This document shows, in pieces, positions 1-64,000 of a stretch of DNA of 64,000 nt. Origin of the DNA: Nitrospira sp. (lineage in GTDB: Bacteria; Nitrospirota; Nitrospiria; Nitrospirales; Nitrospiraceae); contig SWDS01000009.1 in assembly GCA_005116745.1 (NCBI GenBank), positions 249,509-313,508 of the forward strand, in the 5' to 3' direction. The notes below the pieces were generated by a model that saw nothing but the letters and a program-made list of their open reading frames with translations, was not told the DNA's origin and did no database searches. The translations under genes were made by a program, and so were the position numbers. Numbering within the stretch: position 1 is the first letter of the stretch; each line of letters starts with the position of its first letter.

Positions 1-93
1 AGCTGTTTACCGCGTTAGAAGAATCCACAAGCACTCCTTTGGTCAAGATCAGGTAATCAGGATCGGCTCATGACGGGCGATCACCGGTTGCGA

Positions 94-930
94 TCAGGCG
101 TGCCCAGCCTTATGCCACGAGGCCCAGTCTTTGGAGAATGCCACGGCGGCATAACGTTCGCCAAGGATTTTTGCAACCCGGTTCAGGAGTTTAGAGAGTT
201 GCTGCAGCTCGGATGTGGTGAGGTCCTCACGGAACCGGGGGTGGAGTCCCCACCGGGTCTCCACTTCTTCGCCCGACACGCTCGACATCAAACTGACCAG
301 CTTGATCTCCTGGCCGGTCGACTTATTCTGTTCCGTCGATATCTCGACAGCTGGAAGCACAATCTGCGACGGTTCCTGAGAGGGAGGAGCTTGTCCTTGC
401 AGGACTGCGCTGAGCGCCGGCACGACCGCGCTGGCGCAGAGCGTCGCCGCGGAACTGAGCCGCGCGTTGCCGGCTGCGCCGAGGCCCTCGGCGACTTTGT
501 CGCCGAAGTCGCGGAACATCTCGTTCTTCGTCTTGGAGTCTTCGGTGATCAGGAACTTGTAGTGCTCGTACGCCTGCCGACTCTCCGATACGGTCGTGCC
601 GATGGTCATGACGATTTCCATCTGATCCGCATTGTTCCCGAACGCTGGTTCCAGCGCACGTTTTAGCTGTTGGGTGACGGCATCTTCCAGCCCGTTCATG
701 AACTCCAACTGGTCTTTCAACGGGATGTGCAGGGCCACCAGCCGGTCCGTGAGATTGAACATAATCTTGAGGAATTCGAGGTAGATGCCCCACTCCTCTT
801 GCCGCTTGAGCTTGAGCGCCTGCTCAGGCGCCGTGCGCTTCATCATCGTGACCGACTCGCCTGATACGGCGAGCATCAGTTCAGCCAGCTGGCGAAGTTG
901 GTCTTGGTATGCAGTATTAGCGGTGGCCAT
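94..930 (-). CDS. Hypothetical protein, no recognised domain
   Basis: A 278-residue protein read leftward from ATG at 930. A TTG 12 bases further upstream is in frame, but the predicted transcription start near 947 and a GAGC element before the ATG favour 930. The sequence is mostly soluble and alpha-helical in character, rich in Leu, Glu, Gln and Ala, with no signal peptide and no membrane segment. I do not recognise the family and give no function. It is divergent from the DUF4112 gene, so it is its own transcription unit. A long opposite-strand frame overlaps it but shows no protein-like features. Confidence 0.6.
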   Translation of the reverse strand: MATANTAYQDQLRQLAELMLAVSGESVTMMKRTAPEQALKLKRQEEWGIYLEFLKIMFNLTDRLVALHIPLKDQLEFMNGLEDAVTQQLKRALEPAFGNNADQMEIVMTIGTTVSESRQAYEHYKFLITEDSKTKNEMFRDFGDKVAEGLGAAGNARLSSAATLCASAVVPALSAVLQGQAPPSQEPSQIVLPAVEISTEQNKSTGQEIKLVSLMSSVSGEEVETRWGLHPRFREDLTTSELQQLSKLLNRVAKILGERYAAVAFSKDWASWHKAGHA

Positions 931-953
931 AGGTTTGCTCAAGAGCAGGGGGG

Positions 954-983
954 ATTATAGCGGAGACGAGAGTGGTATTTAAA
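954..983 (-). promoter_or_regulatory. Putative sigma-70 promoter of the leftward hypothetical gene
   Basis: On the minus strand a perfect -10 TATAAT (959-954) is preceded by a weak -35 TTTAAA (983-978) at 18 bases. It points at the gene that starts at 930 and leaves a leader of under 20 bases. The -35 box is poor, so the assignment rests mainly on the -10 box and the position. Confidence 0.45.
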
Positions 984-1143
984 GCGAGGAAGGAATGGAT
1001 GAGCTACCAGGGTGTGAACGGTACAGGCTGTGAAGCTCCTGTAAGATCGCTTTTTGCCTTTTTAACTGGCACACATCCATCTGTGTTGCCCTTGCTCACC
1101 CCATCCGATAGAGTGAGCCCTGCGGAATCAGAGGGCTCTCCAA

Positions 1144-1671
1144 ATGGAATTCAGCTCAGTGCGAAATGCGGAGTCGGAGCCTCGGGTTCAGGTCTTGCCG
1201 CGTGATGAGGCGCGCGAGCATCTGATCACCATTGCGGACATGCTCGCCAAGGTGATGGATACCACGATCAGGATTCCCGGTACGTCGTGGCATATCGGGT
1301 TGGATCCGTTGCTCGGACTGATTCCCGGCATCGGTGATGTTCTGGCCAATCTCATCGGCACGGTGATTCTCGGGCTGGCGACGCGCTTGCAACTTCCTCG
1401 GATTGTCCTGGCCCGCATGAGTCTCAATCTGCTCATCAACGGGACGATTGGGGCAGTGCCAATTGCCGGAGATCTGTTCTCAATCTGGTTTAAGAGTCAC
1501 ACGAGAAATGCTGCACTGCTTCGTGAAGCCGCCATGAAGCTGGATCGCGAAACCCATGCTGATTGGTTTTATGTGGCCGGTATCATCGGGGGCACGGTGG
1601 TGCTCTTGCTAGCAACTATTGCCTTTGTCGTGTGGTTGACCTTTAACATTTGGGCAATGGTCGCTGGATAG
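1144..1671 (+). CDS. DUF4112 family membrane protein
   Basis: A 175-residue protein. The block GLDPLLGLIPGIGDVLANL at about residues 57-75 is the hallmark of the DUF4112 family, small integral membrane proteins of unknown function. Hydrophobic segments follow in the middle, with a strong C-terminal membrane helix at about residues 142-171. The N-terminal 30 residues are polar. It stands alone between a leftward gene and a helicase gene 78 bases downstream. Family membership is clear from the motif; the role is unknown. Confidence 0.8.
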   Translation: MEFSSVRNAESEPRVQVLPRDEAREHLITIADMLAKVMDTTIRIPGTSWHIGLDPLLGLIPGIGDVLANLIGTVILGLATRLQLPRIVLARMSLNLLINGTIGAVPIAGDLFSIWFKSHTRNAALLREAAMKLDRETHADWFYVAGIIGGTVVLLLATIAFVVWLTFNIWAMVAG

Positions 1672-1749
1672 GAAAGGGAAGTCGAGTGTGGTATACAACG
1701 ACCTTTTCTGAATAACGAAAATTAGCGGCTACTCTCTTCGAATACCTTC

Positions 1750-3777
1750 ATGGAACGAGACGTCAAAACCTATGTACTGAAGCGACCTACTGAGGACGCC
1801 GTGCCGCGCAAGTTGTCGATCGACTACGCAGCGGCGCTGAATTCTCAGCAGCTGGCTGCGGTGACGGCGGGTGATGGGCCGTCGTTAGTCATTGCGGGAG
1901 CTGGGAGTGGCAAGACGCGCACGCTGGTCTATCGCGTCGCGTATCTGATCGACTCCGGCGTGGATCCGTCGAACATTCTCTTGCTGACGTTCACGCGCAA
2001 GTCTTCACAGGAAATGTTGGAACGTGCTGGCGATCTGATCGGGACGAGCAGCCAGCGGGTCTGTGGCGGGACGTTTCACTCCGTTGCGAACATGCTATTG
2101 CGCCGCAATGGCCGGTCGATCGGCATTGAGCCTGGGTTCACAATCCTGGATCGTGGCGATGCGGAAGACTTGATCGCTCTTGTGCGAGCGCAGCAGGGGC
2201 TCAACGAAAAAGATAAGCGGTTTCCCCGCAAGGGGACGATCATGGAAATGATTAGCAAGAGTGAAAACACCTTGCGCAGCCTCGACGAGATTATCCTAGA
2301 AGAGTTCAGCCACTTCTCGGATCATTCGGAAGATCTCGGTCGGTTGCAGAAGGCGTATCAAGCTGCGAAGCGACAGAAACAGCTGTTGGATTACGATGAT
2401 CTCCTGGTCATGCTGCGGCAGTTGTTGTTGCTGGACGAGACGGCACGCACACATATTTCCCGCCAGTATCGCTATATCCTCGTCGATGAGTATCAAGATA
2501 CGAACCGGTTGCAGGCCGAAGTTATCCGTCAGCTGGCGACGACGCATCAGAATGTGATGGTGGTTGGGGATGATTCGCAGTCGATCTATGCGTTCCGGGG
2601 TGCGACCTTTAAAAATATCATGGATTTTCCAGTGCTGTTCCCGGGCACGACGATTTATAAACTTGAAGAAAATTATCGCAGCACCCAGCCGATCTTGAAC
2701 CTCGCAAACTGCATTATCGATGAAGCGGCTGAGAAGTATACGAAGCGCCTGTTTACTAGAAAGATCGATGGCCCATTGCCGGCGTTGGTCGAAGCGGCTG
2801 CGGAACATGCGCAATCGCGATTCATTGCGCAGAAGATTCTTGAGCTTCGTGAAGAAGGGGTGCCGCTGAGTGAGGTGGCGGTCCTCTTTCGTTCAAGCTT
2901 CCATTCTTTTGATTTGGAAATCGAGCTGTCTCGCAAGGGGCTTCCTTTCATTAAGCGCGGTGGGGTGAAGTTTATCGAAACAGCTCATGTCAAGGATCTG
3001 CTGGCCCATGTGCGAGTCGTCGCAAATCCCCTTGATACGGTGAGCTGGCATCGCGTGTTGCTATTGGTGGAAGGGGTGGGGCCGAAGAAGGCCCAGGATT
3101 TGCTCGCTGCGATTGTGAAAGCTGAGCAACCCTATGACGTGTTGCGCGGAGTGAGTGGCCGTTCCAGCCAGGGTCTCAAGAACCTGGCCAACACGCTGGA
3201 GAGTCTCGCTGGATCAGACGATCGGAAACCGGCTGAACAGGTCAATCATATCTACGAGTACTATCTCCCGATCCTCAAGGACCAGTACGACGATTACCCT
3301 AAGCGCACAAGGGATCTCGACCACCTCTATACGATCGCCGATGGGTACCATGGCATCGACGAATTTCTTGCCGATCTGGCGCTGGAACCGCCTGATGGAA
3401 GTGCCGTGAATGTAGAAGCGCCTGATCGCGATGATGAACGGATGGTACTCTCGACGATTCATTCTGCGAAGGGGTTGGAGTGGCAGTGTGTCTTTGTGAT
3501 CTGGGTGGTCGACGGCCGGTTTCCTTCCGCCTATTCCTTTCTTGCCGACGATGAACTGGAGGAAGAGCGGCGGCTTTTTTATGTGGCCGTGACGCGAGCC
3601 AAGCGGCATTTATTTATGACATACCCCATCAATGTGTACGACAAGACCAGCGGGATGTTGCTATCGAAGCCCTCACGCTTTCTGGATCATGTGTCCTCGG
3701 ACCTGCTTGATACCCTCGCATTGGTAGAGGAAGGCGGACGGGAGGATTGGGGAATGACGCGAGACCCCTATTATTGA
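1750..3777 (+). CDS. ATP-dependent DNA helicase, UvrD/Rep/PcrA type (SF1A)
   Basis: A 675-residue 3'-5' DNA helicase-like protein. The SF1A motifs appear in order: Q motif LNSQQLAAV, Walker A GAGSGKT (about 51-57), DEYQD, GDDSQSIYAFRG, ENYRS, TIHSAKGLEWQ and the C-terminal VAVTRAK motif. The length suits Rep/PcrA (650-720). Family roles are repair, restart of stalled forks and removal of obstacles ahead of replication. It lacks the RecB nuclease motifs. UvrD, Rep and PcrA cannot be separated by eye, so no symbol is given. The secreted-protein gene starts 44 bases after its stop. Confidence 0.92.
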   Translation: MERDVKTYVLKRPTEDAVPRKLSIDYAAALNSQQLAAVTAGDGPSLVIAGAGSGKTRTLVYRVAYLIDSGVDPSNILLLTFTRKSSQEMLERAGDLIGTSSQRVCGGTFHSVANMLLRRNGRSIGIEPGFTILDRGDAEDLIALVRAQQGLNEKDKRFPRKGTIMEMISKSENTLRSLDEIILEEFSHFSDHSEDLGRLQKAYQAAKRQKQLLDYDDLLVMLRQLLLLDETARTHISRQYRYILVDEYQDTNRLQAEVIRQLATTHQNVMVVGDDSQSIYAFRGATFKNIMDFPVLFPGTTIYKLEENYRSTQPILNLANCIIDEAAEKYTKRLFTRKIDGPLPALVEAAAEHAQSRFIAQKILELREEGVPLSEVAVLFRSSFHSFDLEIELSRKGLPFIKRGGVKFIETAHVKDLLAHVRVVANPLDTVSWHRVLLLVEGVGPKKAQDLLAAIVKAEQPYDVLRGVSGRSSQGLKNLANTLESLAGSDDRKPAEQVNHIYEYYLPILKDQYDDYPKRTRDLDHLYTIADGYHGIDEFLADLALEPPDGSAVNVEAPDRDDERMVLSTIHSAKGLEWQCVFVIWVVDGRFPSAYSFLADDELEEERRLFYVAVTRAKRHLFMTYPINVYDKTSGMLLSKPSRFLDHVSSDLLDTLALVEEGGREDWGMTRDPYY

Positions 3778-3821
3778 TGTGAGTGTGTTATCGTGACGTA
3801 TCACGCCTGTTTTCTATCCGC

Positions 3822-4712
3822 ATGAGCGACCGCCCAATTCGATTGCTCCTCGTATTATTGTGGTGTTGCTGGTCTGGGTCAGCTTTTCTCGCTGAGGCAT
3901 CCGTCACATCTCTGAACCAGCAAGGTAGTGCCGGCCAAACGTGGGTGCGTGTTCTCGCTGACGCGGAACGGCTCCGGTTGCCTGCGAAGTTTCTGAAGGC
4001 GCTCCCACCGGACTTTATTCAGTTTGAGTTCGATGATCTTCGGACCTACGCCGCCGAGTACCATCCCGGAGGGCATCGGATGGTCCTGAACCGGTCGTTG
4101 TCCTTTAACGCTGCGGGGAGGGTTCTCAAGCCGCTTGCCCAGATGACGCACAAGGAACTGGAGGTGCTCTATCATGAACTGTTTCATGCGTATATGGACT
4201 ATCTCAGTCTCATAGAGGCGCAATCTCGTGAGGCCGGTAGCCGTTCAAACGATCTGCTGGGCTTCGCCCGAGAGCAGCAAGTCTGTCGCTATAGTGAAGT
4301 GAAAATAGCGCCGATTGTTCAGCGACAGAATGAAATGGAGTCGCGCTACTTGACGCAGGCCGAGTCATGGGAAGCGCTGAATGAAACATGGGCGGTCTTT
4401 ATTGGCTGGACCGTATGGAATCAGCTTGAGGTGCAGCACAAGACCGGGAAATCCATGTTTCAGGAGCGGGGACACGCTCATCGATGGATACGGCGACTCA
4501 AAACGGCATTTGAGAAAGTGGAACTCCGAGGGTACTATGTCCCGGAAGATCCCGAAGAACGACGTCTTGCCCAGAAGCGATATTTGGCGAAACCGTCACA
4601 GCTCACACCACGGGAAGCCGTGGTTTTGATGAGGCAAGTCCTTGGTTTTCAGTATGATTTTGTTGAGGAGTTGGAAGCATCATTTGGGTCATCTCAGCCA
4701 TCTTCCTGTTAG
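3822..4712 (+). CDS. Secreted protein with an HExxH motif, possible zinc metalloprotease-like
   Basis: A 296-residue protein. I choose ATG 3822 over an in-frame GTG at 3783 because it starts a clean signal peptide (MSDRPIRLLLVLLWCCW, cleavage likely near AEA, residues 24-26). Residues 118-122 read HELFH, a zinc-binding HExxH pattern on a hydrophobic helix (LYHELFHAYMDY), and a later ESWEALNETW segment could supply the third ligand. I do not recognise the family, so peptidase activity is inference from the motif alone. The protein probably acts in the periplasm. Confidence 0.65.
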   Translation: MSDRPIRLLLVLLWCCWSGSAFLAEASVTSLNQQGSAGQTWVRVLADAERLRLPAKFLKALPPDFIQFEFDDLRTYAAEYHPGGHRMVLNRSLSFNAAGRVLKPLAQMTHKELEVLYHELFHAYMDYLSLIEAQSREAGSRSNDLLGFAREQQVCRYSEVKIAPIVQRQNEMESRYLTQAESWEALNETWAVFIGWTVWNQLEVQHKTGKSMFQERGHAHRWIRRLKTAFEKVELRGYYVPEDPEERRLAQKRYLAKPSQLTPREAVVLMRQVLGFQYDFVEELEASFGSSQPSSC

Positions 4713-4763
4713 GCTGCCGAGGGAACGATAAATTAAAAAAAGTACCGGAGCCGAATTCCCCTC

Positions 4764-4792
4764 TTGACATGACGAAAGTTCATCAATAGAAT
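4764..4792 (+). promoter_or_regulatory. Sigma-70 promoter of the tRNA-tuf operon
   Basis: Perfect -35 TTGACA (4764-4769), a 17-base spacer, and -10 TAGAAT (4787-4792, five of six). Transcription would start near 4799, about 160 bases before tRNA-Tyr. No other good promoter lies between here and tuf, so the three tRNAs and tuf are probably co-transcribed. Confidence 0.8.
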
Positions 4793-4959
4793 CCAGCGTT
4801 TCCTAACCTAGCCTGTCCGAGCACTTCAGTGAATCAATCTTCGAGGATTGAGGAAGAGAGCTGTGCACGGGTAGGCCTGCTTGTCTTTGTTGAGCGGTTG
4901 GTCGGTGAGCGCGTTTTCTGTGTGCTGAATTTGATTGATCGAGAACGATGAAGTATCGC

Positions 4960-5045
4960 GGGCAGGTACCCAAGTGGCCAAAGGGGGCAGACTGTAAATC
5001 TGCTGGCTTATGTCTTCCAAGGTTCGAATCCTTGCCTGCCCACCA
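4960..5045 (+). tRNA. tRNA-Tyr (GTA)
   Basis: An 86-base class II tRNA with a long variable arm. The acceptor stem is GGGCAGG (4960-4966) with CCTGCCC (5035-5041), the anticodon GTA lies in CTGTAAATC, the T-loop is GGTTCGAATCC, and CCA is encoded (5043-5045). It is the first gene after the promoter and heads the conserved Tyr-Gly-Thr-tuf order also seen in Enterobacteria. Confidence 0.97.
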
Positions 5046-5152
5046 AACCGCGCTTGTGTGGGTCGGCGAGCTTCTTTATGTGGAGTGCGCCGGATAAAAG
5101 CTTCAGGTGTTTGGCATTGATGAATGCATGAATCGAGAAAATTACGGAAAAG

Positions 5153-5227
5153 GCGGGCGTAGCTCAGTGGTAGAGTTCCAGCCTTCCAAGCTGGCTGTCG
5201 TGGGTTCAAATCCCATCGCCCGCTCCA
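5153..5227 (+). tRNA. tRNA-Gly (TCC)
   Basis: A 75-base tRNA with acceptor GCGGGCG (5153-5159) pairing with CGCCCGC (5217-5223), anticodon TCC within CTTCCAA, T-loop GGTTCAAATCC and encoded CCA. It is the second gene of the tRNA-tuf transcript. Confidence 0.97.
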
Positions 5228-5333
5228 AGAAAAATGTGCTAGGGCGGTAAGAGTCAATTGGCGAGCATTTGGTAGTGGCAATCAATTAGTGGAGAGAGGG
5301 CTAGGTTCACGAATGACCTCTGGCGTGTCGAGT

Positions 5334-5409
5334 GCCCACGTAGCTCAGTTGGTAGAGCACGTCCTTGGTAAGGACGAGGTCACGCGTTCGATCCGCGTCG
5401 TGGGCTCCA
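5334..5409 (+). tRNA. tRNA-Thr (GGT)
   Basis: A 76-base tRNA with acceptor GCCCACG (5334-5340) and CGTGGGC (5399-5405), anticodon GGT in CTTGGTAAG, a D-loop with GTTGGTAGAGC, and encoded CCA. It ends 83 bases before the tuf start codon. Confidence 0.97.
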
Positions 5410-5492
5410 TGCAGGGCTTACTTGATCCGGGGTGCGAGTAGTAGGACGCGACGGGTTGAGATCTTCGGTGTTCTAGACAAAGGGGTGGCATT

Positions 5493-6698
<1,206 letters not shown>

Positions 6699-6779
6699 CG
6701 AAGCAAGTGGGCAGAAAGTAAGTCAACGCGAGAGTGCGTGTTGGCTGCGATCCTGTCGGTTTGTATCGAGGAGAAAGAG

Positions 6780-6929
6780 ATGCGTGAAATCATTAGCATG
6801 GCTTGTACGCTCTGCAAGCAGCGGAATTACTCAACCATGAAAAACAAGAAGAACGATCCGGATCGGTTGGAACGAAGCAAGTTTTGTAAGTTTTGCCGCA
6901 AGCACGTGCCTCATAAAGAGGTGAAATAG
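6780..6929 (+). CDS. rpmG: 50S ribosomal protein L33 (zinc-binding form)
   Basis: A 49-residue small basic ribosomal protein. I use ATG 6780, preceded by GAGGAGAAAGAG, rather than the upstream in-frame TTG at 6738. Two Cys pairs, CTLC and CKFC, make this the C+ form that binds zinc. It sits between tuf and tRNA-Trp, its usual place ahead of secE-nusG in many phyla. Confidence 0.95.
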
Positions 6930-7012
6930 GCCCGGGCGAGAGGGGATGGATGGAATCGTTCGGGGTGGAGAGCCTCACCGATTGGCTGATGCCTCACACC
7001 TTGCGTTCGAGT

Positions 7013-7087
7013 AGGGGCATGGTGTCAATGGTAGCACATCGGTCTCCAAAACCGAGAGTCTAGGTTCAAATCCTAGTGCCCCTGCCA
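7013..7087 (+). tRNA. tRNA-Trp (CCA)
   Basis: A 75-base tRNA with acceptor AGGGGCA (7013-7019) and TGCCCCT (7077-7083), anticodon CCA in TCTCCAAAA, T-loop GGTTCAAATCC, and encoded CCA end. It separates rpmG from secE, as in many bacteria. Confidence 0.97.
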
Positions 7088-7292
7088 AGTCTCGTATGCG
7101 CGATCCGGAGGTCTGTCGGAATTGAGCTTGATGTGGGGTAGGCCCTGTAAGTTTTTTGCGGGTATATAGATAAGAGTGGATTGCAGTATCAATTGGCCTT
7201 GCAATCGGAGTTGGCAGATTGAGTATGATGCGGGGCGGTGATGGGTGTGAGTCAGTTATTCGGAATCGCGTGATTAGGCAACGGAGTCACAG

Positions 7293-7487
7293 ATGTTTAA
7301 GCGTATGACAGAGACGATTCGGCTGTTCGTGACGGACGTGAGGGCAGAGCTGAAAAAAGTTTCCTTTCCGAGTCGCGCGGAAACCATCGGGTCAACGACG
7401 GTGGTGATCGTGTTCTGTATTGTAATGTCGCTGTACTTATCAGTCATTGACTCATTCCTTTCATGGTTGGTTGCGAAATTCATCTAA
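7293..7487 (+). CDS. secE: Preprotein translocase subunit SecE
   Basis: A 64-residue single-span form of SecE, the clamp that stabilises SecY in the inner membrane. An amphipathic segment with the conserved ELKKVSFPS stretch precedes one membrane helix at about residues 34-54. This is the short type found outside Enterobacteria. nusG follows 62 bases downstream, the standard arrangement. Its partner SecY is encoded at 32600-33919. Confidence 0.95.
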   Translation: MFKRMTETIRLFVTDVRAELKKVSFPSRAETIGSTTVVIVFCIVMSLYLSVIDSFLSWLVAKFI

Positions 7488-7549
7488 ATCTGGCGAGAAG
7501 AGGAATTGGGGAAGTTGGCGGTAATTCATCGAAGACATGAGGGTGGTGC

Positions 7550-8086
7550 ATGACAAAGAACTGGTACGTCATTCATACGTACGCGGGTTTTGAGGGGCGA
7601 GTGAAGACCAGCCTCATGGAGCGTGCCAATCAAATGGGGCTTGTTGAAAAGCTCGGGCAGGTGCTCGTTCCGACAGAGGACGTCATTGAAATTAAGGACG
7701 GGAAGCGACGGACCTCTCGACGAAAGTTCTATCCGGGCTACGTCCTTGTGGAGTTGGAGTCTCCGTTGGGGGACGACACCGTCCAGATGATCAAGGAGAC
7801 GCCAAAAGTGACTGGATTCGTCGGGGGCGGCGCGGTGCCGACACCTCTGACCAGTGATGAGGTGGAGGCCTTGCTCAAGCAGGTCGATGCGGGTCAAGCC
7901 GAGCCTCGGGAGCAGGTCAAGTTCATTAAGAGCGATAACGTTCGCATTATCGATGGGCCTTTCCTTGGGTTTAATGGGGTGGTTGAGGAGGTCGATCAGG
8001 ATCATAGTCGGGTGAAGGTGATGGTGAGTATTTTTGGTCGGTCGACTCCTGTGGAATTGGGCTTTTTGCAGGTTGAACGGATTTAA
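7550..8086 (+). CDS. nusG: Transcription termination/antitermination factor NusG
   Basis: A 178-residue protein with an N-terminal NGN domain (NWYVIHTYAGFE at the start, then GYVLVELE) that binds RNA polymerase. A C-terminal KOW domain (DGPFLGFNGVVEEVD) contacts Rho or ribosomal protein S10. The length is typical. rplK follows 79 bases downstream. No insertion or missing motif is seen. Confidence 0.97.
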   Translation: MTKNWYVIHTYAGFEGRVKTSLMERANQMGLVEKLGQVLVPTEDVIEIKDGKRRTSRRKFYPGYVLVELESPLGDDTVQMIKETPKVTGFVGGGAVPTPLTSDEVEALLKQVDAGQAEPREQVKFIKSDNVRIIDGPFLGFNGVVEEVDQDHSRVKVMVSIFGRSTPVELGFLQVERI

Positions 8087-8165
8087 GCCGATCGGTCGAT
8101 GTCGGTCTTCAGTCGTGTGAGGGCTGAAGGGTTGAGTGTCGATCGCGAAGGAGAAAGAGAGCGAC

Positions 8166-8591
8166 ATGGCGAAAGAAGTTTCGGCACAGATCAAGTTGCA
8201 AATTCCGGCTGGCAAGGCCAATCCGGCTCCTCCTGTCGGTCCCTCGTTGGGACAACATGGGGTCAACATTATGGAGTTTTGTAAGCAGTTCAATGCCAAG
8301 ACTCAGAAGGACGGGGATAGTATTATCCCTGTCATCATTACGGTCTACAAGGACCGTACCTTCAGCTTTATCATGAAGACTCCCCCGGCATCTGACCTCC
8401 TCAAGAAGGCCGCTGGAATCATCAAGGGGTCTGGCGTGCCGCAGAAAGATAAGGTGGGAAAAATCACCAGGCAACAGCTGGACGAAATTGCTCGGAAGAA
8501 GATGGCCGATCTGAATGCAGCTGATGTGGAAGGGGCGACGAAAATCATCGAAGGTACTGCCCGTAGTATGGGTGTCGTTATTCAAGGCTAA
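8166..8591 (+). CDS. rplK: 50S ribosomal protein L11
   Basis: A 141-residue protein of the GTPase-associated centre. I take ATG 8166, which follows GAAGGAGAAAGAG and gives the standard [16 protein letters not shown] start, rather than an in-frame upstream ATG at 8136. The N-terminal motif [21 protein letters not shown] and the C-terminal rRNA-binding domain are intact. The stop overlaps an in-frame ATG of the next reading frame, but rplA probably starts 27 bases later. Confidence 0.97.
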
Positions 8592-8617
8592 TGCCAAGAT
8601 CGAAGGAGCGTCTGGTC

Positions 8618-9310
8618 ATGGGAAAGAAAATGAATGCGGCGATCAAAAATCTTGAGCCGCGTGTCTACGGGTTGCGCGAAGCCGTTGAAACCGTGAAACG
8701 ATCAGCCTATGCGAAGTTTGACGAATCGGTTGATCTTGCGCTGAGGCTGGGAATCGATCCGAAGCGCTCTGATCAGCTGGTTCGAGGGACGGCGTCGCTT
8801 CCTCACGGCACGGGGAAAAAGGTTCGCGTCTTGGTATTTGCCAAGGGTGAAAAGGAGCAGGAGGCGCGACAAGCCGGGGCTGACTATGTTGGGGCTGACG
8901 ACTTGATGGAGAAAATCAAGGGCGGATGGATGGAGTTCGATTGCGCGATTTCCACACCCGATCTTATGGCCTCGGTCGGGAAGCTCGGTAAAGTACTCGG
9001 ACCTCGCGGATTGATGCCGAACCCTAAGACCGGCACCGTGACCTTCGAAGTTGGGAAAGCGGTCGCTGATATTCGAAAAGGACGTGTAGAGTTCAAGGTT
9101 GAGAAGGCCGGTATCGTGCATGTGCCGGTCGGAAAAGTGTCCTTCGATCCTGCGAAGCTATACGACAATGCCTCGGCCATCATTGAATCCGTCATCAAGG
9201 CAAAGCCTGCCTCCTGTAAGGGGCGTTATCTCAAGAGTGCCACGATTGCGAGCACGATGGGGCCTGGTGTGATATTGGATACCGTTGCGCTAACCAAACA
9301 GTGGAGTTGA
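8618..9310 (+). CDS. rplA: 50S ribosomal protein L1
   Basis: A 230-residue L1-stalk protein that also represses translation of its own operon in many bacteria. ATG 8618 follows GAAGGAGCG and gives the usual [11 protein letters not shown] start; an ATG at 8591 lacks a ribosome binding site. The conserved [15 protein letters not shown] block is present at about residues 129-143. It is followed by an 86-base leader before rplJ. Confidence 0.97.
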
Positions 9311-9326
9311 GACACGCGTTCAACGT

Positions 9327-9345
9327 GAATCGTTCCTCGCGATTC
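9327..9345 (+). promoter_or_regulatory. Possible L10-leader hairpin
   Basis: In the rplA-rplJ gap GAATCG (9327-9332) pairs with CGATTC (9340-9345) around a 7-base loop, and flanking bases extend the stem. L10 with bound L7/L12 represses its own mRNA by binding the leader in other bacteria, so this is a plausible site. No direct match to a known L10-leader model can be tested here. Confidence 0.35.
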
Positions 9346-9396
9346 GCTGGACGGATGATATTGAGCGGATAACGAATAGCGACCAGAGAGGGAGCG

Positions 9397-10332
9397 ATGA
9401 AGAAGGAAGAGAAAGTTACGGCAGTGGCGGAGTTGACCGAAAAATTCGGTCGCGCCCGGCTGGCTATCCTGACGGAATGCGTCGGACTTCCGGTCAACCA
9501 GGTCACCGAGTTGCGCAAGCAGCTCCGCGGGACAAAGGCAGAATATCGAATCGTGAAGAATACGCTCGCGGCGCGTGCCGCCGAGGGGACGGTCTTGGCC
9601 GGACTCACGGTTCATCTCAAGGGACCGACCGGAGTCGTCATCGGGTACGACGATCCGGTGTTGCCAACCAAGGTGTTGAGGGACTTCATCAGTGCTGAAA
9701 AGCGGGACCAGAAGATTCGCATCACGGCCGGGGTGCTGGAAGGCAAGATTCTCCAGCCAGCTGAACTGGCAGCCGTTGCGAAACTGCCGAAGAAGGAAGT
9801 GCTGATTGCGATGTTGCTGTCGGCCATGCAGGGACCGATTCGTGGGGTCGTCTATACGTTGAGTGCAGTCTTGTCAAAGTTTGTACGAGTCATTGCAGCC
9901 ATTCAGGATAAACGGAAAGGAGAAGGGGACATGCCAGCTACAGAGGGAAAGTTATCACAAGAGGAATTGATTAAGGCAATCGAAGGAATGAGCGTGCTCG
10001 ACCTGGCCGAGTTGGTGAAAGGGTTGGAGACGCGGTTTGGTGTGACAGCGGCGGCTCCGGTTGCCATGGCAGCGGCGCCAGCTGCAGGTGGTGGGGCGGC
10101 GGCTCCTGCTGAAGAGCAGACGGCCTTCGATGTCATTCTCGCGTCGGTGCCGGCAGACAAGAAGATCCAAATCATCAAGGTGGTTCGCGAGTTGACGAGT
10201 CTTGGCTTGAAGGAAGCCAAGGATCTTGTGGAGGGCGCACCGAAGCCAGTTAAGACTGGGGTGGCTAAGGAAGAAGCTGACACGATGAAGAAGAAGCTCG
10301 AAGAAAGCGGTGCGAAGGTCGAAGTCAAGTAA
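9397..10332 (+). CDS. rplJ: 50S ribosomal protein L10, open in frame into L7/L12
   Basis: Residues 1 to about 175 are a complete L10, the stalk base that holds L7/L12 dimers ([15 protein letters not shown] at the start, [11 protein letters not shown], and the C-terminal helix [14 protein letters not shown]). There is no stop codon. The frame continues through the rplL ribosome binding site into the rplL start at 9931 and on to the L7/L12 stop, predicting a 311-residue fusion. A normal L10 is 165-180 residues. Several linker codons, such as AAA at 9916, are one substitution from a stop, so recent loss of the stop is possible. A base error is also possible and should be excluded first. Confidence 0.85.
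9931..10332 (+). CDS. rplL: 50S ribosomal protein L7/L12 (internal start in the rplJ frame)
   Basis: From ATG 9931 a 133-residue L7/L12 can be made. It has an N-terminal dimerisation and L10-binding domain ([23 protein letters not shown]), an Ala/Gly/Pro-rich hinge, and a C-terminal domain that recruits translation GTPases ([20 protein letters not shown]). A strong ribosome binding site, AAAGGAGAAGGGG, lies just before this ATG. That argues that free L7/L12 is still produced, which the ribosome needs in four to six copies per L10. It shares frame and stop with the longer rplJ reading. Confidence 0.93.
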
Positions 10333-10457
10333 GGAACCGAGTTCGTCATAGTTGCGGCTGTTCTGGTGTTCGCCGAAGGCGGAGGGCTCTCGATGTTACG
10401 GGAATCTGTCGTCAGTGGTGACTGCTGTTCACCGCCAACCAGCGTGGAGGAGTAGGC

Positions 10458-13400
10458 ATGTCCGAAACGACTCTGCAGGAGTTCGTCGAGCGGAAAGATT
10501 TTTCTCGCATTCGAACCAATATCGATATTCCGGATCTGATCGAAATACAGAAGCGCTCCTACGAAGAGTTTTTGCAGTTTGAGGTCGAATCGGAGCGCCG
10601 GAAGGATCATGGATTGCAGGCGGCGTTGGCCAGCGTGTTTCCGATTCCAGATTATAACAACACGGCCGTGCTCGAATTTTCGAGTTATACCTTAGGGACG
10701 CCAAAGTACGACGAGCGAGAATGTCTTGAGCAGGGTATGACCTACGCGGTTCCGTTGAAGCTGCGTGTCCGCCTGGTGGTGTTAGATAAAGAAGATAAGG
10801 GTCCGCGCAAGAAAGTGCTCGATGTGCGCGAGCAAGAAGTCTATGTCGGGGAATTGCCGCTCATGACCGAGCGCGGGACATTTATCGTCAACGGGACCGA
10901 GCGCGTCGTCGTCAGTCAGCTGCATCGGTCGCCGGGCGCGTCGTTTACGCATGATAAGGGCAGGACTCATGCGAGCGGCAAGGTGTTGTATTCGGCCCGC
11001 ATTATTCCGTATCGGGGCTCATGGCTCGATTTTGAGTTCGATGCCAGGGATATTCTGTATGTACGAATCGATCGTCGTCGGAAAATGCCGACTACTATTC
11101 TGTTGAAGGCCTTCGGTTTTTCGAGCGACGACTTGCTGAAGATGTACTACCCTGTCGAAGACATTCGCGTGTCCCAGGGGAAGATGTTCCGCAAGCTGGA
11201 TCCGGAAATCCACCATGGACTTCGCTGCTCCGCTGAAGTGACGGATAAGAGTGGTAAGGAGATCTTGGTGCGAGAGGGGGCCAGGCTGACGAAGGGGATG
11301 ATTGCCAAGCTGAAGACTTCTGGAGTCAAGGAGATTCCCTTGTTGCCTGCGGAGTTGGTGGGGCGTGCCACCCTTACGGAATTAGTCGACTCGAAGAAGA
11401 ACGTGTTGGCGGAGAAAAATCAGCGATTGACTGCCGAGATCGTGGAGCAGATCACTGAAAGCGATGTTGAGGAATTTAAGGTCATTTATCTGGATATGGC
11501 AACCGCTACGCCGGTCATTCTTGATACCTTGTTGATGGAGAAGATCGGGTCAAAAGAAGAAGCGATGGTCGAAATATACCGTCGCCTCCGTCCCGGTGAG
11601 ACACCATCGGTGGATACAGCCAGAGCCTTATTCGACAATCTCTTTCTGAATTCCAAGCGCTATGATTTGTCTCCGGTCGGTCGGCTCAAGCTCAATAAGA
11701 AACTCGGTTTGGACTTACCGCTCGAGCAGCGTACCTTGACCGCACAGGACATGGTGGAAGTCGTCCGCTATATCGTCAATCTAAAGATTGGCAAAGGGGA
11801 AATCGACGATATTGATCACTTAGGGAATCGCCGGGTGCGATCCGTCGGTGAACTCTTGGAAAATCAATTCCGACTGGGCTTGGTGCGGATGGAGCGGAGC
11901 ATCAAGGAGCGCATGAATCTTCTCGATATGGAAACGGTGCTACCGCACGACTTGATTAATGCTAAGCCGGTTGTCGCGGCCGTCAAGGAGTTCTTCAGCA
12001 GCAGCCAGCTGTCTCAATTCATGGATCAAACGAACCCCCTGGCTGAAATCACACATAAACGGCGTCTGTCCGCTCTTGGCCCAGGAGGGCTCACGAGGGA
12101 ACGGGCTGGGTTCGAAGTTCGAGACGTGCATCCGTCCCACTACAGCCGCATTTGCCCGATTGAGACACCGGAAGGTCCTAACATCGGCTTGATTACATCG
12201 CTGGCCACTTATGCACGGATCAACCAGTTCGGATTCATTGAGGCGCCATATCGGAAGGTCGTCAAGGGACGTGTAACTGATGAAATTGAGTTTCTTTCGG
12301 CGATCGAGGGCGATAAATACATCATCGCCCAAGCCAACTCGAAATTGGATGGGTCGTCCAAGCTGGTATCAGAAACTGTCTCGTGTCGTCACGGTGGAGA
12401 CTTTGTTCTGGCCGGCCCGGATAAGATTGAGTACATGGACGTGTCGCCAAAGCAAGTGGTGAGCGTGGCGACCGCGCTTGTGCCGTTCTTGGAGCATGAC
12501 GACGCCAATCGCGCACTGATGGGTTCCAATATGCAGCGCCAGGCGGTTCCGTTGGTCACATCGGAGGCTCCTCTGGTGGGGACCGGGATGGAAGCGGTGG
12601 TCGCGCGAGATTCTGGGTATGTAATTCAGGCTCGTCGGGCCGGGGTCGTGGAGAGCGTCGATGCTACCCGCATCGTCGTGCGGGCCGATTCGAAGGATGG
12701 GAAGAAGGGGAAGGATTCCGGGCTGGACGTCTATGACTTGATCAAGTTTCAGCGATCGAACCAAAACACCTGTATTACTCAGACGCCAGTGGTTCGGCTT
12801 GGCCAGCCGGTTATGAAGGGGCAAGTGCTTGGAGATGGACCAGCCATTGATCATGGCGAACTCGCGTTGGGTAAGAATGTCCTTGTGGCGTTTATGCCTT
12901 GGGGTGGGTACAACTTCGAGGACGCCATATTGCTCAGTGAAAAACTGGTCCGCGAAGACGCCTTCACGTCGATCCATATCGAAGAGTTCGAGGTGGAAGC
13001 TCGGGATACCAAGCTGGGGAAGGAAGATGTCACGCGAGACATTCCCAATATCGGAGAAGAGGCGCTGAGAAATTTGGACGAGAGCGGGATTATCCGGATC
13101 GGTGCCGAAGTCAAGCCTGGCGATATTTTGGTCGGAAAGGTGACGCCGAAAGGGGAAACCCAGCTGACCCCGGAAGAAAAACTGCTCCGTGCGATCTTCG
13201 GTGAGAAGGCCGGCGATGTGAAGGATACATCGTTGACCGTGCCTCCTGGAGTGGAAGGTATCGTAGTCGACGTCAAGATTTTTTCTCGCAAAGGACTCGA
13301 TAAAGATGAGCGTTCAAAGAGCATTGAGACTGACGATCAGATAAAGCTACAGCGTGATCACCATGAAGAGCTACGGATCATTGATGAGGAAAAAACGAAA

Positions 13401-14414
13401 AAGATTCGCAAGCTCTTGCTGGGGAAGGTTGTTGGACGTGATCTGATGGACCCTGAGAGTGGCGACGTTATCTTGAAGAAGAAGGGTAAGATGACGGCGG
13501 AGATTCTTAAGCGATTGCCAGACGACACGGTGCGTCACATCCTCCTGAGCGATCCTGATGAGCAAAAAGAGCTGGAAGATGTTGAGCGACGGGCGAAAGA
13601 GCAGATTGAAATTCTCCAGACGTTGTACGATGAAAAGGTGGGGCGCTTAAAACGAGGTGATGAACTGCCTCCTGGTGTCATCAAGCTTGTTAAGGTCTAC
13701 GTCGCCATGAAGCGCAAGATCCAGGTCGGAGACAAAATGGCCGGCCGACACGGTAATAAGGGTGTCGTATCTCGAGTGCTACCAGAAGAAGATATGCCCT
13801 ATCTACCGGATGGGACCCCGGTGGAAATCGTATTGAATCCTCTGGGGGTGCCGTCCCGTATGAACGTCGGGCAAATTCTTGAGACTCACCTTGGATGGGC
13901 AGCTAAGGCCTTGGGCATCAAGGTGGCCAGTCCGGTCTTCGATGGCGCGTCCGAGAAGGAAATTAAGGACCTGCTAAAAAAAGCCAAACTGCCGGTGAGC
14001 GGCCAGTCGCCGCTCACCGACGGCAAGACGGGCGAGCCGTTCAGTAGCCCGGTGACGATCGGCTATATGTACGTGCTGAAGCTCCACCATCTGGTGGACG
14101 ACAAGATTCACGCACGGTCGATCGGCCCCTATTCTCTCGTGACTCAACAGCCTCTTGGCGGCAAGGCTCAATTTGGGGGGCAGCGGCTGGGAGAAATGGA
14201 AGTCTGGGCGCTGCAGGCGTATGGGGCGGCATCGACGCTTCAAGAATTCCTGACCGTCAAGTCAGACGATGTGCCGGGTCGGTCTCGCATGTATGAAGCG
14301 ATTGTCAAAGGTGAACCGTTCCTCGAGCCCGGGTTGCCTGAGTCGTTCAATGTGTTGGTGAAGGAACTGCAGAGCTTGGGACTCGATATTGAGCTGGTTA
14401 AGACGCAAGACTAA
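10458..14414 (+). CDS. rpoB: DNA-directed RNA polymerase subunit beta
   Basis: A 1318-residue beta subunit of the core RNA polymerase. The rifampicin pocket is intact at about residues 513-560 ([37 protein letters not shown]), as is the C-terminal block with [19 protein letters not shown] that contacts beta-prime. The start follows GGAGGAG. It lies 125 bases after rplL and 46 bases before rpoC. The gap with rplL holds no clear terminator, so it is probably in the rplKAJL-rpoBC transcript. Confidence 0.98.
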
Positions 14415-14460
14415 CCGCTTGTGTGCCGGCTGAAGACCGGTATCAGAGGAGGTCACTACC

Positions 14461-17400
14461 TTGGAAGGCGTATATACACTGTTTGAAAAGCAACGGGATT
14501 CTGTGTCGTTTGATGCGATGCGGATTCGCATCGCATCGCCCGAGAAGATCCGATCTTGGTCGTATGGTGAAGTCAAGAAACCGGAAACGATCAACTATCG
14601 GTCATTCAAGCCGGAAAAAGACGGGCTGTTTTGTGCCAAGATCTTCGGTCCTACCAAGGATTGGGAGTGCAATTGCGGGAAATATAAACGCATGAAGCAC
14701 CGCGGCATCGTGTGCGACAAATGCGGCGTTGAGGTGATCCAGTCGAAGGTTCGACGTGAGCGGATGGGCCATATCGAATTGGCTGCGCCTGTCGCCCATA
14801 TTTGGTTTCTGAAGGGTGTTCCGAGTCGGATTGGAACCCTGCTTGATATGAGCCTCAAGCAGCTCGAGAAAATTCTCTATTTTGAGAGTTATGTCTGTGT
14901 GGACCCAGGCTCAACCGACTTAGGGGAAAAAGAGTTGGTGCCGGAAGATAAGCTGCGGACCCTTGTATCTGAGTTCGGGTCGAGCGGGTTTAAAGTTGGA
15001 ATCGGTGCAGAGGCTATCCGTGACTTATTGAGGAAGATCGATATTAATGCGCTGTGGGATGAATTGCAGGTGAAGTCAAAAGCGTCGACATCGGCAGCCA
15101 TGAAGAAGAAGTATGCCAAGCGCTTAAAGGTGCTGGAGGCGTTTCGTAAGTCTGGGAATAAGCCGGAATGGATGATCATGGATGTCATTCCAGTCCTGCC
15201 GCCGGAGTTGCGTCCCTTGGTTCCGCTTGATGGAGGCCGATTTGCCACATCTGATCTGAATGACCTCTACCGTCGTGTGATCAATCGAAATAATCGGTTG
15301 AAACGATTGATGGAGTTGAAGGCGCCAGGCGTCATCATCAGGAACGAGATGCGGATGCTGCAGGAAGCTGTGGATGCGCTCTTCGATAATGGTCGCCGAG
15401 GGCGCGCGATTCGTGGTCCAAACAAGCGTCCGCTGAAATCGTTGAGCGACATGCTGAAGGGAAAGCAAGGACGGTTCCGACAGAATCTACTCGGGAAGCG
15501 TGTGGATTACTCTGGTCGTACCGTCATCGTTGTCGGTCCTGAACTGCGTCTGCACCAATGTGGTTTACCGAAGAAGATGGCGCTTGAGTTGTTCAAGCCG
15601 TTCATTTTCCACAAGTTGGAAGCACGAGGTGCGGCTACTACTATCAAGAGTGCCAAGCGGTTAGTTGAAAAAGAACGGCCAGAGGTTTGGGACGTATTGG
15701 ACGAAGTGATTCGCGAGCACCCTGTACTGCTGAATCGTGCCCCGACGCTCCATCGGTTGGGCATCCAGGCCTTCGATCCTGTGTTAGTTGAGGGTAAGGC
15801 GATCCGGTTGCATCCGCTCGTCTGTGCCGCGTTCAATGCGGACTTCGATGGAGATCAGATGGCGGTGCACGTCCCGCTATCCGTTGAAGCGCAGGTTGAA
15901 GCACGGGTTCTCATGATGTCCATCAACAACATTCTTTCTCCGGCCAATGGTAAGCCGATTGCGGTGCCGTCGCAGGATATGGTGTTGGGCTGCTATTGGT
16001 TGACGAAAGAGCGGGTGGGCGCAAAGGGCGAGGGGAAGGTGTTTGGGTCCCCTGAAGAAGTTCGGATTGCCTTTGACGCGAGAGAAATGGAAGAGCATGC
16101 GCGGATTAAGGTGCGTCTTGAGGGTTCGCTGGTGCAGACAACTGTTGGTCGTGTCTTGCTGTCAGAAATCCTTCCGCAAGGTTTACCGTTCGCCAATGCG
16201 AACAAGCTCATGACCAAAAAGGAGATGACGAAACTCATTGATTCGGTCTATCGACAGACTGGTCATCGAGACACCGTCGAGTTTCTGGATAAGATCAAAG
16301 ATCTTGGCTTTACCTATGCGACGAGAGCCGGTTTGTCGATCTGTGTCGACAATATGCACATTCCGAGTAAGAAGGAAGAACTTATTGGGAAGGCGCAGCG
16401 CGAAGTGATCGAGATCGAGAAGCAGTATTCAGAGGGGTTGATCACGAACGGCGAACGGTACAACAAGGTAATCGACATTTGGGCACACGTCACTGAGCAG
16501 GTTGCCAACGAGATGATGAAGGAACTCGGCGCCGGGGGTGATCCGGCCAAAGCCGAATCGTTCAACCCAATCTTTATGATGGCGGATTCTGGTGCTCGTG
16601 GTAGTTCGCAACAGATTCGGCAGTTGGGTGGTATGCGTGGATTGATGGCCAAGCCATCCGGTGAGATCATTGAAACGCCGATCACCGCTAACTTCCGTGA
16701 AGGCTTGACGGTGTTGCAGTACTTCATCTCCACTCACGGTGCTCGTAAGGGGCTTGCCGATACGGCATTGAAGACCGCCAATTCAGGGTACCTCACTCGG
16801 AGATTGGTCGATATTGCTCAAGACGTCATTATTAATGAGCTTGATTGTGGCACGCGAGACGGCATTACTGTCAGTCCGTTGGTCGAAGGTGGTGAAATTA
16901 TCCAGCCGTTGGAGGAACGCGTTCTTGGTCGTTTGGCGGCAGAGGATATTCGTGACCCCGTCACCGGGGAAATTATTGTGTCTTGGAATGAAGAAATCAA
17001 TGAAGAGCTCACGAAGTTGATCGTTGAGGCGGGCGTTGACCGTGTGAAGATTCGGTCCGTGCTGACCTGTCAATCTCCCCGTGGTGTCTGTCGTGCCTGT
17101 TACGGTCGAGATCTGGCTCGAGGGCGTCTGGTGGAAAAGGGAGAGCCGGTCGGTGTCATCGCAGCGCAATCAATCGGCGAACCGGGCACGCAGTTGACGA
17201 TGCGGACCTTTCACATCGGCGGCACGGCCAGTAAGGTCGTCGAGCAGACCGTGCTTGAGGCGAAACATGCCGGGCGCATTAAGTTCATGAGCTTCGATGC
17301 CAAAAAGAACGCCGACATTCACAATGGTGGTATTGCGGTGCGAAATAAAGATGGTGAATGGGTCGTGATGAATCGTAATACGAAGATTGCGATTGTTGAT

Positions 17401-18639
17401 GATAGTGGACGAGAGCGTGAAAAGTACCCCGTGGTGTATGGGGCTAAGATCAAGATTAAAGATGGTGACCCAGTTGTCGCTGGCCAGAAATTGGTCGAGT
17501 GGGATCCGTACTCTCTGACTATTCTGACGGAAGTGGGTGGGAGAGTGGCGTACGGTGATATTGTCGAAGGTGTCACGATGAAGGACGAGTTCGATGAAGT
17601 AACCGGCTTGTCGCGTAAGGTTATCATTGAACATGCCGGCCAGACACTTCGTCCTCGCGTGTCGATTAAAGACGATAGTGGGAAAACGGCCAAAGCAACC
17701 GGTGGATCTAGCGCGGTAGCCAGGTACTTATTACCGGTCGGAGCCCATATCTTTGTCGAAAAAGGGGCCACTGTGCATCCCGGTGATGTCTTGGCAAAGA
17801 TTCCTCGTGAGACGACGAAGACTAAGGACATTACGGGCGGCCTTCCGCGCGTGGTGGAGCTTTTCGAGGCGAGGAAGCCAAAAGAACAGGCGGTCATCAC
17901 TGAGATCGATGGAGAGGTCTCCTACGGTGGGTTCGTCAAAGGCCAGCGCAAGGTTCTCGTCGACAATAAGATGGGTGATGTGAAGGAATATTTTATTCCT
18001 AAGGGCAAGCACGTGAACGTTCATGAAGGTGACTGGGTTCGGGCTGGAGAGCCGTTGATGGACGGCTCGGCGAATCCTCATGATATTCTTGATGTGTTGG
18101 GTCCAAATGAATTGCAGAAGTACCTCGTGGATGAGGTACAGGACGTATATCGATTACAAGGCGTTTCGATTAACGACAAACATATCGAGATCATCGTGCG
18201 GCAAATGCTGCGTAAGGTACGGATTGAAGATCCGGGAGATACTCAGTTTTTGCCAGCCAGTCAAGTCAGCAAGAGTCTCTTCGAAAAAGAAAATGAGCGA
18301 GTGCTCGCTAATGGCGGCACGCCTGCTCTGGGCAAGCCTGTCTTGCTTGGGATTACCAAGGCGGCCCTCACGACCGATAGCTTTATTTCTGCGGCATCGT
18401 TCCAGGAAACTACACGCGTACTCACTGAAGCCGCCATCAATGGACGCGAGGATAAGTTATTGGGCTTGAAGGAAAATGTCATTGTAGGTCGGTTGATTCC
18501 TGCAGGGTCAGGGTTTGAAGAGTACCGCGATACGTTTGTCATCAGTGAAAAGCCTGAGGTAATACCTGTAGGTGTTACAACTGCAGTATCATCTGGTGCA
18601 GCAGTTCCGGCGGTTTCTGGGGAAGGTGCTCGGTCTTAG
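14461..18639 (+). CDS. rpoC: DNA-directed RNA polymerase subunit beta-prime
   Basis: A 1392-residue subunit carrying the catalytic centre. The start is TTG at 14461 after AGAGGAGGT; no ATG in this frame fits better. The N-terminal zinc ribbon (CNCGKY, CDKCG) and the Mg-binding NADFDGD loop at residues 459-465 are present. The trigger-loop and bridge-helix regions look whole, and a second Cys cluster ([13 protein letters not shown]) is kept. The C-terminal tail after about residue 1370 is Ala/Val/Ser-rich and less conserved. It ends the rpl-rpo operon. Confidence 0.98.
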
Positions 18640-18660
18640 TGCGTGATGGATACTGCCTAC

Positions 18661-18689
18661 TTGACAGTAGGACTTTACGTCACTATAAT
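18661..18689 (+). promoter_or_regulatory. Consensus sigma-70 promoter of the str-S10 gene block
   Basis: Both boxes are perfect: TTGACA (18661-18666), a 17-base spacer, TATAAT (18684-18689). It starts 22 bases after the rpoC stop and would fire about 50 bases before rpsL. CCTAC and GTAGG flank the -35 box as a short inverted repeat. This is the strongest promoter seen in the window. Confidence 0.88.
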
Positions 18690-18746
18690 CCGGCGGCTCT
18701 GCACTTGACGGTTGGTGCTTGTTTCATTTGAAAGGGTTTGAACGCG

Positions 18747-19118
18747 ATGCCGACGATCAATCAGCTGGTTCGGAAAGGGAGGATCTTCGTGAAGGCAAAG
18801 ACTAAAAGTCCTGCCCTGAAGTCCTGTCCGCAGAAAAGAGGCGTGTGCCTTCGTGTATACACAACAACGCCGAAGAAGCCGAACTCAGCATTGCGAAAAG
18901 TTGCGCGTGTGCGCCTTACGAACGGTATGGAGGTCACGACGTATATACCTGGCGTAGGGCACAATCTTCAGGAGCATTCTATTGTGCTTGTGCGTGGAGG
19001 TCGAGTTAAGGATTTGCCCGGCGTTCGATACCATTTGGTTCGTGGCGCCTTGGACGCAGTGGGTGTGACTGGAAGAAAGCAGAGCCGCTCGAAGTATGGA
19101 GCAAAGCGGCCTAAGTAG
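18747..19118 (+). CDS. rpsL: 30S ribosomal protein S12
   Basis: A 123-residue decoding-centre protein. I use ATG 18747, giving the standard [12 protein letters not shown] start, not the TTG at 18738. The streptomycin-related loops [19 protein letters not shown] and [14 protein letters not shown] are normal, and both key Lys residues are wild type. It is the first gene after the consensus promoter. Confidence 0.98.
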
Positions 19119-19163
19119 ATTTTGTGAGTTTTGAAAATCATCACACGGATTGGATAGGTTGAT

Positions 19164-19634
19164 ATGCCACGCAGTAGGTTTTTGGGTCAACGAGAAGTGC
19201 TTCCCGATGTGCGGTACCGAGATAAGCTGGTCGGGAAGTTTATTAACGCACTAATGAGTAGCGGAAAGAAGAGTACGACGGAACGAATATGCTATGGCGC
19301 GTTTGATGTTATTCAAGAGAAAACAGGCGGCGACCCGCTGAAAGTATTTAAAGCAGCTGTGGATAATGTGAAGCCGATTGTTGAGGTCAAGTCTCGTCGA
19401 GTAGGGGGTGCCTCCTATCAGGTTCCAGTCGAAATTAGGCCTGCACGTCGAGTGTCGTTGGCGCTTCGTTGGTTATCGCAGTATGCCCGTACGCGCGGTG
19501 GCAAGAGTATGCGTGAAAAGCTTGCCGCTGAGCTGATGGATGCATCGAATAATACAGGGGCTGCGGTCAAGAAGCGGGAAGATGTGCATCGGATGGCAGA
19601 GGCCAATAAAGCATTCGCCCATTATCGCTGGTAG
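19164..19634 (+). CDS. rpsG: 30S ribosomal protein S7
   Basis: A 156-residue protein that nucleates 30S head assembly. The start [15 protein letters not shown], the [12 protein letters not shown] segment and the C-terminal [11 protein letters not shown] are typical. The length matches the family. fusA follows 125 bases later. Confidence 0.98.
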
Positions 19635-19759
19635 TGTCATTTCTGTGCTGCAGTTGAGCCGTGCTGCGATCTGCAGACTCTGGCTAGCTTGTATCGCAGT
19701 GGTATTTCTTGGCTTGACTTGCGGCACTCGTTTTTTTTCGAGAGAGTTAGGGAGTTAAA

Positions 19760-21829
19760 TTGGCTCGTCAGACATCGTTAGGGCAAACGCGGAATATCGG
19801 TATCATGGCCCATATTGATGCCGGTAAGACTACGACCACGGAGCGCATTCTCTATTATACCGGCATGACTCATAAGCTGGGTGAGGTCCATGAGGGTGCG
19901 GCCACGATGGATTGGATGGAGCAAGAGCGTGAGCGAGGCATTACCATTACGGCCGCCGCAACAACCTGTTTCTGGCGTGATCATCGGATCAATATTATTG
20001 ATACCCCTGGGCACGTTGATTTTACAATTGAGGTGGAGCGCTCCTTGCGTGTGCTTGATGGGGCGGTAGCAGCGTTTGATTCTGTTCAGGGTGTTGAGCC
20101 TCAGTCTGAAACGGTTTGGCGTCAAGCTGATAAGTATCATGTCCCTCGTATCGCCTTCATGAATAAGATGGATCGTATCGGTGCGGATTTCTACGGAAGT
20201 GTCCAGTCCATCATTGATCGACTGGGGGCTATGCCGGTTCCGATCCAGATTCCAATCGGGCGTGAAGCAGAATTTCGAGGATCGATAGATCTGGTAAGGA
20301 TGAAGGGGTTCTTCTACGACGACGAAACATTGGGTGCGAAGTATAAGGTCGATGAAATTCCTGATGATCTTCTCGCTCAGGCGAAAGAGTACCGAGAGAA
20401 AATGCTCGATGCGGTGGCAGAGTTTGATGATCAGGTGATGGAGAAATATTTAAGCGGCCATCCATTGACAGAAGAAGAGGTCATGCGCGCGATCCGAGCT
20501 GGCGTTATCTCGATGAAGATTACTCCAGTATTGTGCGGGTCGGCGTTTAAGAACAAGGGTGTTCAGCAATTGTTGGATGCCGTAGTTGACTACTTGCCGT
20601 CTCCGCTAGATGTCCCTCCGGTCATGGGGGTGGATCCGAATAGCAGTAAGGAAGTCGAGCGAAAGTCTGATGACAGTGCTCCATTTGCAGCGTTGGCGTT
20701 CAAAATCATGTCGGACCCATTCGCCGGACAGTTGACATTTTTTCGTGTCTATTCTGGAACGCTGAAAACTGGTACACCAGTCTTGAATGTGACTAAGGGC
20801 ACAAAGGACAGAATTGGGCGTCTTCTAAAGATGCATGCCAATAAGCGAGAAGAAATCGATGAGGTGTACGCAGGAGACATTGCTGCGGCGGTAGGGCTTA
20901 AGGGGGCGACAACAGGAGATACGCTGGCGGATGAAAAACAGCCAGTGCTCCTGGAAGTGATGAAGTTTCCTGAGCCGGTGATCGCGATGGCGATTGAGCC
21001 TAAGACAAAGCCGGATCAGGAGAAGATGGGTTTTGCCCTTCAGAAATTGGCCCAAGAGGATCCCTCTTTCCGTGTGCGGACGGATGAAGAGACCCAGCAG
21101 ACAATCATTGCTGGAATGGGTGAATTGCATCTTGAAATCATCGTCGATCGAATGTTGCGTGAATTTAAAGTTGAAGCAAATGTGGGAAAGCCCGAGGTGG
21201 CATTCCGGGAGACGATAAGGCGGAAGGCTGAGGCTGAATCGAAATATGTTAAACAGACTGGCGGGCGTGGACAGTACGGTCATGTTGTTTTAACAGTTGA
21301 GCCTTCAGAGTCAGGTAAGGGGCTTGAGTTTGTGAATAAGGTTGTGGGCGGAGCAATTCCGAAGGAGTTTGTCCCTGCTATTGAGAAAGGTGTTCGCGAG
21401 CGGATGGAAAGCGGTGTCGTTGCAGGGTATCCGCTTCGGGATGTGAAGGTGACGGTGATTGATGGTTCCTACCACGATGTCGATTCGAATGAAATGGCAT
21501 TTAAGATTGCGGGGTCAATGGGATTTGCTGATGCGTGTAAGAGGGCCGATCCTGTCCTGCTTGAGCCAATCATGAAGGTTGAAGTTTTAGTTCCGCAGGA
21601 ATTCATGGGTGATGTGATTGGTAACTTGAACAGCCGGAGAGGCAAAGTGCAAGGAATGAAAGTCCGGGCTGGTGCTCAAGCTATTGATGCTGCCGTGCCC
21701 TTAATGGAGATGTTTGGCTATGCAACTGATCTCCGGTCTCGTACGCAGGGTCGTGCGACCTATAGCATGGAGTTTGATCGGTATGATCAGGTTCCTAGAA
21801 ATATTGCGGAAGCCATCATCAAGAAATAG
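19760..21829 (+). CDS. fusA: Elongation factor G
   Basis: A 689-residue translocase GTPase. The start is TTG at 19760; the protein begins with [20 protein letters not shown], the normal EF-G N-terminus. The RGITI switch I, DTPGH and NKMD motifs are all canonical, in contrast to the altered switch I of EF-Tu next door. Domains IV and V ([17 protein letters not shown]) are complete. The second tuf starts 27 bases downstream. Confidence 0.98.
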
Positions 21830-21856
21830 CGTGGTGAATTAGGAGGGGGTGGCATT

Positions 21857-23062
<1,206 letters not shown>

Positions 23063-23100
23063 GACGGAACTGTTGGCTTGACAGGTTAGGAGTGAATGAC

Positions 23101-23412
23101 GTGAAAGTCGATCAGCGGATCAGGATAAGATTAAGGGGTTTTGACTACCGAGTGCTGGATCAGTCGGTTACGGAAATTGTTGAGACTGTTCGGCGCAGTG
23201 GAGCTAGGGTAGTGGGGCCAATTCCGCTTCCTACGAGGATTGAAAAGATTACCGTCCAACGGTCGACGCACGCCGATAAGAAATCCCGTGAGCAATTTGA
23301 GATGCGCACACACAAGCGATTGCTCGATATTATGGAGCCAACGCCTGAGACGATGGATTCCTTGATGAAGCTGAATTTGGCGGCGGGAGTAGATGTAGAG
23401 ATAAAGCTATGA
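23101..23412 (+). CDS. rpsJ: 30S ribosomal protein S10
   Basis: A 103-residue head protein that also binds NusG. I choose GTG 23101, which lies 8 bases after AGGAG; the in-frame GTG at 23092 overlaps that ribosome binding site. Typical blocks are [29 protein letters not shown] and THKRLLDI. It begins the S10 section, with no clear promoter between it and tuf. Confidence 0.97.
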
Positions 23413-23473
23413 TGGCGCGTGAGTTTAAGGCTGGATATGATCTTGCTTTTCCTCTCAATTATGCGGTGACTCA

Positions 23474-24094
23474 ATGACGAATGGACTAATTGGAAAAAAG
23501 TTGGGAATGACCCAAGTCTTCGATGAGAGTCGTTTAACTCCAGTGACGATAATCGAGGCTGGTCCGTGTCGAGTGGTAGCGATAAAGACGAAAGAACGCG
23601 ATCAATATGAAGCTGTCCAGCTTTCTTTCGGTGAAGTCAAAGAGCGCAAGCTATCGAAGTCAGAGCTAGGGCACCTGAAGAAAAACCAAGCGGCACCGAG
23701 TCGGATCCTGCGTGAGTTTAAGAAAGACGGAAATCCGGCTGTGGGACAAGTGGTAACGGTCGGCATGTTTCAGAAGGGTGATTGGGTTGACGTCATCGGA
23801 ATATCGAAAGGTAAGGGATTTCAGGGTGTCGTGAAGCGTCATCACTACGCGGGTGGTCCTGAGTCTCATGGGTCCATGTTTCATCGGGCGCCAGGTTCTA
23901 TAGGGGCGAGTTCGTTTCCTTCTCGTGTGTGGAAAGGGAAGACCTTGCCTGGTCACATGGGAGCGGAGCGTGTTACGGTTCAGAGGTTGAAGGTCGTTGA
24001 GTCGCGGTCTGATGAAAATCTCCTCTTTGTCCGAGGGGCCATTCCTGGGGCCATTAGCGGCCTCGTTGTCGTCCGAAAGTCAAAAAAGAGCTAG
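23474..24094 (+). CDS. rplC: 50S ribosomal protein L3
   Basis: A 206-residue protein that reaches the peptidyl transferase centre. It starts MTNGLIGKKLGMTQVF and has the characteristic GKGFQGVVKRHHYAGGPESHG and SFPSRVWKGKTLPGHMG blocks. rplD starts one base after its stop, so the two are likely coupled. Confidence 0.97.
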   Translation: MTNGLIGKKLGMTQVFDESRLTPVTIIEAGPCRVVAIKTKERDQYEAVQLSFGEVKERKLSKSELGHLKKNQAAPSRILREFKKDGNPAVGQVVTVGMFQKGDWVDVIGISKGKGFQGVVKRHHYAGGPESHGSMFHRAPGSIGASSFPSRVWKGKTLPGHMGAERVTVQRLKVVESRSDENLLFVRGAIPGAISGLVVVRKSKKS

Positions 24095-24095
24095 T

Positions 24096-24719
24096 ATGCC
24101 TACTATTGATCTCGTTGATTTGCAAAAAAAGAAAGTGGGAACGGTCGATTTATCTCCGCAGGTATTCGGCTGTGAGCCTCGTGCTGCTTTGGTTCATGAA
24201 GCGGTCATCATGCAGCGTGCCTGTGAGCGTAGGGGGACGGCCTCTACGTTGCGGCGCGGTGAAGTGAGCGGTTCTGGTAAAAAGCCATGGAAGCAAAAGC
24301 ATACAGGGCGTGCCAGGGCTGGGTCTCTTCGCTCGCCTGTCTGGCGCCATGGGGGAAGTGTTTTTGGGCCAAAGCCTAGAAGTTATGCCTATTCTATGCC
24401 TAAGAAAAAGTATCGTATTGCACTGCAGAGCGCATTGTCGGCTAAGGTAGTAGAGAGTAAGTTGTTTGTTGTGTCCGATCTTTCTCTCCAGCAGCCCAGA
24501 ACGAAGTTGCTAGCGCAAGCGTTAAAGCAATTCACTGGGGGTGATCACGCGCTAGTGATCGTTGGTAAGGATCAATCTGACATTTTGAAGGCTGCCGGGA
24601 ATCTCGCTGCGGTGAAGGTGCTTAGCGCTGATCAGCTGAACGTGTACGATGTGGTTCGCGCTCAAGTGATCATGATTGCCGAACGTGAGCTTGGTCCTGT
24701 CAATGAGGTGTGGTCATGA
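24096..24719 (+). CDS. rplD: 50S ribosomal protein L4
   Basis: A 207-residue exit-tunnel protein. ATG 24096 is chosen over a far upstream start inside rplC. The long basic loop GSGKKPWKQKHTGRARAGS that enters the tunnel is intact, followed by WRHGGSVFGPKPRSY. In E. coli L4 controls the S10 operon; no such leader is visible here. It overlaps rplW by 4 bases (ATGA). Confidence 0.97.
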   Translation: MPTIDLVDLQKKKVGTVDLSPQVFGCEPRAALVHEAVIMQRACERRGTASTLRRGEVSGSGKKPWKQKHTGRARAGSLRSPVWRHGGSVFGPKPRSYAYSMPKKKYRIALQSALSAKVVESKLFVVSDLSLQQPRTKLLAQALKQFTGGDHALVIVGKDQSDILKAAGNLAAVKVLSADQLNVYDVVRAQVIMIAERELGPVNEVWS

Positions 24720-25009
24720 AAGTTGATAGCCACAGGATCTTGATTCGGCCATTATTAACAGAAAAGCTTACCGCGCTTCGTGAGGCAACGAATACGGTTG
24801 GTTTTGTGGTTCATCCTGATGCAAACCGCATTCAGATCAGGCTGGCCGTCGAGGCGTTGTTAAAAGTCAAGGTTGACAAGGTCAACGTCCTGAATGTTCG
24901 TGGGAAAGTAAAGAAGCTCGGTCGATTCTCTGGTAGGCGTTCAGATTGGAAGAAGGCGCTGGTGACTCTTAAACAGGGCGAAAAGTTAGAGATGTACGAA
25001 AGCGCCTAG
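24716..25009 (+). CDS. rplW: 50S ribosomal protein L23
   Basis: A 97-residue protein at the tunnel exit, where trigger factor and SRP dock. ATG 24716 overlaps the rplD stop. The LIRPLLTEKLTALREA start and the VNVLNVRGKVKKLGR loop are typical. rplB follows after 52 bases. Confidence 0.96.
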   Translation: MKVDSHRILIRPLLTEKLTALREATNTVGFVVHPDANRIQIRLAVEALLKVKVDKVNVLNVRGKVKKLGRFSGRRSDWKKALVTLKQGEKLEMYESA

Positions 25010-25061
25010 TAGGGTCTCATCGTCGGTTTGTTCGTGAAGGGTGAAAAGTGGGAGCATTATT

Positions 25062-25904
25062 ATGGGACTGAAGTCGTATCGTCCTACGTCTCCTGGTCGT
25101 CGAGGTATGACGGCTGTGGTGACCGAGGAGTTAACCAAAAAGAAGCCAGAGAAATCGTTAACTGCTTTCCATCTCCGAAGCGGAGGGCGCAACAACGATG
25201 GTCGCACGACTGTCAGGTTTCGTGGGGGGGGGCACAAGAGGCTCTATCGAACAATTGATTTCTTGCGCGATAAAGTTGGAGTTTCAGCTCGGGTTGAGGC
25301 TATTGAGTACGATCCGAATCGATCAGCGAGAATTGCACTCCTGAAATATATGGACGGAGAGAAGCGGTATATCTTAGCTCCTGTCGGATTAAGCATAAAT
25401 GATGAAATACAATCTGGTCCTCAGGCTGAGATCAGACCTGGGAATGCGCTTCCTTTAATGAATATGCCACTTGGTACGACCATCCACAATCTTGAGTTGA
25501 AGGTTGGAAAGGGAGGTCAGTTGATTCGAAGTGCTGGTGGGTTTGCGCAGGTCATGGGCCGTGATGGTGCGTATGTGCAGGTGCGTCTAAAGTCTGGTGA
25601 AATGCGTCGAGTTCTAGGGGCCTGTATGGCGACTGTTGGGCAAGTCGGTAACGTCGACCATGAAAATGTCAGTGTTGGAAAGGCCGGGCGGAATCGTTGG
25701 AAAGGGAAGAAGCCTCACGTGCGAGGGGTTGTGATGAACCCTGTTGACCATCCGCACGGAGGTGGTGAAGGAAAGTCTGGACAGGGGAATCCTCACCCGG
25801 TTTCTCCATGGGGTCTCCCAACCAAGGGGTACAAGACTAGACAGAATAAGAAAACAGATAAATTCATTATTGCTCGACGTAAGCCAGGAGTTCGCAATGC
25901 CTAG
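25062..25904 (+). CDS. rplB: 50S ribosomal protein L2
   Basis: A 280-residue protein needed for subunit association and peptidyl transferase. ATG 25062 follows GGGAG and gives [16 protein letters not shown]; an upstream GTG at 25041 is less likely. The conserved [16 protein letters not shown] block, including the functional His, is present. The last 8 bases overlap rpsS. Confidence 0.97.
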
Positions 25905-26184
25905 ATCGGTAAGTAAGGGCGCGTTTATTGACGGTCACCTTCTCGAAAAAGTCGAGCGCATGAATGAGACGAAGGACCGCAAGTTAATCAAGACGTGGTC
26001 GCGACGGTCAACGGTGATTCCGGACATGATCGGCCATACGTTTGCGGTTCATAACGGGAAGAAGTTTATTCCGGTGTTCGTGACTGAAAACATGGTTGGT
26101 CATAAGCTTGGCGAGTTTGCTCCAACAAGGTTTTTTAAGGGGCATGGTCATGCTAGGTCTGAAAAGGCTGTCGCACTTAAGTAG
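25897..26184 (+). CDS. rpsS: 30S ribosomal protein S19
   Basis: A 95-residue head protein. ATG 25897 lies inside the end of rplB with CCAGGAG upstream. The sequence [18 protein letters not shown], the [19 protein letters not shown] core and the [11 protein letters not shown] tail are standard. Confidence 0.97.
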
Positions 26185-26274
26185 AAAGGTTGATCGGTTG
26201 GCTTATCATCAATGTCTGACGTATCGCGTGATTCATTGATTGTTTGAATTCAATTGGCTAACAGGGTTTAGAAA

Positions 26275-26631
26275 ATGACTGAAGCACGTGCGGTTCTAAA
26301 ATTTGCTCGCGTTGCGCCTCGGAAGGCTAGACCGGTAATTGATTTGATTCGTGGAAAGCAAGTGCCAATGGTGTTGGCCATCTTGAAGCACACGCCACGC
26401 CATGCTGCGCGGCTTGTTGAAAAGATCGTCCGTTCCGCCGTGGCCAATGCAGAGCTAAAGGAGATGGGAGATAGCGAATCAATGGTCATCTCCAGGGCTT
26501 TTGTTGACGGTGGTCCAACATATAAGCGTGTACGTGCGAGGTCGATGGGGCGGGCCAATGCAATTCAAAAGCGTACGAGTCATATTACCGTCGTTGTGAC
26601 GGCTCCTGAAATTCAGGGTAAGAGAAAATAG
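26275..26631 (+). CDS. rplV: 50S ribosomal protein L22
   Basis: A 118-residue protein lining the exit tunnel. It begins [19 protein letters not shown] and carries the long beta-hairpin region [19 protein letters not shown] that reaches the tunnel constriction. A 90-base gap separates it from rpsS; nothing regulatory is recognised in it. Confidence 0.96.
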
Positions 26632-26661
26632 CTCATTTCTCTCTATTGAGGCATATAACGC

Positions 26662-27333
26662 ATGGGTCAGAAAACACATCCAATTGGTTATCGGCTAGGC
26701 TACAACTATACGTGGAGCTCGCGCTGGTATGCAGGTAAAGATTACGCCAAACTGCTCCATCAGGATGTCAAAATCCGAAAGATGGTTAAGGCAAGGCTGT
26801 ATCATGCTGGCGTATCCAAAGTTGAAATTGAGCGTTCTGGTGATCAGACTAGAGTGATTATTCATACTGCTCGCCCTGGCATTATTATCGGACGCAAGGG
26901 GGCTGAGGTTGATAAGCTGAAGGCTGACCTTGAAAAGCAGTATGGGGGGCAGGTTTATATTACGGTCAAGGAAATCAAGAAGCCAGAACTTGACGCTCAG
27001 CTGGTTAGTGAAAATGTTGCTACTCAGCTTGAGAAGCGGGTCGCGTTTCGGAGAGCGATGAAGCGCAGTGTTCAGTCAGCCTTGAGGCTTGGTGCTCAAG
27101 GTATCAAGATCATGGTGGCTGGTCGTCTGGGTGGTGCTGAAATTGCTCGAACGGAATGGTATCGAGAGGGGCGTGTTCCTCTACATACGCTCCGTGCTGA
27201 AATAGATTATGGATTCGCCGAAGCGCACACGACGATGGGGCAGATCGGGGTAAAGACCTGGATCTATAAGGGAGAGCTTCTTCCTGTGCAGCCCTTCAAG
27301 GCGGAATCATCTTTAGAACGACGGTTTGGGTGA
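26662..27333 (+). CDS. rpsC: 30S ribosomal protein S3
   Basis: A 223-residue protein at the mRNA entry site. The N-terminus [14 protein letters not shown], the KH domain motif [13 protein letters not shown] and the C-terminal [20 protein letters not shown] block are all present. rplP starts 12 bases after it. Confidence 0.97.
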
Positions 27334-27345
27334 GGAGATCGACCT

Positions 27346-27771
27346 GTGTTAGCGCCTAAGAAAGTTAAATTTAGAAAGATGCAAAAGGGCCGGATGACCG
27401 GCAAAGCCTATCGTGGTGGCCAAATTACTCTTGGAGAGTTTGGTCTCAAGGCATTAGAACCAGGATGGGTGACGAGCCGACAAATTGAAGCCGCGCGTAT
27501 TGCGATTACTCGATACGTGAAGCGTGGAGGGCAAGTGTGGACACGCATTTTTCCTGATAAACCAATCACGAAAAAGCCGGCTGAGACTCGAATGGGTAAG
27601 GGGAAGGGGAATCCTGAGTACTGGGTTGCTGTTGTCAAGCCTGGCAGGATCCTTTATGAGATGGACGGCGTCACCCAAGAGGTTGCTAAAGAGGCGTTTC
27701 GCCTTGCGTCGCACAAGTTGCCGATTGCCACGAAATTAGTTGTTCGTGGCGAGTTTGGACAAGGTTCTTGA
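27346..27771 (+). CDS. rplP: 50S ribosomal protein L16
   Basis: A 141-residue protein near the A-site tRNA. The start is GTG at 27346, with TGAGGAG just upstream overlapping the rpsC stop. The N-terminus [17 protein letters not shown] and the [17 protein letters not shown] block are typical. Confidence 0.97.
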
Positions 27772-27793
27772 GAGGATAAAGAGGAGCAGGGAT

Positions 27794-28009
27794 ATGGCAT
27801 TGGACGTCAAGGAGCTCCAGCAGCTAGGGGTGAGTGAGCTCGTCGATAAAGAAAAGCAACTTGTACAAGAGCTGTTTAGTCTACGTTTTCAGTTTGGCTC
27901 TGGACGTCTCGAGAATCCTATGCAAATCCGAAAAACAAAACGGGATATTGCGCGAGTGAAAACTATTCTCGAACAAGTAAAGGCCCGCACTGAGGGCTCT
28001 AAAAAGTAA
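27794..28009 (+). CDS. rpmC: 50S ribosomal protein L29
   Basis: A 71-residue two-helix protein at the tunnel exit. ATG 27794 after GAGGAGCAGGG is used, not the GTG at 27740 inside rplP. The LFSLRFQFGSGRLENP and IRKTKRDIARVKTIL segments identify it. rpsQ starts 8 bases later. Confidence 0.95.
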   Translation: MALDVKELQQLGVSELVDKEKQLVQELFSLRFQFGSGRLENPMQIRKTKRDIARVKTILEQVKARTEGSKK

Positions 28010-28017
28010 AGGATGCT

Positions 28018-28284
28018 ATGGCTGAGGTAGTAAAGCGCCGTCATTGGTATGGCGACGTCGTCAGTAACAAAATGCAAAAGACGGTTGTTGTCGTGGTTTC
28101 ACGAACGGTCACTCACCCAGTCTATAAGAAGGTTCTTAGGCGGGTGACGAAACTAAAAGCCCACGATGAAGGTGGTGTGTGTAAAGTGGGAGATCGGGTC
28201 AAGCTCGTGCAGACGAGGCCGTTAAGCAAGGAAAAGAACTGGCGTGTTGTTCAAGTCATGGAAAAAGGTCAACCTGAAAAGTAA
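28018..28284 (+). CDS. rpsQ: 30S ribosomal protein S17
   Basis: An 88-residue OB-fold protein that binds 16S rRNA early in assembly. The core [18 protein letters not shown], then [10 protein letters not shown] and [21 protein letters not shown], are typical. It closes the S10 section; rplN follows after 53 bases. Confidence 0.96.
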
Positions 28285-28337
28285 GAAGCGGTATTTCAGA
28301 TGGTTTTTGGTTTACTACCGCGCGTAGGAATATAGCG

Positions 28338-28706
28338 ATGATTCAGAACTATACTTATATGGATGTGGCCGATAATTCCGGAGCCAAGCAGGCCATGTGT
28401 TTTCATGTTTTCGGGGGGACGAGACGTCGTTATGCGTCGCTGGGTGACATCGTGGTGGTGGCTGTCAAGGAGGCAATCCCACAGGCGGGCGTGAAGAAGG
28501 GGGATGTGAGCCGGGCGGTTATCGTCCGAACCACAAAGGAAGTTCGCCGAGAAGATGGGTCGTATATTAAGTTTGATCGGAACGCATGCGTGTTGATCAA
28601 CAAAGATGGCGAGCCAATTGGAACGCGCATATTCGGTCCTGTTGCCCGCGAGCTCCGCTGGAAGAAATTTATGAAGATCATTTCTTTAGCGCCTGAAGTT
28701 TTGTAG
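28338..28706 (+). CDS. rplN: 50S ribosomal protein L14
   Basis: A 122-residue protein at the subunit interface. The N-terminus [20 protein letters not shown] and the central [20 protein letters not shown] and [20 protein letters not shown] blocks are standard. It opens the spc section with no separate promoter seen. Confidence 0.97.
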
Positions 28707-28728
28707 GGCAGAACGAACGAGGAGCATC

Positions 28729-29058
28729 GTGGAAGTAGTCCGAAAAAGTAGAATTCGAAAAGGGGATACGGTTGTCGTGGTCACTGGTCGTGAGCGAGGC
28801 AAGACGGGGAAAGTTTTGTCTGTTGATCTGCAAGCCGGGAAGGTGATTGTCGAGAAGTTAAATATCGTCAAGCGACACACTAAACCCAATCAGAAGGCTA
28901 AGCAGGGAGGTATTCTCGAGCGAGAAGCGCCACTACAGATTTCCAATGTCATGTTTTTCTGCCCGGTCACACAGAAGCCTACGCGGATCGGGATTCGTGT
29001 TTTAGAAGATGGGCGACGAGTGCGCTTCAGTAAGAAATCAAACGAGACTGTGGAATAG
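28729..29058 (+). CDS. rplX: 50S ribosomal protein L24
   Basis: A 109-residue KOW-domain protein that starts 50S assembly. The start is GTG 28729 after [26 protein letters not shown] is the KOW motif, followed by [15 protein letters not shown]. The length is usual. Confidence 0.96.
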
Positions 29059-29066
29059 GCTACGTG

Positions 29067-29717
29067 ATGACTAAGGAACCTAAAAACAAATCTAGTAAAC
29101 CGTCCGAGCGTAAATCATCAAAGAAGGAATCGATCGCGCCCGCGCCATTGGACCAAGGTGGCGAGGAGTCCAAGTTTCGACCACGTCTTCGTGATATATA
29201 TGACCAGAAGGTGGTCCCCGCACTCATGAAGGAGTTTGGATATAAAAACGTGATGCAGGTTCCACGGCTTGAGCGTGTGGTGTTGAACGTGGGAATGGGT
29301 GAGGCGATTCAGAATGTGAAACTCTTGGAAGGTGCGGTAGCTGAGCTGGGGATGATCACCGGTCAAAAGCCGGTTGTCACTCGAGCTAAGAAAGCCATCG
29401 CCGGGTTCAAGCTTCGGCAGGGGTTGCCCATCGGAACTAAAGTGACTCTTCGTAGCCGGCGGATGTATGAGTTTTTTGATCGTCTGGTAACGTTGGCGCT
29501 TCCTCGTATCCGGGACTTCCGTGGCGTTTCTCCAAAGGCTTTTGATGGTCGAGGGAATTACACGCTTGGTGTAAAAGAACAACTCATTTTCCCTGAAATT
29601 AAGTACGATGAAGTTGCCTCGATTCATGGGATGGATATTACGGTTGTCACTACGGCCAGGACGAACGACGAGGGGAAGGCGCTTCTGAAGCACCTGGGTA
29701 TGCCGTTCCGTACGTGA
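29067..29717 (+). CDS. rplE: 50S ribosomal protein L5 with an N-terminal extension
   Basis: A 216-residue protein where about 180 is usual. L5 binds 5S rRNA in the central protuberance. The standard part begins at about residue 39 ([20 protein letters not shown]) and runs to the end with [17 protein letters not shown] intact. The first 35 or so residues are Lys/Ser/Pro/Glu-rich and look disordered. No credible start with a ribosome binding site lies nearer the core, so the extension is probably real. ATG 29067 is preferred to GTG 29064, with TAGG 7 bases upstream. Confidence 0.93.
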
Positions 29718-29762
29718 GCACGACGTGGGTCAATGGTGTTTGTTTGAACGGAAGGAGTGCGT

Positions 29763-29948
29763 GTGTCGAGATTAGCGCTGAGAAATAAGGCAGCAACGCA
29801 GCAGAAGTTCTCCACGCGTAACTACCATCGGTGTGGAGTGTGTGGTCGAGTTCACGGATATCTCCGTCGGTTTCAAATGTGCCGTATTTGCTTTCGACTA
29901 ATGTCTCTGCGCGGAGAGATTCCTGGCGTGCGAAAATCTAGCTGGTAA
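29763..29948 (+). CDS. rpsN: 30S ribosomal protein S14, zinc-binding type
   Basis: A 61-residue short S14. GTG 29763 is preferred because GGAAGGAG ends 5 bases before it; the in-frame GTG at 29757 lies within that site. Two Cys pairs (CGVC, CRIC) form the zinc site, marking the ancestral C+ form. It sits between rplE and rpsH as usual. Confidence 0.95.
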
Positions 29949-29997
29949 CGGGTGTTCTCACACCGGTGACCGCCAATGGAGGATAGAAAGATATAGC

Positions 29998-30393
29998 ATG
30001 GTTACCGATCCAATCGGCGATCTTCTGGTTCGCTTAAAGAATGGCGCTCAGCGTCGTCATGAGACTGTCACAGTTCCAACTTCAAAGTTGAAGCGTGCTA
30101 TTTTGACGATTTTGATGAGAGAAGGTTATGTTGACGGCATCGAGGATGGAGCTCATGAGGGGCATCCCATTCTTACCGTACATCTTCGATATGTCGGTGA
30201 GGGGCAGCCTATGATCACTGGGCTGGAGCGCGTCAGTAAGCCAGGACGACGGGTGTATATTGGTAGTCAGGAAATTAAGAAAGTTCGCAATGGGATTGGT
30301 GTGTCCATTATTTCTACGTCTAAAGGAATCATGACAGACCAGGAATCCCGTAAGAATCGTCTTGGCGGTGAGCTTCTCTGTTCTGTATGGTAG
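29998..30393 (+). CDS. rpsH: 30S ribosomal protein S8
   Basis: A 131-residue platform protein that binds helix 21 of 16S rRNA and represses the spc operon in E. coli. The N-terminus VTDPIGDLLVRLKNG and C-terminus GVSIISTSKGIMTDQESR are typical, ending LLCSVW. Confidence 0.97.
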   Translation: MVTDPIGDLLVRLKNGAQRRHETVTVPTSKLKRAILTILMREGYVDGIEDGAHEGHPILTVHLRYVGEGQPMITGLERVSKPGRRVYIGSQEIKKVRNGIGVSIISTSKGIMTDQESRKNRLGGELLCSVW

Positions 30394-30437
30394 GGCGGAT
30401 GAGTTATTTCGATCTCGAGCGAGGGGTGTAACAGATC

Positions 30438-30974
30438 ATGTCCCGCATTGGAAAAAAACCGATTGCAATTCCGGGTGGAGTAGAAGTTAAAGTTGCTGGA
30501 TCAACTGTGTCAGTTAAAGGCCCACTGGGCAAACTGGATTGGTCTCTCGAGCAGGGAGTTGACGTTGCAGTTAGTAATGGCCAAGTCGTTGTCGGCCGTG
30601 CGAGTGACGATCGTAAGCTGAGAGCCTTGCATGGGCTGACTCGTGCAGAATTGAGCAATATGGTTCAGGGTGTAACAAAAGGATACGAACGCTCGCTTGA
30701 GATTACTGGAGTAGGCTATAAGACTCAAGTTCAGGGGCGGACACTTAGCTTCAACGTGGGGTATATCAATCCAGTGATCTATGAGGTGCCAGCGGGCATC
30801 GATGTCAAAGTGGACAAGCAGACGCTCATTAACGTCAAAGGAGTTGATAAGCGGTTAGTAGGACAGGTGGCAGCTGATCTTCGAGCTATTAAGCCACCGG
30901 ATGTCTATAAGCAAAAGGGTATTCGCTACGCGGGCGAGACATTGCGTAAAAAAGAAGGCAAGACGGGGAAATAG
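30438..30974 (+). CDS. rplF: 50S ribosomal protein L6
   Basis: A 178-residue protein at the base of the L7/L12 stalk. It starts MSRIGKKPIAIPGGVEVKV and ends with the KPPDVYKQKGIRYAGE block. Both halves of the internal duplication are present. rplR starts 9 bases later. Confidence 0.97.
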   Translation: MSRIGKKPIAIPGGVEVKVAGSTVSVKGPLGKLDWSLEQGVDVAVSNGQVVVGRASDDRKLRALHGLTRAELSNMVQGVTKGYERSLEITGVGYKTQVQGRTLSFNVGYINPVIYEVPAGIDVKVDKQTLINVKGVDKRLVGQVAADLRAIKPPDVYKQKGIRYAGETLRKKEGKTGK

Positions 30975-30983
30975 GAATTAGCC

Positions 30984-31349
30984 ATGAATGCTGCAGACAA
31001 AGTTCGACAACTTAATCAACGACGCCGTCGAGTGAGACGTGTGATTATGGGAACGACCAGCCGGCCGCGTCTGAATGTATTTCGAAGCGCGGCCCACATT
31101 TATGCCCAGATCATTGATGATATTCAAGGTGCTACTCTGGCGGCTGCCTCATCGCTCGATAAATCGCTACGCAAGTCCATGAAATCGACTGGTGGCATTG
31201 AGGCGGCTAAGGCAGTGGGGAAACTGATCGCTGATCGGGCCAAGGCTGCAAAGGTAACTACCGTAGTTTTTGATCGAGGGGGGCGGATGTATCACGGTAG
31301 AATTAAGGCACTTGCAGATGCATCGCGTGAAGGGGGCTTGCAATTTTAG
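30984..31349 (+). CDS. rplR: 50S ribosomal protein L18
   Basis: A 121-residue 5S rRNA-binding protein. It has the basic N-terminus, [20 protein letters not shown] and the C-terminal [20 protein letters not shown]. An 84-base gap leads to rpsE. Confidence 0.96.
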
Positions 31350-31433
31350 GCTGAGGCGGGATACGAGGCGAGCAAGAAATGCGTTTGATTTTCTAGCGAA
31401 CTGTTACTGAACTTAGGACTGAGGGGTAAGAGC

Positions 31434-31943
31434 GTGCGAGTCAATCCCGATGAATTGAGCCTGAAAGATAAAGTTGTATTTATCAATCGTGTGGCAAAAG
31501 TCGTGAAAGGTGGAAAGCGTTTCAACTTTTGTGCACTCGTTGTTGTCGGCGACGGTCATGGGTGGATAGGGATCGGTAAGGGAAAAGCTGCTGAAGTCCC
31601 GGTTGCAATTTCAAAAGCTGTCGAACAAGCCAAGAAACACCTTGTTCATGTTTCACTGAAGGGCGCAACTATTCCCCATGAGGTGCATGGTTTGTTTGGC
31701 GGAGAGCATGTGCTGCTGAAGCCCGCCGTCGACGGTACTGGAATCATCGCCGGGGGGGCGGTTCGTGCTGTCGTGGAGCTGGTCGGTGCGCATAATGTCA
31801 TCGCGAAAACATTGGGCCGTGGAAACCCATTCAATACCGTTCGTGCTACCCTCGACGGGCTCACTCAATTGCGGAATTTGGACGATGTTCTTCGCTTCCG
31901 TCGACAAGTACTTCCGGATGGTCGAGAAAGGGCTGCGGTGTAA
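31434..31943 (+). CDS. rpsE: 30S ribosomal protein S5
   Basis: A 169-residue protein important for decoding accuracy. The start is GTG 31434. The N-terminal RNA-binding domain ([33 protein letters not shown]) and the C-terminal domain ([19 protein letters not shown]) are intact. Its stop overlaps the rpmD start as TAATG. Confidence 0.97.
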
Positions 31944-32161
31944 TGAGCTCATCTAAGACGCCTAAAACTTCAGAGCATGCTGCTCAAAGCGTGCGCGTGA
32001 CGTTACGACGGAGTCCCATTGGGACGCCTGAGCGGCATCGCCTTGTATTGCGTGGCCTCGGTCTTCGACATATTCGACAGACAGTTGTCCATCCAGACAC
32101 GCCTCAGGTGCGAGGACTAATTCAAAAAGTAGGCTACCTGCTTGAGGTTGGAAAGCCATGA
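31943..32161 (+). CDS. rpmD: 50S ribosomal protein L30
   Basis: A 72-residue protein; the usual length is about 60. The extra dozen residues are a Ser/Thr/Lys-rich N-terminus. The core VRVTLRRSPIGTPERHRLVL followed by GLGLRHIRQTV is characteristic. It overlaps rpsE by 1 base and rplO by 4 (ATGA). Confidence 0.93.
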   Translation: MSSSKTPKTSEHAAQSVRVTLRRSPIGTPERHRLVLRGLGLRHIRQTVVHPDTPQVRGLIQKVGYLLEVGKP

Positions 32162-32607
32162 AACTTCATGATTTAGCTCCAGCAAAAGGGGCAAAGAAGC
32201 GAAGGAAGCGTATCGGACGCGGACCTGGGTCTGGTCACGGGAAGACGGCTACCAAGGGGCATAAGGGACTTCTGGCTCGATCTGGTGGTGGTAAACGCCC
32301 AGGGTTTGAGGGTGGACAGATGCCGTTGGTACGACGGCTACCAAAGTTCGGATTTACCAACCCATCCAGGACAGAATATTCCATCGTCAACGTTAAGAGT
32401 TTTGAACAATGGGTTGGAAATGAGACCGTCACTCCGCAAGCCATGGTTGATGCTGGATTGGTGAAGCGAAAGAAACTTCCAATTAAAATTCTTGGCAACG
32501 GTGAATTAAAGAGAGCACTCGTTGTTCAGGCACATAAGTTCAGTAAATCGGCTGAATCAAAAATCCAAGCAGCCGGAGGGCGAGTCGAGGTCATCGGCGG
32601 TGCTTGA
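32158..32607 (+). CDS. rplO: 50S ribosomal protein L15
   Basis: A 149-residue late-assembly protein. It begins MKLHDLAPAKGAKKRRKRIG followed by the Gly-rich GRGPGSGHGKTATKGHKG block, and ends with the SKSAESKIQAAGGRVEVIGG motif. Its end overlaps secY by 8 bases. Confidence 0.97.
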   Translation: MKLHDLAPAKGAKKRRKRIGRGPGSGHGKTATKGHKGLLARSGGGKRPGFEGGQMPLVRRLPKFGFTNPSRTEYSIVNVKSFEQWVGNETVTPQAMVDAGLVKRKKLPIKILGNGELKRALVVQAHKFSKSAESKIQAAGGRVEVIGGA

Positions 32608-33919
32608 ACGGCTCCTGACAAGCTTTCAGAATATCTTTAAGATCCCCGAGCTGCGTACTCGTGTTCTTTTTACGCTTGGAATGCTCGTGGTGTACCGAGT
32701 TGGGTCTCACATCCCGACTCCTGGCATCAATGGAGAAGCCCTTTCCGAGTTTTTGCAGAAACAAGGGGGGGCCTTGCTTGGGTTCCTCGATATTTTTTCA
32801 GGCGGATCTCTGTCCCGGCTGACGATCTTTGCGCTTGGCATTATGCCATACATCAGCGCATCGATCATCCTTCAGTTACTGACGGTCGTCGTCCCTCATT
32901 TGACCAAATTAGCCAAGGAGGGGGAGCGTGGCCGCAAGAAAATTATTCAGTATACCCGGTTCGGGACGATCGGTATCGCTCTGATTCAGGGGTTTGGGAT
33001 TGCGGTTGGATTAGAACAAATGAATCAGGGCGCCTTCGTGTTGCACGCCGGATGGGGATTCCGTCTGATGACGGTCATTACACTGACGGCTGGCACGGGT
33101 TTCTTGATGTGGCTCGGTGAACAGATCACCGAGCGAGGAATTGGCAATGGCATCTCGTTAATTATTTTTGCTGGTATTGTAGCCAGGCTTCCTTCGGCCG
33201 TGGCGCAGACCTATAATTTATATGAAATCGGGCAGCTCAATGCGTTCTTATTGATTGCCTTGGCGCTCTTAATGATTGGCGTTGTGGCCGCGATTGTTTT
33301 CCTAGAAAGTGGGCGGCGGAAAATTTCCGTGCAGTATGCAAAGAGGGTGATTGGGAGACGAGTCTATGGAGGACAGAGTACGCACATTCCTTTGAAGATT
33401 AATACGGCTGGCGTTATCCCTCCGATATTTGCCTCCTCGATCATCGCGTTTCCTGCAACCATTGCCGGATTTTTCGAAACCCCTTGGGTGAAATCAATCG
33501 GTGATCAGCTGGCTCCTGGCTCGCTGCTGTACACATTGATGTATGTGGGCTTAATTCTCTTTTTCTGTTTCTTCTACACGGCGGTCGTTCTGAACCCCGT
33601 TGATATGGCCGACAACATGAAAAAGTACGGAGGGTTTATTCCTGGCATTCGACCTGGGCAACGAACCTCAGATTACATCTACAATGTCTTAACTAAGATT
33701 ACATTTGCTGGTGCCATCTATTTGGCCATTGTCTGCGTGATTCCTGAATTGTTGATTTACAAGCTGAATGTTCCATTTTACTTTGGTGGCACCTCCCTGT
33801 TGATTGTTATTGGCGTGGGACTGGATACGGCCCAGCAAATTGAATCCCATATGTTGATGCGGAATTATGACGGGTTCTTGGGTAAGGGGATGGCACCGTT
33901 GCGCGGGAGAAACGGCTAA
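32600..33919 (+). CDS. secY: Preprotein translocase subunit SecY
   Basis: A 439-residue ten-span channel of the inner membrane. GTG 32600 starts LERLLTSFQNIFKIPELRTR, the normal SecY N-terminus; a longer in-frame reading would begin inside rplO. Plug region GGSLSRLTIFALGIMPYISAS and the C5 loop (NPVDMADNMKKYGGFIPGIR) are present. The length fits the family (430-445). It works with SecE from 7293-7487. adk follows after 4 bases. Confidence 0.97.
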   Translation: MLERLLTSFQNIFKIPELRTRVLFTLGMLVVYRVGSHIPTPGINGEALSEFLQKQGGALLGFLDIFSGGSLSRLTIFALGIMPYISASIILQLLTVVVPHLTKLAKEGERGRKKIIQYTRFGTIGIALIQGFGIAVGLEQMNQGAFVLHAGWGFRLMTVITLTAGTGFLMWLGEQITERGIGNGISLIIFAGIVARLPSAVAQTYNLYEIGQLNAFLLIALALLMIGVVAAIVFLESGRRKISVQYAKRVIGRRVYGGQSTHIPLKINTAGVIPPIFASSIIAFPATIAGFFETPWVKSIGDQLAPGSLLYTLMYVGLILFFCFFYTAVVLNPVDMADNMKKYGGFIPGIRPGQRTSDYIYNVLTKITFAGAIYLAIVCVIPELLIYKLNVPFYFGGTSLLIVIGVGLDTAQQIESHMLMRNYDGFLGKGMAPLRGRNG

Positions 33920-33923
33920 AATC

Positions 33924-34580
33924 ATGCGGCTTGTATTTCTCGGTGCTCCGGGTGTTGGGAAAGGCACACAAGCGGATAAGGTCTCGGTTCACTATCGTAT
34001 ACAAAAGATTTCGACTGGGGAATTGCTTCGAGAGGCGGTTCGGGTTCAGTCAACTCTTGGTTGTGAAGCGAAAGAACATATGGATCAGGGAAGATTGGTC
34101 CCTGATTCGGTTGTCATAGGGCTGGTGCTGGAGAGGTTGGCAGATCCTGCATGCGCAAATGGTTTCATTCTCGATGGGTTTCCACGGACGGTTCCTCAGG
34201 CAGACGCGCTTGGGAAGGTGCTCGTTGACCGGAGTCTTCCGCTGGATCGAGTGATTAACTTTAGGGTTTCCCGAGAAGAAGTTGTGAAGCGCCTGAGTGG
34301 GCGTCGGAGCTGTCCAAAGTGCCAGGCGACATATCACCTTGAGTTTGCCCCATCAAAGAACGGCGACCTCTGTGAGCGATGCGAAGAAGCGTTGATTCAG
34401 CGAAGTGATGATCAGCGGGAAGCGATTGAGATGCGCCTCCGTGTGTACGAAGAGCAGACAGCGCCATTAATAGACTTTTATGAGAAGCGGCAGGTATTGT
34501 CGCATCTTAATGGTGCTGAGGCGGTTGGCACGGTATACCACAACCTCGTCAAAGTACTCGCGACACCTCAGACCGCATGA
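33924..34580 (+). CDS. adk: Adenylate kinase
   Basis: A 218-residue long-form kinase that balances AMP, ADP and ATP. It starts MRLVFLGAPGVGKGTQADK with the P-loop GAPGVGKGT, then DGFPRTVPQ. The lid carries CPKC and CERC, four Cys that form a structural zinc site as in Gram-positive enzymes. Its stop overlaps map by 4 bases. Confidence 0.97.
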   Translation: MRLVFLGAPGVGKGTQADKVSVHYRIQKISTGELLREAVRVQSTLGCEAKEHMDQGRLVPDSVVIGLVLERLADPACANGFILDGFPRTVPQADALGKVLVDRSLPLDRVINFRVSREEVVKRLSGRRSCPKCQATYHLEFAPSKNGDLCERCEEALIQRSDDQREAIEMRLRVYEEQTAPLIDFYEKRQVLSHLNGAEAVGTVYHNLVKVLATPQTA

Positions 34581-35335
34581 TCATTCTGAAAACGCCAGCC
34601 GAGATCACGGTGATGGCAGAGGCGTCAAGGGTGGTAGCCGAGGCGCTAGCGATTGTGAGGAAAGCGGTCTGTTCCGGTATCAGCACGGAAGAGCTGGACC
34701 GCATTGCCGAAGAGGCAATACGGGTGAGGGGGGCGATTCCGGCGTTTAAAGGCTACCGGAACTTTCCAAAAACCCTCTGTGCATCTGTGAACGAGCAGGT
34801 CGTTCACGGTATCCCTTCGAAGAGAAAGCTCAAGGAGGGGGATATCATCGGGCTTGATCTTGGTGCTATTGTGGGTGGATTCTATGGGGATTCCGCGGTC
34901 ACAGTAGCGGTTGGCAGGATTCCGGAGGCGACGGCAAAGTTGATTCAGGTGACGGAAGAGGCGCTCTATCTCGGGATCAAGCAGGCGGTGGTCGGCAACC
35001 GTCTGACGGATATCTCGAATGCTGTGCAGCAACATGTTGAGTCTGCCGGTTTCTCAGTGGTGACGGAGTTTGTGGGGCATGGGATTGGTCGGCAGCTGCA
35101 TGAAGAGCCTCAAGTTCCCAACTATGGGAAGTCTGGTCAGGGGCCTCGATTGCAACCTGGTATGGTCCTGGCGATCGAACCAATGGTGAATATGGGTCGG
35201 AGTGCCGTTCGTGTTCTTGATGATAGATGGACCGCGGTCACGGTAGATGGGAGTCTGTCTGCCCACTTTGAACATACGATCGCTATCCAGCCAAACGGGG
35301 CGCCTCGCGTTTTAAGTCAATCGGAGAAGACCTAG
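34577..35335 (+). CDS. map: Methionine aminopeptidase, type I
   Basis: A 252-residue enzyme that removes the initiator Met from new proteins. The two metal-ligand Asp residues (GLDLGAIVGGFYGDSAVT), the His in GHGIGRQLHEEP and the Glu residues in AIEPMVN and HFEHT are all present. Its place after adk in the spc section is standard. Confidence 0.97.
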   Translation: MIILKTPAEITVMAEASRVVAEALAIVRKAVCSGISTEELDRIAEEAIRVRGAIPAFKGYRNFPKTLCASVNEQVVHGIPSKRKLKEGDIIGLDLGAIVGGFYGDSAVTVAVGRIPEATAKLIQVTEEALYLGIKQAVVGNRLTDISNAVQQHVESAGFSVVTEFVGHGIGRQLHEEPQVPNYGKSGQGPRLQPGMVLAIEPMVNMGRSAVRVLDDRWTAVTVDGSLSAHFEHTIAIQPNGAPRVLSQSEKT

Positions 35336-35367
35336 GTTAGGTTACACAGGAAAGAATATAGAAGGAC

Positions 35368-35586
35368 GTGGCAAAAGAAGATATTATTGAAGTCCAGGGC
35401 TCGGTAGCAGAAACGCTTCCTAACGCCATGTTTCGGGTCAGGCTGGATAATGGCCATGTCATACTGGCTCACATCTCAGGGAAAATGCGGATGCATTTTA
35501 TCCGCATCCTCCCCGGCGATAAGGTCACGGTGGAAATGTCACCATATGATTTGACCCGGGGCCGAATTACCTATCGCTTTAAGTAA
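35368..35586 (+). CDS. infA: Translation initiation factor IF-1
   Basis: A 72-residue OB-fold factor that occupies the A site during initiation. The start is GTG after [28 protein letters not shown] and the ending [11 protein letters not shown] are typical. Confidence 0.97.
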
Positions 35587-35604
35587 CGGGAGTGGCGAAT
35601 TGTT

Positions 35605-35718
35605 ATGAAGGTCAAATCATCAGTGAAGCCCATATGTGCCAAATGCAAGGTTGTGCGTCGTTGTGGGGTGGTGCGGATTTTATGTATAAATCCACGTCAT
35701 AAGCAGCGGCAGGGATAG
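35605..35718 (+). CDS. rpmJ: 50S ribosomal protein L36
   Basis: A 37-residue protein. It reads [17 protein letters not shown] and ends with NPRHKQRQG. Cys11, Cys14, Cys27 and His32 form the zinc site of the C+ form. An extra Cys (RRCG) sits where Lys or Arg is common. It starts 18 bases after infA. Confidence 0.95.
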
Positions 35719-35742
35719 CCGCAGAAATAATAGGGAGTCTCG

Positions 35743-35817
35743 AACAGTCACTGTTATCGTAGCGCTGCTACGGCAGGCTCAAGCGGTGAAGTGGTTGATG
35801 CTCTAGTACTCAGTACT
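35743..35817 (+). promoter_or_regulatory. rpsM leader with three inverted repeats
   Basis: The 115-base rpmJ-rpsM gap holds three perfect short inverted repeats: AACAGT-C-ACTGTT (35743-35755), CGTAGC-GCT-GCTACG (35758-35772) and AGTACT-C-AGTACT (35805-35817). The last ends just before the GGGAGG ribosome binding site. In E. coli, S4 (rpsD, in this operon) represses the alpha operon through a leader structure at this place. A similar function is inferred, not shown. Confidence 0.4.
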
Positions 35818-35833
35818 TATATCGGGAGGCAGA

Positions 35834-36232
35834 ATGGCACGTATTGCTGGCATCGATTTGCCACGAAATAAACGAACGGATATCGGGCTGAGCTACATCT
35901 ATGGAATTGGACGTATATCGGCTCGGAAGATTCTCAATGAAGCGGGGATTGATGGCGCGGTCAGGATTAATGACCTGAGCGAAGATAAGATCGTCAAGTT
36001 ACGTGAAATCATTGAGCGCGATTACCGGGTTGAAGGAGACCTCCGCAAAGAAGTGTCGCTGAATATCAAGCGGCTGATTGACGCGGGGACCTATCGAGGG
36101 TTGCGTCATCGTAAAGGCCTGCCTGTCCGCGGACAGCGAACTAAGACCAATGCTCGGACACGTAAGGGACGGCGCGCAGGCGTCACTAGCAAGCCGAGAT
36201 CGACGATGACTAAAGGGGCCTCAAGCACTTAG
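35834..36232 (+). CDS. rpsM: 30S ribosomal protein S13
   Basis: A 132-residue head protein that touches the P-site tRNA. It begins [19 protein letters not shown]; the [20 protein letters not shown] block is standard. The tail is a little longer than usual and ends TKGASST. It opens the alpha section. Confidence 0.97.
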
Positions 36233-36259
36233 TCTGCTGAAACAGCCAGAGGAGTTCGC

Positions 36260-36643
36260 ATGAGCATCAAAAAAGGGAAAAAGAAAGAGCGTCGGATTGT
36301 TCAGAGTGGCGTGGCCCATGTCCAGGCGTCATTCAATAATACGATTGTGACGATCACCGACATGAGTGGAAACACGCTGGTCTGGGCAAGTGCCGGCAAT
36401 CAAGGATTCAAAGGATCACGGAAGAGCACCCCCTTTGCTGCTCAGCGTGCTGGAGAGGCTGCAGCGAGAAAAGCTATGGAAAGTGGGATGCGGCAAATCG
36501 ATGTCTATGTGAATGGGCCAGGTTCTGGTCGAGAATCAGCGATCCGTTCCCTTCAAGGAGCGGGTTTGCGAATTAATCTAATTCGCGATGTCACGCCAAT
36601 TCCGCATAATGGGTGTCGACCTCCCAAACGGCGGCGAGTGTGA
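36260..36643 (+). CDS. rpsK: 30S ribosomal protein S11
   Basis: A 127-residue platform protein. The blocks [19 protein letters not shown], then [16 protein letters not shown], and the ending [18 protein letters not shown] are typical. An 87-base gap leads to rpsD. Confidence 0.97.
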
Positions 36644-36730
36644 TTTTCTCTATGTATGCTCAGAGTTCATGGGCGAGACCGCAAGGCCTGTTGCTAGTGA
36701 GTCAGTAAGTTCTATTGCGAGGAGGAAGCA

Positions 36731-37357
36731 GTGGCAAAGTATCGTGGTCCAGTCTGTCGGTTGTGTCGGCGAGAAGGGGAGAAGCTTTTTCTCAAGGGCA
36801 CGCGCTGTATGACGGAAAAGTGCGCGATCGAACGTAGGAGTTATCCGCCTGGTCAACATGGGCAGGGGCGACAGCGAACCTCTGACTATAGTCTCCAGTT
36901 GCGGGAAAAACAGAAACTTCGTCGTATCTATGGACTTCAGGAATGTCAATTCCGTGGCGTCTTTGAACGCGCTGAACGACAGACCGGCGTCACGGGCGAT
37001 GCCCTATTGCGGTTGTTGGAGTGCCGCCTGGACAATGTTGCGTATCGCTTAGGGTTCGGTGCTTCGCGCAAGCAAGCTCGCCAGATGGTGAGTCATGGTC
37101 ATTTCACGATCAACGGGAAGAAGATCACGGTGGCTGGGGCGCTGGTGAAGCCTGGAGATGTGATCCAGATTCGTGAACGGAGTCGAGACATGGCCGCGTT
37201 CCAAGCGGCCTTAGAATCGGTTGATAGTCGAGGTATTCCTGATTGGCTAGAGCTTGACAAAGGCGCATTTAAAGGAACGGTGCGCGCCTTGCCAGCCAAG
37301 GAACAGATCGCATTGCCAGTCAATGAACAGATGGTCGTGGAATTGTATTCACGATAA
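36731..37357 (+). CDS. rpsD: 30S ribosomal protein S4
   Basis: A 208-residue primary 16S-binding protein. The start is GTG 36731 after GGAGGAAG. The N-terminal four Cys (CRLCRREG, CMTEKC) suggest the zinc-binding form. The S4 domain RLGFGASRKQARQMVSHGHF is intact. S4 is the usual repressor of this operon. Confidence 0.97.
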   Translation: MAKYRGPVCRLCRREGEKLFLKGTRCMTEKCAIERRSYPPGQHGQGRQRTSDYSLQLREKQKLRRIYGLQECQFRGVFERAERQTGVTGDALLRLLECRLDNVAYRLGFGASRKQARQMVSHGHFTINGKKITVAGALVKPGDVIQIRERSRDMAAFQAALESVDSRGIPDWLELDKGAFKGTVRALPAKEQIALPVNEQMVVELYSR

Positions 37358-37438
37358 TCCGCCGGTCTGCGGTGCGGTCTTTGGGCATCGGCGCTATCCG
37401 CCAATGTCTTAGTCACTCGATGGTATGGAGGGTGGGTC

Positions 37439-38437
37439 ATGATTAAAGCGATGAAAGACTTTCAGATCCCAATGCGGGTGGAAGTCGATAAGGATGCACA
37501 TTCTCCCACATTTGGACGGTTCACAACGGAAGCATTTGAGCGGGGATTTGGCACCACGATCGGGAATGCCCTCCGTCGCATTTTGCTGTCCTCGCTCACG
37601 GGAGCTGCGGTGACCACCGTGAAGATTGAAGGGGTCGTGCACGAGTTTTCGACGATTGCAGGTGTGACGGAAGATGTTACGGCAATTATTCTGAATATTA
37701 AAAGCTTGCGGCTGGCGCTCCACACGGATAAACCAAAGACGATACGATTGAAAAAGAAGGGGCCTGGAGAAGCAAAGGGGGCAGATATTCTTCACGATGG
37801 CGACGTGACAATTCTGACGCCAGATTTGCATATTGCCACTCTGGACAAGGATGCGACCCTAGATATTGAGATGACTGTGAAACATGGCCGTGGGTATATG
37901 CCGGCTGAACGTAACAAGGAAGAGGGATTGCCGATCGGAGTGATTGCCATCGATTCCATCTTCTCTCCTATCAGACGAGTCAATTTCCATGTTGAGAATG
38001 CACGGGTCGGTCGTATGACTGACTATGACAAACTAACAGTGGAGATTTGGACCGACGGTACCATCAGCCCGCGTGATGCCCTATCTACAGGGGCTGGGAT
38101 TTTGCGAGAACATCTGGATATTTTCATCAATCCGGAAGAGCGAAGCGAAGGCAAGAGTGAAGCGGGATACGAGGAATCTCATCGGGAAGTAAACAAGAAT
38201 CTCTCTCGTGGCGTGAATGAGCTGGAGTTGTCCGTCCGCGCGGCCAATTGCCTGAAGAACGCGAATATCAAAACGATCGCTGATCTCGTCCAAAAGTCTG
38301 AAGGGGAGATGCTCAGGACAAAGAACTTTGGGAAAAAGTCCCTCAACGAGATTAAAGAAATTCTTTCTGAGATGGGGCTTTCGTTAGGAACAAAAGTTGA
38401 GGCTTCCCCATACAATGGAAGTCCGAAACCTGAATGA
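37439..38437 (+). CDS. rpoA: DNA-directed RNA polymerase subunit alpha
   Basis: A 332-residue subunit. The N-terminal assembly domain ([20 protein letters not shown]) and the C-terminal domain that binds UP elements and activators ([30 protein letters not shown]) are both complete. It is followed by rplQ after 24 bases. Confidence 0.98.
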
Positions 38438-38461
38438 TGCTTTCCAATCAAGAGGACTATC

Positions 38462-38893
38462 GTGCGACATAGAAAAAAGGGACGACAACTTGGACGGCAG
38501 ACGAAACATCGATGGGCGTTGTTTCGGAACTTAGTGACCTCGCTGTTAGACCACGAGCGTATCGAGACCACGGGAGCTAAGGCTAAGGAGATACGAGGGT
38601 TTACCGACCGCATGATCACTCTTGGCAAGGAAGGTACGCTCCCCGCGCGGCGCCGAGCATTAGCCTTTATCCGTAGCAAGGACGTTGTGTCTAAGCTGTT
38701 TAGCGATGTGGCGACACGATTCAAAGATCGTCCAGGAGGGTACACCAGGATCATTAAAACTCGTCGCCGCATTGGCGACGCTGCTGAAATGGTGGCCATC
38801 GAATTGGTTTCTCGTCAGGAATTAGCTACCAAGAAAGAATCCAAACCTGGCACTGCCTCGCCTGCATCTACTGATGCTGCACCTTCAGCATAG
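38462..38893 (+). CDS. rplQ: 50S ribosomal protein L17
   Basis: A 143-residue protein. The start is GTG 38462. The N-terminus [20 protein letters not shown] and the [21 protein letters not shown] block are typical. The tail after residue 120 is a Ser/Ala/Pro-rich extension. It is the last gene before the terminator. Confidence 0.96.
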
Positions 38894-38926
38894 TTTTTAA
38901 CTCGAGCATTTAGCTGTCCGTCTGGA

Positions 38927-38959
38927 GACTCCCATGTGACAACACATGGGAGTCTTTTT
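38927..38959 (+). terminator. Rho-independent terminator after rplQ
   Basis: A perfect 12-bp stem, GACTCCCATGTG (38927-38938) with CACATGGGAGTC (38943-38954), around an ACAA loop, followed by five T. It lies 34 bases after rplQ and closes the str-S10-spc-alpha block. Confidence 0.95.
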
Positions 38960-39056
38960 GTTTCCACTTCCCCAGAGGACGTTTACTTGACAGATTATGC
39001 ATGCTACGATCATGCCAGCTATCGGTATGAATCTATATCGGGGAAATTCTTAGAGC

Positions 39057-39629
39057 ATGTGGGAACTTATAGCAAGGCGGGCCCTTCTCACCTTGAGTGT
39101 GTTGTTAGCAACCTTTCTCGGTTATCTTCTCTTCAGAAATGCCGACTCAGCACAGAATAGCCGTCCCCTCACCCCAGAGTCGATTGAACAAGCAGATGCC
39201 AAGATCTTGGAGTTTATCTTTACCCAATCGAAAGGGAATGTAGTCCAGTGGCAGGTGCAGGCGAAACAGGCTCGATTATTTGAGCAAGATAAGCGTGCCG
39301 TGCTGCGTGACGTTGCCCTCACCTTCTACGGCGCTGGAGGAGATGAGGTGACCGTGCACGGGGAAGAGGGAACGTTAGATACGGGGACCAAGAATTTCAA
39401 GTTGGCAAATCGCCAAACGCCCATTGTTGTGGAAACGAGGAGTGGGTATACGATTTATACCAACCATTTGGTCTGGACGGACGAGGCACGAGAAATTCGG
39501 ACCGAGGATCCTGTCCGCATGGTGGGGCATGGATTGGAGGTGAGGGGGCAAGGGCTAATTGGGCGAATGGAATCAGAAGAATTTGAGGTTTTACAGGATG
39601 TGCATGTGGATCTGGCTCCTTCTTCTTAG
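39057..39629 (+). CDS. lptC: LPS export protein LptC
   Basis: A 190-residue inner-membrane protein that passes lipopolysaccharide from LptB2FG to LptA. One N-terminal membrane helix (about residues 8-26) anchors a periplasmic beta-jellyroll; VQWQVQAKQARLFEQDK and GLEVRGQGLIGRM are LptC-like. It overlaps lptA by 32 bases. A TTGACA lies 65 bases upstream, but no matching -10 box was found. Confidence 0.9.
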   Translation: MWELIARRALLTLSVLLATFLGYLLFRNADSAQNSRPLTPESIEQADAKILEFIFTQSKGNVVQWQVQAKQARLFEQDKRAVLRDVALTFYGAGGDEVTVHGEEGTLDTGTKNFKLANRQTPIVVETRSGYTIYTNHLVWTDEAREIRTEDPVRMVGHGLEVRGQGLIGRMESEEFEVLQDVHVDLAPSS

Positions 39630-40209
39630 TGCCTTCGGCGTCGGATCAACCTGGGCAGCTCCTTCAGCGGAATCTGTGAATCTGAAGAGGAGCGTGGAGG
39701 CGCCCGGTGTCCCAACCACAATTACCTCAAAGAAAATGACAGTCCGAAATCAAGACAGCCAGGCTATTTTTGAAGAGACGGTTGTGCTGACCCGCGGATC
39801 ACTTATCGTTCATTCTGACAAAATGGTTGTGTTGTTTACTCCACGAAATCACGATTCCTCGCTGCCCTTGGGAGGTGGCACGGACCGTCATGAATCCGGT
39901 CAGAATTCATCGGCTCAAAAGGAGCACAGCGCCGTGTCGCCGATGTCGAATCGTTCCGTCCAACGTATCGAAGCGACCGGCGATGCTCATCGTGTCAAGA
40001 TTAAGTACGAGAACGGTAACGCGACCTGTCAAAAAGCCGTGTATTTCGTTGACAGGGAGAAGATCGTGTTGACGGGCGATCCCATAGCTTGGGAACGGGG
40101 CACCCGTGTCAGCGGCAAGCAAATTACGATTTTCATGGCGGAAGAGCGGAGCGTGGTGGAAGGTGGTTCACATGTTCGCATTGAAGATGAGGGGCCGAGT
40201 CAACCATGA
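39598..40209 (+). CDS. lptA: LPS transport periplasmic protein LptA (OstA-like)
   Basis: A 203-residue secreted protein. ATG 39598 begins a signal peptide ([16 protein letters not shown], cleavage near WAA); ATG 39604 is an alternative. The body has OstA/LptA repeats ([20 protein letters not shown], and later [19 protein letters not shown]) with a polar Ser/His-rich insert at about residues 96-123. It bridges the periplasm between LptC and the outer membrane. It overlaps lptB by 4 bases. Confidence 0.9.
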
Positions 40210-40988
40210 CCCAGAGTGTTCATGCAGAGTCTGAGGCTCTCGTCGACTCGATTGCGGTGCAGCGGGGGCATTGTCTACGCGCCACGGGATTGGTGAAAAG
40301 TTTCCGTGGACGCAAAGTCGTCAAGGGCGTCGCAGTCGAAGTCTATGCCGGTGAGGTGGTCGGGCTTCTGGGTCCGAATGGAGCAGGTAAGACCACAATC
40401 TTCGACATGATGGTCGGACTGTGTCAGCCGGATGAAGGGGAGATCACCTTCATCGGAGAATCCGTAACCAACTTGCCTATGTATAAACGCGCACGGCGGG
40501 GAATCGGTTACCTTCCTCAGGAATCGTCTGTGTTTCGACGACTCTCGGTTGAACATAATGTCTTGGCGATTCTTGAAATGCTAGGGTATGCTCGTAAAGA
40601 GCGAAGTCAGCGGGTGGATGCCTTGCTCAAGGAGCTAGATCTTATCCATATACGAAAGAGTATGGCCTATGCCCTCTCAGGAGGAGAGCGTCGGCGCTTG
40701 GAAATCACACGTGCGCTGGCAGCTACACCGTCCTTCATGCTGTTAGATGAACCGTTTGCTGGGATCGATCCAATCGCTGTTGCGGATATTCAGCAGATCA
40801 TTACGCGCTTGAAAGAGAAAGGGATCGGTATATTGATTACCGATCACAATGTACAGGAAACGCTTTCAATCGTCGATCGTGCCTACATTATCAATGAAGG
40901 ATTGATCTTAGAGGCGGGGTCTCCTGAAGCTATTGTGCAGAGTCCAACGGCTCGGGCCGTTTATCTTGGGGAACAGTTCAAGTTGTAG
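40206..40988 (+). CDS. lptB: LPS export ABC transporter ATPase LptB
   Basis: A 260-residue ATPase that powers LPS extraction. It has Walker [10 protein letters not shown], signature [10 protein letters not shown], Walker [13 protein letters not shown] and the H-loop [10 protein letters not shown]. The first 25 residues are an extension relative to E. coli LptB. LptF and LptG are not in the window. rpoN follows after 19 bases. Confidence 0.95.
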
Positions 40989-41007
40989 AAGAGTAGTAGG
41001 GGTATTG

Positions 41008-42516
41008 ATGAAACTCCGTCTGGTTCCACAGCTCTCGCAAAGACTCATCATGACGCCGCAGCTGCAGCAAGCGATTAAGCTGCTGCAGCTGTCTCGACTG
41101 GAACTGCAGCAGAGCCTCACGCAACATCTCCTGGAAAACCCTTTACTCGATGAGATGCAGTCCGATACCGAGGAAGGCGAGTCCTTGGTCAATGAGGAAA
41201 AGGTCGAAAATCCCGCTGCATTGGAAGGGCAGGATCGGTCTGACCCAGCAGTTGAGACACGCGCAGAACAAGGGTCACCGGAGGAGTTTTCCGCTTCCGG
41301 GTGGGAAGAGTATTTCGGCAGAGATCAGCGGAGCGGCGCGTCCGAATATTCCTCGGCACAAGATGAGTTTCCTTCGTATGAGCAAACGGTGGCAAAAGCG
41401 ACGTCTCTCGAGGAGCATCTCCTCTGGCAATTGTCCTTGTCCGGGCTCAGTGATCGAGAAAAAGAACTTGGTCGATTGATCATCGGCAATTTGGATGACG
41501 ATGGCTATCTTCGCATTTCTTTGGCTGAGGTTGTGGCCGGGACTGATTTTGCCGAGTCCGAAGTCGAATCTGTGCTCAAAGACATTCAAACGTTCGATCC
41601 GACCGGAGTTGGTGCGAGGGATCTTCCCGAATGCCTGCTGCTACAACTCGGGCATCTAGGTCGGAAGCTGTTTGGATCACTTGGGTCGCCACCTGGTGCA
41701 TTGAAAGGGTCAGTTATCGAGAATATCGTGTTGCACCATTTAAAAGACTTAGAAAAAAAACAGTATGGCAAGGTCGCGAAGGCTTTGAGCGTTACGGTCG
41801 AAGAGGTCTTTCAAGCGACGAAAGTCATTGGAGAACTTGAGCCAAAACCAGGGAGGCCGTTTTCCAATACCCAGAACTACGTTATTGTGCCTGATGTGTT
41901 TGTGGTGAAGAATGAGGGGGAGTGGGTTGTTCTGTTGAACGACGATGGGCTTCCACGCATGAGAATCAGTCCGTATTACAAACAGCTTATTTCTTCTGGA
42001 CAGAGCGGAACATCTGAAACCAAAGCATATATGGATGAAAAGTTGAGGGCCGCTCAGTGGATTATTCGAAGCATTGAGCAGCGCAATCGGACCATCGTGA
42101 AAGTGGTTTCTAGTATCGTCAAGTTCCAGGAGCAATTTTTCGACCATGGCGTCCAATATCTCAAGCCCTTGGTTCTCAAACAGGTGGCCGAGGATATTGG
42201 GATGCATGAATCTACGATTAGCCGTGTGACGGCGAATAAATATATGTATTGCCCGCAGGGCATGTTGGAACTCAAGTTTTTCTTCAACGCCGGGCTGCAA
42301 CATGTTGATGCGCCATCAGGGATGCATTCCTCCGTTTCCGTCAGGGATATGATCAAGACCATGGTGGCTGAAGAGGATGCAAAATGTCCTTTGAAAGATG
42401 AGGAAATTGCAGCCCGGCTTCGCAAACAGGGAGTGATTATTGCGCGGAGGACTGTGGCAAAATATCGAGCCGAGTTGAATATTTCGTCCGCCAGTCAACG
42501 TAAGCGATTTTTTTGA
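41008..42516 (+). CDS. rpoN: RNA polymerase sigma-54 factor
   Basis: A 502-residue sigma factor for enhancer-dependent promoters. ATG 41008 starts MKLRLVPQLSQRLIMTPQLQ, the Gln/Leu-rich region I; an earlier start would lie inside lptB. An acidic linker follows, then the core-binding domain, the HTH region (MHESTISRVTANKYMYCPQG) and the RpoN box ARRTVAKYR at residues 479-487. Location after lptB is conserved in many Proteobacteria. Confidence 0.97.
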   Translation: MKLRLVPQLSQRLIMTPQLQQAIKLLQLSRLELQQSLTQHLLENPLLDEMQSDTEEGESLVNEEKVENPAALEGQDRSDPAVETRAEQGSPEEFSASGWEEYFGRDQRSGASEYSSAQDEFPSYEQTVAKATSLEEHLLWQLSLSGLSDREKELGRLIIGNLDDDGYLRISLAEVVAGTDFAESEVESVLKDIQTFDPTGVGARDLPECLLLQLGHLGRKLFGSLGSPPGALKGSVIENIVLHHLKDLEKKQYGKVAKALSVTVEEVFQATKVIGELEPKPGRPFSNTQNYVIVPDVFVVKNEGEWVVLLNDDGLPRMRISPYYKQLISSGQSGTSETKAYMDEKLRAAQWIIRSIEQRNRTIVKVVSSIVKFQEQFFDHGVQYLKPLVLKQVAEDIGMHESTISRVTANKYMYCPQGMLELKFFFNAGLQHVDAPSGMHSSVSVRDMIKTMVAEEDAKCPLKDEEIAARLRKQGVIIARRTVAKYRAELNISSASQRKRFF

Positions 42517-42560
42517 TATCCGTTGCTTCGCATCCAGCTTGATCACAATTGGAGGTGGGC

Positions 42561-42872
42561 ATGAAGCTGAGAATTACGGGGCGTCACATGGACATTACGC
42601 CAGCGCTTAGAAGCTATGTGGAAACCCGATTCGGTCGCCTTGATCGATACGGGCTGAAGGTCGGATCGCTGCAAGTAGTATTGGGAGTCGAGAAGCTTCA
42701 GCATAAGGCCGAAGTGATTGGTGCGGTCAGTGGCAAACGAGTGCAAGCCAAGACAGCAACGCCTGAGATGTATGCCACCATCGATGCCCTAGTTGACCGT
42801 GTAGATGCGCAGTTTCGAAAATGGAAAGACCGCCTTGTTAATCATAAGCCGGCTCAACCGAAGAGGGTGTGA
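42561..42872 (+). CDS. hpf: Ribosome hibernation promoting factor, short form
   Basis: A 103-residue HPF/YfiA-family protein that binds the 30S decoding site in slow growth. ATG 42561 follows GGAGGTGGGC. MKLRITGRHMDITPALRSYV is characteristic, and the C-terminal dimerisation domain of long HPF is absent. Its place after rpoN matches E. coli. Confidence 0.93.
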   Translation: MKLRITGRHMDITPALRSYVETRFGRLDRYGLKVGSLQVVLGVEKLQHKAEVIGAVSGKRVQAKTATPEMYATIDALVDRVDAQFRKWKDRLVNHKPAQPKRV

Positions 42873-43041
42873 TCGCATTTTCTACGCGAGTCTCTTGTGA
42901 AATTATGTGGTCGTTCTTTGGCGCACGCCATGCGTCTGACCGGCTCAGAGCGTTCCACGTTATTGAGTCACGCGTGAGGCTGGCAGCCGAATCCCAAATG
43001 GGAATATCTCAGCTATATCAACCGAGACAATATGCGATCCC

Positions 43042-43908
43042 ATGGCCCGACTGAATCTAGTCATTATTAGTGGGTTGTCGGGCTCTGGTAAAACCTATGC
43101 CCTCAAAGCATTTGAGGATGCTGGATATTTCTGCATCGATAACCTTCCTCCAGCGTTGCTCCCAACTTTTGTCGATCTCTGCAACCAGCAGCAAAGTGAA
43201 ATTGCTAACGTTGCCCTTGGGATTGATATTCGAGAGCGTGCGTTCTTTTCGGATTTCGTTGATATCCTGGAGAGAGTGAAAGCGCTTGGCCATGCTATTC
43301 AGGTGCTTTTTCTTGAGGCTCGGGAAGAAGTATTGACCAGGCGCTTTTCAGAGTCCAGGCGCCCACACCCACTTTTGCCACATCTTCCCGTCTTGGATGG
43401 AATCCGATTCGAAAAGGAGCGTGTAGCTGAACTCCGATGCCAGGCTGATCGAATTATCGATACGTCCGATCTGACGGTCCATGAGCTTGGTGAGTTGCTT
43501 GCAAAGCAATTTCAACGGGAGTCATCGGATCGACGACTGACAATCTCACTCATCACCTTTGGATATAAATTTGGGGTGCCGTACGATATCGATTTGTTGT
43601 TTGATGTGCGATTTCTCAGGAACCCATTTTTCGTGCCTGAACTCAAGCCTCTTTCTGGAGACAATCCGCTGGTCCGGACCTTCGTGCTCACAGACTCTGA
43701 TGCCATATCACTTTTGCAGCATCTCGAAGGTTTTCTAAAGTTTCTCTTGCCGTTATTCCAACGAGAGCGGCGTAGTTATCTGACTATCGGTATTGGATGT
43801 ACCGGCGGGCGTCATCGCTCGGTCGCGGTTGCCGGGCGTCTTCGAGAAAGCCTTGCCGCCCTAGGGTACGAGGTTGGCCTCAAGCACCGAGATATCGACA
43901 AATCGTAG
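43042..43908 (+). CDS. rapZ: RNase adapter protein RapZ / YvcJ family nucleotide-binding protein
   Basis: A 288-residue protein with an N-terminal P-loop (GLSGSGKT, about residues 10-17), YFCIDNLPPALLP, a LFLEAREEVLTRRF stretch and the C-terminal GCTGGRHRSV motif. In E. coli RapZ steers an sRNA controlling GlmS; in other phyla only nucleotide binding is established. The ptsN gene that usually lies between hpf and rapZ is missing; the 169-base gap holds no credible gene. Confidence 0.93.
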   Translation: MARLNLVIISGLSGSGKTYALKAFEDAGYFCIDNLPPALLPTFVDLCNQQQSEIANVALGIDIRERAFFSDFVDILERVKALGHAIQVLFLEAREEVLTRRFSESRRPHPLLPHLPVLDGIRFEKERVAELRCQADRIIDTSDLTVHELGELLAKQFQRESSDRRLTISLITFGYKFGVPYDIDLLFDVRFLRNPFFVPELKPLSGDNPLVRTFVLTDSDAISLLQHLEGFLKFLLPLFQRERRSYLTIGIGCTGGRHRSVAVAGRLRESLAALGYEVGLKHRDIDKS

Positions 43909-43969
43909 CCGATTGATGGAATAGTAGCCACCGTTTTCCTGCCATTACTCTCGCTTTCTTAACGCTTCC

Positions 43970-43997
43970 TTGACAGGTAGAGCATATTGACTATACT
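43970..43997 (+). promoter_or_regulatory. Sigma-70 promoter of the pil operon
   Basis: TTGACA (43970-43975), a 16-base spacer, and TATACT (43992-43997, five of six). Transcription would begin near 44004, only about 8 bases before the ATG at 44012, so the first gene may have almost no leader. Confidence 0.75.
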
Positions 43998-44011
43998 TAG
44001 CCTTGTGAATA

Positions 44012-44257
44012 ATGCAAGGTATCCGAACAGGTATAAATACTGAAGTGACGAAGCCTAAATATACATCAAGTGCAGTGGGGTTTAAGGCCTATCAAGTGTG
44101 TGGCTTATTTGATATTTCCAAGGCGACCCTCTTTCGCTGGGAGCGAGAGGGTGTCATTACCGAACCCGCTCGAGATTGGAGAAACTGGCGACTGTATACG
44201 AGAAAGAATGTGGATGAAATCGAGAAAGTTATTCGCGCCAGAAAGGCTGTGGTGTAA
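44012..44257 (+). CDS. Small MerR-like helix-turn-helix protein
   Basis: An 81-residue protein with one winged-helix motif of MerR type: YQVCGLFDISKATLFRWERE as the helix-turn-helix, then a WRLYT wing. There is no sensor or dimerisation coiled coil, so it is a DNA-binding domain only. ATG 44012 lies very close to the predicted transcription start; GTG 44045 is an alternative start. It is first in the pilMNOPQ transcript, 15 bases before pilM, and could control that operon. The role is inferred from position only. Confidence 0.75.
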   Translation: MQGIRTGINTEVTKPKYTSSAVGFKAYQVCGLFDISKATLFRWEREGVITEPARDWRNWRLYTRKNVDEIEKVIRARKAVV

Positions 44258-44272
44258 GGTGGCAGGTATTGC

Positions 44273-45379
44273 ATGTTGACTTCATTCAAAAAGCTCTTCG
44301 AAACCGACATTGTTGGGATGCTGACCCCTCGACGGCAGTTAGTGGGCCTAGATATCGGATCTAGTGTGATTAAAATTGCTCAGCTCAAGGAAAGTAAGGG
44401 GCGGTACATTCTCCAAAAGTTCGGCGTGAAACCTCTTGAACCGGAAGTGATTGTCGATGGAACGGTCATGGATGAAGGACGTGTCATCTCGGCGATTCAA
44501 GAATTGTTTGCGGAAGCCAACATCAAGAACAAGCATGTCGCCATCTCGATCTCTGGGCACGCCGTGATTGTGAAGAAGATCAGCCTGCCTCCGATGCCGG
44601 ATGAAGAGTTGGAGGGGCAGGTGAAATTGGCAGCGGAGCAGTACATTCCCTTCGATATCAACGAAGTGAATATCGACTTTCATGTTTTGTCTATGGATGC
44701 ATCAGAGGATCAGCAAGGGGATATGTCGGTGATTCTTGTTGCCGCGAAGAAAGACAAGATTAATGAGCTGACCGAGTTGGTCAAGGCTGCCGGACTTGTC
44801 CCAATGGTCATGGATGTCGATGCGTTTGCGGTTGAAAATATGCATGCGATTAATTATCCGATGGCACAGGAAGAAACAACGGCGTTGGTGAATCTCGGCG
44901 CGAGCGTGATGAACGTGAACATCATCCGTGCGGGGTCGTCGTTATTTACGCGTGATATACCATTAGGTGGAAATAGGTATACTGAGGCGATTCAGCGTGA
45001 GATAGGGCTCTCATTTGAAGAGGCTGAAGAGGGTAAGAAAGCTGATCATGTGGGTGACTCTAGCGGAGGGTCGTTCACCAGTGTCATGGACAGCGTGAAT
45101 GCGGAAGTAGCGTCCGAGATCGCTCGGACGGTGGACTACTTCAAGACATCGACCACCAACGCTGAGATCAGTCGTGTTCTCGTCTGTGGAGGTGTGGCTA
45201 GGGCAAAAGGGCTGATTCAGCAGCTCGGGGATAGGATGCAATTGCCTGTCGAAATGGCTGATCCATTCGCTGAAATCGATGTGACTGGCTGTGATATGGA
45301 CCCTAACCTACTCGCAGATTTGGCTCCATCGGCCGCCGTCAGTGTCGGACTGGCCTTAAGAGCGGTGGGGGATCGATGA
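44273..45379 (+). CDS. pilM: Type IV pilus assembly protein PilM
   Basis: A 368-residue actin-like ATPase-fold protein of the cytoplasm that binds the N-terminus of PilN. The phosphate-loop segment VGLDIGSSVIKIAQLKE, the VNLGASVMNVNIIR strand and the RVLVCGGVARAKGL motif mark the PilM/FtsA-like fold. The length is usual (350-370). It overlaps pilN by 4 bases. Confidence 0.95.
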   Translation: MLTSFKKLFETDIVGMLTPRRQLVGLDIGSSVIKIAQLKESKGRYILQKFGVKPLEPEVIVDGTVMDEGRVISAIQELFAEANIKNKHVAISISGHAVIVKKISLPPMPDEELEGQVKLAAEQYIPFDINEVNIDFHVLSMDASEDQQGDMSVILVAAKKDKINELTELVKAAGLVPMVMDVDAFAVENMHAINYPMAQEETTALVNLGASVMNVNIIRAGSSLFTRDIPLGGNRYTEAIQREIGLSFEEAEEGKKADHVGDSSGGSFTSVMDSVNAEVASEIARTVDYFKTSTTNAEISRVLVCGGVARAKGLIQQLGDRMQLPVEMADPFAEIDVTGCDMDPNLLADLAPSAAVSVGLALRAVGDR

Positions 45380-45933
45380 TTCGGATTAACCTCCTTCCGG
45401 GTGGGCCCAAAGGAAGGCCGACCAAACCTCAGTATGACGTGCGCGCACAGGCTCTGCTCGGGGTTGGACTAATCCTGGTCACGCTGGCTGGGTGTTGGTG
45501 GTATTCGACCTCGTTGGACACCGAGCTTGAAGCTCGGCAGGAGGAAAAGCAAGCGAAAGAGAAGCAAGTTGCTCAGCTGAAGGAGCAGGTTAAGCAGGTG
45601 CAGGACTTTGAGCAACGGAAAAAGCTTCTTGAGGACAAGAACCGGATTATCGATCAGCTTGAGCAATCCAGAATGGGTCCGGTCAAGGTTCTCGACCACG
45701 TGAGTCAGAGTTTAGAGCCCCTCAAGGTATGGCTCACAAGGCTGGGTGTGGCATCCGATACCGTGGAGTTAGAAGGGAAGGCCTTAACAAACGACGACGT
45801 GGTGGAATTCGTGAATAACTTGCGACGGACGGATTATTTCACTGGCATCAATCTGCAGGAGAGCAAGGCTGCGGTTGAAAACAAGATTAATGTGTACCAA
45901 TTTCGTTTGGCCTTTCGTCTGAAGGGATCATGA
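45376..45933 (+). CDS. pilN: Type IV pilus assembly protein PilN
   Basis: A 185-residue inner-membrane protein. The N-terminal MIRINLLPG motif is the PilM-binding tag. A membrane helix at about residues 27-47 is followed by a Lys/Glu/Gln-rich coiled coil (about 50-105) and a ferredoxin-like domain. It pairs with PilO, which it overlaps by 4 bases. Confidence 0.95.
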   Translation: MIRINLLPGGPKGRPTKPQYDVRAQALLGVGLILVTLAGCWWYSTSLDTELEARQEEKQAKEKQVAQLKEQVKQVQDFEQRKKLLEDKNRIIDQLEQSRMGPVKVLDHVSQSLEPLKVWLTRLGVASDTVELEGKALTNDDVVEFVNNLRRTDYFTGINLQESKAAVENKINVYQFRLAFRLKGS

Positions 45934-46577
45934 TGGCTTTGCCACAGCTCAATCTTGATGCGCTTCGCAATGTGCCAGCCTCGCAAAAGGCTGCGCTCTT
46001 ATTCCTGCTCATAGGTGGCATGATTGCAGGTTTCTATTTCTACATTGCAGAACCGAAGTCTGCAACGATCACGGCGCTCGACGCTGAAAACAGCAAGCTG
46101 GAGAGTGAAATTCAAACACTTACGATTAAAGTGAAACATCTCGATGAATTGGTTGCCGCCAATAAGCAGCTAGAGATTGAATTAGCAAAGAAAAAGGAGC
46201 GTCTCCCTCCGGAAGAAGAAGCGATCATGCTGCTGAAGCAGGTGTCTGACCTCGGCGTACGATTGGGACTTGATATCAGACTATGGAAGCCAGGCGCCCA
46301 GACTGAAGATGCGTCGAAGCTTTTCATTAAGATGCCGGTCAGTGTGGAAGTAGCTGGGGCGTATCACACGGCTGCCCTGTTTTTCGATCGGATCAATCGA
46401 CTTCCGCGGATTGTTACCGTATCGGGTCTTAAGATGGGATCGCCGAAGATTGAACAAGGACGAATTGTCTCGCAAACGGCATTTGACCTGGTGGCATACG
46501 CTGCGCCTCAAGAAAAGCCAGTTTCTGGAGGATCTTCTTCGGTGAATGCTCCCAAAGTGGCTCAAGTTGGTAAATAG
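45930..46577 (+). CDS. pilO: Type IV pilus assembly protein PilO
   Basis: A 215-residue inner-membrane partner of PilN. It has a membrane helix at about residues 21-41, a coiled coil at about 50-95, and a C-terminal domain with the usual AGAYHTAALFFDRINRLPRI segment. Two adjacent ATG codons (45930, 45933) can both start it. Confidence 0.94.
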   Translation: MMALPQLNLDALRNVPASQKAALLFLLIGGMIAGFYFYIAEPKSATITALDAENSKLESEIQTLTIKVKHLDELVAANKQLEIELAKKKERLPPEEEAIMLLKQVSDLGVRLGLDIRLWKPGAQTEDASKLFIKMPVSVEVAGAYHTAALFFDRINRLPRIVTVSGLKMGSPKIEQGRIVSQTAFDLVAYAAPQEKPVSGGSSSVNAPKVAQVGK

Positions 46578-46580
46578 ATT

Positions 46581-47189
46581 ATGAGGAAGAAGCCTAGACA
46601 ATATACTCTATCCATTGGAGCCAACGTGGTGTGCGTGTGTGTCATCCTTTTAGGACGCACTGGTGCACAGGCCGAGTCTCCCCCCGTTCCTGGGATGATC
46701 GCTCCGATGAGGCAAGATGCGCTCAGGGTGCCTGCTGTGCCTGAAATTCCAAGAACCGCCCCGCAAACTATAGAAGCGCCATCCTCTGGGGGGGACACCC
46801 CGGTGCCTTCTCAGTTGTCCGTACCAGACGGTGTGGTTGGGAGTGGGTATGACCCTTCCGGTCGTCGAGACCCATTTGCACCGATTATCCAGGAGCTTCA
46901 GCCGGGGAAGACGGATTCAACTCTTCCACCTTTGCAACGCGTGACCCTGACGGAGCTCAATCTTATTGCCATTGTATGGGGGGCATACGGCTATACCGGG
47001 ATGGTCCAGACCCCGGATGGCTATGGGTACACCGTTCGACGGGGCACAAGGGTCGGGCAAAATAATGGAGTGGTCAGCGCCGTGACCGAGCGCGGCATCA
47101 TTGTCCAGGAACGGTTCACTGATGTGTATGGCAAGAAGCAGGAGCGAGAACATGTCAAGCTTCTACATCCCAAAGAGGGCTCAGAATGA
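46581..47189 (+). CDS. pilP: Type IV pilus assembly protein PilP
   Basis: A 202-residue periplasmic protein linking PilNO to the PilQ secretin. The N-terminus has a signal sequence with likely cleavage after AQA at about residue 30; it lacks the clear lipobox of classical PilP. A Pro-rich linker precedes the HR-domain with YDPSGRRDPFAPII and LTELNLIAIVWG. It overlaps pilQ by 4 bases. Confidence 0.92.
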   Translation: MRKKPRQYTLSIGANVVCVCVILLGRTGAQAESPPVPGMIAPMRQDALRVPAVPEIPRTAPQTIEAPSSGGDTPVPSQLSVPDGVVGSGYDPSGRRDPFAPIIQELQPGKTDSTLPPLQRVTLTELNLIAIVWGAYGYTGMVQTPDGYGYTVRRGTRVGQNNGVVSAVTERGIIVQERFTDVYGKKQEREHVKLLHPKEGSE

Positions 47190-49162
47190 AACCACTATTT
47201 CGTGCAGATAATGTCCTGACTGCTGGATGTTTCATCGGAGCCTTGGGGGTGTCGCTCACTGCTCTGACCATATGTACCCAGAGGTCCGCAGTGGCCGAAG
47301 AGATCGGCAGGATACATCAGGGTGATGTCACGCGGGTCAAAATGGCCACGACACGATTGCTGGCACAGGCCGTGACTGCCATCGAGGTGCGTCCCGAAAT
47401 GGATGTGGTGACCGTTGTGGTTGCCGGAGATGGCCAACTATTTCCAGAGGCCAACTTTCTGGATGAGTCACGGCTCATCGTCGATATTCCTGCCGTATCG
47501 TCCACCCTGAGGCGATCGGTGGTACGGGCCGACCACTACTTGCTCAAGAAAATCAGAGTGGGCCACCATGCTGATAAGGTCAGGCTAGTGTTCGATGTGT
47601 CCGAACGCCCGGTGTTTTCTCTGACTCGAGAGGATAATAAGGTATTGATCACTCTGAAGCCGAGCGAACGGAAAACGCCGACTGTTGTCGCTGCGCACAG
47701 TGATGGTGGAGAGATGAGCTCATCTCATCCCCAGGCTCGTAGGGCGCTGTTCGAGCCAGGGAGTCGTGTAGTCAAACGGGCGACGAGAATGATCGGCCCC
47801 GCGCAGGCTCAGTTCAAGGTGCAGCGCGTCCAGATGGCTGCAGAAAGTGCTCCCGCTGAAAAGGACGACCGATCCGATGATATCGTGGCAGGGCAAACGC
47901 GATTTGTCGGTCGGCGGATCTCGCTCGACTTTCAGCAGGCCGACATCACCAACATCCTTCGACTGATTGCCGAGGTCTCGGGCTTCAACATGGTTGTTGG
48001 GGAAGGGGTCAAGTCGAAAGTGACCATGAAGCTGGTCAGTGTGCCGTGGGACCAGGCCCTGGATATGCTATTGAAGATGAATGGGCTCGGTATGATTCGT
48101 CAAGGGAGTATTGTGTGGATCGATTCGCTGGCAAATATTGCCAAGCAGCAGGATGAGGAAGCCCGGGCTAAAGACTCGAAGACGAAGGCTGAAGAACTCG
48201 TCGACCGCGTTTTTTATATCAGGCACATCGTGGCTCAGGAGCTCATGATGACACTGCGGCCGACCTTGGGCCCACGGGGCGTCATGCAATTTAATGCAGG
48301 GAGTAATGCGTTGGTTGTGCGAGATACCGAATCCAAATTGGCTGTCATGAAGCAGCTGGTTGAGGGACTTGATCTCGAGGTTCCTCAGGTTCAGATTGAG
48401 GCGCGCATCGTCCAAGCCGATACCGTGTATGCGAGAGGCCTGGGGATTCAATGGGGCTTCCAGGCGGGCAATCGCACACCCACGGATTTCTTTGCCCTCT
48501 CGAATATTACTGGCCCATTTGGGCAGATAGCCGGGACGGGGGGGAGTACGATCGATCGAAGCTTTCTGGTGAATTTGCCGGCTCAGGTCGGTGGCTTGCC
48601 GGCTGTCCCGTCGATCGGCTGGACATTTGGAAAACTCGGCGGCGACTTCGCTTTGGATATGCGGCTCTCAGCCGGAGAGTTGCTCGGGTTAAGTAAGGTG
48701 ATCGCAGCGCCGAAGATCACCACATTGGATAAGCGCGAAGCGAAGATCTCTCAGGGCGAATCGATTCCCTTTCAGACAACATCTTTACAGGGAACGCAAA
48801 CGACATTTGTCGATGCAAACTTGGAGTTGAATGTCACACCTCAGATCACCTCTCGTGATCCAAAGGAGGATGGAAAGAGAATTATGCTGCGTGTGCGAGC
48901 AACACGAAATGCTGTCGGGGCACGAAGCAATCCGGCCGGTCCGAGTATCGATCGACGGGAGGCAAACACCCAGGTGGTCGTTCGAGATGGCGAAACCATG
49001 GTGATTGGTGGAGTCTTTGTCGATAGCCAAAACAACAATGTTCAAGGCGTTCCCTATCTATCTCGTATGCCGGTTCTTGGGTGGTTGTTCAAGAACAAGT
49101 CCGAATCAGTCTCGAAACAAGAATTACTCATTTTCCTTACACCAAGCATTATCAAGACTTAA
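47186..49162 (+). CDS. pilQ: Type IV pilus secretin PilQ
   Basis: A 658-residue outer-membrane channel. After a signal peptide come an AMIN domain (about residues 65-165, VTAIEVRPEMDVVTVVVAG), an N0 domain (RRISLDFQQADITNILRLIA), an N1 domain (FYIRHIVAQELMMTLRP) and the C-terminal secretin domain (VQIEARIVQADTVYARGLGI, VRDGETMVIGGVF). The length is usual. It is the last gene of the pil operon. Confidence 0.96.
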   Translation: MKPLFRADNVLTAGCFIGALGVSLTALTICTQRSAVAEEIGRIHQGDVTRVKMATTRLLAQAVTAIEVRPEMDVVTVVVAGDGQLFPEANFLDESRLIVDIPAVSSTLRRSVVRADHYLLKKIRVGHHADKVRLVFDVSERPVFSLTREDNKVLITLKPSERKTPTVVAAHSDGGEMSSSHPQARRALFEPGSRVVKRATRMIGPAQAQFKVQRVQMAAESAPAEKDDRSDDIVAGQTRFVGRRISLDFQQADITNILRLIAEVSGFNMVVGEGVKSKVTMKLVSVPWDQALDMLLKMNGLGMIRQGSIVWIDSLANIAKQQDEEARAKDSKTKAEELVDRVFYIRHIVAQELMMTLRPTLGPRGVMQFNAGSNALVVRDTESKLAVMKQLVEGLDLEVPQVQIEARIVQADTVYARGLGIQWGFQAGNRTPTDFFALSNITGPFGQIAGTGGSTIDRSFLVNLPAQVGGLPAVPSIGWTFGKLGGDFALDMRLSAGELLGLSKVIAAPKITTLDKREAKISQGESIPFQTTSLQGTQTTFVDANLELNVTPQITSRDPKEDGKRIMLRVRATRNAVGARSNPAGPSIDRREANTQVVVRDGETMVIGGVFVDSQNNNVQGVPYLSRMPVLGWLFKNKSESVSKQELLIFLTPSIIKT

Positions 49163-49188
49163 GGACTGTTTTATTTCCATGCTCACCA

Positions 49189-49230
49189 AGAGCCTGATGA
49201 TGCTGAAAGGTATCATCAGGCTCTTCTGTT
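49189..49230 (+). terminator. Rho-independent-type terminator after pilQ
   Basis: A 13-bp perfect stem, AGAGCCTGATGAT (49189-49201) with ATCATCAGGCTCT (49212-49224), a 10-base loop, and a T-rich but interrupted tail (TCTGTTTAT). It lies 26 bases after pilQ. Confidence 0.85.
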
Positions 49231-49408
49231 TATCCCGAAGAGATTGCGGTAATCCCACCCACAGTGTGAGCACTCAGCGCGGAACGTAACCGTCTTTTTA
49301 GTCATGCCGAGGCTGTGATACGATGGCCTTCCGGTGGATGGTTCACGTACGATCGCAATACAAATCTGACATGCCGTTCTACTCCGCCAGATTCTTCAGG
49401 ACGACGAA

Positions 49409-50518
49409 ATGACTGCAATCTTCACGGTTCCCGTTTCCCTATCTGAAAGAAGTTACGAGATTGTGATTCAGGCCGGACTGTTGGCGAGGCTTGGTAAGAG
49501 ATTGAAGGAGCACGGTGTAGGAGGGAAAGTTGCCATTGTGACGGATCGGCACGTCGCTCGGCACTACCTCAAGAGTAGTCTGGAGGCGATCAAGCGGTAC
49601 GGGATTGAACCCATTCCGATCATTCTGACTCCCGGAGAGCGGTCAAAAACGCTGAAGACGGTGGAGCAGATCCTCGACGTGTTGGCGCGTCATCGGTTTG
49701 AGCGGTCGTCGATGGTCGTGGCACTCGGCGGAGGTGTCGTGGGTGATATGGCCGGGTTTGCCGCTTCGATCTACCAACGTGGTATTCCCTATATTCAGGT
49801 ACCGACGACGCTTGTGGCACAGGTCGATTCCAGTGTCGGAGGAAAGACGGGTGTCGACCATCGGCTCGGGAAGAACCTGATCGGATCGTTTTATCAACCG
49901 CGCGCCGTCTGGATCGATCCATTGACGCTGCATACGTTGCCCGCTCGGGAAGTCGTCGCCGGACTGGCCGAGGTCATTAAATACGGAATCATTGCGGACG
50001 AGTCCTTCTTCGCCTATCTACAGCGGTACATGCCTGCGTTACGGAGGCAAGCGCCCGGTATCGTCGCGACCGTGGTGAGGCGATCCTGTGAGATCAAGGC
50101 CGAGGTGGTGGCCGCAGATGAGCGAGAATCAGATCGCAGGAGAATCCTCAACTATGGGCATACCCTCGGACATGCGCTTGAATCGTTGGGGGGGTATCAG
50201 TCGCTTGTCCATGGAGAAGCGGTGGGGATTGGATTGGTACAGGAAGCCGAACTCGCCTGTTTTCAGGAGATCTGTTCTCGTGCAGTGGTGGACTCGATTC
50301 GTCGCCTTGTAACGGAGGCAGGGTTGAGTGACCGTATGCCGCCGTGGACCTCGACGAGCATATGGAAGGCCATGCTGCATGATAAGAAGGTGTCAGGAGG
50401 GCGGGTCATCGGGGTGTGGCCCGAACGTATTGGGCAGGTGCGGATCGGGCCGATTGACAAACAGATGTTTAAGCAGTGGCATGCTGTTTCACGAGCTTCT
50501 CCGCGGAGTCATGCCTAA
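49409..50518 (+). CDS. aroB: 3-dehydroquinate synthase
   Basis: A 369-residue shikimate-pathway enzyme that cyclises DAHP to 3-dehydroquinate using NAD and a metal. The NAD loop GGGVVGDMAGFAAS, the VPTTLVAQVDSSVGGKTGVD block and the metal ligands in GLAEVIKYG, LNYGHTLGHALE and HGEAVGIG are all present. aroB after pilQ resembles the pilMNOPQ-aroKB order of Pseudomonas, but aroK is missing here. Confidence 0.97.
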   Translation: MTAIFTVPVSLSERSYEIVIQAGLLARLGKRLKEHGVGGKVAIVTDRHVARHYLKSSLEAIKRYGIEPIPIILTPGERSKTLKTVEQILDVLARHRFERSSMVVALGGGVVGDMAGFAASIYQRGIPYIQVPTTLVAQVDSSVGGKTGVDHRLGKNLIGSFYQPRAVWIDPLTLHTLPAREVVAGLAEVIKYGIIADESFFAYLQRYMPALRRQAPGIVATVVRRSCEIKAEVVAADERESDRRRILNYGHTLGHALESLGGYQSLVHGEAVGIGLVQEAELACFQEICSRAVVDSIRRLVTEAGLSDRMPPWTSTSIWKAMLHDKKVSGGRVIGVWPERIGQVRIGPIDKQMFKQWHAVSRASPRSHA

Positions 50519-50616
50519 GCACGGATTACTTGCCAACCGAGCGGAGTCGAGATGAATCTTTCTCCTGTGTCGCGCGCGATCGGACAGCGGGGATAGGCTA
50601 GTTTCACCGGAGTTCT

Positions 50617-52404
50617 ATGCGGACGTTGCGTATCGCGATGGCACAGATGAACCCGACCGTCGGGGATCTGACCGGGAACCTCCACCGTATTACGACCTGG
50701 ATCCGAGACGCGAAGAAGGTCAACGCCGATCTCGTCGTATTCCCTGAACTGGCCATTACTGGCTCTCCTCCCGAAGACCTCCTGCTCAAGGCGCAGTTTG
50801 TCGAAGAGAACGTACGGGTTCTGAACGAGATCGCCCAGGCTTGTCGCGGGGTCGTTGCGGTGGTCGGGTACGTGAGACAAGGAGACCAACGCGATCCACA
50901 TTCCTTCCGGCCGTCGATGCGCTCAGCCGGTCGGCCTGCGCTCTACAATGCGGCCGCAGTGATTGCCGATGGCAAGATAGTCGGGAGTTGCAGTAAATGG
51001 CAGTTGTCCAACTATGGAGTATGCGATGAAAGCCGGTATTTTCTCCCTGGAGGGAGACTCCCGATGCTTCTCGTCAACGGAACGACCATCGGGGTGACCA
51101 TCTGCGAAGATATGTGGTCGCGGGAAGGGCCCATCTCTGTCTACACAGCGGTCGGCGCCGAGGTGATCGTCACGATTGATGCCTCTCCCTTTCATATCGG
51201 TAACAGTGGTTCGAGGGAGCAGATGCTGGCGACGAGCGCGCGGGACAACGGAGTCATTGTCGCCTATACGAATATGGTCGGTGGCCAAGATGAGCTGGTT
51301 TTCGACGGAAACAGTGTGATCCTGGATCAATCCGGCACGGTGGTCGCCCGTGGCCATGTGTTTCGGGAAGAGCTGCTGGTGGCTGATGTGAACGTGGAAG
51401 CCGTGTCACGCGGGCGTATGACGTATGGACAAAAAACGGCATGGACTCGAAAAGCTGTTTTGGCCGTCGATCGTCTCGTGATGAAGGGCGCGGCGATCCA
51501 AAAGAAGAAGCGGACTCGAATCGCGCCAGCGATAGCAGCGCCATTAGAGGAGATCGAAGCGGTGTACCAGGCCCTGGTACTGGCCGTGAAAGACTATGTC
51601 CGCAAGAATGGATTTACCCGAGTGGTGATTGGAGTGAGCGGCGGTGTAGATTCGGCAGTGACCGCGGCCATTGCGGTGAATGCGCTTGGCGCCGAACACG
51701 TGCTCGGCGTCTTCATGCCGTCTCCGTACACCTCACGGGAAAGCGAAGAGGATGTCGTGGAACTGGCGCGGTGTCTCCGCATCGACGTACAGACCATCCC
51801 GATTGCGCTGACATGTGAGGCCTATCGACAAGCATTGGCACCCGCATTTGCCGACCGCCCTGCAGATACGACCGAAGAAAACCTCCAGGCTCGCATTCGC
51901 GGCAATCTGCTCATGGCGGTATCCAATAAGTTCGGACATTTGGTATTAACCACGGGGAACAAGAGCGAGATGAGCGTGGGGTACTCGACGTTGTACGGCG
52001 ATATGGCCGGCGGGTTCGCTGTCATTAAGGATGTGCCAAAGACGATGGTCTATGGCCTGGCGAGGCTCTGCAATGCACGTGGTCCGTCGCCGGTGATTCC
52101 TGCGCGCATCCTGGACCGACCGCCGACCGCCGAGTTGAGGCCGAATCAAAAGGATGAAGATTCCCTTCCCCCGTACACGGTGCTCGATCCCATTCTGCGG
52201 GCGTATGTCGAAGAGGACCGCTCGTTCGCCGACATCGTCGAGGCAGGGTTCGATCGCGCAACGGTCTCGCGCGTGGTTAGGATGGTGGATGCTAGCGAGT
52301 TCAAGCGGCGTCAGGCACCTCTAGGTGTCAAGATCACGCACCGCGCCTTGGGCAAGGACCGACGGATGCCGATTACGAACGGCTATCGGATCACGCCGGA
52401 TTAG
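50617..52404 (+). CDS. nadE: NAD+ synthase, glutamine-hydrolysing
   Basis: A 595-residue two-domain enzyme for the last step of NAD synthesis. The N-terminal nitrilase-type glutaminase has the Glu (VFPELAIT), Lys (CSKWQLSNYG) and Cys (VTICEDMW) triad. The C-terminal synthetase has the ATP loop GVSGGVDSAVTAAIA and TTGNKSEMSVGYSTLYGD. No separate glutaminase is needed. The insertion sequence lies 180 bases downstream. Confidence 0.97.
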   Translation: MRTLRIAMAQMNPTVGDLTGNLHRITTWIRDAKKVNADLVVFPELAITGSPPEDLLLKAQFVEENVRVLNEIAQACRGVVAVVGYVRQGDQRDPHSFRPSMRSAGRPALYNAAAVIADGKIVGSCSKWQLSNYGVCDESRYFLPGGRLPMLLVNGTTIGVTICEDMWSREGPISVYTAVGAEVIVTIDASPFHIGNSGSREQMLATSARDNGVIVAYTNMVGGQDELVFDGNSVILDQSGTVVARGHVFREELLVADVNVEAVSRGRMTYGQKTAWTRKAVLAVDRLVMKGAAIQKKKRTRIAPAIAAPLEEIEAVYQALVLAVKDYVRKNGFTRVVIGVSGGVDSAVTAAIAVNALGAEHVLGVFMPSPYTSRESEEDVVELARCLRIDVQTIPIALTCEAYRQALAPAFADRPADTTEENLQARIRGNLLMAVSNKFGHLVLTTGNKSEMSVGYSTLYGDMAGGFAVIKDVPKTMVYGLARLCNARGPSPVIPARILDRPPTAELRPNQKDEDSLPPYTVLDPILRAYVEEDRSFADIVEAGFDRATVSRVVRMVDASEFKRRQAPLGVKITHRALGKDRRMPITNGYRITPD

Positions 52405-52467
52405 ACCCAACTGGTTTTTTCCCTAATCATTAGATGTCACGCAAGCCCGTATCCAATGATTCTGGAT

Positions 52468-52482
52468 AGGCGCGAAGCGCCT
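52468..52482. other. Small hairpin downstream of nadE
   Basis: AGGCGC-GAA-GCGCCT forms a compact 6-bp stem in the 180-base stretch between nadE and the insertion sequence. No T-run follows in either direction, so it is not a clear terminator. The rest of this stretch shows no gene. Confidence 0.4.
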
Positions 52483-52565
52483 GGATGCTTTCCCCTGGCG
52501 TGTTCTGCTGTCCCCATCTGATGCGCAGAGTGCAGGCCCACAAGAGTTCGAGCCATTTCCTGGAA

Positions 52566-52583
52566 ATTGGACGATTTCCACGT
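52566..52583. repeat. Left copy of the 18-bp target-site duplication
   Basis: ATTGGACGATTTCCACGT, identical to 53995-54012, directly flanks the outer ends of the insertion sequence. The pair marks the exact insertion point between nadE and glnB. Confidence 0.85.
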
Positions 52584-53994
52584 GTAGATAGCAAGTTAAG
52601 TTGTCCGGTTTTTGTAGCACATGATCTGTCCGGTATTCGTTCTCCCAGAATTTCAGGGGGACACCGAAATTCTTTCGCGCGCAGTTGCCCGAGGAGCGAC
52701 GATCGGGCGGTTGCGTGACCGCAGGGTCGAGTCCTTCTGGTGTCTGCCCCCAGCCGTGGAATCACTCAGTTGGCCCTCCGCATTGTAGTGCGCCAAGCAC
52801 CGCGGGCCATGAAACACCGCCAAGCTTCCATCCGGATACGCATGGACCCGGACCGTGGCCTTCACATAATGGAACCGGTGCGCATCCGGTGGAATCTGCA
52901 AACTCCGGCCTTGATACCGCACCGTATTGTCGTTGGCGACCACCCGCTCCTCCTGCACACAGAGTATCTCCGCAAGGTTCGTCCCGATCCATGGGACGAA
53001 GGCCGTGCCCGGTTCGGCCGCCGCCATCGCAAACCGCTGATTGTAGACAGGGAGAAACGTGGTGAGCAGATACCGGTTCGCCGCTGCCATGTCCGTAATC
53101 CCGGCGAGCGCCAATTCTTTGGGCAACCGATCTTGGAGCGTGCGGAAGGTGCGCTCCGACCGCCCCCGCGCCTCTGGCGAATAGGCGGGGATCAACGTGA
53201 TGCCTAACTGCTGCAAGGCCCGATGCACCTGCGTCGGCCGGCTCTTATTCACCTTCCCTCCGGCCGCGTCGGTGTACCAGTAGTGCGATCCACGATCCGT
53301 ATAGAGAGAGCTAAACAGGCCTGTGGTCTCAATGACGTCCCGCAGCCCTCGGAAGCTGCTCATGGTGCCTTCTTCGTCGACGAAGAAGGCCGAATACAGC
53401 TCGCTGGTTGCATCGTCCATGGTCACAATGAGATCCCACTGACAGCCGGGCACCCACTCATGAGTCGAGCCATCTTGATGCAGCATCATCCCGGGTAACG
53501 GTTTGCGCGGTCGCTTTTTGCGATGCGCGCCGCGACGAGGGGCACGGGGAACACGGCCCGCCGCTTGGAGCCGACTCTTGGTCCAGGTATAGGACCGCCT
53601 CCCGCCATGCTCCGTCTGCCAACGCTCATAGAAGTGTTTCACCGTCCAGCCGGTATAGCGACTCTCATACAGCGTCACCATCTGCAAGACTTCGTCGACC
53701 GGGGCCGCGCGGGCCGACGCGCGGCCCAGCCGCCGATCCTGCAAGCCCGCCGTCCCCTCAGCTTCATAGCGATCACCCCAGCGGCGAAACGTCCGCTCCG
53801 TGACGCCCAGCATCTCCGCGGCCTCCGCCATCGTCAGTTCCCGCCGTTGTCGCCGCTCGTACAGCTCCTCAAATCGCATCTGTCGTACCTCCTGTAGGAC
53901 GGTTGCCCGCGTCATCGTGGCCCTCCTTCGGAGGACCACCCTAAACCGGACACTTCTCGTGCTACAAAAACCGGACAGATGATGTGCTAGCTAC
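52584..53994 (-). mobile_element. IS1202-like (ISNCY) insertion sequence, about 1411 bp, complete
   Basis: Bounded by the 18-bp direct repeats. Its ends are related inverted repeats: GTAGATAGCA at the left and GTAGCTAGCA read inward from the right. Further in lies a perfect 19-bp inverted repeat (52602-52620 and 53959-53977). A second TGTCCGGT copy sits 25 bases inside each outer copy (52627-52634; 53945-53952), so each end has regularly spaced likely transposase sites. One transposase gene fills it. From memory, the IS1202 family includes a group with 15-18-bp duplications, which this would fit. Confidence 0.85.
52653..53915 (-). CDS. ISNCY/IS1202-type transposase
   Basis: 420 residues from ATG 53915, which follows AAGGAGG; a GTG at 53939 lacks a ribosome binding site, and ATG 53879 also has AGGAGGT upstream. 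An N-terminal helix-turn-helix (MAEAAEMLGVTERTFRRWGD) precedes a DDE-type catalytic core. Counting from the GTG, likely catalytic residues are D156 (HQDGST), D215 (YTDRGSHY) and E262 (RSERTF). The frame is intact, so it may be active. It reads away from glnB. Confidence 0.88.
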   Translation of the reverse strand: MTRATVLQEVRQMRFEELYERRQRRELTMAEAAEMLGVTERTFRRWGDRYEAEGTAGLQDRRLGRASARAAPVDEVLQMVTLYESRYTGWTVKHFYERWQTEHGGRRSYTWTKSRLQAAGRVPRAPRRGAHRKKRPRKPLPGMMLHQDGSTHEWVPGCQWDLIVTMDDATSELYSAFFVDEEGTMSSFRGLRDVIETTGLFSSLYTDRGSHYWYTDAAGGKVNKSRPTQVHRALQQLGITLIPAYSPEARGRSERTFRTLQDRLPKELALAGITDMAAANRYLLTTFLPVYNQRFAMAAAEPGTAFVPWIGTNLAEILCVQEERVVANDNTVRYQGRSLQIPPDAHRFHYVKATVRVHAYPDGSLAVFHGPRCLAHYNAEGQLSDSTAGGRHQKDSTLRSRNRPIVAPRATARERISVSP

Positions 53995-54012
53995 ATTGGA
54001 CGATTTCCACGT
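53995..54012. repeat. Right copy of the 18-bp target-site duplication
   Basis: Identical to 52566-52583. Its last base is also the first base of the predicted glnB -35 box, so the insertion left that promoter whole on this side. Confidence 0.85.
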
Positions 54013-54040
54013 TGAGTGATAGGAAAGGATGGGCTATGAT
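54012..54040 (+). promoter_or_regulatory. Putative sigma-70 promoter of glnBA
   Basis: TTGAGT (54012-54017, four of six), a 17-base spacer, and TATGAT (54035-54040, five of six). It lies about 95 bases before glnB and touches the insertion-sequence target duplication. A sigma-54 type GG-N10-GC element was looked for nearby, but the spacing is off by one. Confidence 0.55.
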
Positions 54041-54057
54041 GGCTCCCCGGTTGGCTG

Positions 54058-54079
54058 GGCTCCGCTTCTCAACGGAGCC
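54058..54079 (+). promoter_or_regulatory. Hairpin in the glnB leader
   Basis: GGCTCCG (54058-54064) pairs perfectly with CGGAGCC (54073-54079) around an 8-base loop. It falls in the predicted untranslated leader of glnB, without a T-run. Its function is unknown. Confidence 0.4.
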
Positions 54080-54107
54080 TCATCGGAGAGCCGTCAGAGG
54101 TTGCTGA

Positions 54108-54473
<366 letters not shown>

Positions 54474-54530
54474 CGGTAAGGTCCAAGCGGTAGAACATCA
54501 TCGCGGAGGATCTCTCAAAGGAGGAACAGT

Positions 54531-55940
54531 ATGAATGTGCGCGAGGTGTTGGAGTTTGCGAAAAAAAACAAGGTCCGGATGGTGGATCTGAAATTCGTGG
54601 ATTTGCCCGGCGTGTGGCAGCATATGACCATTCCCATAAGCGAGCTGACGGAAGACCTGTTCAAAGACGGGTCCGGTCTCGATGGATCGTCGATCCGCGG
54701 CTGGAAGGCCATTAACAACAGCGACTTGTTACTTGTGCCGGATCCTGCCACGGCGTGCCTGGATCCGTTTACCGCGGTGCCGACGCTCAGCTTGACCGGC
54801 AATGTTGTGGAGCCAATTTCTCGCGAAAACTATGAACGCGATCCCCGATATATTGCCCAAAAGGCGGAGAAGTATCTGCAGAGTACGAAGATCGGCGACA
54901 ATTCATTCTGGGGGCCAGAAGCCGAATTTTTCATTTTTGACCATGCCCGATACGATCAAACCAGTCACAGCGGCTTCTATTATCTCGATTCGGAAGAAGG
55001 CGCCTGGAACATGGGGCAAGAGGGAGTCAACCTGGGGGGAAAGATCCGCCATAAGCAAGGGTACTTCCCGGTGGCGCCGACTGACACCCAGCAAGATATC
55101 CGGAGTGAAATGGTGTTGGAGATGGAAAAGGTCGGCATTGAGGTGGAAAAGCACCATCACGAGACGGCCACGGCCGGCCAGGCTGAGATTGATATTCGAT
55201 TCGACACGCTCGTGCGGACCGCGGATAAAATGATGCTGTACAAGTATATCGTCAAAAACGTGGCGCGTCGCCATGGGAAGACGGTGACCTTTATGCCCAA
55301 GCCGGTGTTCAGCGATGCGGGGTCCGGCATGCATACGCACCAGAGTATCTGGAAGGATGGAAAACCCCTGTTTGCCGGGAAAGACTATGCCGGGATTTCG
55401 CAGCTTTGTTTGTATTATATCGGCGGCATCCTGAAGCATGCGCCGGCACTGGCGGCGTTTACGAATCCGACGACGAATTCGTACAAGCGCATCACGCCGG
55501 GATTCGAAGCGCCGGTGCTGCTGGCCTATTCCAGCCGGAACCGGTCGGCCGGTGTCCGGATTCCCATGTATTCCCCTAGCCCAAAAGCCAAGCGGATTGA
55601 AGTGAGATTTCCCGATCCTTCCTGTAATCCGTATTTGGCCTTTTCTGCAATGCTCATGGCAGGGCTCGATGGTATTCAGAATAAGATCAACCCCGGTGAG
55701 CCGGCAGAAAAAGACCTCTACGACCTTGACCCCAAGGAGGCGGCGAGCATTCCGACCATGCCCGGGAGTCTCGATGAGGCGATCAACAACCTCGAGAAGG
55801 ATTATCAGTTTCTGCTCAAGGGTGAGGTGTTTACCGAGGATCTGATCGAGGCCTGGATCGGCTATAAGCGGAGCAAGGAGATCGATCCGATGCGTCTGCG
55901 TCCGCATCCGTACGAATTTTTTCTCTATTACGACGTCTAG
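54531..55940 (+). CDS. glnA: Glutamine synthetase, type I
   Basis: A 469-residue ammonia-assimilating enzyme. The DGSSIRGW loop, [10 protein letters not shown], the ATP/Glu-binding [16 protein letters not shown] segment and NRSAGVRIP are present. TAC at codon 397 (EKDLYDLDP) is the Tyr modified by adenylylation in E. coli, so the enzyme is of the GSI-beta kind. The start follows AAAGGAGGAAC. No terminator is recognised after it. Confidence 0.98.
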
Positions 55941-56191
55941 TGGGGGAGGGCGTGGAATGGGGCCGCAAGAGGCCTGGTGGTTGAGTAGGGCTTTCGGTAA
56001 GCTGCTTTCCAGAAGGTGTGGTTGACAGTGCGTTCTTCGACAGGCTGCCAGCTCTCTGTTTCAATGTAGCCGGGCTTCGACCGGCCGGTACCTATCTGAC
56101 GAGAGAATTCCATCACTTGTAGCACGCACACGCCTGGGTGCTCACAGTCAAATTCCTTGTGGGTTTTGGTGGACAAGAACCGTGTCATCAT
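55937..56191 (-). pseudogene. Possible fragment of a secreted-protein gene
   Basis: An 84-codon leftward frame starting from two ATG codons. It has protein-like character, with FDCEHPGVCVLQVMEFSRQI and SWQPVEERTVNHTFWKAAYR reminiscent of the C-terminal half of small secreted surface-adhesin-E-like proteins. There is no signal peptide, and its end runs into glnA from the opposite strand. I read it as a 5'-truncated remnant, but it could be a small intact gene or chance. Confidence 0.35.
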
Positions 56192-56366
56192 GTGAAGTCG
56201 AAGGTATACCGATTAGCCGCTTGAGTTCTAACTCCAAGCGCGACATTGGTATGGAATGATCTCGGTATGATCAACTGCGGGTGATAGGGGCCGTATCTTG
56301 CTTGCCCTTTTTTGAGCATCTTTTTCGTATAGGGTATTCTCTTGTTCACAACCGAGGAGGGATTCA
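55941..56366. other. Intergenic region after glnA
   Basis: This 426-base stretch holds a leftward 84-codon frame that may be a gene remnant (listed separately) and the promoter of the CBS-domain gene at its right end. No terminator, RNA gene or repeat was recognised in it. Confidence 0.5.
56312..56340 (+). promoter_or_regulatory. Putative sigma-70 promoter of the CBS-domain gene
   Basis: TTGAGC (56312-56317), a 17-base spacer, and TATTCT (56335-56340), 26 bases before the ATG. Each box matches the consensus at four of six positions, with ideal spacing. Confidence 0.55.
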
Positions 56367-57128
56367 ATGCCGAAACGAGTTCGTACAGGGTTGACACGGA
56401 GTGATATTCTCGATCGGTATGTCGAGCGGTTTAAACAGCAGCTCGTCAAATTTCAACCCTTTCTCTCACGTAAGCGAGGGTCGGCGTCGCTTGAAGATTT
56501 CGACGAAGCGGCGGAAGAATTGATCGGCCAGGTATTCGGCGCAGCCTCGGATGAATCCGAGTCGTATTTCTATGCGAAAACAGGGGAATCGGCCATCCTG
56601 CCAGAAGAAGCCCAAGAAAGCGGAACCCATAATATCGAGCGGGAGAGTCTCCATCAGCGACGACACGTACTGGAAAGCTGCTTGGCCGATCTTGAATTGC
56701 GTCGTCGATTGCACGCCACGAGGACGGGGAAGGGAATCGAGACTGCATTTGTCAAAGACTATATGTCCCATGATGTGCGGAGCATCCATAAAGACGCGAC
56801 GATCAAACAGGGCGGACAATTGTTACAGAAGCACAAGGTCGGTTCGCTAATTGTGGACGACGGGTCCCGCTATATCGGCATCATCACCGATTCCGATCTC
56901 ATCCGCAGAGCGGTGGCCAAAGGGCTCGATCCCAATACGGCGACCGTCGCCAGCTGTATGAGTCGGTCGCTCATCACGATCGAGGAAGACGAGTCCTTAG
57001 CCGATGCCATGTCGCTGATGAAGAAACAGGGAATTCGCCACTTGCCCGTCACCGCCGACGCGACCATTATCGGGGTTCTTTCCGTGTCCGATCTCCTCCG
57101 TGCTTTCGAAGATCAGAGATCTACCTAG
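56367..57128 (+). CDS. CBS-domain protein with an uncharacterised N-terminal half
   Basis: A 253-residue soluble protein. The C-terminal half is a Bateman pair: CBS1 at about 130-185 (VKDYMSHDVRSIHKDATIKQ, GIITDSDLIRR) and CBS2 at about 195-250 (SCMSRSLITIEEDESLADAM, GVLSVSDLLRA). Such pairs bind adenine nucleotides. The N-terminal 125 residues are charged and helical, and I do not recognise them. The ATG follows CGAGGAGGG. It has its own promoter, so it is likely a single-gene unit. Confidence 0.85.
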   Translation: MPKRVRTGLTRSDILDRYVERFKQQLVKFQPFLSRKRGSASLEDFDEAAEELIGQVFGAASDESESYFYAKTGESAILPEEAQESGTHNIERESLHQRRHVLESCLADLELRRRLHATRTGKGIETAFVKDYMSHDVRSIHKDATIKQGGQLLQKHKVGSLIVDDGSRYIGIITDSDLIRRAVAKGLDPNTATVASCMSRSLITIEEDESLADAMSLMKKQGIRHLPVTADATIIGVLSVSDLLRAFEDQRST

Positions 57129-57433
57129 AACTTGTTCCGTACTGTGCATGAGGAATGGGCAGCGACAGACTGCCGCGTGCAGCTGCGATTCTGCCACATT
57201 CTCATTCTTCTGACGGAATCAGTCTCTGTTGAGACCTCGTTCGTTTTACGAATCGATGGGAAGCCAGTGTGTGCGGATCACTTCACTTCGTTGCAAATTC
57301 CCTACACCTTCTTCGTGTTGTTGACGGTAAGTTATTGAAATCATGAGCCTGCGATTGGATTTCTCAGGGCACCGTTCTTGCCAGAATATCTACGTAGCCC
57401 CTGTGGTATATTGCCATGCACGGAGGAGCCCGC
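57129..57433. other. Intergenic region before the TPR gene
   Basis: These 305 bases show no credible gene. A 68-codon frame inside it lacks a ribosome binding site and protein-like composition. GGCAG and CTGCC form a short stem early in the stretch. No clear promoter for the next gene was found. Confidence 0.5.
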
Positions 57434-58054
57434 ATGCTTCAACAGATGTCTTCATCCGAGTTCTATGAACGAGGGTTGGTGCTCATGGAGTTGCGCATGT
57501 TCCATCCAGCGATCGATGATTTTCAAACAGTTGCCAAAGACGCTCGATATGCGGGGAAAGCGTATGTGCCTATGGCCCTGTGTTTAAAAGCCATTGGCCA
57601 GCAGGAAGAAGCGGTCGCGGCATTTCGACAAGCGATCATGTCGCCTATGGTCTCACCCGTCGAACAACACCATATCCTCTACCAACTGGGGCAGACGTTG
57701 GAATCGTTAGGCCGTTGGGCAGAAAGCCTTGAGGTGTACGGTTGGATCCGCAAAGGAGATCCAGGGTTTCGTGATGTGGCCCAACGGATGAAGTATATGA
57801 GTTCCGGTAAAGGCAGGCTCTATTCACGGATTCGCAATTGGTGGGGGGGGTTGGTGAACGGGGTCCGCACTCGTCGCGGAGCACTGTCTCCGCATATGCA
57901 GCCTGTCCTGGACCAGACAGGGCAATGGTCAGATTGGCCTGTGGAAATGCGCACACACCCTGACAGATCTGGAATCAGCCGTTCTTTGTCATCTGATGAG
58001 GTAGTCGGAATCTACGTTCAATCGGGCAGTCCAAGCGGAAGAATGAGCCTATAG
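57434..58054 (+). CDS. TPR-repeat protein
   Basis: A 206-residue protein from ATG 57434, which follows GGAGGAGCC; ATG 57416 is possible but lacks a good site. The first 110 residues form about three tetratricopeptide-like helix pairs (FYERGLVLMELRMFHPAIDD, KAIGQQEEAVAAFRQAI, YQLGQTLESLGRWAESLEVY), which suggest protein binding. The last 80 residues are Arg/Ser/Gly-rich and unlike any domain I know. There is no signal peptide. The partner is unknown. Confidence 0.8.
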   Translation: MLQQMSSSEFYERGLVLMELRMFHPAIDDFQTVAKDARYAGKAYVPMALCLKAIGQQEEAVAAFRQAIMSPMVSPVEQHHILYQLGQTLESLGRWAESLEVYGWIRKGDPGFRDVAQRMKYMSSGKGRLYSRIRNWWGGLVNGVRTRRGALSPHMQPVLDQTGQWSDWPVEMRTHPDRSGISRSLSSDEVVGIYVQSGSPSGRMSL

Positions 58055-58257
58055 GATAGGTTTGCACCCTGAACGTTCGTCGGCGCCTCCGGTGGCGGTG
58101 CCGCTTGGTGAGAAGACTGATCTGCGATAGTTGGGCCTCCCTCTGAACATTCCAACCACACCGGTCGATAGGCCTTATCACGAGCTGACGTGCCTCATCG
58201 GGTCGTAAACAAAAATCCCCGTTTGCCCCCCATGATCGGCTACACTGCTTACCAATT

Positions 58258-60093
58258 ATGCCACCGGCCATGCTGCTCAGTTGTGAATCCCTAGGAAAGA
58301 GCTACGGGGTGAAGCCCTTGTTCACCGACCTGTCGCTTGGGCTCTGCGACGGCGATCATGTCGGACTGATCGGGCCCAACGGGTCCGGGAAATCTACCTT
58401 GCTCAAGATTCTGGCCGGGATTGAGGATCCGGATCGTGGTACCAGATCTGTTCGACGGCAGCTCCGGATCGGCTATGTGCCGCAAGAGCCCTCGTTTGTG
58501 GAGGGTCATTCGGTTGAAGATGCCCTGGCCCAAGTGCTGCTCGATGACGGGCTGGATCCCCATGAGCAGGGTGGGCGCATTGCCAGGGCCCTCAGTCTTG
58601 GCGGGTTTGTCCGCGCTGATCAGGCGGTGTCCACGCTGTCGGGTGGATGGAAGAAACGGCTGGCGATCGCACGGTCGCTGATGCTGGAACCAGACGTGCT
58701 GCTTCTGGACGAGCCGACCAACCATCTGGATGTTGAGGGGATTCTCTGGCTTGAAGGTCTGCTGAAGGCTGAGCCCCATGCCTTCATCGTTATCAGTCAC
58801 GACCGCCGCTTCTTAGAAGCGGTCACCACGCGAGTCTGGGAATTGAACCGCCAATACCCCAATGGTCTCTTTGAGGCCAAGGGGCGGTACAGCGAGTTTT
58901 TGGAGCAGCGCGACGCCGCGTTGCAGGCGCAGGCCGACTATCAATCATCGTTAGCCAATCGAGTTCGTCGGGAAGTGGAATGGCTTCGGCGAGGGCCGAA
59001 AGCTCGTACGACCAAGGCCAAATCCAGGATTGATTCGGCTGGCCGGCTTATTGACGAACTGAATGATATGGAGTCTCGGCAATCGAAGGGGCCGGCCGGG
59101 ATCGACTTCACCGCTTCTGGACGACGGTCCAAGAAATTGATCGAGGTGATCGGTCTGGGGAAGTCGTTGGGTGCGCAACTGATCATACGCAATCTGGATC
59201 TGCAACTGGGGCCGGGCGAGCGGGTTGGACTGCTGGGTCCGAATGGGAGCGGCAAGTCGACATTGCTCAAACTCCTGGCTGGCACGTTGACGCCTGATGC
59301 CGGAACCATCACCCGCGCCGACCGGCTGCGCGTGGTGACCTTCGAGCAACATCGAGAATCCTTGGACCAGCAAGCCACGTTACGGCGGGCTCTCGCTCCA
59401 GCTGGTGGCGATGCGGTCGTCTATCAAGAGCGGTCTGTGCATCTCGTGTCATGGGCCAAGCGCTTCCTCTTCAAGCCGGAGCAACTGGATTTGCCGGTCT
59501 CTCGTTTGTCTGGTGGAGAGCAGGCGCGGTTGCTCATTGCCCGGTTAATGCTTCAGCCTGCGGATGTCTTGATCCTCGACGAGCCCACGAATGATTTGGA
59601 TATTCCCACGCTCGATGTGTTGGAAGACAGCCTATTGGAATTCACCGGGGCGCTCGTACTCGTGACGCACGATCGATGGCTGCTGGATCGTGTGTCTACC
59701 AGACTGCTTGCGCTAGATGGGACGGGCCGCGCCGAATGGTTCGCTGACTATGCCCAATGGGAAGCCGTACAGGGGAGAACCACCCCAGAAGACAGAAAAT
59801 CTCAGAGCTCAAAAGGGAACTCCACGCAAGGGGGACGGTCCAAACGGAAAGGTTTGTCATACAAAGAACAAGGGGAATGGGACCAGATTGAGGCGAGAAT
59901 CCAAGAAGCAGAGGCGACCGTCGCCGCGTGCCAGGTTAGGGCGAATGATCCGTCCATTGCCTCCTCTCCCGCCGATCTACAGGAGCGGTATACGGTACTC
60001 CATGCTGCCCAGGCCGACGTTGAACGCCTCTATGCCCGCTGGGCCGAACTGGACGCAAAACGTGCCCACGCGGTCGGCAACACGCAACCGTAA
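58258..60093 (+). CDS. ABC-F family ATPase, Uup-like
   Basis: A 611-residue protein with two ABC cassettes and no membrane segments. Both Walker A loops read GPNGSGKST, with signatures LSGGWKKRL and LSGGEQARLL and Walker B motifs LLLDEPTNHLD and LILDEPTNDLD. The linker with a coiled pair (QADYQSSLANRVRREVEWLR) and a C-terminal coiled coil (about 540-600) resemble Uup. ABC-F proteins act on ribosomes or, for Uup, in transposon excision and ribosome biogenesis. The exact subfamily is uncertain. Confidence 0.92.
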   Translation: MPPAMLLSCESLGKSYGVKPLFTDLSLGLCDGDHVGLIGPNGSGKSTLLKILAGIEDPDRGTRSVRRQLRIGYVPQEPSFVEGHSVEDALAQVLLDDGLDPHEQGGRIARALSLGGFVRADQAVSTLSGGWKKRLAIARSLMLEPDVLLLDEPTNHLDVEGILWLEGLLKAEPHAFIVISHDRRFLEAVTTRVWELNRQYPNGLFEAKGRYSEFLEQRDAALQAQADYQSSLANRVRREVEWLRRGPKARTTKAKSRIDSAGRLIDELNDMESRQSKGPAGIDFTASGRRSKKLIEVIGLGKSLGAQLIIRNLDLQLGPGERVGLLGPNGSGKSTLLKLLAGTLTPDAGTITRADRLRVVTFEQHRESLDQQATLRRALAPAGGDAVVYQERSVHLVSWAKRFLFKPEQLDLPVSRLSGGEQARLLIARLMLQPADVLILDEPTNDLDIPTLDVLEDSLLEFTGALVLVTHDRWLLDRVSTRLLALDGTGRAEWFADYAQWEAVQGRTTPEDRKSQSSKGNSTQGGRSKRKGLSYKEQGEWDQIEARIQEAEATVAACQVRANDPSIASSPADLQERYTVLHAAQADVERLYARWAELDAKRAHAVGNTQP

Positions 60094-60250
60094 TGTGAGA
60101 GAGAAACCTGCCGCGCACTAGCCAAATAGGACACGAAGCACTTCGTCACGCCGATTGATCTGGCCAAGGCTTGCCAGCTGTTTGCCCGCCTACACGTAAG
60201 GCAATGCGCATGTCGGACACCGCTTCTGTCTGCCCTGCGGCTGCTCTTCC

Positions 60251-60702
60251 CTAAGGCAGAACGTCAAACACTAAGCGAACGGTTCCTTGCACCGCACCAA
60301 GTACCACAAACTTCTCGCCTATCGCCTCGATTGGCGCAGGGGTCTGCTGCATTGCGAGACGCCACGTCTTCGGGATCTGCACGGTCAAGTCAACCAGCTG
60401 TTCGGATGCCATCACCGACAAGATTTTCTGTGTTCCCCGAGTCTGAACATCTACCTCGACACGATTGCGTGCAGCCCACCAGGTGCCATATTGTCCGATG
60501 GACCCGAACCAGGCAGCGTCCCGCACCGCTGCGACAAACTCCCTTTCAAAAGTCATCTTGTGACCCAGGATGTTGGGATAGATCAAGACGACGACACTTC
60601 CACCGTACCGTGCGACTTTGGCCGCGACAGCAAGGGCCTCTGGTACACGTGAGCCCATCTCGGGTAACGCTTCATCCTCGATGGTTATGGGAAACTCAAA
60701 AA
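60251..60702 (-). pseudogene. 3' part of the split polysaccharide deacetylase gene
   Basis: About 150 codons ending at TAG 60251. The frame reads FEFPITIEDEALPEMGSRV, then GGSVVVLIYPNILGHK, FVAAVRDAAWFGSIGQYGTW and WAARNRVEVDVQ. From memory this is what follows the NodB domain in large polysaccharide deacetylase-like proteins. It has no start of its own; the only upstream start codon lies inside the IS3 end. Together with 62010-63483 it makes one gene cut by the element. Confidence 0.75.
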
Positions 60703-60762
60703 CTAAAGTGGACCCCAAATTCGAGACACCGGTTTAAGCTGTTGTCCTAGGAGGATAATGGC

Positions 60763-61203
60763 ATGAGTGACGGCAAGAAGCGCACAGTGCACAGCGCGGA
60801 GTTCAAGGCGAAGGTTGGGATGGAAGCGGTGCGAGGAGTGAAGACGCTTAACGAGATTGGACAGCAGTACGGAGTCCATCCAGTGGTCGTCGGGCAGTGG
60901 AAGAAGGAGCTTATTGAGAGGGCGGCCACGTTGTTCGACCGTAAGCGCGGGCCAAAGCCAGCGGCGTATGCCGACGAAGAGCGCCTGTATGGGGAGATCG
61001 GGCGGCTGAAGATGGAGCTGGACTGGCTCAAAAAAAGTCCGGACTATGAGCGGCGACACGCGAATGGGCTGGATAGACCGAGGCGAGGTCCTGGCGATCG
61101 CGCAGCAATGCGAACTGGCCGGGGTGGCGCGAGCCACCTTCTACGGACGGCAGACGCCACGCGAGGAATCCGAGGAGGATCTGTTGCTGTGGGGCCTGAT
61201 TGA
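60763..61203 (+). CDS. IS3-family OrfA (frame altered at its 3' end)
   Basis: The first 91 or so residues are a normal IS3 OrfA: a helix-turn-helix (LNEIGQQYGVHPVVVGQWKK) followed by a leucine-zipper-like helix ending ELDWLKK. After a run of seven A (61030-61036) the frame is unlike any OrfA and runs to a late stop at 61203. One more A would give KKKSGL then a TGA that overlaps the orfB ATG, and would put orfB in the usual -1 frame. So a base has been lost here, or was missed in sequencing. Confidence 0.8.
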   Translation: MSDGKKRTVHSAEFKAKVGMEAVRGVKTLNEIGQQYGVHPVVVGQWKKELIERAATLFDRKRGPKPAAYADEERLYGEIGRLKMELDWLKKSPDYERRHANGLDRPRRGPGDRAAMRTGRGGASHLLRTADATRGIRGGSVAVGPD

Positions 61204-61969
61204 TGAGGAGTTCACGCGGCGACCGTTTTACGGCAGCCGGCGGATGGTCGTGTATCTGGCGCGCCAGGGGTACGCCGTCAACCGCAAGCGGGTGCAGCGG
61301 CTGATGCGCCTGATGGGCTTGGCAGGGATGGCCCCGGGACCTTCAACGAGCGTGACGCATCCTGGCCATCAAGTCTATCCCTACCTGCTACGCGGCATCG
61401 AGGTCAGCCGGCCGAATCAGGTCTGGAGCACGGACATCACCTACATCCGGCTGGCGCGCGGCTTCGTGTATCTGGTGGCGATCATCGACTGGTACTCGCG
61501 GCGGGTCCTGGCCTGGCGGATCAGCAACAGCATGGACACGTCGTTCTGCATCGACTGCCTAGAGGACGCGCTGAGCCTCGTGGGCAAGCCGGAAATCTTC
61601 AACAGTGACCAAGGCTCGCAGTTCACAAGCGCGGTGTTCACGGACGTCCTCAAGCGAGAAGGCCTCGCCATCAGCATGGATGGGCGCGGCCGCGCCCTGG
61701 ATAACATCTTCGTCGAACGGCTGTGGCGCAGCGTCAAGTACGAGGAGGTGTATCTGAAGGGATACGGCACGGTCACCGAGCTGACCCTTGGCCTGGCGGA
61801 ATATTTCGCGTTCTACAACGGAGAGCGCCCGCACCAGTCGCTGGACAACCGGACGCCGAACACGGTGTATGCCGATGGCCAGGGCGGTGGGGCGAGTATC
61901 CCCAATTATGTCGGCGGAAGGACAGGGCAGCGCTGCTCCGCTGCGATTGAAATGATGGGCGTAGCTTAA
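61046..61969 (+). CDS. IS3-family transposase OrfB
   Basis: 307 residues with an rve-type integrase core. The catalytic triad is D130 (VWSTDITY), D188 (FNSDQGSQF) and E224 (FVERLWRSVKYE), with the 35-residue DDE spacing of the family. An N-terminal HTH_21-like part (RRPFYGSRRMVVYLARQGY) precedes it. Normally it is made as an OrfAB fusion by -1 frameshifting; in this sequence orfB lies in the +1 frame relative to orfA, so fusion would be impaired. Confidence 0.92.
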   Translation: MSGDTRMGWIDRGEVLAIAQQCELAGVARATFYGRQTPREESEEDLLLWGLIDEEFTRRPFYGSRRMVVYLARQGYAVNRKRVQRLMRLMGLAGMAPGPSTSVTHPGHQVYPYLLRGIEVSRPNQVWSTDITYIRLARGFVYLVAIIDWYSRRVLAWRISNSMDTSFCIDCLEDALSLVGKPEIFNSDQGSQFTSAVFTDVLKREGLAISMDGRGRALDNIFVERLWRSVKYEEVYLKGYGTVTELTLGLAEYFAFYNGERPHQSLDNRTPNTVYADGQGGGASIPNYVGGRTGQRCSAAIEMMGVA

Positions 61970-62009
61970 ACTCGGATGACATCTGTCTTGACAGAGGGGG
62001 CCACTTTAG

Positions 62010-63483
62010 GGTCAGTGAATTTTAGCAGTCAGGAGGAGCTGTAGCGGTAGCCCGTCGCGGCGAGCGCTTGCGGCAGAGCCTTGGGATTCGACAACCCTCC
62101 GAGTCGAAATGACATGACGTTCGCCCCGCCGGACAGCTTCTCAATCAAGTACTTGCCGACGCGCAGCTCGCCGAACACCGATCCGTTTGCCGTTGTGGTT
62201 CGGGTCTTCACATAGGGCTGATATTCCGGATAGCGCTCCGTCCCTGTTCCCAGTGGAAAATAGCTGAACACCTCGGAATGTGCCACCGTATGACTGGCGA
62301 GCTCCATGCCCAACCGGTGCAGTGCTGCCATATCGTTGCTGCCTTGATCGTTTAGGAACACCTCGTCGTTAAAATCTTTGATGTATTTGGTTTGTACGAA
62401 GTAGGTTCCGACGATGCCCTGACTCTTTTCAAACTGTGCATACTGAATGGCATTGGCCATGGACGTCTGTGCATTGATGTCGTGCGTCATGATCACGGCT
62501 AGATCCCGATGGCGCGGAACCGGATGGAGCCGCACGGCATCGGGCTCACCTTCCCGATAGAGGACCGCCAGCAGCCGCAGGAACACGTCGAGCATCGGCT
62601 CGTAGCGGTTGTCATAGCTGCGAGCAAGACCTTCGTCGCGGAGATTGTGCCCTTTCAGCAGAAGATGGCCGAGATCCAGGCCGATGGCATAGGCATGACC
62701 GACTTCGTAGGATCGTCGAGTAATGGCCGCGCTGCCGTCCTCATACCGAGCCAACGGCGGCTCTTTTGTTTCGCTATATGACCAGGTGGCAATTGGAAGC
62801 ACGTGTTTCGCGTGGTTGCCGAGTGGAAGAACCTGCTCGGCGGGATCAGTAAATTCTTCGAGCAGTGGTGCAGCAACGGCCAGCCGCAATTCGTAGTGGT
62901 CGCGGCCATAGCGAATCTCCTGGAATCCGAATACCTTCTCCACGCCCTCACCATAAATGTTGCTGGCGATGAGCGTGCCGCCTTTTCGTGGGTGAGCGAC
63001 CACCGCTTTCAATGCGGTGGGTGGTAAGACGCGCCCTGACAATACCGGGTAGACCATGATCACGCGATGGCGCAGGGCTTCATAGGGATCGGTTGTGACT
63101 GTAAACGGCACCCCGAACGACTTGAGTCCGTGGGCCAGTCCTAGCCAGTTGGATTGTACATCGGTCACTAAGATCGCGAGACGACTCGAACCACCACCGG
63201 CATAATGGGACGGGAGCGTTGGTTCAGGTTGCGATACAAGGCTGGGTGTGGCGGGTCCTATCACGCCTGGAATGCGATAGACAGATCCAGGGGGAACGGC
63301 ATAGACATCGGTCTGAATAGGAATCGGTTGGTACGCTGAGGCAGCCGTTCTCGGCGACATCGGCGTCTCGGACGGAGTTGCTACCGGCCTGCTCGGATGT
63401 CCGATCACCAACCACCAGAGGAGCATGCTGACGCCAAGTGCAACCGCCGTCATCACGCTCAATCTTCCAATGCCGCTCCACAT
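62010..63483 (-). pseudogene. 5' part of the split polysaccharide deacetylase gene (NodB-like)
   Basis: The open frame covers 484 codons (63483 to 62029). An N-terminal membrane anchor (about residues 9-27) and a Pro/Thr-rich linker lead to a Rossmann-like region (LAILVTDVQSNWLGLAHGLK). The NodB-type deacetylase part follows, with MTHDIN and SHTVAHS as the motif-1 and motif-2 equivalents; the second Asp of motif 1 reads Asn. It stops after GYRYSSS. Adding one base there, and one a few bases later, restores VTAKNSLT, expected in homologues. The frame is therefore decayed as well as cut by the IS. It is 3 bases from the HEAT gene. Confidence 0.78.
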
Positions 63484-63486
63484 TGC

Positions 63487-64000
63487 TCACTTCTCCGTGG
63501 AAACAAGGTGAATAGGACCGGTCGCGTCGGAGGTCGAGTGCTGCGCATGGCGTGCGCGGAATTTCGCTAAGACGGGAGCCAGAACTTCTTGCGCCTCAGG
63601 AGTGAGTAAGGTTTCTTGCAATCGTTCCAGGGTATTTTCCGTCATGGATTTCAAGCTTGCCAGGGCTTCCCCTGCTCGATAACGCACCCACCAGTGTTCA
63701 TCATCGAATAACGCAATGAGCCGTGCTTCATCTTCCTGTGTTCCCAGTTTGCCCAATGCGGTGGCCGCTTGAACCCGAACATACCAGGCTGGGCTTGAAA
63801 GATGTGTGCGGATCACGTGCAGATCGGTCGGGTCTCGAAACTCGCCGAATACGAACAAACATGCTGCCAGCACGTCATCTGACGGAGGGTGCTCATGAAG
63901 GAACTGGCGTAATGCGGAGAGTCCACGCGGACTTTTCGTAGTTGGGAGATGGCGAATCAACCGTGGGGCGACGATGGAATCCCCCTGTCGTGCCGCCAGG
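63487..64000 (-). CDS. HEAT-repeat protein, 5' end outside the window
   Basis: At least 170 codons read leftward and remain open to the right edge (LAARQGDSIVAPR precedes a TTG at 63960), so the start is not visible. HEAT-like helix pairs recur (HLSSPAWYVRVQAATALGKL, LFDDEHWWVRYRAGEALASL). Such repeats serve as protein scaffolds. It is immediately upstream of the deacetylase gene and likely shares its operon, so an envelope or exopolysaccharide role is a reasonable guess. Confidence 0.75.
   Translation of the reverse strand, partial: LAARQGDSIVAPRLIRHLPTTKSPRGLSALRQFLHEHPPSDDVLAACLFVFGEFRDPTDLHVIRTHLSSPAWYVRVQAATALGKLGTQEDEARLIALFDDEHWWVRYRAGEALASLKSMTENTLERLQETLLTPEAQEVLAPVLAKFRARHAQHSTSDATGPIHLVSTEK

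Follow-up and report, generated by a model that had tools for sequence, protein, structure and literature searches.

Deacetylation governs the retention of an exopolysaccharide at the cell. It is also described as giving polymers, GAG and Pel among them, a cationic character (PMC9030451). The described enzymes closest to the gene analyzed here are the NodB/CE4 deacetylases (PF01522), including PgaB and IcaB, for which canonical motifs have been laid out (PMC7229062), and Agd3 (CE18/CBM87) with its bacterial homologues, reported to carry an alpha/beta N-terminal domain ahead of the esterase domain and to occur in a glycosyltransferase operon setting (PMC7229062). In Gram-negative bacteria, PgaB is described as fusing deacetylase and glycosidase activities (PMC7112194). 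The locus considered here resembles Pga/PNAG operons in combining a PgaC-like glycosyltransferase (GT2), a TPR protein with an outer-membrane barrel, a glycosidase-like protein and a deacetylase, and it differs from them in that its matches to Pga models fall below their cut-offs, a HEAT protein is present and the GT2 is divergent.

The locus lies in a window of 64,000 nucleotides, meaning the whole stretch of DNA that was analyzed, from a Nitrospira genome (G000; 3.86 Mb in 32 contigs, genus judged by the closest named relative). We propose, with a probability of about 0.92, that its deacetylase gene, the last in a Pga-like exopolysaccharide gene row, is a pseudogene. The main references for comparison are the copy in genome G042 and contig JAOUHD010000184.1 of Nitrospira sp. 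4_1_May_SF_Bin53 (L003), the one relative recovered when the genome collection was scanned with six peptide patterns; the L003 protein is 100% identical to, and of the same length as, that of G077:C199, and we treat the two as the same contig. The features of the locus, in window coordinates, are as follows.

58258..60093, plus strand: a gene that we take, from its sequence, to encode an ABC-F ATPase; convergent, delimiting the shared locus downstream
60251..60703, minus strand: 3′ part of the deacetylase gene, codons 510-659 plus stop (L003 numbering)
60578..60580, minus strand: codon 551, H551Y, in the LIHPN motif
60704..62008, plus strand: IS3-family element of 1,305 bp, splitting the deacetylase gene
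60763..61203, plus strand: OrfA of the IS, 146 aa in G000
61030..61036, plus strand: run of 7 A at the OrfA/OrfB junction
61046..61969, plus strand: OrfB of the IS, with a DDE integrase core (PF00665)
62009..63483, minus strand: 5′ part of the deacetylase gene, with ATG at 63483 and a frame open to 62029 (484 aa)
between 62021 and 62022: 1-bp deletion relative to L003 and G042
between 62030 and 62031: 1-bp deletion relative to L003 and G042, creating a TGA stop
62101..62103, minus strand: codon 461, P461L, in the SFRPG motif
62473..62475, minus strand: codon 337, D337N, in the THDxD motif
63487..63999, minus strand: HEAT-repeat gene, upstream in the gene row, running beyond the right edge (366 aa)

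The earlier note had proposed that the leftward frames at 60251-60702 and 62010-63483 are the end and the beginning of a single gene, and the comparison bears this out; both are present, open at 60251-60718 and 62029-63483. Both halves are collinear with one uninterrupted ORF of 659 aa (L003:3216-5195), at 98.0% DNA identity for window positions 60251-60703 and 97.6% for 62009-64000 (blastn), the frame of the 3′ half taking its start, a TTG at 60718, from within the IS. This open ORF of L003/G077, flanked in L003 by the HEAT gene and by the end of the ABC-F gene (95% identical to that of the window, blastn), is also the intact copy that the note had proposed to seek in relatives. The borders between gene and IS lie at 60703/60704 and 62008/62009. 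As had been noted, no target duplication flanks the element (...AAC / GGG...), and the suspected loss of gene sequence proves to be 50 bp absent at the junction (L003 4693-4742). Two single-base deletions lie 13 and 22 bp away from the IS, and because the second makes a TGA, the open frame of the 5′ half stops at 62029, ahead of the IS. The 2.7 kb aligned to L003 hold no further gap, the intergenic positions 60124-60250 falling outside the alignment (blastn). None of these bases is missing from G042, neither the 50 bp nor the two single ones, and the losses are therefore derived in G000; assembly error may lie behind some of the indels and behind the 7-A run. A search of the G000 genome for a second copy of the gene found the two halves only. 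The earlier description was thus right in substance and understated the damage, the IS being one lesion among several.

Among the alternatives, the one that survives best concerns the origin of the 50-bp loss and is compatible with a pseudogene. Recombination between two close copies of the IS in the same orientation, rather than aberrant insertion or later deletion, would account for the single complete IS, for the unlike triplets at its ends and for the clean deletion. However, no second IS copy or intermediate was seen, and the nearby single-base deletions suggest that simple decay also removes bases at this site; we regard recombination as possible but rather unlikely.

The identification of the insert as an IS3 element is confirmed by its transposase, which scores 271.8 bits against NF033516 (cut-off 160) and 97.7 bits against PF00665 (cut-off 32.6). 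The ends of the element are TAAAGTGGACCCC and GGGGGCCACTTTA, the second also written TAAAGTGGCCCCC. In common with the IS3 family, it has a DDE transposase, two overlapping ORFs and terminal inverted repeats, and 3-bp target duplications are found in the three other copies readable at both ends (GAC in G019, CCG in G062, GGC in G049); unlike the family, the G000 copy lacks a duplication and has OrfB at +1 rather than -1 of OrfA. Matches to the IS occur in at least 41 of 79 genus genomes, a lower bound obtained by scoring up to five candidates per genome, and near-full copies among the matches scored occur only in G019 (98%) and G062 (94%). In these two copies (L011, L012) the A-run at the OrfA/OrfB junction has 8 A, OrfA ends at WLKKKSGL* and OrfB lies in the -1 arrangement, whereas the window copy has 7 A, an OrfA extended to 146 aa and OrfB at +1. 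We read this as damage to the G000 copy and not as the mark of a different IS family. Given the 7 A and the +1 frame, the G000 copy would probably be unable to make the OrfAB fusion via the usual -1 route, with residual low-level slippage, or a homopolymer error behind the 7 A, still conceivable. IS1447 is reported to slip by +1 at 7-9 A (PMC6211511); both near-full relatives of the G000 element are instead in -1.

Two side observations concern derivatives of the element. G049 holds an internally deleted copy of 524 bp (L152:183-706) that keeps both ends and the GGC duplication, possibly a non-autonomous element. Solo short ends in G007 and G077 were considered as MITEs and rejected, the five copies fetched (three from G007, two from G077) being located at contig ends, where assembly has probably truncated longer elements.

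An assembly or binning artefact, with unrelated contigs joined through the IS, might be suspected in a genome of 32 contigs. G000 nevertheless holds no other near-identical copy of the element, its sole other match being partial and 67% identical, and on either side of the element the sequence, genes included, runs collinear with L003 and G042. We consider such an artefact very improbable.

The assignment to the NodB type stood in part. The PF01522 match of the L003 protein (residues 353-481) reaches 20.1 bits and that of the window half 18.9 bits, both short of the Pfam cut-off of 23.1; on the other hand, 13 of 17 orthologues match the family at E<=0.01, and the orthologues conserve THDxD, HTxxH, RPG or RAG, and LIHPN, which gives the Asp motif, HTxxH, the RP motif and the C-terminal His motif in the order expected of NodB/CE4 enzymes. 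In place of the canonical CE4 motif TFDD, the Nitrospira protein has THDxD. It further differs from these enzymes in having an extra N-terminal domain, and from PgaB in that a gene of its own encodes the glycosidase-like protein. The 5′ part of the gene encodes a hydrophobic N-terminus, probably a signal anchor, followed by the N-terminal domain and NodB-like motifs 1-3; the 3′ part holds the LIHPN motif, which reads LIYPN in G000. For the N-terminal domain, weak matches of the beta-galactosidase-trimerisation type (PF08532, a GATase1-like domain) were obtained, together with a weak match to 5vym, a beta-galactosidase BgaB chain, in a profile search of the PDB (E=3e-4). A xylanase match from the profile search was discarded as being at chance level (E=0.21), the L003 sequence on its own matched nothing in the PDB, and its single-sequence structure prediction had a mean pLDDT of 32. 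Taken together, the gene product would probably be a divergent de-N-acetylase of the NodB type, either anchored in the membrane or secreted, to which a further N-terminal domain has been added. Agd3 and its bacterial homologues appear to share the domain layout and the operon setting, but the spacing between motifs 1 and 2, about 61-65 residues in the Nitrospira protein, is more than 120 in Agd3, and PDB sequence searches returned no Agd3 chain at E<=1.

Three motif residues (337, 461 and 551), and S443 as well, are altered in G000 with respect to 21 other sequences, G077 being considered aside. Residue 337 is D in 21 of 21 homologues, and also in G077, and N in G000; the serine at 443, present in 21 of 21, is likewise changed; residue 461, with P in 18 and A in 3, is L in G000; and residue 551 is H in all 20 homologues that reach it and Y in G000. 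By analogy of motif order, D337 and H551 would correspond, in CE4 and Agd3 enzymes, to the metal-binding Asp and the catalytic-acid His, respectively. The corresponding Agd3 substitutions, D378N and H668A, are reported to leave no detectable polymer adhesion in the assay used (PMC7229062). If these motif roles hold, D337N and H551Y would disable the enzyme independently of the IS, as the two 1-bp deletions would disable the gene.

The 484-aa N-terminal fragment could conceivably act as a working shortened protein: its start, its hydrophobic N-terminus and the HxxxH motif are kept in an open frame, and dN/dS with respect to G077 is 0.29, not 1. Against this, the LIHPN segment is missing from the fragment, and an invariant position within it is altered (D337N), which leaves it little chance of being functional.

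Substitutions polarized by G042 were counted at sites invariant in the other sequences, using neighbour alignments without G060 and without rows of 330 aa or less, and a deacetylase alignment also without G060. In the deacetylase of G000, 3 of 7 polarized changes fall at invariant sites, compared with 2 of 38 in the HEAT, GT2, YaiO and GH neighbours combined (Fisher p=0.021); for G077 the figures are 2/5 and 3/67 in the same four genes (Fisher p=0.036), and for both genomes pooled 5/12 and 5/105 (p=0.0009), from small counts and with a test chosen after the changes were seen. Neither deacetylase figure differs from the 23% that a lack of constraint would predict (binomial p=0.20 for G000, 0.32 for G077), which makes these counts compatible with no constraint, not proof of it. 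In pairwise comparison, the deacetylase shows 25 nonsynonymous and 24 synonymous changes, against 10 and 36 in HEAT and GT2 (p=0.005), a difference that is gone once YaiO and GH join the neighbours (p=0.44). We therefore do not accept dN/dS as a demonstration that a pseudogene is drifting and retain it as weak support; the invariant-site count is more direct, yet small and post hoc.

Past the right edge, where an exopolysaccharide operon had been said to continue, the genes do look like one. The order is HEAT (366 aa), a TPR-YaiO barrel (609 aa), a 553-aa protein and a divergent GT2 (L030), and in G000 these other genes of the row are open. The best NCBIfam match of the GT2 is PgaC_IcaA (TIGR03937), at 154.5 bits and below the cut-off of 422.3; the protein is thus not filed as a PgaC member but may work like one. 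The YaiO barrel scores above its NCBIfam cut-off. We call the 553-aa protein (L030:6985-8646) glycosidase-like because its profile hits the PDB chain 10yv_A, a putative glycoside hydrolase (E=2.4e-10); no Pfam family was matched at E<=0.01 by any of its 18 members. Since the deacetylase is the last gene of the leftward row, presumably transcribed as an operon, and faces the convergent ABC-F gene, the insertion should leave expression of the other row genes intact. Three other PF01522 genes above the cut-off are present in G000, at other loci and none near the row, and could act on the polymer in trans.

Judged by flanking genes, the locus is common to six genomes (G000, G077, G042, G053, G050 and G094), that of G077 being spread over two contigs (C199, C211) that we link by inference. 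The deacetylase is open in one of them (G077), separately broken in two (G000, G042) and absent from three (G053, G050, G094). The G042 copy (L067:6514-7989) has one net loss of some 385 bp, a second of some 204 bp and small changes besides, as measured from blastn pieces, the first loss being divided differently in a global alignment; its likely original start is out of frame with the gene body, and its HEAT, YaiO, GH and GT2 neighbours match over nearly their whole length. In G053, only about 36 bp separate the HEAT and ABC-F matches. A tblastx hint of deacetylase remnants in the gap between HEAT and ABC-F of G050 and G094 was dismissed, as 92 and 133 of 200 shuffles, respectively, reached the observed score.

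Among the 79 genus genomes, the glycosidase-like gene is found in 38 and this deacetylase in 30, with both genes in 26, the glycosidase-like gene only in 12 and the deacetylase only in 4. At 10 of those 12 loci (all but G003 and G004), a profile scan of open frames of at least 80 aa detected no deacetylase of this type beside the glycosidase-like gene. On a tree of 30 gene rows built from GT2, YaiO and HEAT, some rows missing a gene, the deacetylase sits beside the row in 13 cases, is broken in 2 (G000, G042) and is non-adjacent in 15, several of the latter having a copy elsewhere in the genome; G060, G079 and G090, among the 13 adjacent copies, have in-frame stops or a frame break. In the deacetylase tree, the G000, G077 and G042 copies form a branch of their own, the neighbours of which are placed with weak support (0.73). 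A gain in the ancestor of these three followed by two breakages would fit as well as many losses, and G053, G050 and G094, which lack the gene, should not be scored as having lost it.

Other copies show features of their own. In G060 (L087:11290-14214), the GT2 and the glycosidase-like protein share one open frame of 1087 aa, suggesting a synthase-hydrolase fusion, and the deacetylase next to it has four in-frame TGA codons. Frame breaks or in-frame stops also occur in G090 (L090:5426-7208), G079 (L088) and G071 (L095), which may reflect real decay or assembly errors. At L078, L080, L081, L082, L083, L084, L085, L086 and L089, the deacetylase is found without GT2, GH, YaiO or HEAT in the fetched stretch, which in some cases ends at a contig end; such stand-alone enzymes possibly serve the gene row from elsewhere.

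According to the pseudogene reading that we favor, an IS3-family element would have inserted into the deacetylase gene, with 50 bp lost and no target duplication left, either at insertion or later. With these losses, the gene is beyond repair by precise excision. As the deacetylase comes last in the row, the genes for the synthase, the glycosidase-like protein, the outer-membrane protein and the HEAT protein would be untouched, and the polymer would probably still be made, without deacetylation by this enzyme. In ica, IS256 acts as an expression switch. That the IS forms a comparable reversible on/off switch of polymer modification through insertion and precise excision, as its position in a biofilm-type gene row and the expression switching known in PNAG operons (S. 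aureus ica phase variation, PMC4117637) could suggest, is scarcely credible, given the missing duplication, the 50 bp lost, two further frameshifts, altered motif residues, the mis-set frameshift site of the IS and a frame that would stay broken after precise excision.

Two copies broken independently, and a third that seems to be drifting, suggest that the deacetylation step is no longer needed in the clade of G000, G077 and G042. As a broader and more tentative proposal, which we consider less likely than not, selection for polymer deacetylation may have ended in this Nitrospira clade, the enzyme being dropped repeatedly while synthesis and export genes were kept, and these species would then leave fully acetylated a polymer from which other Nitrospira remove acetyl groups. 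We found no literature title on loss of this deacetylase in Nitrospira in a search that covered subscription journals thinly and does not prove absence. Taken alone, the single locus is an ordinary pseudogene. A nitrifier clade in which the synthase is kept and the deacetylase given up would put the dispensability of this step to a natural test, and the loss may be relevant to the cohesion of flocs and biofilms in Nitrospira.
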